Assembly (NCBI GenBank): GCA_012839095.1
Contig: DUOA01000121.1
Coordinates: forward strand, 1 to 33,898
Origin: Clostridiales bacterium
Lineage (GTDB): Bacteria > Bacillota > Clostridia > Caldicoprobacterales > DTU083
Length of the DNA stretch: 33,898 bases
Reading direction: 5' to 3'
Positions 1 to 33,898 of this stretch are shown piece after piece (position 1 is the first letter of the stretch; each line of letters begins with the position of its first letter). Made by a program: the position numbers and the translations under genes. The notes beneath the pieces were generated by a model that ran no database searches, was not told the DNA's origin, and was given only the letters and a program-made list of their open reading frames with translations.

Positions 1-1442
1 GGAGTCGGTCCGGGCGTGGGTTCAGGTTTTCCCTCTCTGTAGTAGATGACACCCTGTATGGGTTGATAGTAGTTTCTTACAAACAATTCCTTGGAAACTC
101 TCTTCCCATTCTCATAAAGAAGGCGGTAAGTATTTACCTTATATCCCGTTCTTGATTTCACATGCACATATTCTCCGCCCGGCTTGGTTACATATTCACC
201 TTTCTTGTCGAGAACTCTTTTCGGCTCGGGGGCCTCTATGGTCTGGAGCAGCTCGGTTACCAGCTTGTATTGGCCGTTGTTGGGGATAGGCTCGCCATAG
301 ATAACCACATAGGCAAGGGTTCCGTTGCGGTAAGCCTGGATGAAGACGGGCGTATTCTTGTTGTTTCTGAATTTCAAATCCGCTCCCCCGTAGGAGACAG
401 TGGCATCCAGTCCCTTATCCAGATATGATATGGGGAAGGAATGGTGATAACGTTCAACTATCTCCAGGCCGGCCAGGGCTGCAGCATTAAATACCGTGGA
501 TGAGGCCTGACAAATGCCGCCGCCTACCGCATCCTTCATGCTCTTGTCCGCAGCAATCACCGGTGCTTCCCTGAAGCCCGCCTTTTCCGTACGACGGCCT
601 ACAATCCCGTTAAATGAAAACACCTCACCTGGATTTAGCTTGGTGCCGTTTATTTTTCGAAGAGCAAGTTCGATATTGTGCATGCGATTGCTTGAACTGC
701 CTGCCATATCGGTATGGAAGGAGACAATCCTGGAGGTGGCTTTTTCCAGATCAGCCAGGCGGACCTGGGCTTCCACCGGAATGGGTTCTATAACAACAGT
801 CCCCGGTTTGCCGGAATCAAAAATCTGCTTTACCTCTTCATAAAGGGATTCAGCATCCACTCTTTGCCCGTCTTTTTCAGGGGAGAAGCTGAACTTTTCC
901 TTTTTGTCAGGGAAGAAGGAAACATCTGCATCTATGGGCTCGATATACAGACTTTCGGCTATCTCCACAATATCATCATATATGAGACTGACATCCATGG
1001 TAAGGGTTGTGTCCATTCTGACTCCCTTATCCCGAATTTCCTCCACCTCATTGTATCGTTCCGACAACTCGCCTTGCCTTGCCAGCTGATATAGTTCATC
1101 CAGCTTTTCCCGCCAGTCTGTCCGGACCATAATGTCCTTGCTGGTAAAGACCCAGCTTTGATCTTCATAAACCAGTTCTGCCCTGAAATTTGCCAGCAGT
1201 TCTTCTTCCGCCTTTTCGAATCGTTCGGATGCTTCCTGCAGGGTCATGCCGCCCAGGGGCACATCGTCCAGTACAATTCCCTCATAAAAGGTATCGCGTT
1301 CAACAGTTTCGGTCATATGTGCCAGCCACTGTTCCTGCGCCTGCTTTTCAGCCTGTTTTTCCAGGTAGTTCTGATAGGCAAATCCACCGGTAAGCAAGGC
1401 TGCCATTAAAAGCAAACCCAGCAGAACATATGTCTTTTTCAT
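1..1442 (-). CDS. VanW-family envelope protein, 3' end beyond window
   Basis: The frame opens at an ATG at 1442 with a GGAGG ribosome site about 8 nt upstream and stays open to base 1, so the C-terminus is missing. It begins with a short basic stretch and a hydrophobic segment (about residues 4-24), indicating a signal anchor or exported protein. Residues about 50-250 resemble the peptidoglycan-binding-like region usual before VanW. The VanW core follows, with NPGEVFSFN and GGGICQASS (about residues 306-314) and a tyrosine/histidine-rich YHHSFPISYL. A G5-like segment and a proline/threonine-rich tail reach the edge. VanW proteins are linked to cell-wall functions, but their biochemistry is not established. 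It is the last visible gene of the kinase-GerMN-phosphodiesterase run and has its own promoter with a regulator-like repeat array. Confidence 0.9.
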   Translation of the reverse strand, partial: MKKTYVLLGLLLMAALLTGGFAYQNYLEKQAEKQAQEQWLAHMTETVERDTFYEGIVLDDVPLGGMTLQEASERFEKAEEELLANFRAELVYEDQSWVFTSKDIMVRTDWREKLDELYQLARQGELSERYNEVEEIRDKGVRMDTTLTMDVSLIYDDIVEIAESLYIEPIDADVSFFPDKKEKFSFSPEKDGQRVDAESLYEEVKQIFDSGKPGTVVIEPIPVEAQVRLADLEKATSRIVSFHTDMAGSSSNRMHNIELALRKINGTKLNPGEVFSFNGIVGRRTEKAGFREAPVIAADKSMKDAVGGGICQASSTVFNAAALAGLEIVERYHHSFPISYLDKGLDATVSYGGADLKFRNNKNTPVFIQAYRNGTLAYVVIYGEPIPNNGQYKLVTELLQTIEAPEPKRVLDKKGEYVTKPGGEYVHVKSRTGYKVNTYRLLYENGKRVSKELFVRNYYQPIQGVIYYREGKPEPTPGPT

Positions 1443-1480
1443 GCGGTTTCCTCCCAAATATAACGCTGATGCCAAATTTA

Positions 1481-1486
1481 ACTATA
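1481..1486 (-). promoter_or_regulatory. Candidate -10 box of the VanW gene (extended, no -35)
   Basis: On the minus strand TATAGT is preceded by TGG, giving an extended -10 (TGnTATAGT). At the normal 17-nt spacing the -35 position reads AAATTT, which does not fit the sigma-A consensus. A missing -35 is typical of promoters that need an activator. The predicted start is near 1474, about 32 nt before the ATG. Confidence 0.5.
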
Positions 1487-1518
1487 CCATATTTTGACGG
1501 CCAAAATTTGGTTTGGTT

Positions 1519-1546
1519 GTTACAAAAGCATTACATTCCTGTTACA
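1519..1546 (-). promoter_or_regulatory. Three 11-bp-phased TGTWAH hexamers upstream of the VanW gene (WalR/PhoB-type box)
   Basis: Read on the minus strand, hexamers TGTAAC (1546-1541), TGTAAT (1535-1530) and TGTAAC (1524-1519) are separated by exactly 5 nt each. All three match TGTWAH-N5-TGTWAH, the published WalR (YycF) recognition form, and the 11-bp period is general for OmpR/PhoB-family regulators. The array lies at about -45 to -72 from the predicted start and overlaps the stop codon of the preceding phosphodiesterase gene. A response regulator of this family is encoded at 6400-7083. The match is seen; binding is inferred. Confidence 0.65.
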
Positions 1547-2273
1547 ATTGGGAAGTAATCTCCCTGGCTGTATCCGGTACATTGGTGATGATTCCGTCTA
1601 CCCCGCCCAAAGCCAGCATCCTGATGTATTCAGGCTCATCTACGGTCCAGGCATTAAGGAGGATTCCATTCTCCCTGCAGCCTGTTATTATGGGAGGGGC
1701 AGCGCTGTAGAAGAGGGGGTGGATGGCCTCCGCCCCTATCCTCCTGGCATATTCCCATGGCTCCACCAGGCCGGCGGCATAGAGCAGGCCGATTTTCAGG
1801 GCAGGTTCCAACTTCTTTATCGCTAGCAGGCTGTAATGATTGAAAGAGGAAATGATAGATGTATCTATGCGATCAAATCGACGCAGGGCATCCACTATCC
1901 TGTCCTCAATTCCCTCATATAAAATAACACCGGATTTTATTTCGATATTCAGTATTCCGTCCCAGCCTTCAACCAGCTTCAAAAACTCATCCAGAGTCAT
2001 AATCCGCTCATCCCTGAACTCGTCACCAAACCAACTGCCAAAATCCAGCTTTTTAAGCTCTTCCAGTGTCATGTCACGGACAAGACCTGTGCCGTTGCTG
2101 ACCCTGTCCACCCTCTCATCATGACATACAACCACCTTGCCGTCCCTGGAAAGGTGTACATCCAGTTCAATACCTCCGGCCTGCATTTCCATTGCCATGC
2201 AAAAAGCCGCTTCCGTGTTTTCCGGCGCGTAGGCAGAAGCACCGCGATGGGCGTATATAACCGGTTTTTTCAA
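1542..2273 (-). CDS. Glycerophosphodiester phosphodiesterase family protein
   Basis: The 243-residue protein has the GDPD signature: H9-R10 in the HRG motif, E18-N19-T20 in PENT, E36 and D38 in ELDVHL, and H51-D52. These are the metal-binding and catalytic positions of GlpQ/UgpQ enzymes, which split glycerophosphodiesters into glycerol-3-phosphate and an alcohol. No signal peptide is present, so it should be cytoplasmic. A longer frame opens with GTG at 2288, directly after the upstream stop, but a GGAGGG site at 2286-2281 lies 7 nt before the TTG at 2273, so TTG is the better start. The gene is translationally close to the GerMN gene before it. Possible substrates are phospholipid head groups or teichoic-acid fragments; the sequence does not decide which. 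Confidence 0.9.
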   Translation of the reverse strand: MKKPVIYAHRGASAYAPENTEAAFCMAMEMQAGGIELDVHLSRDGKVVVCHDERVDRVSNGTGLVRDMTLEELKKLDFGSWFGDEFRDERIMTLDEFLKLVEGWDGILNIEIKSGVILYEGIEDRIVDALRRFDRIDTSIISSFNHYSLLAIKKLEPALKIGLLYAAGLVEPWEYARRIGAEAIHPLFYSAAPPIITGCRENGILLNAWTVDEPEYIRMLALGGVDGIITNVPDTAREITSQL

Positions 2274-2288
2274 AAAATATCCCTCCAC

Positions 2289-3806
2289 TCACTCTTCTTT
2301 TATCAGGGCAGGGTTGAATACAAAAGTATCCCTGAGAGAAATATCCATATAGGAATCCAAGACATCGCCGTCCACAGTAAACTGTACCTCCTGTATATCC
2401 ATGTCATTTACAGGATCGGTCAGAGTGTTAACCACTGCATAGATATCCCGGATAAACCTTCTGTTGTCCGGTTCAGCGCCTGTGAAATAATCAGCGGGAA
2501 CATCCACAACAGCCGTCTTCCCCAAAACCTTTACCTGAAAATCTTCAGGCTCAACATGAGGCGGAATAACCCGGACATGATTCTCTCCTATGGGATCAGA
2601 TGCCAGCTCGGACAGAATACGGGAAGCCGTTCTCAGCTCATTTCTGTCAACAGCCCGGTACTCAGGTGCCAGCAGCCCGCTGTTACCGTCGCCGAAATAA
2701 ACACGGATTTTCCTTCCCACCCTGGCAGGAAAATCCCCTGTTGTGAACTCCATATTAAGAGGTGTTTTGTAGACAGGCTCGTTAATGTATTCCCCTGTTC
2801 CGTTGTTATAATATATCCTGATGAAATGGATATCCGGCAAAGACAAACTGTATACCAGTGAGCTAATTATGGAATACTCCTGTTCTGCTCCTCCGGAAAA
2901 CTGACTTCGGAATTCCTTGGAAAAGTAAAGTGCAATACCATTTGTATCATTATTTCCCTGAACAAGTTCATATTTTTCCAAAATTGTTCCCTTGGGCAGT
3001 ATGGGGTGATAGCCTTCCCCTTCCGCCATGGGCCCTTTAATCAGTTCATTTACAATAGCCTCCGCATCCCCGCCCTTTCGAACCGTTATGGTTCTCACTT
3101 CGGGCAGAAGAAATTTACCTGAATAGTCCTGGAAAAACAGTTCACGATCAATCCTGCGCAATTCTGAATTGTAATAATTCTGTGCTTCCAGAGCCTTGAT
3201 TTCTGATACCACAAGGGGATACCGGCTCAGCAGACCCAAAGCTCCGGCTCTGGCATCGGATGTGTCTGTGATCTCACTGCCGTCAACATACAGTTTCACA
3301 TATTTATAAGCGCCCAGCTCCAGCAGGGAATTTACCAGGGCAGCCCTGGCCACTCCCGGATCTTTGGAACCGTAAAATTCAGCCGACAAATCCACATACA
3401 GGATATTGTCAGCGGATTCCACGCCGTTTACACGAACGTCCTCCGGCATAACCGGGCTGAGGCCGTTTGTCTCCGGCCCCTCAATCAGTTCTTTAAGGAC
3501 ATTCTCAGCCAAATCATCCTGAAAGTCTGAATCAGATGCCTTTCTTTGCTCGGCGGACAACTGCCCGGCTGCTTCATCAAGAAAATAAACGGTTATGCCG
3601 GTCTGCCTAATGGTAAGCATATCTATATTCGATTGACCCGAAATGTCTTCATCTGACGAATCTTCGGCTTCTGTTGACTGTTCCTTCTCCGATTGGTTCA
3701 GCCTTTTAATGTTATCATTTTCCTGCTCTGCCAGCTGCCCCGATGCACAGGCTGTCAGCAGTGCAATGAGGAGGACAATGCTCAGCAATCGTATTGCATG
3801 CGACAT
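2289..3806 (-). CDS. Lipoprotein with three GerMN domains
   Basis: This 505-residue protein starts with a lipoprotein signal ending in LLTAC (Cys20), so it should be anchored to the outer face of the membrane. An acidic, low-complexity linker (about 25-60) follows. Three similar units come next, at about 70-180, 222-342 and 366-485; each opens with a short strand (ITVYF, ELFFQ, IRVYF), carries a basic or proline-rich turn, a long helix and a closing strand. This is the GerMN pattern known from the spore germination protein GerM and LpqB-type lipoproteins. The usual count is one or two, so three is notable. An AGGAGGGG site precedes the ATG. The gene lies 37 nt after the second GerMN gene and directly before the phosphodiesterase. 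The ligand is unknown; a peptidoglycan-related role is inferred. Confidence 0.82.
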   Translation of the reverse strand: MSHAIRLLSIVLLIALLTACASGQLAEQENDNIKRLNQSEKEQSTEAEDSSDEDISGQSNIDMLTIRQTGITVYFLDEAAGQLSAEQRKASDSDFQDDLAENVLKELIEGPETNGLSPVMPEDVRVNGVESADNILYVDLSAEFYGSKDPGVARAALVNSLLELGAYKYVKLYVDGSEITDTSDARAGALGLLSRYPLVVSEIKALEAQNYYNSELRRIDRELFFQDYSGKFLLPEVRTITVRKGGDAEAIVNELIKGPMAEGEGYHPILPKGTILEKYELVQGNNDTNGIALYFSKEFRSQFSGGAEQEYSIISSLVYSLSLPDIHFIRIYYNNGTGEYINEPVYKTPLNMEFTTGDFPARVGRKIRVYFGDGNSGLLAPEYRAVDRNELRTASRILSELASDPIGENHVRVIPPHVEPEDFQVKVLGKTAVVDVPADYFTGAEPDNRRFIRDIYAVVNTLTDPVNDMDIQEVQFTVDGDVLDSYMDISLRDTFVFNPALIKEE

Positions 3807-3843
3807 TTCCGTCCCCTCCTTTCATACTGCTTGTTCACTTGTT

Positions 3844-4857
3844 CTATCGGTACTGACTGAACAGCACCGGCAGTCGTACTTTCCATATTCCATCCACCCT
3901 GTCCACTGTAAGTACCTCTGTTACTTCCTTCAGCAAATCCGAGGTCCTGTCGGTGTACTGTACAGTTACAAAGGCCTTGTCAAAAAGATACTCCTCTTCC
4001 AGTACCGGACTGCCCTCAAAAGCAATCATACCGCCCAGCATGGGAGGTATCTGGGTTTTAAGTTCATCCAGCGGAGGCAGGCTGCTTCCGTCCATGGTCC
4101 GGTTGGATAAAAAAGGATATATGAGATCCCATTCCGGATCAACAGTCAACCCGTTGAGTACAAATCTGACTGTCCTGGCAGGGGATTGATTCACATTCTT
4201 GTTTCTGAACAAGGCAACCATGGGAGAATCCGGATCCAGGCCCGGTGTATCCTGCAGAATCAGCTCTGCACCCATCTCCTGATAGGAATGCTGGGTATTG
4301 TTGACCAGCAGCTTTACCTGATTGATCCCGTCAAGAAAAGTAAGTGAATTAACAATGGAGTATATGGCCAGACGTTTCATCTCGGCCTGTACACCGGGGT
4401 AATCCTCCTCCGTGGTGTTCTCCAGGCCGGGAATGGCGGACAGATCGATGGGATGCAGAAAATCATCCGTCAGGTTGACAAAAACGGTATCACTTCGCCT
4501 GGTTATGTCTATGATATCCGTGCCCGGCGGCATAATTAATAATTTCTGGGAAGTCTGCGGTCCCTTGAGCAGTTCTTCCACTATAAGCTGCTCGGTGCTC
4601 TTTTTTTCCTGCATGACTATACGTTCCTCAGGCACCAGGAAATCCGCTATTTCATGTTTAAAGTACAGAACAATTTTTGTTTCCCTGGCTTGCTCATAGG
4701 GATCAATTGGCAGCGGAGTGCTTTCTGTATCCGGCTCTGCCGTACCGTTTTCACCCTGGTTGTTCAGCTGATTTCCCATAAAGCTGCTGCAGCTTGTCAG
4801 CAACAGCAGACCTGCAACAACCATAAGCCATACAATAGATTTTTTGATACTATTCAC
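3844..4857 (-). CDS. GerMN-domain lipoprotein
   Basis: The 337-residue protein has a basic N-terminus, a hydrophobic segment and the lipobox LLTSC (Cys23), so it should be a membrane-anchored surface lipoprotein. One GerMN domain is clear at about residues 60-180 (KIVLYF, VEELLKGP, MPPGTDI, VFVNLTDDF, VKLLVNN). The remaining 150 residues are less clear; the end, with a WKVRLP strand, may be a degenerate second unit or another small domain. The start ATG has an AGGTG site 6 nt upstream. It lies between the histidine kinase and the three-GerMN gene, where WalRK operons of other Firmicutes carry yycH and yycI. The region before it holds a phased hexamer array. Confidence 0.8.
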   Translation of the reverse strand: MNSIKKSIVWLMVVAGLLLLTSCSSFMGNQLNNQGENGTAEPDTESTPLPIDPYEQARETKIVLYFKHEIADFLVPEERIVMQEKKSTEQLIVEELLKGPQTSQKLLIMPPGTDIIDITRRSDTVFVNLTDDFLHPIDLSAIPGLENTTEEDYPGVQAEMKRLAIYSIVNSLTFLDGINQVKLLVNNTQHSYQEMGAELILQDTPGLDPDSPMVALFRNKNVNQSPARTVRFVLNGLTVDPEWDLIYPFLSNRTMDGSSLPPLDELKTQIPPMLGGMIAFEGSPVLEEEYLFDKAFVTVQYTDRTSDLLKEVTEVLTVDRVDGIWKVRLPVLFSQYR

Positions 4858-4871
4858 CTGCCTTGTGAATC

Positions 4872-4877
4872 ATTTTA
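4872..4877 (-). promoter_or_regulatory. Candidate -10 box upstream of first GerMN gene
   Basis: TAAAAT on the minus strand is preceded by TGA, an extended -10. The -35 position at 17-nt spacing is weak (ATGAAT). It could give the lipoprotein-phosphodiesterase genes a separate start from the kinase operon. The phased hexamers at 4888-4926 run through the -35 region. Confidence 0.35.
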
Positions 4878-4887
4878 TCAGACGGTT

Positions 4888-4926
4888 TTTACAAATTCAT
4901 TAAGCAAGCATAACATTCCCGTTAAT
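4888..4926 (-). promoter_or_regulatory. Four-hexamer 11-bp-phased array upstream of first GerMN gene
   Basis: On the minus strand ATTAAC (4926-4921), TGTTAT (4915-4910), CTTAAT (4904-4899) and TGTAAA (4893-4888) are each separated by 5 nt. The second and fourth match TGTWAH fully, the others at 4 of 6 positions. The spacing equals that of the array before the VanW gene. The edge nearest the -10 box is about 10 nt away here and about 32 nt away there, a difference of 22 bp or two helical turns. This is a second candidate target of the OmpR-family regulator. Confidence 0.5.
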
Positions 4927-4928
4927 CG

Positions 4929-6413
4929 TCATAATTCGATGTCAATCAAAGGATTGTAGGGAAGCTCTATATAAAAGGTGGTTCCCTTGTTTTCTTCGCT
5001 TGACACCCTTATAAAACCGTTATGCAAAAGGACAATGCGGTTGGCAATGGACAAGCCCAGCCCTGTTCCGCCGGTGGAACGGGACCTGGCCTTATCCACG
5101 CGGAAAAACCGATCAAAGATGCGGTTGATATCTTCCGGGGCAATGCCGATTCCGGTATCGCTTACCTTGACCACACCATATTCAGGCGTGTTATATACCT
5201 CTATAGTTACCCTTCCGCCTTCCGGAGTATATTTTATTCCATTGTCAATTATATTGGAAATTACCTGCTGGAGCTTAAGCCTGTCGCCCTGAACGACAAC
5301 CTCCTCCTCGCTTATATACTCCAGGCGGATTTTCTTTTGATCCGCCAGGAGCTGCAGGCCCTTTATGGTTCTTAAAGCCAGTTCATTCAAATCTACAGGT
5401 TCCAGCCTGAATTGACTGCCGGCACCTCTCTTATCCATCTGGACCAAGACTAGAAGATCGGTAATAATAGCATTAAGCCTGTCTATTTCAAAATTAATAT
5501 CGGACAAAAACTCCCTGTAGATAGCCGGATCGTCTACCTCCATTCCCAGCAGGGATTCAGCCAGTATCTTAATGGCACTGAGAGGGGTTTTCAGCTCATG
5601 GGATGCATTGGATACAAACTCATTCCTGGCATTGTCCAGGTTCTCCAGTTTTTCACTCATAATATTGAAGGCTTCTCCCAGCTGACGCAGTTCCCCTCCG
5701 CCCCGTATATTAACCCTTTGATTCAAATGGCCTTTACTCATCTTCGTTATGCTGGCGGTCAGTTCCTGGATGGGATGGGTGATAAAACCTGATAGAATCA
5801 GGCTTATAAGAATAATCGACAGACTTATGATGCCGGAGAAAAAAACAATGGTTTTCTGTATGTTTTTGAGAACGGCTTCGATTCCATCCAATGAAGTGGA
5901 CATAAACACCATGCCGATGATTCCCTCTGTATAGTGGGTAATAGGGGCATAGGCATAAAGAACCCTTCTGTTTACAGGAGGATCCCCGGTCGTGATGTAT
6001 AAATCCCTGGCGGGAACAAAGCTGCCCTCCAAAACACCGGCCACTTCCGCATAATCTTCCTTCAGATTTCTGCGAAGCAGACTGGTGCTTTGATAGGAAT
6101 CCTGTTCAACAATGCCGTTCTTGTTGAGAATAAGTATTCTGGTGGATTCCGCCTCAATCTGATCTATTTCATTACCAAACTCCCTTATCTGATAGTATAG
6201 ATTGGGATCCTTGCCATGATACCCGTTTGCTATGATCTGAGCCAGTTGGATGGCATATTTCTGATAAGATGTCTTCTTGTCTTCAATCAAGTGCTGTTCA
6301 AGGATCTCCATTATGGACAGATTGATGATGAAAAAACCGATACCGATGACCAACAGATAAGCAAAGGCAATCCTCCAGCGCAAACTGGAAAAAAAGTGCT
6401 TATTTATCTGCAA
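4929..6413 (-). CDS. Membrane sensor histidine kinase (WalK/PhoR type)
   Basis: A transmembrane helix lies near the N-terminus (about residues 13-35), followed by an extracellular region of about 150 residues, a second helix (about 190-210), a HAMP segment, a HisKA helix with the phospho-acceptor in SHELKTPL (about H272), and an ATPase domain with N box (IIDNGIKYTPEGG), G1 (DTGIGI), F box (FDRFFRVD) and G2 (GTGLGL). All catalytic motifs are intact. No PAS domain is visible between HAMP and HisKA, unlike typical WalK. The frame overlaps the end of the regulator gene. The start is uncertain: TTG at 6425 or TTG at 6413, the latter about 12 nt after a GGGGAG. It should phosphorylate the adjacent regulator. 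Confidence 0.92.
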   Translation of the reverse strand: MQINKHFFSSLRWRIAFAYLLVIGIGFFIINLSIMEILEQHLIEDKKTSYQKYAIQLAQIIANGYHGKDPNLYYQIREFGNEIDQIEAESTRILILNKNGIVEQDSYQSTSLLRRNLKEDYAEVAGVLEGSFVPARDLYITTGDPPVNRRVLYAYAPITHYTEGIIGMVFMSTSLDGIEAVLKNIQKTIVFFSGIISLSIILISLILSGFITHPIQELTASITKMSKGHLNQRVNIRGGGELRQLGEAFNIMSEKLENLDNARNEFVSNASHELKTPLSAIKILAESLLGMEVDDPAIYREFLSDINFEIDRLNAIITDLLVLVQMDKRGAGSQFRLEPVDLNELALRTIKGLQLLADQKKIRLEYISEEEVVVQGDRLKLQQVISNIIDNGIKYTPEGGRVTIEVYNTPEYGVVKVSDTGIGIAPEDINRIFDRFFRVDKARSRSTGGTGLGLSIANRIVLLHNGFIRVSSEENKGTTFYIELPYNPLIDIEL

Positions 6414-7083
6414 AATAATACCCAACTCCCCATTTGGTAAATATAAATTCCGGCTGGCTGGGATTCTTCTCTATCTTTTCCCGTAGGCGGCGGATATGAA
6501 CGTCAACTGTCCGCAGATCTCCAAGGTAGTCATATTTCCAGACAATTTCAAGCAGGTTTTCCCGGCTGTACACCTTTCCGGGGTTGGTGGCAAAAAGCTG
6601 CAGCAGGTCAAACTCCTTGGCTGTCAGATTTACATCCTTTCCATCAATAAGAACACTCCGGTTGGCAAGATTAATCTCCATATTCTTGAAGTTTATTACC
6701 TCTTCCTTGCTGCCTGAACTGCTCAGTCTCCGGAAAAGGGCCTTGATTCGGGCTTTCAGTTCCAGGATGTTGAAGGGCTTGGTTATATAATCGTCTGCAC
6801 CGTAATCCAGGCCGAGAATCTTGTCCATGTCCTCGCCTTTTGCGGTAAGCATGATGACCGGTACCCTGGAGCGCTCCCGGATACGTTGAAGAACTCCCAG
6901 TCCGTTCAGCTTGGGAAGCATCACATCCAAAATAATCAGATCATATGGATTGCTGTTAAATTTTTCAATCGCTTCCTCCCCGTCGTATGCGGCATCTATC
7001 TCATAACCATCCTGTTTCAGGCTGAAGGAAAGGCCTTTCACAATGGCAGGTTCATCGTCCACAATCAGTATTTTCTTTGCCAT
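6400..7083 (-). CDS. OmpR-family response regulator (WalR/PhoP-like)
   Basis: This 227-residue protein has a receiver domain with acidic pocket D9-D10, phospho-acceptor D53 (LIILDVMLP), T80 and K102, followed by a winged-helix DNA-binding domain (about 130-227) ending in RTVDVHIRRLREKI and a GVGYYF hairpin. A longer frame begins at 7101, but ATG at 7083 is preceded by AAAGGA at a normal distance and gives the family-standard MAKKILIVDDE start. It overlaps the kinase gene at its 3' end, so the pair is co-expressed. WalR (essential wall regulator) and PhoP (phosphate) are hard to tell apart from sequence alone; the phased TGTWAH sites nearby and the cell-wall neighbours favour a WalR-like role. 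Confidence 0.93.
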   Translation of the reverse strand: MAKKILIVDDEPAIVKGLSFSLKQDGYEIDAAYDGEEAIEKFNSNPYDLIILDVMLPKLNGLGVLQRIRERSRVPVIMLTAKGEDMDKILGLDYGADDYITKPFNILELKARIKALFRRLSSSGSKEEVINFKNMEINLANRSVLIDGKDVNLTAKEFDLLQLFATNPGKVYSRENLLEIVWKYDYLGDLRTVDVHIRRLREKIEKNPSQPEFIFTKWGVGYYFADK

Positions 7084-7120
7084 AACATCGTATCCTTTCA
7101 TCTCATACTAATTTATGAAT

Positions 7121-7149
7121 AGTTTACCATAGCAGCCCTCTAAAATCAA
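7121..7149 (-). promoter_or_regulatory. Sigma-A-type promoter of the two-component operon
   Basis: On the minus strand TTGATT (7149-7144), a 17-nt spacer and TAAACT (7126-7121) form a promoter, with TGG directly before the -10 box. It lies 37 nt before the regulator ATG. A single TGTAAA half-site (7164-7159) lies just upstream, but its 11-bp-phased partners do not match, so autoregulation is not supported. Confidence 0.55.
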
Positions 7150-7202
7150 TTTTGTCCATTTACAGCTTTTCCATACTTTTCCTGAAGAGGCGCCGGCAAT
7201 CA

Positions 7203-7853
7203 CTATCTCACGCAAATTTCATCTTTCAGATTATCAAAGGTCTTTTCACCGATTCCGGAAACATTCATTATCTCCTCAATTGTCTTGAATCCGCCGTGCT
7301 TTTCCCTGTACTCAATGATTCTGGCAGCCTTTGCCGGGCCTATGCCCGTTAAGCTTTCCAGCTGTTTCTGATCCGCTGTATTGATGTTGATTTTTCCTCT
7401 TTCCGTCTCCTCCCCCGACTGCAGGGCAGGAATATCAGCAGGTATCTCCTCTCCGACAGCAGGTATGTAATACATCCCTTCATCCTTAACCCTCACGGCC
7501 AGGTTAATACGGTTCAGGTCTGCCTGGGGTGAACAGCCTCCGGCTTGTTTGATGGCATCATCCAGGCGTTGGCCTGCCGTCATGGCATACACGCCCGGCC
7601 GCTTTACCTGGCCGGTTATATATATCATGATTATTTCAGGCTCTTCTGTTTCTTCAGGCCTGCCTTCCTTCTCCGCATCAGCCGGATCCGCTGTCGAATC
7701 AGATCCATGAACCCATTGGTCAACCGGCAGGTCTTCCGGTGCACCTTTTGCATTATGCCCGTATTCCATGTATATCAGTACACAGGATATGAGCAGTATG
7801 GCAGCGCCGAAAATGAGTAAGACTCTCTGTTGAATCCTGTCAAAATGAAACAT
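7203..7853 (-). CDS. comEA: ComEA-like membrane-anchored DNA-binding protein
   Basis: The 216-residue product has an N-terminal transmembrane anchor (about 11-29), an acidic linker, a SLBB domain (about 75-135, with GQVKRPGVYAM) and a C-terminal pair of helix-hairpin-helix motifs (about 153-216, with ININTAD, LTGIGPAKAARII and VSGIGEKTF). This is the ComEA architecture of Gram-positive bacteria, in which the extracellular HhH domain binds DNA during uptake. No comEB or comEC is present here, so competence is not shown. Many non-competent Clostridia carry a similar protein. An ATG at 7871 is also possible, but the one at 7853 follows an AGGTGG site. It is transcribed away from the carboxypeptidase gene. 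Confidence 0.88.
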   Translation of the reverse strand: MFHFDRIQQRVLLIFGAAILLISCVLIYMEYGHNAKGAPEDLPVDQWVHGSDSTADPADAEKEGRPEETEEPEIIMIYITGQVKRPGVYAMTAGQRLDDAIKQAGGCSPQADLNRINLAVRVKDEGMYYIPAVGEEIPADIPALQSGEETERGKININTADQKQLESLTGIGPAKAARIIEYREKHGGFKTIEEIMNVSGIGEKTFDNLKDEICVR

Positions 7854-8010
7854 ATTACCACCTGGTTTCATCTTTGATTCTTATAGTATTCGCCAAAGAT
7901 CCTTAAATTCCTTTCGGTTTCAATTTCTTCCAATATAGTTGCTCATAAAGCTGCTCATACTGTATATTTTTCCGGTATTTATGCAACAATGTAAAATATT
8001 ATTTATTCAG

Positions 8011-8039
8011 GTGAATAACCCATCGTGATATGCTATAAT
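8011..8039 (+). promoter_or_regulatory. Extended -10 promoter of the carboxypeptidase gene
   Basis: TATAAT at 8034-8039 is preceded by TGC, a perfect extended -10. At 17 nt upstream lies GTGAAT (8011-8016), which matches the -35 consensus at three positions. The predicted start is about 8046 and the ATG is at 8086. Confidence 0.65.
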
Positions 8040-8043
8040 AAAC

Positions 8044-8059
8044 CTTACATATCTGTAAG
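8044..8059 (+). promoter_or_regulatory. Inverted repeat at the start of the carboxypeptidase transcript
   Basis: CTTACATATCTGTAAG is a perfect 6-bp inverted repeat with a 4-nt centre, covering roughly +1 to +14 of the predicted transcript. That position suits a repressor operator or a small 5' hairpin. It resembles the TACA/TGTA half-sites of BlaI/MecI operators, but those have a 2-nt centre, so the assignment is not supported. Confidence 0.35.
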
Positions 8060-8085
8060 CTGAGAAATCGTATAAGGGGTTAGCT

Positions 8086-9522
8086 ATGAAACTGTTTCTG
8101 AAAACTACACTGTTTACTGTCATCCTCATCCTGTTATTTCTTTCGACAGCTCCGGGCGGTTCCCTTGCTCATGCAACAGGCCGGTCCGAACCCGATACAG
8201 ATGATATTGATATTTCCATTGTTCAGGAAGAGCAGCACTCAAAGCTCTCTCCTGCAGAGCTGACAGCCGAAGGAGCGGTGCTGATGGAACAGCAGACCGG
8301 CAAAATTCTTTTTGGAAAACATGCGCATCAAAAGCTGTATCCGGCCAGCACCACCAAAATACTTACCGCCCTGCTGGCGGCGGAGCACGGGGATCTGGAT
8401 GAAATGGTTACCGTGGGCGAGGAAGTGCTTTTCGCCGCATGGGACGGTTCAAAGGCAGGACTGGATGAAAATGAAGAGATAAGCCTGAGGGATCTTGTAT
8501 TTGGCCTCATGATCAATTCCGGCAATGATGCAGCCAACACCATTGCCGTTCATGTGGCAAGAAAGGTTTCAGGCAGGCAGCTCTCTGCCCGGGAAGGCCT
8601 GGAATACTTCGCGGATATGATGAATAAACGGGCCAGGGAAGCAGGTGCCCTGCATTCCAATTTTGTAAATGCCCATGGATACCATGATCCCCATCATTAT
8701 ACAACGCCCTACGATTTGGCCATGATATGCAGGGAAGCGGTCAGGAACAGTTTTTTCAGAGAGGCGGCATCTGCCATCGCCATGAACAATACCTATTGGA
8801 ACTCGGGTGAGCCGCGTTTTTGGAGAAGCAAAAATAAACTGCTTAACCCGAAAGAACCGGAATACTATGAGTATGCCGTATGCAGCAAAACAGGCTATAC
8901 CAGTCAGGCGGGACAATGCCTGGTCACATTTGCCTCAAAGAACGGCATGGATCTGGTGGCGGTGGTGCTGAAATCCGAAATGGGAATGCAGTGGGGTGAA
9001 ACCAGGGAATTGTTTGAATACGGGTTTTCCAATTACCGGTATGAAACCCTGCTGGAGCAGGGCAGCATTGTGGAGACTCTGCCTGTAGACAATTACGCAT
9101 CAGACGACTGGGGCAGCCTGGCTGTCCGGGCTGCCTCGGAAAGCTGGGGCGATGTCTTTCATAAGGACGATCTTCCCCAAATAAAAAGGGAATTTGTATG
9201 GGAACCGTCACTTCTGTCGGAAAAGGCAACAGAAGCCATGCCCCGTCTGGAAGCTCCCATTTACAGCGGTCAAAAGGTCGGAGAGCTGCATCTGACCCTA
9301 AGGGGGCAGGTGCTGCACAGCACACCACTTGTTGCTGTCAGGGATGTAAAACGCAAGACCCTGCTGGATGTACTGACCAATGAACCCGAAGGCAGAGCCG
9401 GCTTCAGCTGGCTGTCCCTGGCTCTTGTCATCCTGGCCGCATTCATACTCCTGAGAATTATTGTCTTCTTCATCAACCAGCGAAGAAGGCGAAGATACTA
9501 TACCATGCTGCGGAGATACTGA
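8086..9522 (+). CDS. D-alanyl-D-alanine carboxypeptidase (S11 low-molecular-weight PBP)
   Basis: The 478-residue protein has a signal peptide (about 1-30), then the S11 catalytic domain with SxxK at S88-K91 (PASTTK), SGN at S145-N147 and KTG at K268-G270 (CSKTG). A PBP5-like C-terminal domain follows (about 330-420), and a transmembrane helix (about 441-462) with a very basic tail (RRRRR) anchors it. It removes the terminal D-Ala from peptidoglycan stem peptides outside the cell. The ATG follows AAGGGG at 6-7 nt. It stands alone on the plus strand, divergent from comEA and convergent with rsfS (9 nt gap). Sporulation DacF and vegetative DacA cannot be separated here, although the promoter looks like sigma-A. 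Confidence 0.93.
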   Translation: MKLFLKTTLFTVILILLFLSTAPGGSLAHATGRSEPDTDDIDISIVQEEQHSKLSPAELTAEGAVLMEQQTGKILFGKHAHQKLYPASTTKILTALLAAEHGDLDEMVTVGEEVLFAAWDGSKAGLDENEEISLRDLVFGLMINSGNDAANTIAVHVARKVSGRQLSAREGLEYFADMMNKRAREAGALHSNFVNAHGYHDPHHYTTPYDLAMICREAVRNSFFREAASAIAMNNTYWNSGEPRFWRSKNKLLNPKEPEYYEYAVCSKTGYTSQAGQCLVTFASKNGMDLVAVVLKSEMGMQWGETRELFEYGFSNYRYETLLEQGSIVETLPVDNYASDDWGSLAVRAASESWGDVFHKDDLPQIKREFVWEPSLLSEKATEAMPRLEAPIYSGQKVGELHLTLRGQVLHSTPLVAVRDVKRKTLLDVLTNEPEGRAGFSWLSLALVILAAFILLRIIVFFINQRRRRRYYTMLRRY

Positions 9523-9531
9523 CAGCTGAAC

Positions 9532-9876
9532 TTAATCAGCCGATAATGAGACCTCCCTGGCGTCTGCCCAGAGCCTTTCCAGATTGTAAAAGGCTCTTTC
9601 CTCATGATGAAAGATATGGACTATTATGTCACCATAGTCCATGACAATCCATCGTTTGCCTTTGTCCAGGTGTTTGTGATGGATGCCCTCCTTTTCCATC
9701 TTATCCCTCAGGTCATTGTATAAAGCATCCACCTGCAATTCGGAACGGCCGGATGCGATGACAAAATAATCTGCCAGAACGGACAGTCGGCTGATATCCA
9801 GCACCACTACCTGTTCTGCCTTTCTGTCATCCAGAATATCAGCTATTTTCTGCGCAAGGCTATCGGGATTGTACAA
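9532..9876 (-). CDS. rsfS: Ribosomal silencing factor RsfS
   Basis: This 114-residue protein is of standard size for the RsfS/YbeB/DUF143 family. It has the conserved stretches VLDISRLSVLADYFVIASGRS, KGKRWIVMDYGDIIVHIFHHEERAFYNLERLW in pieces. RsfS binds L14 on the large subunit and blocks subunit joining when nutrients are low. The start is a TTG at 9876, about 9 nt after AAAGGAGG; no in-frame ATG fits. It is usually found after yqeK and an LytR-type gene; the latter is absent here. Confidence 0.93.
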   Translation of the reverse strand: MYNPDSLAQKIADILDDRKAEQVVVLDISRLSVLADYFVIASGRSELQVDALYNDLRDKMEKEGIHHKHLDKGKRWIVMDYGDIIVHIFHHEERAFYNLERLWADAREVSLSAD

Positions 9877-9908
9877 AGATGAATTCCTCCTTTTAATATG
9901 ATTCTTTG

Positions 9909-9914
9909 ATTATA
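9909..9914 (-). promoter_or_regulatory. Possible -10 box upstream of rsfS
   Basis: TATAAT on the minus strand lies 33 nt before the rsfS TTG in the 78-nt gap after yqeK. No acceptable -35 is seen at 16-18 nt. A GC-rich hairpin (9927-9943) sits just upstream. A separate rsfS start is possible but weakly supported. Confidence 0.25.
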
Positions 9915-9954
9915 TTTTTATATGCTCGGGGATATCTCCCCCGGTTTTTCCGTA

Positions 9955-10533
9955 TTAAGCCCCGTCCCTTATTTCCAGCAGCAGGGCATTTCTTGCCTCC
10001 ACAGTAATGGGATGAAGCAGCTTATTCCGGTCAAGAATCCTGCGTATGGATTGTTCCAAAGCCCTGAGCAGAGCCTGGTTGAGATCCGTAAAGGCCAGTG
10101 ATCTTATTTCTTCCACACCCTGGAATGAGCGTCCTTCCTCAATATAATCTGCCAGAAAGATGATTTTTTCAAAAATAGACATGCCTTTTTTACCGGTGGT
10201 ATGACAGGCAATGGCATCCAGAATCTCCTTATCCCGGATGCCGAACATTTCCTGAGCCAGAAAAGCACCCACAGGAGCATGCAGCAGTCCGTAGTTTATT
10301 CTTTCTATCTCATCGGGTTCATAACCAAATTTTTTCGCCAGATAAATGGAATCCTCATAAGACAAACCTTTGGCGCAATCATGAACCAAGCCGGCCAGTT
10401 CGGCTTTTTCCGCATTCTGATTGTAGTGCAGGGCCAGCCTTTTCGCACAGCGGCTTACACCAATGGAATGCTTAAGCCGCCTTTCATTAATCCGCTTTCC
10501 AAGTTCCTCTATTATGCTGTCATGATTATCCAT
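9955..10533 (-). CDS. yqeK: YqeK-type HD-domain Ap4A hydrolase
   Basis: The 192-residue protein carries the HD metal-binding set: H22, H51-D52 (LVHDCAKG), H85 (HAPVGA), H111 (CHTTGKKGMS) and D129 (FLADYIEEGR). The YqeK family splits symmetric diadenosine tetraphosphate into two ADP. The gene follows nadD with a 3-nt gap; the AGGGG within the end of nadD serves its ATG. The nadD-yqeK pair is a conserved Firmicutes arrangement. Confidence 0.93.
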   Translation of the reverse strand: MDNHDSIIEELGKRINERRLKHSIGVSRCAKRLALHYNQNAEKAELAGLVHDCAKGLSYEDSIYLAKKFGYEPDEIERINYGLLHAPVGAFLAQEMFGIRDKEILDAIACHTTGKKGMSIFEKIIFLADYIEEGRSFQGVEEIRSLAFTDLNQALLRALEQSIRRILDRNKLLHPITVEARNALLLEIRDGA

Positions 10534-10536
10534 GCG

Positions 10537-11163
10537 CTATTCCCCTCTGTATAGATTATGCTCCTTTATATATTTAACCACCCTGTCCGGTACCAAATAC
10601 CTTATTGTCCGGTTCTGAGCAAGCCTCCGCCTGATACTTCTGGATGATATGTCCAGATGCGGTCCCTCAAATATGTGGATTTCCGCCCCGAAGTCTTCTG
10701 AAAGCCTTTCAGCTTCCTTCTCCAAAGTCTCTCCTTCAAATCCAGGCCTTTGGTAAGCCAAAAAAGAGCACAGGCGGGCTACCTCCTCAAAGCTCCTCCA
10801 ATTTTTTAAATCCAGCAGGGTATCCCCTCCTATAATATAATACAGGCGGGCAGCGGGCCATTGGGCAGTCAGTTCCTTCAGGGTGTCTATGGTATAGGTG
10901 GTTCCTTTTCTTTCAACCTCCATGCTGCTTACCTGGAAAAAAGGATTGCCGCAAATGGCATGCTCCAGCATTTCCACCCTCAAAAGGCCCGGAGTCAGCC
11001 TTGATGTCTTCTTATGAGGCGGATCACCGGTTGGAACAAAAATTACCCGTTCCAGTGAAAAGGCATCCCGCACAGCTTCAGCGATAAACAAATGACCTAT
11101 ATGTACCGGATCAAAGGTGCCTCCCATTATGCCGATTCTTTTGTTTCCCATGGCAACCCTCAT
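10537..11163 (-). CDS. nadD: Nicotinate-nucleotide adenylyltransferase
   Basis: The 208-residue protein has the nucleotidyltransferase motif GGTFDPVHIGHL near the N-terminus and the second motif ISSRSIRRRL near the C-terminus. NadD joins nicotinate mononucleotide and ATP to give deamido-NAD in the shared part of NAD synthesis. Two starts are plausible: ATG at 11163, 7 nt after GGAGG, and ATG at 11151, behind GAGGG. The first is used here. It is the first gene of the nadD-yqeK pair and lies divergent from the plus-strand membrane protein gene, with about 100 nt between them. Confidence 0.94.
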   Translation of the reverse strand: MRVAMGNKRIGIMGGTFDPVHIGHLFIAEAVRDAFSLERVIFVPTGDPPHKKTSRLTPGLLRVEMLEHAICGNPFFQVSSMEVERKGTTYTIDTLKELTAQWPAARLYYIIGGDTLLDLKNWRSFEEVARLCSFLAYQRPGFEGETLEKEAERLSEDFGAEIHIFEGPHLDISSRSIRRRLAQNRTIRYLVPDRVVKYIKEHNLYRGE

Positions 11164-11263
11164 TCCTTTTCCTCCTCACCTGACTGATATGTTCTGCTGC
11201 ATTGTGCGTAAATGATTAAAAACCCTTAAATGTGTCAAACATTTTCATAGGAGGTGTTTGACA

Positions 11264-12199
11264 GTGAAACAATGGATGAATTCCATAAGGCGCAGCCAAT
11301 ACTATCGCAAGAGCTCACTTACTGCACTGATTGTCAACCTAATCTTCATGGAGTCTCTGCTGTTTGTCATCGGATATCTGTGGTTTGTATACAGAACAGG
11401 AAATCCGCTGCTTTCATTGCTCCTGACTCTGCTCATCCTTACCCTTCTTACCATGGCATTTGTTATGCAGCAAGGCAAGTCCTTCAGGAAGAAAAAAGCT
11501 GAGATCAGACGTCAGACAGGCAGGGACTTCCTGGCCGAAGAACTGAAACAGCTAAATTCTGATGAATTCAAGTGGCAGGTTACCCGGCTCCTTATGAATC
11601 TGGAAGGTGTGAGTGACATCAGGGAGCAGGAGAGCTTTCTGGAAACCTGCCTGCATGGCAGGAAAACAGCAATAGGAATTTACCATGACAGCTTTGACGA
11701 GGAGGTTCCGCCCCGGCGGCTGGCAGATTTTCTGAATCAGGCCAGGGTGGAGGGATTTCCCCAGGCTGTATTTGTGGCATCAGGCAGCTACTCGGATTCA
11801 TGCCGGACAATGGTGGAAAAAAAGAGTTCCATCAGGGTGCAGCTCCTGGATTTGAATGACCTGCTGGATAAAATGGAGCAAGTCGGCATGTTTCCCGATG
11901 AGAAAACCATTGACACCCTCATCGACAGGGCAGTCAGCAACAGAAGACAGAAGCTCAAGGCTGTAAAAAATGAAATGGTTGCGCCAAAGCGTATTCGCAC
12001 CTACCTTGGATACAGCCTGTTTTTCTATGTACTGTCCCGATTCTTTCCCACTCTATCCCTGTACTATGTACTGGTGTCCCTTGTATTCCTGTTTCTGGCC
12101 CTGCTGGCCTGCTTCTTATGGGCCAAGAATAAGAAAAGGGCAAAAACAGGGGAACAGCTGCTGGATCCACCGGTTTCGGAGACCCATCAGGGAAGCTGA
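11264..12199 (+). CDS. Unrecognised four-helix membrane protein with a degenerate Mrr-like (restriction-fold) domain
   Basis: I do not recognise a named family. The 311-residue product has two N-terminal helices (about 20-43 and 48-67), a soluble middle part (about 75-240) and two C-terminal helices (about 246-262 and 265-287) with a basic tail. Residues about 98-204 read like an Mrr-catalytic (PD-(D/E)xK) fold: DEFKWQVTRLLMNL resembles the opening helix, QAVFVASGSYSDSC the strand-helix with TSG-F, and VQLLDLNDLLDKM the closing strand. The usual D and QxK catalytic residues are not found; IYHDS stands in place of QxK. It is probably not a nuclease. GTG at 11264 lies 9 nt after AGGAGG and is preferred over TTG at 11258. 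It is on the opposite strand to its neighbours and its 3' end overlaps yhbY by 13 bp. Confidence 0.6.
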   Translation: MKQWMNSIRRSQYYRKSSLTALIVNLIFMESLLFVIGYLWFVYRTGNPLLSLLLTLLILTLLTMAFVMQQGKSFRKKKAEIRRQTGRDFLAEELKQLNSDEFKWQVTRLLMNLEGVSDIREQESFLETCLHGRKTAIGIYHDSFDEEVPPRRLADFLNQARVEGFPQAVFVASGSYSDSCRTMVEKKSSIRVQLLDLNDLLDKMEQVGMFPDEKTIDTLIDRAVSNRRQKLKAVKNEMVAPKRIRTYLGYSLFFYVLSRFFPTLSLYYVLVSLVFLFLALLACFLWAKNKKRAKTGEQLLDPPVSETHQGS

Positions 12200-12477
12200 A
12201 TCCGGGGATCCTTTTCCGACTTCTTATAGAGCACAAATTTGCTGCCCACCACCTGAACTCCCTCTGCCCCGGTTTCTGCCGCCAGAGCGTCACAGGCTTC
12301 CCGGGGGGACAAATCGGAATTGTTCAGTACCTGTAACTTGATCAGTTCCCTGGCCTCAAGTGCTTCCTTCACCTGATTGATCAGGGAGGGGCCTATACCG
12401 CCCTTTCCAATCTGAACAATTGTGTCTTCCCGATTGGCCAGCTTACGCAGGTAACTTCTTTGTTTGCTTGTTAACAT
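12187..12477 (-). CDS. yhbY: YhbY-type CRM-domain RNA-binding protein
   Basis: The 96-residue protein is a single CRS1-YhbY (CRM) domain: LTSKQRSYLRKLAN, QIGKGGI near the GxxG-type loop, LIKLQVLNNSD and GVQVVGSKFVLYK. Members bind rRNA and are associated with assembly of the large ribosomal subunit. The ATG at 12477 follows GAGAG at 6 nt; a TTG at 12489 is the alternative. It lies 30 nt after obgE. Its stop codon is inside the end of the plus-strand gene. Confidence 0.92.
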   Translation of the reverse strand: MLTSKQRSYLRKLANREDTIVQIGKGGIGPSLINQVKEALEARELIKLQVLNNSDLSPREACDALAAETGAEGVQVVGSKFVLYKKSEKDPRIQLP

Positions 12478-12507
12478 ATATTCTCTCAACCTCTTCTTCT
12501 CAGAGTA

Positions 12508-13806
<1,299 letters not shown>

Positions 13807-13821
13807 TCATACAGAACAAAA

Positions 13822-13856
13822 AACCACTGCAACAAAAAGCAGTGGTTCTTTTTTTA
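13822..13856 (-). terminator. Bidirectional intrinsic terminator between rpmA and obgE
   Basis: AACCACTGC (13822-13830) and GCAGTGGTT (13839-13847) form a perfect 9-bp stem with an 8-nt A-rich loop. The plus strand continues with CTTTTTTT and the minus strand with TTTT. It starts four bases after the rpmA stop codon. It would end or attenuate the rplU-prp-rpmA transcript before obgE. Confidence 0.75.
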
Positions 13857-13859
13857 CTC

Positions 13860-14162
13860 TTACATCTGGGCAGCTGCACCGTCTACCTGTGGATAAACGC
13901 TGACCTGCTTTCTGTTTCTGCCCTTGCGTTCAAACCGGACAACACCGTCTGTGATTGCAAAGAGGGTATCGTCGCTTCCGATGCCGACGTTGGCCCCGGG
14001 GTGAATCTTGGTGCCTCTCTGCCTTACCAGGATGTTGCCAGCCAATACAAACTGTCCGTCAGCCCTTTTAGGACCCAGACGCTTGGATTCACTGTCACGT
14101 CCGTTTCGGGAACTGCCTACTCCCTTTTTGCTTGCAAATAATTGTAAATCCATTATAAACAT
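13860..14162 (-). CDS. rpmA: Ribosomal protein L27 precursor
   Basis: The 100-residue protein has the L27 core: [32 protein letters not shown]-type stretch and a basic end. The first nine residues, MFIMDLQLF, precede ASKKG and match the Firmicutes extension that Prp removes before L27 can work at the peptidyl-transferase centre. With ATG at 14162 the extension is nine residues, as in Staphylococcus aureus. A GGTGG lies 5 nt upstream of this ATG; the internal ATG at 14153 is too far from it. It directly follows prp. Confidence 0.96.
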
Positions 14163-14498
14163 TCATTCCACCGTCCTTTCCTCTATGGAGATCAGGTCCG
14201 GGTATCCATCCCGGATACTTCGCAATCCGGCCAGCATGGTTTTCAGTATGATATCAGCTGCCCGGATCTGTTCATCACTCATTTCATCCGGTAAAATGCA
14301 ATGCAGCAATCCGTTTTGCTGCCTGTGCTCCGGATGGATGCCGGCTGCAGTCATAAGGCCGATGACAGCTGTCTGGGCTACTGCTGATACAGCAGCACAT
14401 ACTATGTCCTTTCCCGCCTCATCATAACCGGCATGTCCCTTTACCATAAATTCCTGTATCCGGCCTTCCGGCCCGGACTGGAATACAATTCGAATCAT
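14163..14498 (-). CDS. prp: Cysteine protease Prp, L27 processing
   Basis: Prp trims the N-terminal extension of L27. The 111-residue protein carries the catalytic pair in GHAGYD (H22) and DIVCAAVSA (C34). With ATG at 14498 as start, these numbers equal the H22 and C34 described for the S. aureus enzyme; a TTG at 14507 would add three residues. The ribosome site is weak (GACGGAA), which fits translational coupling to rplU 15 nt upstream. The rplU-prp-rpmA order is the standard Firmicutes arrangement, and the substrate motif is present in the next gene. Confidence 0.94.
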
Positions 14499-14513
14499 TT
14501 CCGTCAACCAGCT

Positions 14514-14825
14514 TTATGCATTGATTTTGGTGATCTGAACCTGGGTATAGGGCTGACGATGACCTTGCTTTTTACGATAATTCTTCTTAGCCTTGTACTT
14601 GAAAACAATAATCTTTTTGCTCTTTCCCTGTTTCAGCACATTGGCTTCCACTACAGCACCTTCCACCAGGGGAGTACCAACCTTAAGTCCATTGTCATTG
14701 TTTACAGCAAGCACTTCATCAAACTCAACAACGGAACCCTCTTCCACATCCAGCTTTTCTACCCGGATGATGTCTCCTTCCTGTACCTTGTACTGCTTTC
14801 CGCCTGTTTTAATTATGGCATACAT
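14514..14825 (-). CDS. rplU: Ribosomal protein L21
   Basis: The 103-residue protein is full length for L21: [18 protein letters not shown] at the start, [24 protein letters not shown] near the end. It binds 23S rRNA in the large subunit. The ATG is preceded by GAGGAGG at 8 nt. It is the first gene of the rplU-prp-rpmA unit and has its own strong promoter and a leader of roughly 120 nt. Confidence 0.97.
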
Positions 14826-14948
14826 GGGTAACGCACCTCCTCTGACCAGTCTCGCCGGATGCTGGTATCCCGCCTTTGCCGGGAATTTTCAGGCACCATA
14901 TCCGTGCGGCTAACACAAACCGGCGCAAAAACTGCGCAAGTTTACACA
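14826..14948 (-). ncRNA. Candidate L21 (rplU) 5' leader
   Basis: From the predicted start at about 14948 to the rplU ATG there are about 120 nt of untranslated leader. It is GC-rich relative to the promoter and contains short stems such as CCCG-GCAAAGG-CGGG (14868-14882 region). Firmicutes rplU genes often carry a structured leader bound by L21 for autoregulation. Position and length fit; I could not confirm the conserved fold. Confidence 0.45.
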
Positions 14949-14954
14949 AAACTT

Positions 14955-14984
14955 ATTCTACCACACTGCCTTTTGGCTTGTCAA
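14955..14984 (-). promoter_or_regulatory. Sigma-A promoter of rplU-prp-rpmA
   Basis: On the minus strand a perfect TTGACA (14984-14979) is followed by an 18-nt spacer and TAGAAT (14960-14955). It is the best-matching promoter in the window, as expected for ribosomal proteins. It starts 35 nt after the upstream isomerase gene ends. Confidence 0.8.
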
Positions 14985-15019
14985 CAAATTAAAATACGTT
15001 GTAATCCTGCCTTTTTATA

Positions 15020-15745
15020 TCAGGCTTCTTCAAGCTTCTTCAGGTACTCAAAGCAGATTTTTGCCTCAGCTATGCCGCTGGGATCCAGGGTTTCACTTTC
15101 TACTACCATGGGAAAATTCAGTTCAAGGGCCTTTTCGTAGACTGCTTTCACCGGTGCTGTACCCATTCCCAAGGGTCTGCCGTTACCTTTGGCATCGCCG
15201 TCCTTTATATGTATAAAATGGATGCGCTCCTTATATTTCTCCATCAGTTCCACGGGATCTTCCCCGGCAGCATAGGCCCAATAAGTGTCAAGCTCCAGCT
15301 TCAGATCAGTCTTTTCAACAAGTTCCAAGAAAGGAATATATCCTTCCTCTGTAGTCAAAAACTCTCTGCTGTGATTGTGAAATCCAAATGTTATGCCTTC
15401 TGCTGCAAGCTTGGGCTGCAGTTCATTTGCATGATTAATAAAGTCATCCATTGTCCTGCGTGTCCAGAGATCGGTTCCCGGTACAATGAAGTTCCTGTTT
15501 CCGATTGCTTTATGGTAGGCAAGAGTGCCGTCAAAATCCTTAACAAGATCCCTCCAGTCTGAATGGGTTCCTGATACCCTGAGCCCATGCTTTTCCAGCA
15601 TCTCAGTCACTTCCCCGGCTGTATGCCCGAAGAATCCTGCAAATTCTACAAACTTATAGCCAATCTCAGCTACCTGCCTGAGGGCATCTTCCAGGTTCTC
15701 TCCGGTAATGTCTCGAATGCTGTACAGCTGTAATCCATACTCCAT
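15020..15745 (-). CDS. Sugar phosphate isomerase/epimerase (xylose-isomerase-like TIM barrel)
   Basis: The 241-residue protein matches the AP-endonuclease-2/xylose-isomerase-like barrel: GLQLYSIRD at the start, FVEFAGFFG, SGTHSDW, FGFHNHSREF, LELDTYWAYAAGED, IHFIHIKDGD and VVESET. The glutamate, aspartate and histidine residues of these motifs bind the catalytic metal. The substrate is not evident; proteins of this type are often annotated as sugar-phosphate isomerases or hydroxypyruvate-isomerase-like. An AGGAGAG site precedes the ATG. It has its own promoter and lies between the Nudix gene and rplU, an unusual place for a sugar gene. Confidence 0.85.
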   Translation of the reverse strand: MEYGLQLYSIRDITGENLEDALRQVAEIGYKFVEFAGFFGHTAGEVTEMLEKHGLRVSGTHSDWRDLVKDFDGTLAYHKAIGNRNFIVPGTDLWTRRTMDDFINHANELQPKLAAEGITFGFHNHSREFLTTEEGYIPFLELVEKTDLKLELDTYWAYAAGEDPVELMEKYKERIHFIHIKDGDAKGNGRPLGMGTAPVKAVYEKALELNFPMVVESETLDPSGIAEAKICFEYLKKLEEA

Positions 15746-15791
15746 TTCTTCACTCTCCTGTTCCCATTATTGTGTGCGGTTTGTTCTGCTC

Positions 15792-15819
15792 TTTATAGTT
15801 TACCATTATTATCAGTCAA
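15792..15819 (-). promoter_or_regulatory. Sigma-A-type promoter of the isomerase gene
   Basis: On the minus strand TTGACT (15819-15814), a 16-nt spacer and TATAAA (15797-15792) lie in the 90-nt gap after the Nudix gene, about 47 nt before the isomerase ATG. Confidence 0.6.
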
Positions 15820-15835
15820 TTGGTATAAAAAAATA

Positions 15836-16354
15836 TTATTGCGCCAGATAAAGCAGAATTCCGATGATGGTCTTACCATCCATTATTTTTCCTTCCTTTA
15901 TCATCTTCACTGCATCATCTGCAGGAATCAGGGAGCAGGTGAGAATTTCATCTTCATCCAGGCACTGATCTGAAACCTGCTTCAGGTCTGATGCCGCATA
16001 GATATGTATTTTCTCATTATGGGATCCGGGAGAGGGGTGGATGGCGGTAAGCAGATCCCAGCGAGCCGCTTCATATCCCGTCTCTTCCCTGAGCTCCCGC
16101 CTGGCTGCCTGCAGCGGCTCTTCTCCCTCATCCACCAGGCCTGCCGGCAGTTCCAGCATATCCCTGCCAATGGGATACCGGTATTGTCTTACCATTAATA
16201 TATTCTTGTTCTCATCAACTGCTGCCACGGCAACGGCTTCCTTGTGATACACAACCTCTCTGGTGGTCCGGCTGCCGTCTGCCAGCTCCACATCATCCAG
16301 AAAAACCTTTATTATTTTCCCCTGGAAAATCTCCTGTCGTTTGCACATCTTCAT
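15836..16354 (-). CDS. Nudix hydrolase, ADP-ribose pyrophosphatase type
   Basis: The 172-residue protein contains a complete Nudix box, GLVDEGEEPLQAARRELREE continuing TGY, matching Gx5Ex7REUxEExGU. The preceding MVRQYRYPIGRDMLELPAG is characteristic of NudF-type ADP-ribose pyrophosphatases, which split ADP-ribose into AMP and ribose-5-phosphate. Other nucleoside diphosphate sugars are possible. The ATG follows GGAG at about 10 nt. It lies 60 nt after rng and reads in the same direction. Confidence 0.9.
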   Translation of the reverse strand: MKMCKRQEIFQGKIIKVFLDDVELADGSRTTREVVYHKEAVAVAAVDENKNILMVRQYRYPIGRDMLELPAGLVDEGEEPLQAARRELREETGYEAARWDLLTAIHPSPGSHNEKIHIYAASDLKQVSDQCLDEDEILTCSLIPADDAVKMIKEGKIMDGKTIIGILLYLAQ

Positions 16355-16414
16355 AATTCAGCAGCTCCATTCAGCCCTGCAGCAGATTCATTGTAGATTG
16401 CAGCAGCTTCTTTA

Positions 16415-17986
16415 TCATCTCACCGTCCTGGTCAGCCCGAAGCCGGTGGTATATACAGTGTCATCCAGCTTCTGCAGTATGTCCAAAGCTTCTTCGTATG
16501 TTTGGAGGGGCATCAGATTGGCATCCTCCACATGCAGGGCGTGGTTGGTGCGCAGCAGGATTCTGCTGCCCAGAGCCCCTTCCAAAATTTCCAGCCCCCG
16601 TCCGTCCTCCTCCAACCACAGTTTAGCCACCGCCGGATGAATTTCCACCAGCACTCCATAGAGCCCCCTGCCCTGAGTCATTCGCTCCAGCTCCTTTTCC
16701 AGCTTGGCCAGAACCATGCTTTCAGAATAGACCTTACCGGTTCCGCTGCAGGAAGGACAGGGTTTCAGCAGGGTATGAGTCAGACGGTTGTGTACCTTTT
16801 TCCTGGTCATTTCCACCAGGCCCAGACCGGTAAAACCAAGCACGTTGGTTTTGGTCCGATCCCGCTTAAGAGCCGCCTTCAAAACATCCAGCACCTGCCG
16901 GCGATGGTCCTCATTATCCATGTCAATGAAATCAATTACAATGATGCCCCCTATGTCCCGGAGACGTATCTGCCTGGCAATCTCCTCCGCTGCCTCCAGA
17001 TTGGTATTGAGGACCGTGTCCTCCAGATTGACACTTCCCACATACCTGCCGGTATTGACGTCTATTACGGTAAGAGCTTCCGTGGGCTCGATTATGATAT
17101 GTCCCCCGTTCTTCAGCCAGACCTTTTTCTGGATGGCCTTTTCAATCTTGGCTTCTATTCCGTTGACTTCGAATATGCTGCCATCCGGTTCAAAATATTC
17201 CACCCGTTTCTTAAGAACCGGTGAAATCAGCTCTGTCCATTCCACTATCTTGTTATATTCGTCCCAATCATTGATAATGAGCCTGGCAACATCCTTAGTA
17301 AACAGATCCCGGACTATACGGTAAATAAGGCTTTCATCCTTGTGCAGCAGCCTGGGTACCCTGCCTTTCAGCTCCCGCTTTTTTATTTTTTCCCAGAGAC
17401 GGACCAGAAAGTCCACATCCGGTTTAAAATCATTGCGTTCTTTTTCCTGTGCAGCCGTTCGTACAATAAGACCCATGGATTCCGGTTTTATCTGCTCGGT
17501 GATTTCCTTCAGCCTCTGTCTTTCTTCCTCGTCTTCTATTCTTCTGGATACACCTATATAGTTTACCGTGGGCATAAGCACCATATACCGGCCCGGCAGT
17601 GTAATATGCGTTGTCACCCTGGCTCCCTTGGTGCCTATGGGGTCCTTCAGCACCTGTACCGTCAGCTCCTGTCCCTCCCTGAGAAGATCCCGTATGGAGG
17701 GGCTGCGCAGGCCTTCCTCCAGTCTGGGGCTGCTGCCGGCAAACTCAAAAACAGCTTTGTCTGTTCGGATGTCTCCCACATAGAGAAAGGCGTTTTTCTC
17801 CAGGCCAATGTCCACAAAGGCTGCCTGCATGCCGGGCAGCACATTTACCACCCTGCCCCGGTAGATATTGCCTGCTATTCTTTGATGATCGGTGTCCTCT
17901 ATATATATTTCCGCCAATTCGTCCTCTTCCATGAGCGCCACACGGACCTGTTCATGATGAACATCTATTATAATGCGCTTGCTCAC
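16415..17986 (-). CDS. rng: Ribonuclease G/E family
   Basis: The 523-residue protein is of RNase G length. An S1-like region lies at about 35-120 (GNIYRGRVVNVLPGMQAAFVD in pieces), followed by the catalytic core with VIDVNTG and IVIDFIDM, whose aspartates bind the metal, and the zinc-link motif CPSCSGTGK. It cuts single-stranded RNA and matures rRNA and turns over mRNA. It lacks the long C-terminal scaffold of RNase E. The GTG at 17986 follows AGGGTG at 5 nt; the TTG one codon earlier is too close. It follows the DUF2344 gene by 9 nt. Confidence 0.93.
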   Translation of the reverse strand: MSKRIIIDVHHEQVRVALMEEDELAEIYIEDTDHQRIAGNIYRGRVVNVLPGMQAAFVDIGLEKNAFLYVGDIRTDKAVFEFAGSSPRLEEGLRSPSIRDLLREGQELTVQVLKDPIGTKGARVTTHITLPGRYMVLMPTVNYIGVSRRIEDEEERQRLKEITEQIKPESMGLIVRTAAQEKERNDFKPDVDFLVRLWEKIKKRELKGRVPRLLHKDESLIYRIVRDLFTKDVARLIINDWDEYNKIVEWTELISPVLKKRVEYFEPDGSIFEVNGIEAKIEKAIQKKVWLKNGGHIIIEPTEALTVIDVNTGRYVGSVNLEDTVLNTNLEAAEEIARQIRLRDIGGIIVIDFIDMDNEDHRRQVLDVLKAALKRDRTKTNVLGFTGLGLVEMTRKKVHNRLTHTLLKPCPSCSGTGKVYSESMVLAKLEKELERMTQGRGLYGVLVEIHPAVAKLWLEEDGRGLEILEGALGSRILLRTNHALHVEDANLMPLQTYEEALDILQKLDDTVYTTGFGLTRTVR

Positions 17987-17995
17987 CAAATCACC

Positions 17996-18691
17996 CTAAT
18001 CCTTCTTTAATGCCAGAGGAGTAACCCATTCACCGTCTTTTAAGATATAGAGCCCTGTACGGTGAACAGCAGCCGGCAGACCAAAGGATTCATCCCCGGG
18101 AAAGTGCTGTTCTGACAGCTCCAGCATGGATTTTACAGCAATTTCCGGCTTGAGGCTGCCCTTGCTTCCTGTCTTCATTGAAATATGCAGCACCTTCGGA
18201 TCATCTTCATCAGCCATGACGGCATGAATGCTTTCCTTCAGGTTTACGCTGACAGCTCCTCTTTTTCCTTTCTTTTCAACTATAATCTCGGGTTCATTCA
18301 AATAGGCAGTCACGGCTTTCTCCCAGTCCCACTCCGCTCCGGCCACCCTGTAATCCGCCCGTTCTATCAGGCTCATGAGTGAAGGGGTTTTATCATCGGT
18401 AACCACTGAATCCCGTATTGCTATGCCCCTGGGAAGAGCATGATTCAACCGTTCATTTAAAACCGGCAGGGAGACAGGTTCAGCCAGTATAATATCCATA
18501 TACTCCCTCTCACTGGTAACACCAACCGGCAGGGCAGAAGCAAAAGCCATTACCGGATGGGGGTTGAAGCCCTGGGAATAGGCTATGGGGATCCCTGCCC
18601 GGCGGACCGCACGCTGCATGGTCCGCATCAAATCCAGGTGAGAAATGAATTTTACCCGTTCTTCCTTGGTATATTCAATTATAACCCGCAT
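17996..18691 (-). CDS. TIGR03936-family (DUF2344) radical-SAM-associated protein
   Basis: The 231-residue protein begins MRVIIEYTKEERVKFISHLDLMRTMQRAVRRAG in pieces, which with YSQGFNPHPVMAFASALPVG is characteristic of the DUF2344 family. Members are found next to, or fused with, the radical SAM protein encoded upstream. Function is not established; a role in RNA modification is often proposed. The ATG at 18691 overlaps the upstream TGA by one base (TGATG), so translation is coupled. AAGGGGG lies 8 nt upstream. A longer frame to 18736 is not favoured. Confidence 0.88.
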   Translation of the reverse strand: MRVIIEYTKEERVKFISHLDLMRTMQRAVRRAGIPIAYSQGFNPHPVMAFASALPVGVTSEREYMDIILAEPVSLPVLNERLNHALPRGIAIRDSVVTDDKTPSLMSLIERADYRVAGAEWDWEKAVTAYLNEPEIIVEKKGKRGAVSVNLKESIHAVMADEDDPKVLHISMKTGSKGSLKPEIAVKSMLELSEQHFPGDESFGLPAAVHRTGLYILKDGEWVTPLALKKD

Positions 18692-20529
18692 CAGCAAAGC
18701 CCCCTTCCCAGTCTTCGGATTCCGCAGCCGGCACAATCCAGACGGCAGTCCGGCGTGGTCTCGCCTCTTAGTGCTTTCTGCAATTCCATCCAGAGAAAAC
18801 TCTTTGTTACACCGGCATCAATATGATCCCAGGGAAGGAGTTCGTCCTTTTCCCTTCTGCGATGGGCATAGAAATCCGGACTCAGCTTGTTATCTTCAAA
18901 GGCCTCCATCCAGGCAGCCATGTTAAAGTGCTCGGACCAGCCGTCAAACTTGGCACCCTTCTTCCATGCCGATAAAAGCACTCTTCCCAGCCGGCGATCT
19001 CCCCGTGCAAATACTGCCTCCAGAAAGCTGACTTCCGGATCGTGCCAGTTATATTCCACATTTCTTATGCGAAGTGCCTGCTTCAGGAACTGCTGCTTTT
19101 CCCTGAGCTGCTCCATGGTATCCTGGGGTTCCCATTGGAAGGGAGTAAAGGGCTTGGGTACAAAGGAAGAGGTGCTTATGGTGACCTTCAGCCTCTTTTT
19201 CCGCTGCCCTGCCTGCTGCAGCCGGGAATAACAATCGGTAACCTTTCTGGCCAAATCCGCTATTCCCCTGAGATCTGCCTCTGTTTCAGTGGGCAGACCG
19301 ATCATAAAATAGAGCTTGACAGTGCTGTATCCGGATTCAAAGGCAGCTGTCATGGTATTAATCAAGTCCTCTTCATTTACTCCCTTGTTGATTACATCCC
19401 GCAGGCGCTGGGTTCCCGCCTCCGGAGCGAAGGTAAGGCCGGTTTTTCTTACCTTCTGCATCTCCTGAATATACTCCTTTTCAAAGGAATCCAGGCGGAG
19501 AGAAGGCAGGGACAGGGATACCCGTTTTTTGGCAAAGCGATCCATAAGCTGCCTGACCAGTAGCTCCAACTGGGAATAATCGCTGGAGCTTAAGGAGGAC
19601 AGGGACATTTCCTCATAGCCGGTGCTCTGCACCAGTTTTTCCGCCAGCTCCAGCAGCCTTTCCGGACTTCGTTCACGGACCGGCCGGTAGATCATGCCGG
19701 CCTGACAAAAGCGGCAGCCCCGGGTGCAGCCCCGGAACAGCTCCAACATAATTCGATCGTGTACTATATCCATAAAGGGTACTATAATGCGTTCCGGAAA
19801 CCAGGTCTTATCCATATCCGCTGCAATGCGTTTCGATACGCGCGGCTGAACACCATCTCTGTTTGGACTTACAGAGGAAATCCGTCCGTCCTCAAGATAG
19901 GAAACATCGTAAAAGGAAGGGACATAAATACCCGGGATACGGGCTGCCCTTTCCAGGAAGGCAGTACGGCTTTCCCCTGACTGTTTCCAGTCTCCGTACA
20001 GGTCCAGGAGCTCCTCAATAAGCTCCTCCCCTTCGCCCAGGGCAATAATATCCAGAAAATCGGCCAGGGGCTCCGCATTATAGGCACAGGGCCCTCCTGC
20101 TATGACAAAGGGATGACCTTCCTTCCGTTCCTCTGCCAGCAGGGGTATGCCGGCCAGATCCAGCATGTTGAGTATATTGGTGTAACTCATCTCATATTGG
20201 AGGGTGAAACCCAGCAAATCAAAATCGGAAACCGGAGACTTGGTCTCCAGTGTAAACAGGGGAATCCCTGTCTGCCGCATTTTTTGTTCCATATCCACCC
20301 AGGGAGCAAATACCCTCTCGCAATAGGTATCCGCTCTCTCGTTGAGCAAATGGTATAAGATTTTCATACCCATGTGGGACATGCCCACCTCATATATATC
20401 AGGGAAAGCAAATGCAAAGCGAATGGATACATCCTCCGGATTCTTTTCCACCATATTGTATTCGTTTCCCATGTAACGGGCAGGCTTGGATACCTGCCCC
20501 ATAATTCGATCAAGTAAAAGCTTGTCCAA
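18691..20529 (-). CDS. TIGR03960-family radical SAM protein
   Basis: The 612-residue protein has an N-terminal domain resembling B12-binding folds (about 30-190, with FPDIYEVGMSHMG), then a radical SAM core with CTRGCRFC, a Cx3Cx2C form (about C268, C272, C275). The form is wider than the classic Cx3Cx2C only in context and is family-typical. It cleaves S-adenosylmethionine through a 4Fe-4S cluster; the substrate is unknown. The TTG at 20529 lies 7 nt after AAAGGAGG; a TTG at 20532 and a longer ATG frame to 20556 are alternatives. The following DUF2344 gene is its usual partner. Confidence 0.9.
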   Translation of the reverse strand: MDKLLLDRIMGQVSKPARYMGNEYNMVEKNPEDVSIRFAFAFPDIYEVGMSHMGMKILYHLLNERADTYCERVFAPWVDMEQKMRQTGIPLFTLETKSPVSDFDLLGFTLQYEMSYTNILNMLDLAGIPLLAEERKEGHPFVIAGGPCAYNAEPLADFLDIIALGEGEELIEELLDLYGDWKQSGESRTAFLERAARIPGIYVPSFYDVSYLEDGRISSVSPNRDGVQPRVSKRIAADMDKTWFPERIIVPFMDIVHDRIMLELFRGCTRGCRFCQAGMIYRPVRERSPERLLELAEKLVQSTGYEEMSLSSLSSSDYSQLELLVRQLMDRFAKKRVSLSLPSLRLDSFEKEYIQEMQKVRKTGLTFAPEAGTQRLRDVINKGVNEEDLINTMTAAFESGYSTVKLYFMIGLPTETEADLRGIADLARKVTDCYSRLQQAGQRKKRLKVTISTSSFVPKPFTPFQWEPQDTMEQLREKQQFLKQALRIRNVEYNWHDPEVSFLEAVFARGDRRLGRVLLSAWKKGAKFDGWSEHFNMAAWMEAFEDNKLSPDFYAHRRREKDELLPWDHIDAGVTKSFLWMELQKALRGETTPDCRLDCAGCGIRRLGRGLC

Positions 20530-20588
20530 CAAGCAGCCTCCTTTACATAAATGCATTTATATTTTCGACGCAATCGGTTGAAATCCTT

Positions 20589-21470
20589 CTACAGCCTTCC
20601 AAGCAGCCTCCCCACCGGTGCATGGGCTCCCAGATTAAGCAGGCCGCTGACAATCTCGCTTTCATTTAAGCATCCCTTCTCCCTCAGCTGCTCATCCAGA
20701 ACCTGTACATAATGATACCGCTGCGGTACAAATTTCTTTACCACATCCTTCAGAGGCAGACTGGACAGAACAGCGATATTACGTATGGGCAGACTGCCTT
20801 CTTTCAGCAGGGATTCCTTTTTGTAGGTGATGTCCTTCAGCATGACATAGGTCGCATTTCTTCTTTCCCTGGCAGCGGAATAAACAAGAAAACCGGATAA
20901 AACAAAGAGGGAGTAGTTGAACACCCGGTAATAGAGACCATACAAACCTGCAGTTGCCAAGGCCAGCGCCAGCAGCATGCCCATGCCTGATGCAATCTGG
21001 GTTGCGCGTTTTACCCCCATCCGGCCTGACAGAATGGCCCGCAGTATTCTTCCGCCATCCAGGGGAAGGGCGGGCAGCAGATTAAAACCTGCCAGCATAA
21101 GATTAATATTGACAAAATCCGGGTCAGGCATGCTGACGGAAAGCCATCCCGCCTGAATACCGCCAAAATACAGGAGCAGCAGCAATACATTGGAAAAAGG
21201 GCCCGCTGCTGCCACAATGATCTCGTGAACCGGATTGAGTTCAAAAAGGCTTTGGATCCTGACTGCCCCCCCAAAGGGCAGCAGTTCTATCTCCTTTACC
21301 TTCAGATTCAGCAGTCTGGCAGCCAGGACGTGGGACATTTCATGAAGGAGAAAGATGAAAAAAATAGCGGTTATGTTACCGCTGCGCCCCATGATTATTA
21401 ATACGGCCGTTAATAGCAACAGGTATTTACTGATGTATATGTCAATATCGAATATTCTGCCGATGCGCAT
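20589..21470 (-). CDS. spoIVFB: SpoIVFB-like site-2 metalloprotease (M50)
   Basis: The 293-residue membrane protein has HEMSH (H43, E44, H47) in a transmembrane helix and FNLLPALPLDGGR with N130 and D138, the conserved zinc-site motifs of M50 intramembrane proteases. Several hydrophobic helices surround these. The C-terminal part (about 215-293) looks like a shortened CBS-type domain. In Bacillus, SpoIVFB cleaves pro-sigma-K in the membrane around the forespore. It is directly preceded, 5 nt away, by a SpoIVFA-like gene, which supports the assignment. Some Clostridia lack a cleaved pro-sigma-K, so the substrate is unproven. Confidence 0.86.
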   Translation of the reverse strand: MRIGRIFDIDIYISKYLLLLTAVLIIMGRSGNITAIFFIFLLHEMSHVLAARLLNLKVKEIELLPFGGAVRIQSLFELNPVHEIIVAAAGPFSNVLLLLLYFGGIQAGWLSVSMPDPDFVNINLMLAGFNLLPALPLDGGRILRAILSGRMGVKRATQIASGMGMLLALALATAGLYGLYYRVFNYSLFVLSGFLVYSAARERRNATYVMLKDITYKKESLLKEGSLPIRNIAVLSSLPLKDVVKKFVPQRYHYVQVLDEQLREKGCLNESEIVSGLLNLGAHAPVGRLLGRL

Positions 21471-21475
21471 ACCCT

Positions 21476-22510
21476 CTATACACCCCGGCCTTTCGATTCC
21501 TGTCCGGCCTTGCTTATGGCTTCCAGGGGATCTGTCGGCTTGTCATTCACCCATATCTGAAAGTGGAATAAAGGCTGATCCTGATCGGAGCTGAGAACGC
21601 TGCCCAGCTTCTGACCGGCCTTTACTTTCTGTCCCACTTTTACATCAATCCTGCCGCATCCCCCGTAAAAGGTAAATACCCTGCTGCCGTGATCCAGCCA
21701 GACGGAAGGTCCGTAGCTCTCGTGCTCCTCCACTGCTGCCACCACCCCGTCGGCGGAGGCAAAGACAGGAGCATCTTCTCCGGTTTTTACATCAATACCC
21801 TGATTGGCATATACCCTTCCCGTATCCGGCACTATTATCTGCTCACCAAAGGTGTGGACAACTTCTCCTCTGACGGGAGAGGTAAATTCAATGCTGTCAG
21901 CCGGGACTTCCTTAGATTCTGAGTCAGACTGCCCGGATTCCTGACCAAAAACCTCTTTGAGCCGGTCGGGCAGAAGATCCCCGACAAATTTCAGTTTGCC
22001 CAGGTTTTCCTCCAAATCAAATTCATGGGTAACAGCTGTCCTTATATATCCTGCCATGGTCTGGGCAAAGGGCAGCCGGATACTCTGCAATATAATAAAC
22101 ACCAGAGCAATCAGTACTGAGACCGCAATCTTAATCATCAGTGGATTGCTTTGGGGAATCGGCCCCTCGCTGCGCCTCCCGGTTCTGGGACGGGGCGGAG
22201 AAGCCATGCGCCTGTAAGGAGAGCGGCCTTCAGAAACCATGCGCTCAGATACACTGCGCTCCCGGGTACGGAAGGAAGGGGTACTGCGGCTCCTTAATGT
22301 CATCCGGGAATGGGTATTCCTCTGAACAGACGGCACTTCTCCTTCCACAGGCCGTCCGGTTTCCCGCAGTGCAGATAATCCATATTGTCCGAAATCGCCT
22401 GCAGGCCTGTGTCTGTCAGATCGGGAGTGCCTGTTCTGACTTAACCGCTCTGCTGCTCTTTCCCGCTCAATGGTTCTTCCCTGTATGACAAGGGACTGTT
22501 TTTCCTCCAT
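21476..22510 (-). CDS. spoIVFA: SpoIVFA-like degenerate M23 peptidase
   Basis: The 344-residue protein has an arginine/serine-rich cytoplasmic stretch (about 10-118), one transmembrane helix (about 123-145) and an extracytoplasmic M23/LytM-like domain (about 208-335). The active site is degraded: the first zinc histidine of HxGxD is N236 (NQGID, D240 kept), and in HxH the first position is L314 (H316 kept). It should therefore not cut peptidoglycan. SpoIVFA holds SpoIVFB inactive in Bacillus, and the adjacent M50 gene supports that role. ATG at 22510 follows GGAGG at 8 nt; GTG at 22528 is not favoured. Confidence 0.8.
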   Translation of the reverse strand: MEEKQSLVIQGRTIERERAAERLSQNRHSRSDRHRPAGDFGQYGLSALRETGRPVEGEVPSVQRNTHSRMTLRSRSTPSFRTRERSVSERMVSEGRSPYRRMASPPRPRTGRRSEGPIPQSNPLMIKIAVSVLIALVFIILQSIRLPFAQTMAGYIRTAVTHEFDLEENLGKLKFVGDLLPDRLKEVFGQESGQSDSESKEVPADSIEFTSPVRGEVVHTFGEQIIVPDTGRVYANQGIDVKTGEDAPVFASADGVVAAVEEHESYGPSVWLDHGSRVFTFYGGCGRIDVKVGQKVKAGQKLGSVLSSDQDQPLFHFQIWVNDKPTDPLEAISKAGQESKGRGV

Positions 22511-22564
22511 ATCCGGCTCCTCCTCCATATTTCTGCCTCAGCGGCAGGCATGTCTCCTTGCTTA

Positions 22565-22593
22565 AATATATTTCGGAGAACGGCCGAATATGC
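22565..22593 (-). promoter_or_regulatory. Sigma-E-like promoter of spoIVFA-spoIVFB
   Basis: On the minus strand GCATATT (22593-22587) matches the sigma-E -35 form KMATATT completely. After 14 nt comes AATATATT (22572-22565), matching the -10 form CATAYAHT at 7 of 8 positions. It lies about 55 nt before the spoIVFA ATG. The spoIVF operon is sigma-E dependent in Bacillus. Confidence 0.6.
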
Positions 22594-22667
22594 ATCAAAT
22601 GTACCCCTGTTCAACACCTGTCATCCTTAGGGAAGGAATCCCGGCCGGAATGCAGTCAGACAGCCTT

Positions 22668-23072
22668 TTAATCCTGAGGATTAACCAGGTAACGCCAATC
22701 CAGATCTCCTCGCTGCACTGCTTTCAGCATGGCCTCAGCAGTGGCCATATTGGTAGCCAGCGGGATATTGTGCACATCACACAGGCGCAGAAGGGCGTTG
22801 ACATCCGGCTCATGGGGCTGTGCAGTCAGGGGATCTCTGAGAAAGATCACCAGGTCAATCTGGTTATATGCCACCCTGGAGCCAATCTGCTGATCCCCTC
22901 CCAGGGGCCCCGACAGGTACCGATGAATGGAAAGCCCGGTGGCTTCAGCTACCAGCTTGCCCGTTGTACCGGTAGCGCATAAGGTATGTCGTTCCAGTAT
23001 ATCCTGATAGGCAATGCACAGGTTGATCATATCCTCTTTTTTCTTGTCATGGGCAATCAAAGCAATGTTCAA
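22668..23072 (-). CDS. mgsA: Methylglyoxal synthase
   Basis: The 134-residue protein has the MgsA signatures: [11 protein letters not shown] at the start, [16 protein letters not shown] with D60, IFLRDPL with D80, and QPHEPD with H87. These match the catalytic D71, D91 and H98 of the E. coli enzyme. It converts dihydroxyacetone phosphate to methylglyoxal and phosphate. The TTG at 23072 lies 7 nt after AGGAGG; the longer frame to 23153 runs inside rodA and is not favoured. It is 11 nt after rodA. Confidence 0.95.
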
Positions 23073-23083
23073 GTTACAGCCTC

Positions 23084-24241
23084 CTAAAACTTTATCTTCT
23101 GCCGACGCATACCCACATTGAGAACCAAACCATATGAAACCATATTCGTCCACATGGAGCTTCCTCCATAGCTCACAAAAGGCAGGGGAATACCGGTAAT
23201 AGGCATGATTCCCATTGCCATTCCAATGTTTTCAAATACATGAAACAGAATCATGGCGGCTACTCCGACACAGATATAGGAACCCAGGAGATCTCTGGAA
23301 CGCCTTGCTATTCGCATTGTCCGCATAATCAACATAAAGAACAGTACTATAACGGCAATCCCGCCCACAAATCCAAGGGCTTCCGTGATAACTGAAAAGA
23401 TAAAATCCGTATCCTTGGCCGGCAGAAAATCCAGCTGGCTCAGCATGTTGTCAAAGAGGAGCCCGCCGCTTCCCAGCTTTCCGGTCAGCTGCCCTGAACC
23501 AACGGACATAATGGACTGATTTACATGATAGGCGCTGCCCAATGGATCCATTTCAGGATCAAGCAATACAAGGATGCGCTTCTTTTGGAAATCATCCATA
23601 TAAAAATGCCAGGCCAGAGGAATGGCAGCTATGCCCAGGCCTGCTGCAATCAGGATGTATTTGTACTTGATGCCCCCGATAAAAACCATGCTGGCAAAGA
23701 TCACGATCAGGACCATGGAAGTTCCCAAATCGGGCTGGTTTAGGACGAAAAACAGGGGGATGCCCAATGCCAGAAGCAGCAGGATCATGCTTTTTAAGTT
23801 ATTGATGCCTGTTTCCTCTCTCTTTGCCATAATTCTCGCCAGCATCAGAATAACCGCAATTTTAATAAACTCTGAAGGCTGCATTCGGAAGGACCCTATG
23901 GCTATCCATCTGTGAACACCGCCCCCCTCCACACCGACAAACTCAACGGCAATCAGCAGGCCGACAACTACCCAATAAAAATAGACCGAAAGGTCGCAAA
24001 TGAGATGATAATCTATGCTGATGGCAGCAGCCATTAAAATCAGCCCGGTAGCAAACCACATAAGTTGCAGCTTCACCTGGCGGAGATTGAAGCTTCCAAT
24101 GGCTTCCATCACGGCACCGTCTGCTCCCTCAACCGGAGAGCGGGTGGCCAGGCCGATGCCGATCAGGCCTAAACCGGTTATCAGTATAATGATAAGGGGT
24201 ATTAAGTAATCAAAATTCCTAATCAGTTTCTTGTCAAACAT
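23084..24241 (-). CDS. rodA: RodA, SEDS peptidoglycan glycosyltransferase
   Basis: The 385-residue integral membrane protein has about ten hydrophobic helices. Family motifs include [60 protein letters not shown] with the catalytic aspartate region, and [11 protein letters not shown] near the end. RodA polymerises glycan strands of lipid II together with PBP2 during elongation. A GGAGAAGGA site precedes the ATG. It has its own promoter after the minE terminator, and is followed by mgsA. Its partner gene mrdA is nearby but separated by minCDE. Confidence 0.95.
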
Positions 24242-24276
24242 GGATCCTTCTCCATTACTATACTTGTCCTTGAAGT

Positions 24277-24305
24277 ATTATATCACACAGACTGTCGTAT
24301 GAGAA
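24277..24305 (-). promoter_or_regulatory. rodA promoter with extended -10 and a palindrome over the -35
   Basis: On the minus strand TTCTCA (24305-24300), a 17-nt spacer and TATAAT (24282-24277) preceded by TGA form a good promoter 36 nt before the rodA ATG. A perfect 6-bp inverted repeat, TCGTAT-GAGA-ATACGA on the plus strand (24295-24310), covers the -35 box and could be an operator. Confidence 0.65.
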
Positions 24306-24324
24306 TACGAAAGCCGTTTAGGAC

Positions 24325-24356
24325 AAAAAAAGGGAGGGGTGCGTCTTCCCCCTCCC
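24325..24356 (-). terminator. Strong terminator after minE
   Basis: On the minus strand GGGAGGGG (24356-24349) pairs with CCCCTCCC (24339-24332) around a 9-nt loop, followed by seven T (24331-24325). It begins 8 nt after the minE stop codon and closes the minCDE unit. Confidence 0.88.
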
Positions 24357-24363
24357 GCAACGT

Positions 24364-24654
24364 TCAGCCATTGTTCTTTCCTATGTTCTTCATTCTCTTA
24401 ATTGGTATGTTGGCAACCAGGGCAGATGAGTAATTGTCATCACCCTGTTCTATTCGGGACAGTTTGATGGTGAAACTTGATTCGTCTATCTCCATATAGT
24501 TGGAAATTACCTTAATGATGTCACCTTTAACCATTTCGAGAAATTTGGGTGAAACATTTGCCCGGTCATGAATCAAAACCAGTTTTAAACGTTCCTTGGC
24601 CACGTCCTTGCTCTTATTATCTTCCTTACTGAAAAATTTGAAAAAGTCCAGCAA
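24364..24654 (-). CDS. minE: Cell division topological factor MinE
   Basis: The 96-residue protein starts with a short amphipathic membrane-binding segment (MLDFFKFFSK), then the anti-MinCD helix with AKERLKLVLIHDRANVSPKF in pieces, and the dimerisation domain with IIKVISNYMEID and IKLSRIEQGD. MinE stimulates MinD ATPase and keeps MinCD away from mid-cell. The start is TTG at 24654, 7 nt after AAGGGGTG. It is 14 nt after minD. Confidence 0.95.
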   Translation of the reverse strand: MLDFFKFFSKEDNKSKDVAKERLKLVLIHDRANVSPKFLEMVKGDIIKVISNYMEIDESSFTIKLSRIEQGDDNYSSALVANIPIKRMKNIGKNNG

Positions 24655-24668
24655 TGCCTGTCACCCCT

Positions 24669-25478
24669 TTATTCCTTCTTTTTATTCCTGCCGGAGAAAA
24701 ACTTGCGCAGTCTTCCTATAAAGGTGTCCTCGTTTTCCATATCAATCAGGGGCACCTCTTCTCCCATAAGACGTTTGGCAATATTGCGGTAGGCTTGTCC
24801 AGCAAGAGAGGAAGATTCCATCACAACCGGTTCGCCGCGATTGCTGGACACAATGATCTTTTCATCATCCGGCACCACACCCAGAAGATCAATACCCAGG
24901 ATATCTATGGTGTCTTCTATATTCATCATATCGCCGCGTTTTACCATGTCCATCCGCAGTCTGTTGACAATAAGCTGCGGATTGAGCAGTTCATTGGAAG
25001 CCAGCAGGCCGATTATACGATCCGCATCCCGCACGGCGGAAACCTCGGGTGCAGTAACCACCACTGCCCTGTCGGCACCTGCAATGGCATTTTTGAAACC
25101 CTGCTCTATGCCTGCCGGGCTGTCTATCAGTATAAAGTCAAATTGTTCCCGTAAATCCTCACACAGTTTTTGCATCTGTGCAGGCGTTACTGCATTTTTA
25201 TCCCGTGTCTGGGCGGCAGGCAGCAAAAACAGCCCCTTAAACCGTTTGTCCCGGATGAGAGCCTGTTTCAGTCTGCATGTTCCTTCCACCACATCAACCA
25301 GGTCATATACTATTCTGTTTTCAAGACCCATCACAACATCCAGATTACGTAGCCCGATATCGGCATCCAGCAATACAACTTTCTTTTCTTCCAAGGCAAG
25401 GGCTGTGCCTATATTGGCTGTGGTTGTTGTTTTACCGACTCCGCCCTTTCCGGATGTAATGACGACTACTTCTCCCAT
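24669..25478 (-). CDS. minD: Septum site-determining ATPase MinD
   Basis: The 269-residue protein has the deviant Walker A GKGGVGKTT (about 10-18), LLDADIGLRNLDVVMGLE, the Walker B FILIDSPAGIE, and a C-terminal amphipathic membrane-targeting helix (FIGRLRKFFSGRNKKK). MinD dimerises with ATP on the membrane and recruits MinC and MinE. A GGGGG lies 8 nt before the ATG, and it is 28 nt after minC. Confidence 0.97.
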   Translation of the reverse strand: MGEVVVITSGKGGVGKTTTTANIGTALALEEKKVVLLDADIGLRNLDVVMGLENRIVYDLVDVVEGTCRLKQALIRDKRFKGLFLLPAAQTRDKNAVTPAQMQKLCEDLREQFDFILIDSPAGIEQGFKNAIAGADRAVVVTAPEVSAVRDADRIIGLLASNELLNPQLIVNRLRMDMVKRGDMMNIEDTIDILGIDLLGVVPDDEKIIVSSNRGEPVVMESSSLAGQAYRNIAKRLMGEEVPLIDMENEDTFIGRLRKFFSGRNKKKE

Positions 25479-25506
25479 ATTTTCTTCCCCCTATATCATT
25501 CAAGCT

Positions 25507-26193
25507 TTATTTCTCAGTATGGAATTTCCTGTTTTCCTTGCCGGGAAGGTAAGGATCGATGAGCAGCTGTCCCTGTCTTATGTAGGCAACCTCCGGATAA
25601 GGCGGCTTTCCTGCCTCGCCCTCCGGCGCCCGGGCAATGAAACCGGCTATCCTGAGCTGGGTGGGCTGCAGACAATAGGAAGCCACTACAGCATTGACAT
25701 TGCCGGCAGCACCTGCATGGGCTATGCCTCTCAAAGCGCCCAGCACCAGAATATTTCCCCCGGCAATTACTTCACCGCCCGGATTCACATCACCGATAAT
25801 GACAATGCTTCCTTCATAATATATCCGCTGACCGCTCCGCACCGTTCCCCGAATAAATCTGGTCATTCCCTCATCAAGCCCGTTGAAGATTCGGGCGTAG
25901 TCGATACCGGACGATTCTTCCTTTACATCCGGACTCAAGTCCGGTTCACTGTTGAAGGAGACACTGCCCGGATTCAGGTACCGGGAAAAGAGCTCCAATA
26001 ACCTGCCTTGCTCAGCCTTACTGCATTCCCTGCCTGAAAATGTAAGGTTCACCGTTGCGCCTTCAAAAAAGGGCCTGCCGGATTGCAGTTTCTCTTCTGC
26101 TGCATGCAGAATGCCGGATATGTCCGGTTCAGCCGCCAGATAAATATGAAGTCCGTTTCGGGTACCTTTGAAAACAACTGCTTGTTCGCTCAT
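25507..26193 (-). CDS. minC: Septum inhibitor MinC
   Basis: The 228-residue protein has a divergent N-terminal domain (about 1-105) that in the family contacts FtsZ, and the conserved right-handed beta-helix C-terminal domain (about 115-215) with IVIIGDVNPGGEVIAGGNILVLG and YCLQPTQLRIAG in pieces. This domain binds MinD. The ATG follows AGGAAAA. It opens the minCDE unit, 104 nt after mrdA, with a weak promoter candidate between. Confidence 0.94.
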   Translation of the reverse strand: MSEQAVVFKGTRNGLHIYLAAEPDISGILHAAEEKLQSGRPFFEGATVNLTFSGRECSKAEQGRLLELFSRYLNPGSVSFNSEPDLSPDVKEESSGIDYARIFNGLDEGMTRFIRGTVRSGQRIYYEGSIVIIGDVNPGGEVIAGGNILVLGALRGIAHAGAAGNVNAVVASYCLQPTQLRIAGFIARAPEGEAGKPPYPEVAYIRQGQLLIDPYLPGKENRKFHTEK

Positions 26194-26227
26194 TTTTCCT
26201 GTCTCCCGCTGTCCATGCTAACTACTG

Positions 26228-26257
26228 ATTGTATATTCATTCTACAAATTAACACAA
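26228..26257 (-). promoter_or_regulatory. Possible promoter of minCDE
   Basis: On the minus strand TTGTGT (26257-26252), an 18-nt spacer and TACAAT (26233-26228) lie in the gap between mrdA and minC. Both boxes match moderately. Read-through from mrdA is an alternative, since no terminator is seen in the gap. Confidence 0.35.
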
Positions 26258-26297
26258 AATCCTCTATTAATGGCAATAATTATAATATAAATATGCA

Positions 26298-28709
26298 TCA
26301 GGGAACCAGCTGACCTATATCAGGAAGGGGATTATGCTGTTCACTGCCCTTCAATTTATAGTATTCTTCAATGATGCGCCTTGCAATGGGGGCAGCATTT
26401 CGGGCTGTCTTCCCATTGGGCACCACTGCCACAACAGCTATTTCCGGATCCTCATAAGGCGTAAATGAGGTAAACCAGGCTGTGTTGCGCTCAATAATGC
26501 CGGGCTTGGTCTGGGCTGTACCGGTTTTGCCGCCCAGAGTGATGGAAGGATCCAAATCGGTGAATACACTTACTGCCGTACCGCTTCTTTCATAAACCAC
26601 CCGGCGCATTCCTTCCTTAATGGCCGCAACATGCGACTCTTTAATGTCCAGCTGCCTGTATTCGGGCCTGGTTTCCTTCAGAACCCTGCCCTCCGGGGAG
26701 CGCACCTGCTTCAAAATGTGGGTGTCCATCACCTTGTTGCCGTTGACCAGAGCTGCAATATATCTGGCTACCGCAAGGGGGCTGACACGGGTTTCGCTCT
26801 GTCCGATATAAACCCGGAGATATTCAAGGCTCATATCTCCCCATCGTCCTTCGCTGTATCTGAGCACCAAATCCTGTGCTGCCTGATGTGCTGTATTATC
26901 GTTTTCTTCAAAGAACTTCTGCTCCCGCAGATAAGCAACCAGTTTGGAGTATTGCCTGCCTATGTCCACCATTTCCCATGCCTGCTCATCCGTGGGTTCC
27001 TTCTCATACTTGTTTCGCATAACGGTTTTGGTTGCTGTGAAATACTTCTGTCTTAATATATCCTCAATAACATCCGGATTGGCTACCACATTGGAATCCG
27101 TTCTGCCGTTTATGGAGAGAAGTTCCAGCCCTGTAGGCCCATGCAGGCCAAAGGCCTCAGCCCATTTATGAAAATCCCAGATGCCCGTTCGTTCGCCTAT
27201 GGCTGTAAAATAATAGTTGCAGGATACCTTAAGGGCATCCATGATATTGATCCTGCCATGACCCCTTGAAGACCAGCAGGAGGGAGCAAAGGGTCTTAAC
27301 ATGCCGCGGTCCAGTATGGTTTCATTTACCCTTACCCTTCCTTCCTCCAAAGCGGCAATGCCCACCAGCATTTTTATGACGGAACCAGGCAGCTGGCCGC
27401 CCTGAAAGGCAATTGGAAAAAGGGGCTCGGCCGGATCCCGTTCCAGATTGCTGTATTCCGCCATGGTAATGCCCTTGGCAAATTCATTCAAATCATAGGT
27501 ATACTGGCTGTTTGCGTAACTGGCCATGGCCAGGATCTCCCCGGTGTGGACATCCAATACCACGGCTGCACCTGTGTTGGCCAGCGGGGCCTGGTTATCC
27601 CCGTCATAGGGTTCCATGCCCTCCCGCATTTTTTCCAGTTCCTCTTCCAGCACTGTTTCAGCCATCCGCTGTAGTCTGACGTCTATGGTCAGCACCACAT
27701 CATTCCCGTTCTTAGGCAGTTTCTGATCCAGTACCTGTATAACCCGCCTGGATGCATCCACTTCCGCCAGAAGATAACCGTGTTTATCCGAGGTATTGCC
27801 GGTCAGCCACCGTTCGGCGTAGGCTTCCATGCCATCCTGTCCAAACTTGTCGCCGTAAATGTTGTAGCCGTCTTCAGCAGGGGATCTGCCATAGGTATTT
27901 TCATAGGAATCGATATTGTTTGCAGTAATCCGTCCCACATATCCTATTATGTGCTGAGCACTGGTTCCATAAGGATAATATCTTCCCAGTTCGATGACGG
28001 TCTGTATTCCCGAAAGCATGTCCGAATAGCTTTCCAGATGGGAAACGGTCCGGATGTCAATATCCTCCGCTATCTTGACAGGCTCGTCCTGTCGGTAGCG
28101 ATTCAGATACAGATCCAGCCGTATGGATATGATCTTTCTGGCCATCTCATCGGGAATGGAAGGGTCAATATTATAGCGTTTGCGGAGGGATGCCAGCATC
28201 TGATCCGCCGGCAGATCCTCCTTGATGCCCGTCTCTTTCCTCCAGTTGTTGTAACGCTTCTCATGGGTTTCCGGATCACTTGTGCCAAAATCATAATAAA
28301 ACCCGTCCGTAATATGGGGGATGATCCCCTCATAAACCTTGACTCCGTTTTTTATGGGGATATTGTCCAGGATGGAATCTCCGTTCTGTTCAATTATTTG
28401 AATGGCCTTATGCAAAGTGGCATTGATATCATCATCCCGGGCAGGCAGCCATCGCCTGTCCACCTGGGCAACATGAATCTGACGGTTGACTGCCAGGGGG
28501 ATGCCGTTTCGATCCAAAATATTTCCCCTGGCACCTTTCAGGGTAACCTCGATCTTCTTGCGTTCCTGTGCCAGATTATAATAGTATTCACCCATGTCCA
28601 CCGTCAGATATGCCAGACGAAAGCCCAGCACGGAAAACATAACAGTAATGATCAGTCCGAATATAAAAAACCGGTTTGTTACCAGTTTGACAAATTTCTT
28701 CCACCACAT
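26298..28709 (-). CDS. mrdA: Penicillin-binding protein 2 (class B), elongation transpeptidase
   Basis: The 803-residue protein has an N-terminal anchor (about 14-34), a dimerisation region with RGNILDRNGIPLAVN, and a transpeptidase domain with SxxK at S443-K446 (GSVIKM), SxN at S496-N498 (VSCNYY) and KTG at K728-G730 (GGKTGTAQ). It cross-links new peptidoglycan with RodA. It is much longer than the roughly 630-residue enterobacterial enzyme. The extra length comes from a region in the N-terminal half (about 90-235) and an insert between SxN and KTG (about 545-635, charged and helical). It starts 81 nt after mreD, behind a terminator. Confidence 0.95.
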   Translation of the reverse strand: MWWKKFVKLVTNRFFIFGLIITVMFSVLGFRLAYLTVDMGEYYYNLAQERKKIEVTLKGARGNILDRNGIPLAVNRQIHVAQVDRRWLPARDDDINATLHKAIQIIEQNGDSILDNIPIKNGVKVYEGIIPHITDGFYYDFGTSDPETHEKRYNNWRKETGIKEDLPADQMLASLRKRYNIDPSIPDEMARKIISIRLDLYLNRYRQDEPVKIAEDIDIRTVSHLESYSDMLSGIQTVIELGRYYPYGTSAQHIIGYVGRITANNIDSYENTYGRSPAEDGYNIYGDKFGQDGMEAYAERWLTGNTSDKHGYLLAEVDASRRVIQVLDQKLPKNGNDVVLTIDVRLQRMAETVLEEELEKMREGMEPYDGDNQAPLANTGAAVVLDVHTGEILAMASYANSQYTYDLNEFAKGITMAEYSNLERDPAEPLFPIAFQGGQLPGSVIKMLVGIAALEEGRVRVNETILDRGMLRPFAPSCWSSRGHGRINIMDALKVSCNYYFTAIGERTGIWDFHKWAEAFGLHGPTGLELLSINGRTDSNVVANPDVIEDILRQKYFTATKTVMRNKYEKEPTDEQAWEMVDIGRQYSKLVAYLREQKFFEENDNTAHQAAQDLVLRYSEGRWGDMSLEYLRVYIGQSETRVSPLAVARYIAALVNGNKVMDTHILKQVRSPEGRVLKETRPEYRQLDIKESHVAAIKEGMRRVVYERSGTAVSVFTDLDPSITLGGKTGTAQTKPGIIERNTAWFTSFTPYEDPEIAVVAVVPNGKTARNAAPIARRIIEEYYKLKGSEQHNPLPDIGQLVP

Positions 28710-28733
28710 GGAGCATCTTTCCCCTCAAGAACT

Positions 28734-28761
28734 TGACATGCTATTTTATTTTAACATGTCA
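28734..28761 (-). promoter_or_regulatory. Inverted repeat and extended -10 upstream of mrdA
   Basis: TGACATG (28734-28740) and CATGTCA (28755-28761) are perfect 7-bp inverted repeats around a 14-nt AT-rich centre. On the minus strand the centre includes TAAAAT preceded by TGT, an extended -10 candidate without a good -35. It lies 24 nt before the mrdA ATG. An operator enclosing the -10 is plausible. Confidence 0.4.
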
Positions 28762-28770
28762 GGAAAAAAT

Positions 28771-28801
28771 AAAAAAGGAGAAGTGCCTGGCTACTTTCTC
28801 C
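28771..28801 (-). terminator. Terminator after mreD
   Basis: On the minus strand GGAGAA-A-GT (28801-28793) pairs with ACTTCTCC (28784-28777) with one bulged A, followed by TTTTTT, an A and another T-run. The stem overlaps the mreD stop codon. It separates mreBCD from mrdA. Confidence 0.75.
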
Positions 28802-29303
28802 TGAAATGCCATTTCTTTTTCATAAAACCCTTACTGAAGAGCAAAGACATCAAATAATAGAACAAGGGCATCAGAATGGCTGTATACAATGCCTCCGGAA
28901 GAACGACCAGAGTGAATCCGTAATTCAAAGGAATCTCCGCCCGGCTGAAATACAGATAGGGCATCATCATGAGCCCCCTGAGGAGAGAGCCGCAGAAGGC
29001 AAAAAAGGCCGGCAGGATGATTCTGTCCAGAAATATCCTTTCATACATAACCCCCACAAGATATCCTATGATCATGTATTGTAAGGCATTCAGTCCGATA
29101 GGACCTCCGTAAAGAATATCCTGAAGCAGTCCGCCTGTAATGCCGGTCAGCATGCCGTAAGCGCTGCCGCCCAGCAAACCGAAACAGACAACCAGCAGGA
29201 TGAGGGTGTCCGGCTGAGTGCCGACTATCTGCACGCAGGGAAGCAGCGTGGACTGCAGAATGACATTTCCCAGCAGAATGGCTGCTACAACCCAATATTT
29301 CAT
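28791..29303 (-). CDS. mreD: Rod-shape-determining protein MreD
   Basis: The 170-residue protein is almost all hydrophobic, with about five transmembrane helices, and has the MreD-like NVILQSTLLPCVQI, LLVVCFGLLGGSAYGMLTG in pieces and GGLLQDILYGGPIGLNAL. MreD joins MreC to the elongasome. It follows mreC by 23 nt, in the conserved mreBCD order. Confidence 0.92.
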   Translation of the reverse strand: MKYWVVAAILLGNVILQSTLLPCVQIVGTQPDTLILLVVCFGLLGGSAYGMLTGITGGLLQDILYGGPIGLNALQYMIIGYLVGVMYERIFLDRIILPAFFAFCGSLLRGLMMMPYLYFSRAEIPLNYGFTLVVLPEALYTAILMPLFYYLMSLLFSKGFMKKKWHFRRK

Positions 29304-29326
29304 TTCAAGATCCCTGCCTCTGTCAC

Positions 29327-30163
29327 TTACTCTACCACCCTCCGAATGACCAGTACCTCCTCCAGCCGCTGAAAATCGGCGCCGGGCTGGATAATGGCAG
29401 TCTTGTACATGTCCCGTTTTTCATCCAGTACTTCTATCACCCGGCCTATGTAAATTCCTTTCGGAAAAACATCATCCAATCCGGAGGTAATAACCCGATC
29501 CCCTTCAACAACGTCGGAGTCCAATGGAAGATTTATCATCCGGCACAGGCCGTCTTCAAAGGTTAAGGTATTGTTACCCCTGACCATTCCATTGTCCCGA
29601 GTCCGCTCAATAATGGCGGCAACCGAGCTCTGGCCGTCCACTATGGTTCTAACCCGTGCCCAATTGCCGCCCACTTCGGTGACCCGGCCGATTAAACCCT
29701 TTTCGTTTATAACTGCCATATTCATCTCAACACCCTGCCTGGAGCCCTTGTCTATGGTAAGGGTATTAAACCAGTTGCCGGGATTCTTCCCTGTAATCCG
29801 TACTCCTTGGACAACAAAATCTTCTTTTTCCTGTCTGAATTCCAGCAGCCTCTTCAAACGCTCATTTTCTCTTATCAGCTCGTCCATTTCCAGCTGCTGC
29901 TGTTCCAGCTGGGTGACTCTTTCCTTCAGGATGGCATACTGCTCCTCCAGCTGGCGTCTTTCTGATATGGACTGGAAAGCACGGGATACGGATGTGGCAA
30001 TCCGGTACATGAACTTCTGTACAGGAGTGATTATGTCACCCACAATCCCCTCTATCTTTGTCAGATTGCTGCGTTGCCCTGAAGTAATGATGGTAAGCGC
30101 CATCAGAAGAATTGCCAGTATTATTACAATTGTCAGCGTTCTTCTCTTGAAAAAATGGGGCAA
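29327..30163 (-). CDS. mreC: Rod-shape-determining protein MreC
   Basis: The 278-residue protein has one N-terminal transmembrane helix (about 9-27), a coiled coil (about 65-110, rich in E, Q, L and R) and the two-barrel MreC domain with ITGKNPGNWFNTLTIDKG in pieces, GLIGRVTEVG and DVFPKGIYIGRV. MreC is extracytoplasmic and activates PBP2-RodA. The start is TTG at 30163, about 8 nt after AGGGGG. It is 12 nt after mreB. Confidence 0.94.
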   Translation of the reverse strand: MPHFFKRRTLTIVIILAILLMALTIITSGQRSNLTKIEGIVGDIITPVQKFMYRIATSVSRAFQSISERRQLEEQYAILKERVTQLEQQQLEMDELIRENERLKRLLEFRQEKEDFVVQGVRITGKNPGNWFNTLTIDKGSRQGVEMNMAVINEKGLIGRVTEVGGNWARVRTIVDGQSSVAAIIERTRDNGMVRGNNTLTFEDGLCRMINLPLDSDVVEGDRVITSGLDDVFPKGIYIGRVIEVLDEKRDMYKTAIIQPGADFQRLEEVLVIRRVVE

Positions 30164-30175
30164 GGCTTCATCCCC

Positions 30176-31207
30176 CTACCTTGTATTCTTAGTAGATATT
30201 GCCACCCGCTTCATAATTTCCAGTTCCTCTATAACCTTGCCTGCACCCAATACGACACAATCAAGCGGATTATCAGCTATCCGGACAGGCATACCCGTTT
30301 CCTCCCTGACCAGTTTATCCATCCCGTCCAGCAAGGCACCGCCTCCGGTCAGCATGATGCCTTTGTCCATCACATCGGATGCCAGTTCCGGCGGTGTCTT
30401 CTCCAGAGTGAGTTTGATGGATTCAATAATGCTTGCTATAGGTTCCCGCAGGGCTTCCATTATTTCAGAGGAAGTGATGGTCAGAGTCTTGGGCAGACCG
30501 GTAATCAGATCCCGCCCGCGGATATCCATGGTTTCCTCCTCTTCCCTCGGGTAGGCTGAACCGATGGTGATTTTGATTTCCTCGGCTGTACGCTCTCCAA
30601 TCATCAGATTGTATTCCTTCTTTATGTGGGAAATGATGGCTTCATCCAGCTTGTTTCCGCCGACACGGATGGAACGGCTGGTGACAATTCCACCCAGGGA
30701 TATGATTGCGACCTCGCTGGTACCTCCGCCGATATCCACTACCATACTGCCCGTAGGCTCCTGTATGGGCAGCCCTGCACCTATGGCGGCTGCCATGGTT
30801 TCTTCAATCAGGTAGGCTTCTTTGGCTCCGGCTGACCGGGTTGCTTCATCTACTGCCCTTTTTTCCACTTCCGTTACACCTGAAGGAACGCACACCACCA
30901 CCCTGGGATGAAAAGGCATGAATCTGGGAAGGGCCTTTTTTATAAAATAACGCAGCATCTCCTGTGTTACGTCGAAATCGGCAATGACCCCGTCCTTCAT
31001 TGGGCGGATGGCTACAATATTGCCCGGTGTACGGCCGATCATGCGCTTGGCTTCTTCTCCCACCGCCAGTATTGCCTTGGTGTCGCTCCTGATGGCTACT
31101 ACTGAAGGTTCTCTCATTACAATGCCTTTACCCCGTACCTGCACCAATGTATTGGCTGTGCCCAGATCAATTCCCAAATCTCTGGAAAATATATTGAACA
31201 GTCCCAT
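30176..31207 (-). CDS. mreB: Rod-shape-determining actin homologue MreB
   Basis: The 343-residue protein has the actin-fold motifs [11 protein letters not shown] (phosphate 1), [34 protein letters not shown] (phosphate 2) and [14 protein letters not shown]. It forms membrane-bound filaments that guide elongation. Longer frames open at 31237, but the ATG at 31207 gives the usual [16 protein letters not shown] start and follows AAGGAG at 11 nt. It heads mreBCD. Firmicutes often have radC between maf and mreB; it is absent here. Confidence 0.96.
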
Positions 31208-31285
31208 ATATTTCTTTTCTCCTTCCATATGTCCCATCGAACCCGATGTATACTTTATTAAGTATTATTGCCAGTCCTGCTGTAT

Positions 31286-31909
31286 TCAATAACCTGTATG
31301 CAGGCTGTCTGCAAAAGCCTTGTATTTAAGCAGCATCTTATACAAAAGATGTACAGGCAGGCCCACAACATTGAAATAACAGCCTTCCAGCCTGGGAATA
31401 AAGGCAGCTGCCAGACCCTGTATTCCGTATCCTCCGGCCTTGTCCATATATTCACCGCTGTCTGCATACTTTTCTATCTGACTCATGGAAAGTTCCATCA
31501 TTTCCACAAGGGTGGATGCATATGAAATATCACGCCAGCCTCTCTCAGGATCCAGGAGGGCTACTCCTGTCAGAACCCGATGCCATCGCCCCTGGAGAGA
31601 ATTAAGCATGGATATGGCCTCCACCCGGTTCCGCGGCTTGCCCAGCACCTTATTGTCCAGCACTACAATGGTATCCGCACCTATTACCAGGCTTTCGGAA
31701 GGAAACCGGGATGCGGCATCTTCGGCCTTTTTCTCGGCAGTAAAGCAAACCTGATCCGAAACCGGCAGAGCAGATAATTCCTTTGTGGAATCCTCAGCCC
31801 CGCTGGGAGATACAATAAAGGAAAGGCCCATACGGGCCAGCAGTTCCTTTCTCCGGGGAGATGCCGATGCCAATATGATATTTCTGTTAATTGATATCAA
31901 CGGTGTCAT
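31286..31909 (-). CDS. maf: Maf-type nucleoside triphosphate pyrophosphatase
   Basis: The 207-residue protein has ILASASPRRKELL, VIGADTIVVLDNKVLGKP and the late GYGIQGLAAAFI, the Maf/YhdE signatures. Members hydrolyse non-canonical or modified nucleoside triphosphates such as dTTP and m5UTP, and Bacillus Maf influences septation. Its ATG overlaps the stop of the DUF4321 gene (ATGA), so translation is coupled; no strong ribosome site is seen. It lies before mreB, its frequent neighbour. Confidence 0.94.
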   Translation of the reverse strand: MTPLISINRNIILASASPRRKELLARMGLSFIVSPSGAEDSTKELSALPVSDQVCFTAEKKAEDAASRFPSESLVIGADTIVVLDNKVLGKPRNRVEAISMLNSLQGRWHRVLTGVALLDPERGWRDISYASTLVEMMELSMSQIEKYADSGEYMDKAGGYGIQGLAAAFIPRLEGCYFNVVGLPVHLLYKMLLKYKAFADSLHTGY

Positions 31910-32166
31910 GATCTGTAGTACAACACCAGTCCCAGAATTACTCCGAGAACGGTGCCGAAGTTGATATGCAATACAAACCCCAGGGTGATGGTGAATACAG
32001 TCAAATTAAGGGTTACGGGAGCTTCTGAACCTAATTTGGCACCATGGGTAAATATCGGATGATCGATATATAATGACAAAATGTGACCTATTATAGAACC
32101 GATAATAATACCACACAAAAGCAGCAGAACCAATCTGCCGGCTCCCCTATCCCTTACTCTTCGCAT
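31906..32166 (-). CDS. DUF4321 small membrane protein
   Basis: The 86-residue protein begins with a basic head (MRRVRDRGAGR) followed by one helix (about 12-33) and ends with a second (about 60-84); a short polar segment with APVTLNLTVFTITLGF lies between. This matches DUF4321, small membrane proteins usually found before maf in Clostridia. Function is unknown. The ATG follows AAAGGAGGAG. It is coupled to maf by a 4-nt overlap. Confidence 0.85.
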   Translation of the reverse strand: MRRVRDRGAGRLVLLLLCGIIIGSIIGHILSLYIDHPIFTHGAKLGSEAPVTLNLTVFTITLGFVLHINFGTVLGVILGLVLYYRS

Positions 32167-32258
32167 GCAAACTCCTCCTTTGGATCGCCCGGCAATATGC
32201 CTGTTATGCCTCAGTCTGCCTGCTCTTCAGACAGGAACTGCTTCAGCAATATAATTTT

Positions 32259-32286
32259 AGTATAGCATTTTTATCGCATATTACAA
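32259..32286 (-). promoter_or_regulatory. Promoter of DUF4321-maf
   Basis: On the minus strand TTGTAA (32286-32281), a 16-nt spacer and TATACT (32264-32259) preceded by TGC form an extended -10 promoter, about 93 nt before the DUF4321 ATG. It follows the terminator of the transporter gene. Confidence 0.6.
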
Positions 32287-32306
32287 GTTTTTTTGCAGGT
32301 TTGCAG

Positions 32307-32344
32307 AAAAAAAGACTGAAGAGGCATTTAATCCTGCTTCAGTC
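32307..32344 (-). terminator. Terminator after the Na+/phosphate transporter gene
   Basis: On the minus strand GACTGAAG (32344-32337) pairs with CTTCAGTC (32321-32314) around a 15-nt loop, followed by seven T (32313-32307). The stem contains the stop codon of the transporter gene. Confidence 0.82.
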
Positions 32345-33898
32345 CAGCACAAATTTGGAAATATTGTCTGCATGGTCGGCAATCCTTTCCAGATTGTTGA
32401 TTACATCCAGAAAAACAACGCCGGCGCTGGGAGCGCATTGCTGATTGTTCAGCCTTTCTATGTGATTCTCGCGCAGGGTCTGCTCCAGCTCGTCGACGGC
32501 ATCCTCCTGAGCTTGTACTGATCCTGCCAGTTTTTTATCCCGTGTTTTCAATGCCTTCAGGGAATCATTAACCAATGCCAGCACCCTGTCCCTCATTTCC
32601 CCAAGTTCGTTCAGGGCCATTTCAGACAAGGTAATATTGTGTTCAGCCATATACTGGGTATACTCCACCAGGTTCTCCGAATGGTCTCCAATACGCTCTA
32701 TATCATTAACCACATGGAAGAGACCGCCCAGCAAAGTTCTTTCCTTTTCCGGCAGCTCCAGTCCGTTGGCCAGGACCAGATACTGAGTAATTTCCCGGTT
32801 AAGGTAGTTAAGTACATCTTCTCTGTGTATGACCTCCTTAATCATCGTTTCATCGCCGGTCATAACAGAATTGATAGCATCTGAAAGGTTTTTCAGAGCT
32901 ATATCCCCCATTCTTTCCACTTCCTTCATGAGCTGCGCCGCAGCAAAGGGAGGAGTTTCAAATATACGCTTGTCCAAAAATTCCAGATGCTTCTCATCGC
33001 GTACTATTTCTTCCCCTTTTATAAGCTTTGTTGCCAGATAAGGCAGGTATGCTGCAACAGGGAAGGTTATGATGGTGCTGAAAATATTAAATATGGTATG
33101 GGCATTGGCAATCTGTTTGACAGTATTGCCCGGCGTAAGTGCAGCAATCCATCTTACGTACGGCATACCAAGTGAAATCATAATCATGAAAAGGGACACG
33201 CTGACAAGATTATATATCAGATGTATGGCGGCTGCACGCCTGGCTGCAACACTTGTTCCTATACTGGCCAGTATTGCAGTTATACATGTTCCGATATTCA
33301 TACCGAACAAAACATAAATACCGAAATTCATGTCCACCAGTCCTTGCATGGCCAGAGCCTGCAGAATACCGATGGATGCGGAAGAACTTTGTATTATGGC
33401 AGTAAACACAGTTCCTATCAGAACGCCTGAAATTGGATTACTGATCTGGGTCATAATGCTATGAAAGGCCTGATTGTCACGCAGAGGTCTCATAGCCGCA
33501 GACATCAGATCCATGCCCATGAATAGAATGCCAAAACCGGCAAGGACCTCACCGATATGCTTTATGAAGCGTTTTTTCGCAAAAAGCAGCAGGGCAACGC
33601 CTGAAAAAACCGCCAATGGTGCATAATCAGTCAATTGCAGTGCAACTATCTGACCGGTTACCGTGGTTCCGATGTTGGCGCCTAAAATTACCCCGGTTGC
33701 CTGGGCCAGATTCATCAAACCCGTATTGACAAAGCCGACAACCATGACGGTGGTGGCACTGGAGCTTTGAATGATACCGGTTACCAAAAGCCCCACCAGA
33801 ACTCCCATAAACCGATTTGTGGTAAGAACCTCCAGCAATCGTTTCAGCCGGCTGCCGGCAGCTTTTTCAAGACCGTCCCCCATCAGTTTCATTCCATA
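32339..33898 (-). CDS. Na+/Pi cotransporter family protein with PhoU domain, 5' end beyond window
   Basis: The frame stays open to the right edge; the residues before the first in-window ATG (33892) are YG, giving YGMKLMGDGLEKAAG, the internal motif of this family, so the start lies outside. Two PNaS repeats are visible, each with QSSSA (GIIQSSSATTVM and AIIQSSSASIGI) followed by GANIGTTVTG and GMNIGTCITA. The C-terminal part (about the last 190 residues) is a PhoU-like helical domain. NptA/YjbB proteins move phosphate with sodium, import or export. It ends in a clear terminator. Confidence 0.93.
   Translation of the reverse strand, partial: YGMKLMGDGLEKAAGSRLKRLLEVLTTNRFMGVLVGLLVTGIIQSSSATTVMVVGFVNTGLMNLAQATGVILGANIGTTVTGQIVALQLTDYAPLAVFSGVALLLFAKKRFIKHIGEVLAGFGILFMGMDLMSAAMRPLRDNQAFHSIMTQISNPISGVLIGTVFTAIIQSSSASIGILQALAMQGLVDMNFGIYVLFGMNIGTCITAILASIGTSVAARRAAAIHLIYNLVSVSLFMIMISLGMPYVRWIAALTPGNTVKQIANAHTIFNIFSTIITFPVAAYLPYLATKLIKGEEIVRDEKHLEFLDKRIFETPPFAAAQLMKEVERMGDIALKNLSDAINSVMTGDETMIKEVIHREDVLNYLNREITQYLVLANGLELPEKERTLLGGLFHVVNDIERIGDHSENLVEYTQYMAEHNITLSEMALNELGEMRDRVLALVNDSLKALKTRDKKLAGSVQAQEDAVDELEQTLRENHIERLNNQQCAPSAGVVFLDVINNLERIADHADNISKFVLD

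Follow-up and report, generated by a model that had tools for sequence, protein, structure and literature searches.

A conserved three-hexamer array upstream of a vanW gene as the predicted operator of a WalR/MtrA-type two-component system in uncultured Clostridiales

Related two-component systems and the locus

To our knowledge, the WalRK (YycFG) two-component system has been reported for all Firmicutes. The consensus for its regulator is TGTWAH-N5-TGTWAH, and in C. difficile, where the genes are ordered walA-walR-walK, a kinase lacking a PAS domain acts with the lipoprotein WalA in an arrangement that its authors liken to the MtrAB system of M. tuberculosis; the most induced targets there include pgdA (PMC9210968). 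MtrA itself recognizes a direct repeat of 11 bp whose core resembles GTAAC (PMC6265350). Among potential end points of such regulation are proteins with a VanW domain. Two of them in C. difficile, LdtCd4 and LdtCd5, are L,D-transpeptidases whose active site is built on Cys and His; not every VanW protein has this activity (PMC12729407, PMC11986978). A search of the literature returned no work joining the GerMN domain with a response regulator and a histidine kinase, and none linking WalR with VanW.

The window, by which we mean the whole stretch of 33,898 nucleotides that was analysed, encodes on its minus strand a response regulator and a histidine kinase followed by two GerMN proteins, a glycerophosphodiester phosphodiesterase (GDPD) and a VanW protein (Table 1). 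The bacteria are uncultured, and the named relatives are Clostridiales/Firmicutes MAGs. The order ComEA-RR-HK-GerA-GerB is kept across the families designated f1 to f4, f1 being the family of the window and f2 a second family of the same order. A divergent gene for a D-Ala-D-Ala carboxypeptidase lies beside comEA (window 8086-9522) and is syntenic with the operon in f1.

Table 1. Positions of the genes, predicted operators and promoters in the window
Feature	Position	Strand	Remarks
vanW	3..1442	-	Signal/TM, PG_binding_4, VanW domain and weak G5; truncated by contig end
vanW extended -10	1481..1489	-	TGG-TATAGT (hexamer 1486-1481); exactly 32 nt from third box
vanW three-unit operator (predicted)	1519..1546	-	TGTAAC-aggaa-TGTAAT-gcttt-TGTAAC; 11 bp period; kept in relatives
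GDPD (glycerophosphodiester phosphodiesterase)	1542..2288	-	Stop codon overlaps first vanW box
GerB	2289..3806	-	GerMN ('Germane' x3), lipobox-like LLTAC, weak LpqB match
GerA	3844..4857	-	GerMN ('Germane') protein, first gene after kinase
gerA extended -10	4872..4880	-	TGa-TAAAAT (hexamer 4877-4872); 10 nt from third box
Second three-unit operator (predicted)	4888..4915	-	TGTTAT-gcttg-CTTAAT-gaatt-TGTAAA; between HK and GerA
Histidine kinase	4929..6425	-	HAMP-HisKA-HATPase; candidate sensor
OmpR-family response regulator	6400..7083	-	Candidate regulator of both arrays; best YycF/WalR-like match in genome, below curated cut-off
RR-HK promoter	7121..7149	-	Array-free, TTGATT-N17-TAAACT, conserved

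Several features liken this system to WalRK, including the TGTWAH-N5-TGTWAH boxes, a near-identical DNA-binding region, cell-envelope targets, which in C. difficile include a peptidoglycan deacetylase, and a PAS-less kinase with associated lipoproteins, as described there (PMC9210968). The window regulator is the closest to WalR of the six OmpR-family regulators in the genome, and the best PDB alignments of its DNA-binding domain are to domains of the WalR/YycF type. However, it scores 258 bits against the YycF model NF040534, below the cut-off of 340 for WalR, and in a phylogenetic tree the window-type regulators form their own group beside canonical WalR and outside the WalR clade (support 90/79, moderate), the two together being joined with support of 86/92. 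In six genomes (G032, G037, G038, G045, G046 and G049) a window-type regulator coexists with a WalR-like protein at 332-363 bits, and the WalR-like best matches of many other genomes of the class reach 288-363 bits. No regulator above 278 bits with the YycF model was found in the 30 genomes of the order, and canonical WalR thus appears to be absent from it; incomplete assemblies could hide single cases, hardly thirty. The kinase likewise departs from canonical WalK, which has about 600 residues and a cytoplasmic PAS domain, in having 498 residues and, in the Pfam search, HAMP, HisKA and HATPase domains without PAS. A further difference is that GerMN lipoproteins are encoded downstream rather than WalA upstream, and that vanW is a predicted target.

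The gene order of regulator, kinase and GerMN lipoprotein is that of MtrAB-LpqB of the Actinobacteria, with which the system also shares the PAS-less kinase, a direct repeat of 11 bp built on a GTAAC-like core (PMC6265350) and a cell-wall role. Both protein matches nevertheless fall below their cut-offs (the regulator at 236 against 300 bits for MtrA, GerB at 27 against 602 bits for LpqB), there are two GerMN proteins, and one array is placed within the operon, ahead of gerA. Since it appears to work like WalRK and MtrAB while remaining below the curated cut-offs of both families, we count the system as a variant.

The VanW domain of the last gene scores 163 bits against a cut-off of 27 and carries the motif GGGICQASST, with Cys311 and His333/334; C311, H333 and H334 are invariant in seven orthologues. 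As in LdtCd4 and LdtCd5, the predicted protein is membrane-anchored and combines a PG4-type domain with a VanW domain having the conserved Cys and His, from which it differs in an additional weak G5 domain and in the placement of its gene behind a regulator operon with an array promoter of its own. The product is probably a peptidoglycan L,D-transpeptidase. The sequence-only reading had described the function of VanW as unclear, a description that the work on LdtCd4 and LdtCd5 has overtaken (PMC12729407, PMC11986978). Because VanW proteins include L,D-transpeptidases, a link of the array to peptidoglycan cross-linking is likely.

The arrays before vanW and gerA

The array before vanW was first noticed as three TGTWAH hexamers with exact 5-nt gaps, and it is indeed present in this form on the minus strand, which is also sense for vanW (TGTAAC at 1546-1541, TGTAAT at 1535-1530, TGTAAC at 1524-1519), where it matches the WalR consensus exactly. 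The judgement that such a match would rarely arise by chance in 34 kb is borne out by two overlapping matches to TGTWAH-N5-TGTWAH in the window against 0.11 expected, and by none of 100 dinucleotide shuffles of the window containing two. The proposed position, about -45 to -72 relative to an extended -10 promoter, also holds; a scan of the minus strand recognized no -35 hexamer, and the transcription start would lie near 1474. The layout is activator-like, in line with the earlier reading. Whether the pattern is common in this genome has a divided answer. The exact three-unit match is unique to the vanW array in the whole 2.7-Mb genome, but with at most two mismatches there are 31 matches compared with 25 for a reversed-pattern control, which shows that chance readily produces degenerate versions, most of them without a consistent promoter, and the two-unit pattern is no commoner than its control (13 versus 20). 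The lack of genome-wide enrichment of pairs and looser triples means that the regulon must be small or degenerate, and since counts alone prove little, the case for the array rests on its conservation before orthologous genes.

Orthologues of vanW were located in f1 and f2, and the expectation that the site would be conserved in related genomes is met by an array before the gene in 10 of 12 f1 genomes, the window's own included, and in six f2 genomes, with unit sequences such as TGTAAY-N5-TGTAAY-N5-CKTAAY. The distance from the third box to the extended -10 is nearly constant, being 32 nt in 14 of the 16 loci as scored and 33 nt in L047, while the scored array of L048 is shifted by one unit and its distance is 32 nt by inspection; the -10 of L054 is without the TG. 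Two f1 loci (L048 and L049) have a degenerate array, and there the GDPD gene is missing while the array remains in this weaker form. The vanW genes of genus g4 (G003, G009) are without it. In f2 a different gene lies upstream of vanW and the two-component genes are elsewhere, and the array is kept, indicating that it travels with vanW. A vanW paralogue (C107 and its relatives, 18 loci) served as the control set, and even when one mismatch is allowed 16 of these loci are without an array on the sense strand; the exceptions are G001 (L214), with a full array, and L041, with a one-mismatch array.

A second array, passed over in the sequence-only reading together with the more distant predicted members of the regulon, precedes gerA, directly behind the kinase gene. 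In most f1 genomes it takes the form TGTTAAGYTTGCTTAA-N-TTTGTAAAA, and with the 10-nt spacing to the -10 it is present by inspection in 29 of the 30 genomes of the order (G023 being left out). Related gerA promoters, with 10 nt between the last box and a hexamer resembling TATAAT, are present in genomes of other families (G047, G049, G045 and G038); G032, G037, G046 and G054 keep the RR-HK-GerMN order and have no gerA array. The spacing before vanW is 22 nt longer than that before gerA. This amounts to two 11-bp units, the difference to be expected of a regulator that has to meet the polymerase on the same helical face. An operator spacing of 10 or 32 nt, two such units apart, is a directly testable rule for activation. 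In most f1 relatives (L044-L051; window 4913-4900) the gerA array also contains a conserved near-palindrome, TTAAGCTTGCTTAA, that includes the spacer. This is more than a plain direct-repeat operator needs and may point to a second factor or to a stricter preference for the spacer.

Identity of the regulator

The reading that we regard as probable is that the array is an OmpR-family operator of the WalR/MtrA type, very probably for the regulator at 7083-6400, controlling a small cell-wall regulon. The sequence-only reading had named the same regulator as the obvious candidate, and as the closest relative of WalR in the genome, encoded beside a second conserved array, it is still the best one. 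WalR-, PhoP- and MtrA-type boxes are indistinguishable by sequence, and this overlap of box types between subfamilies leaves some room for a genuine OmpR-family operator bound by another regulator, for example the one on C93, encoded after mutS2, with a PhoP/PhoB-like role. That protein, one of several candidates offered by the genome's complement of OmpR-family regulators, reaches 243 bits with the YycF model, and the f2 vanW genes do not adjoin two-component genes. We nevertheless consider this unlikely: across the order the gene for the window-type kinase is followed immediately by a conserved array, with a related promoter in some other families, the WalR-like DNA-binding domain belongs to the window-type regulator, and the genes bearing arrays are cell-wall genes. 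The profile for PstS (TIGR02136) found no match in the window's own genome, which also weighs against this reading.

The same absence bears on phosphate control, in which a PhoP-type operator would link the glpQ-like GDPD gene and vanW to phosphate starvation. PhoP/PhoB boxes are also 11-bp-period direct repeats bound by OmpR-family regulators, the boxes read as TTACA repeats on the plus strand, and GDPD is encoded inside the operon. Against this, no phosphate genes are linked to the system, the window regulator scores 223 bits with the PhoB model against a cut-off of 296, the regions upstream of GDPD have no array, and in the f2-f4 loci, where the gerA array is retained, no GDPD gene was found after gerB. 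We therefore reject a phosphate regulon as highly improbable, on the missing PstS, the PhoB score and the cell-wall character of the array genes; of the original proposal that a WalR/PhoB-type box ties VanW to envelope-stress or phosphate control, the operator of WalR/MtrA type survives and the phosphate branch does not. There is also very little to recommend an AT-rich repeat that arose by chance, or is held in place by the GDPD stop codon, and has no regulatory function. Degenerate forms of the pattern are no commoner than the controls across the genome, and the first hexamer does overlap the stop codon (1544-1542), but the sequence, the 11-bp period and the 32-nt distance are kept across two families, and the paralogue is generally without the array. 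The stop codon as the cause of conservation was rejected because the box is kept where another gene lies upstream, as in f2, or GDPD is absent, as in L048 and L049.

A predicted cell-wall regulon

For the WalR/MtrA-type operator we envisage that three protomers of the regulator would bind in head-to-tail orientation along a single helical face, following the 11-bp period, and would be placed to recruit RNA polymerase to extended -10 promoters that have no -35. The regulator and kinase would be transcribed from their ordinary array-free promoter, and the regulator, once phosphorylated by the PAS-less kinase, would activate VanW, probably a peptidoglycan L,D-transpeptidase, and the GerMN lipoproteins, whose genes come right after that of the kinase and which could be accessory sensors similar to LpqB or WalA. 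Repression is predicted for a secreted CAP-domain protein and may extend to an M23 peptidoglycan hydrolase, the array in these cases overlapping the -10 or lying downstream of it. Binding of DNA by this regulator is something we infer, and the assignment of activation to vanW and gerA and of repression to CAP and M23 is read from the position of the boxes only. The system would appear to do the work of WalRK in this order. A bolder proposal, which we advance tentatively and would not yet call likely, is that in an order without canonical WalR a paralogous GerMN-linked two-component system took over the WalRK role and acts directly, by means of helically phased three-box operators, on peptidoglycan 3-3 cross-linking through the VanW L,D-transpeptidase, on genes for cell-wall remodelling and on the accessory GerMN lipoproteins of the system itself. 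The conserved DNA evidence ties a VanW-family, probably cross-linking, enzyme to a regulator of cell-wall homeostasis and suggests a lineage of Firmicutes in which WalRK is replaced by an arrangement like MtrAB-LpqB; a single purified protein would suffice to check the predicted target promoters.

The CAP-domain gene emerged from a family-wide scan as the third recurring place for an array. Before the window genome's own copy (C3:13504-14250; L216:2005-2751) the array, at C3:13436-13463, overlaps the promoter TTGACA-N17-TACGAT, including its -10, a placement of the repressor type that makes CAP a probable repressed target. The array is kept in the ten f1 loci with a readable upstream region (L232-L241), the right-hand neighbour of the gene differing in G003 and G009, and a pair resembling TGTTAC-N5-TGTTAA lies at the promoter in many of the f2-f4 regions upstream of CAP. 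With a unit matrix trained on the vanW and gerA arrays only, 79% of 24 CAP upstream regions fall at or below the threshold of p<=0.02, compared with 0-15% for the control regions upstream of RR (the RR-HK promoter regions), gerB, GDPD, Dac and ComEA and with 29% for the vanW paralogue control. Since it was a search for boxes within the family that brought CAP to light, it is the orthologues at the level of the order that support it independently.

The M23 and polysaccharide deacetylase (PDA) genes are suggested as targets by the same matrix, at 46% and 18% respectively, with degenerate sites. Arrays of 11-bp period with weaker boxes lie in the leader of the M23 coiled-coil peptidase gene and upstream of the polysaccharide deacetylase gene. 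The M23 genes (L317-L329) share a conserved leader block, in many of them TTTAAT-N5-TGTCAY-N5-CTTAAA, downstream of a conserved promoter-like block, and the polysaccharide deacetylase genes (L303-L314) are preceded by TGTTACA...TTAAACCTTTGTTAAATC-like blocks at a varying distance from the -10. A match at C39 (L063), between transport and LacI-type genes, was set aside as having no cell-wall neighbour.

Arrays were also noted before a gene for a PG_binding_1 protein in G003, G009 and G005 (L205, L206 and L208), the G003 instance (L205) also involving LysM. Finally, a degenerate array of four to five units in the window's own genome (L068; C16:25715-25742) precedes a gene for a secreted protein with a signal peptide, and its distance of 54 nt (10+44) from an extended -10 fits the helical rule.
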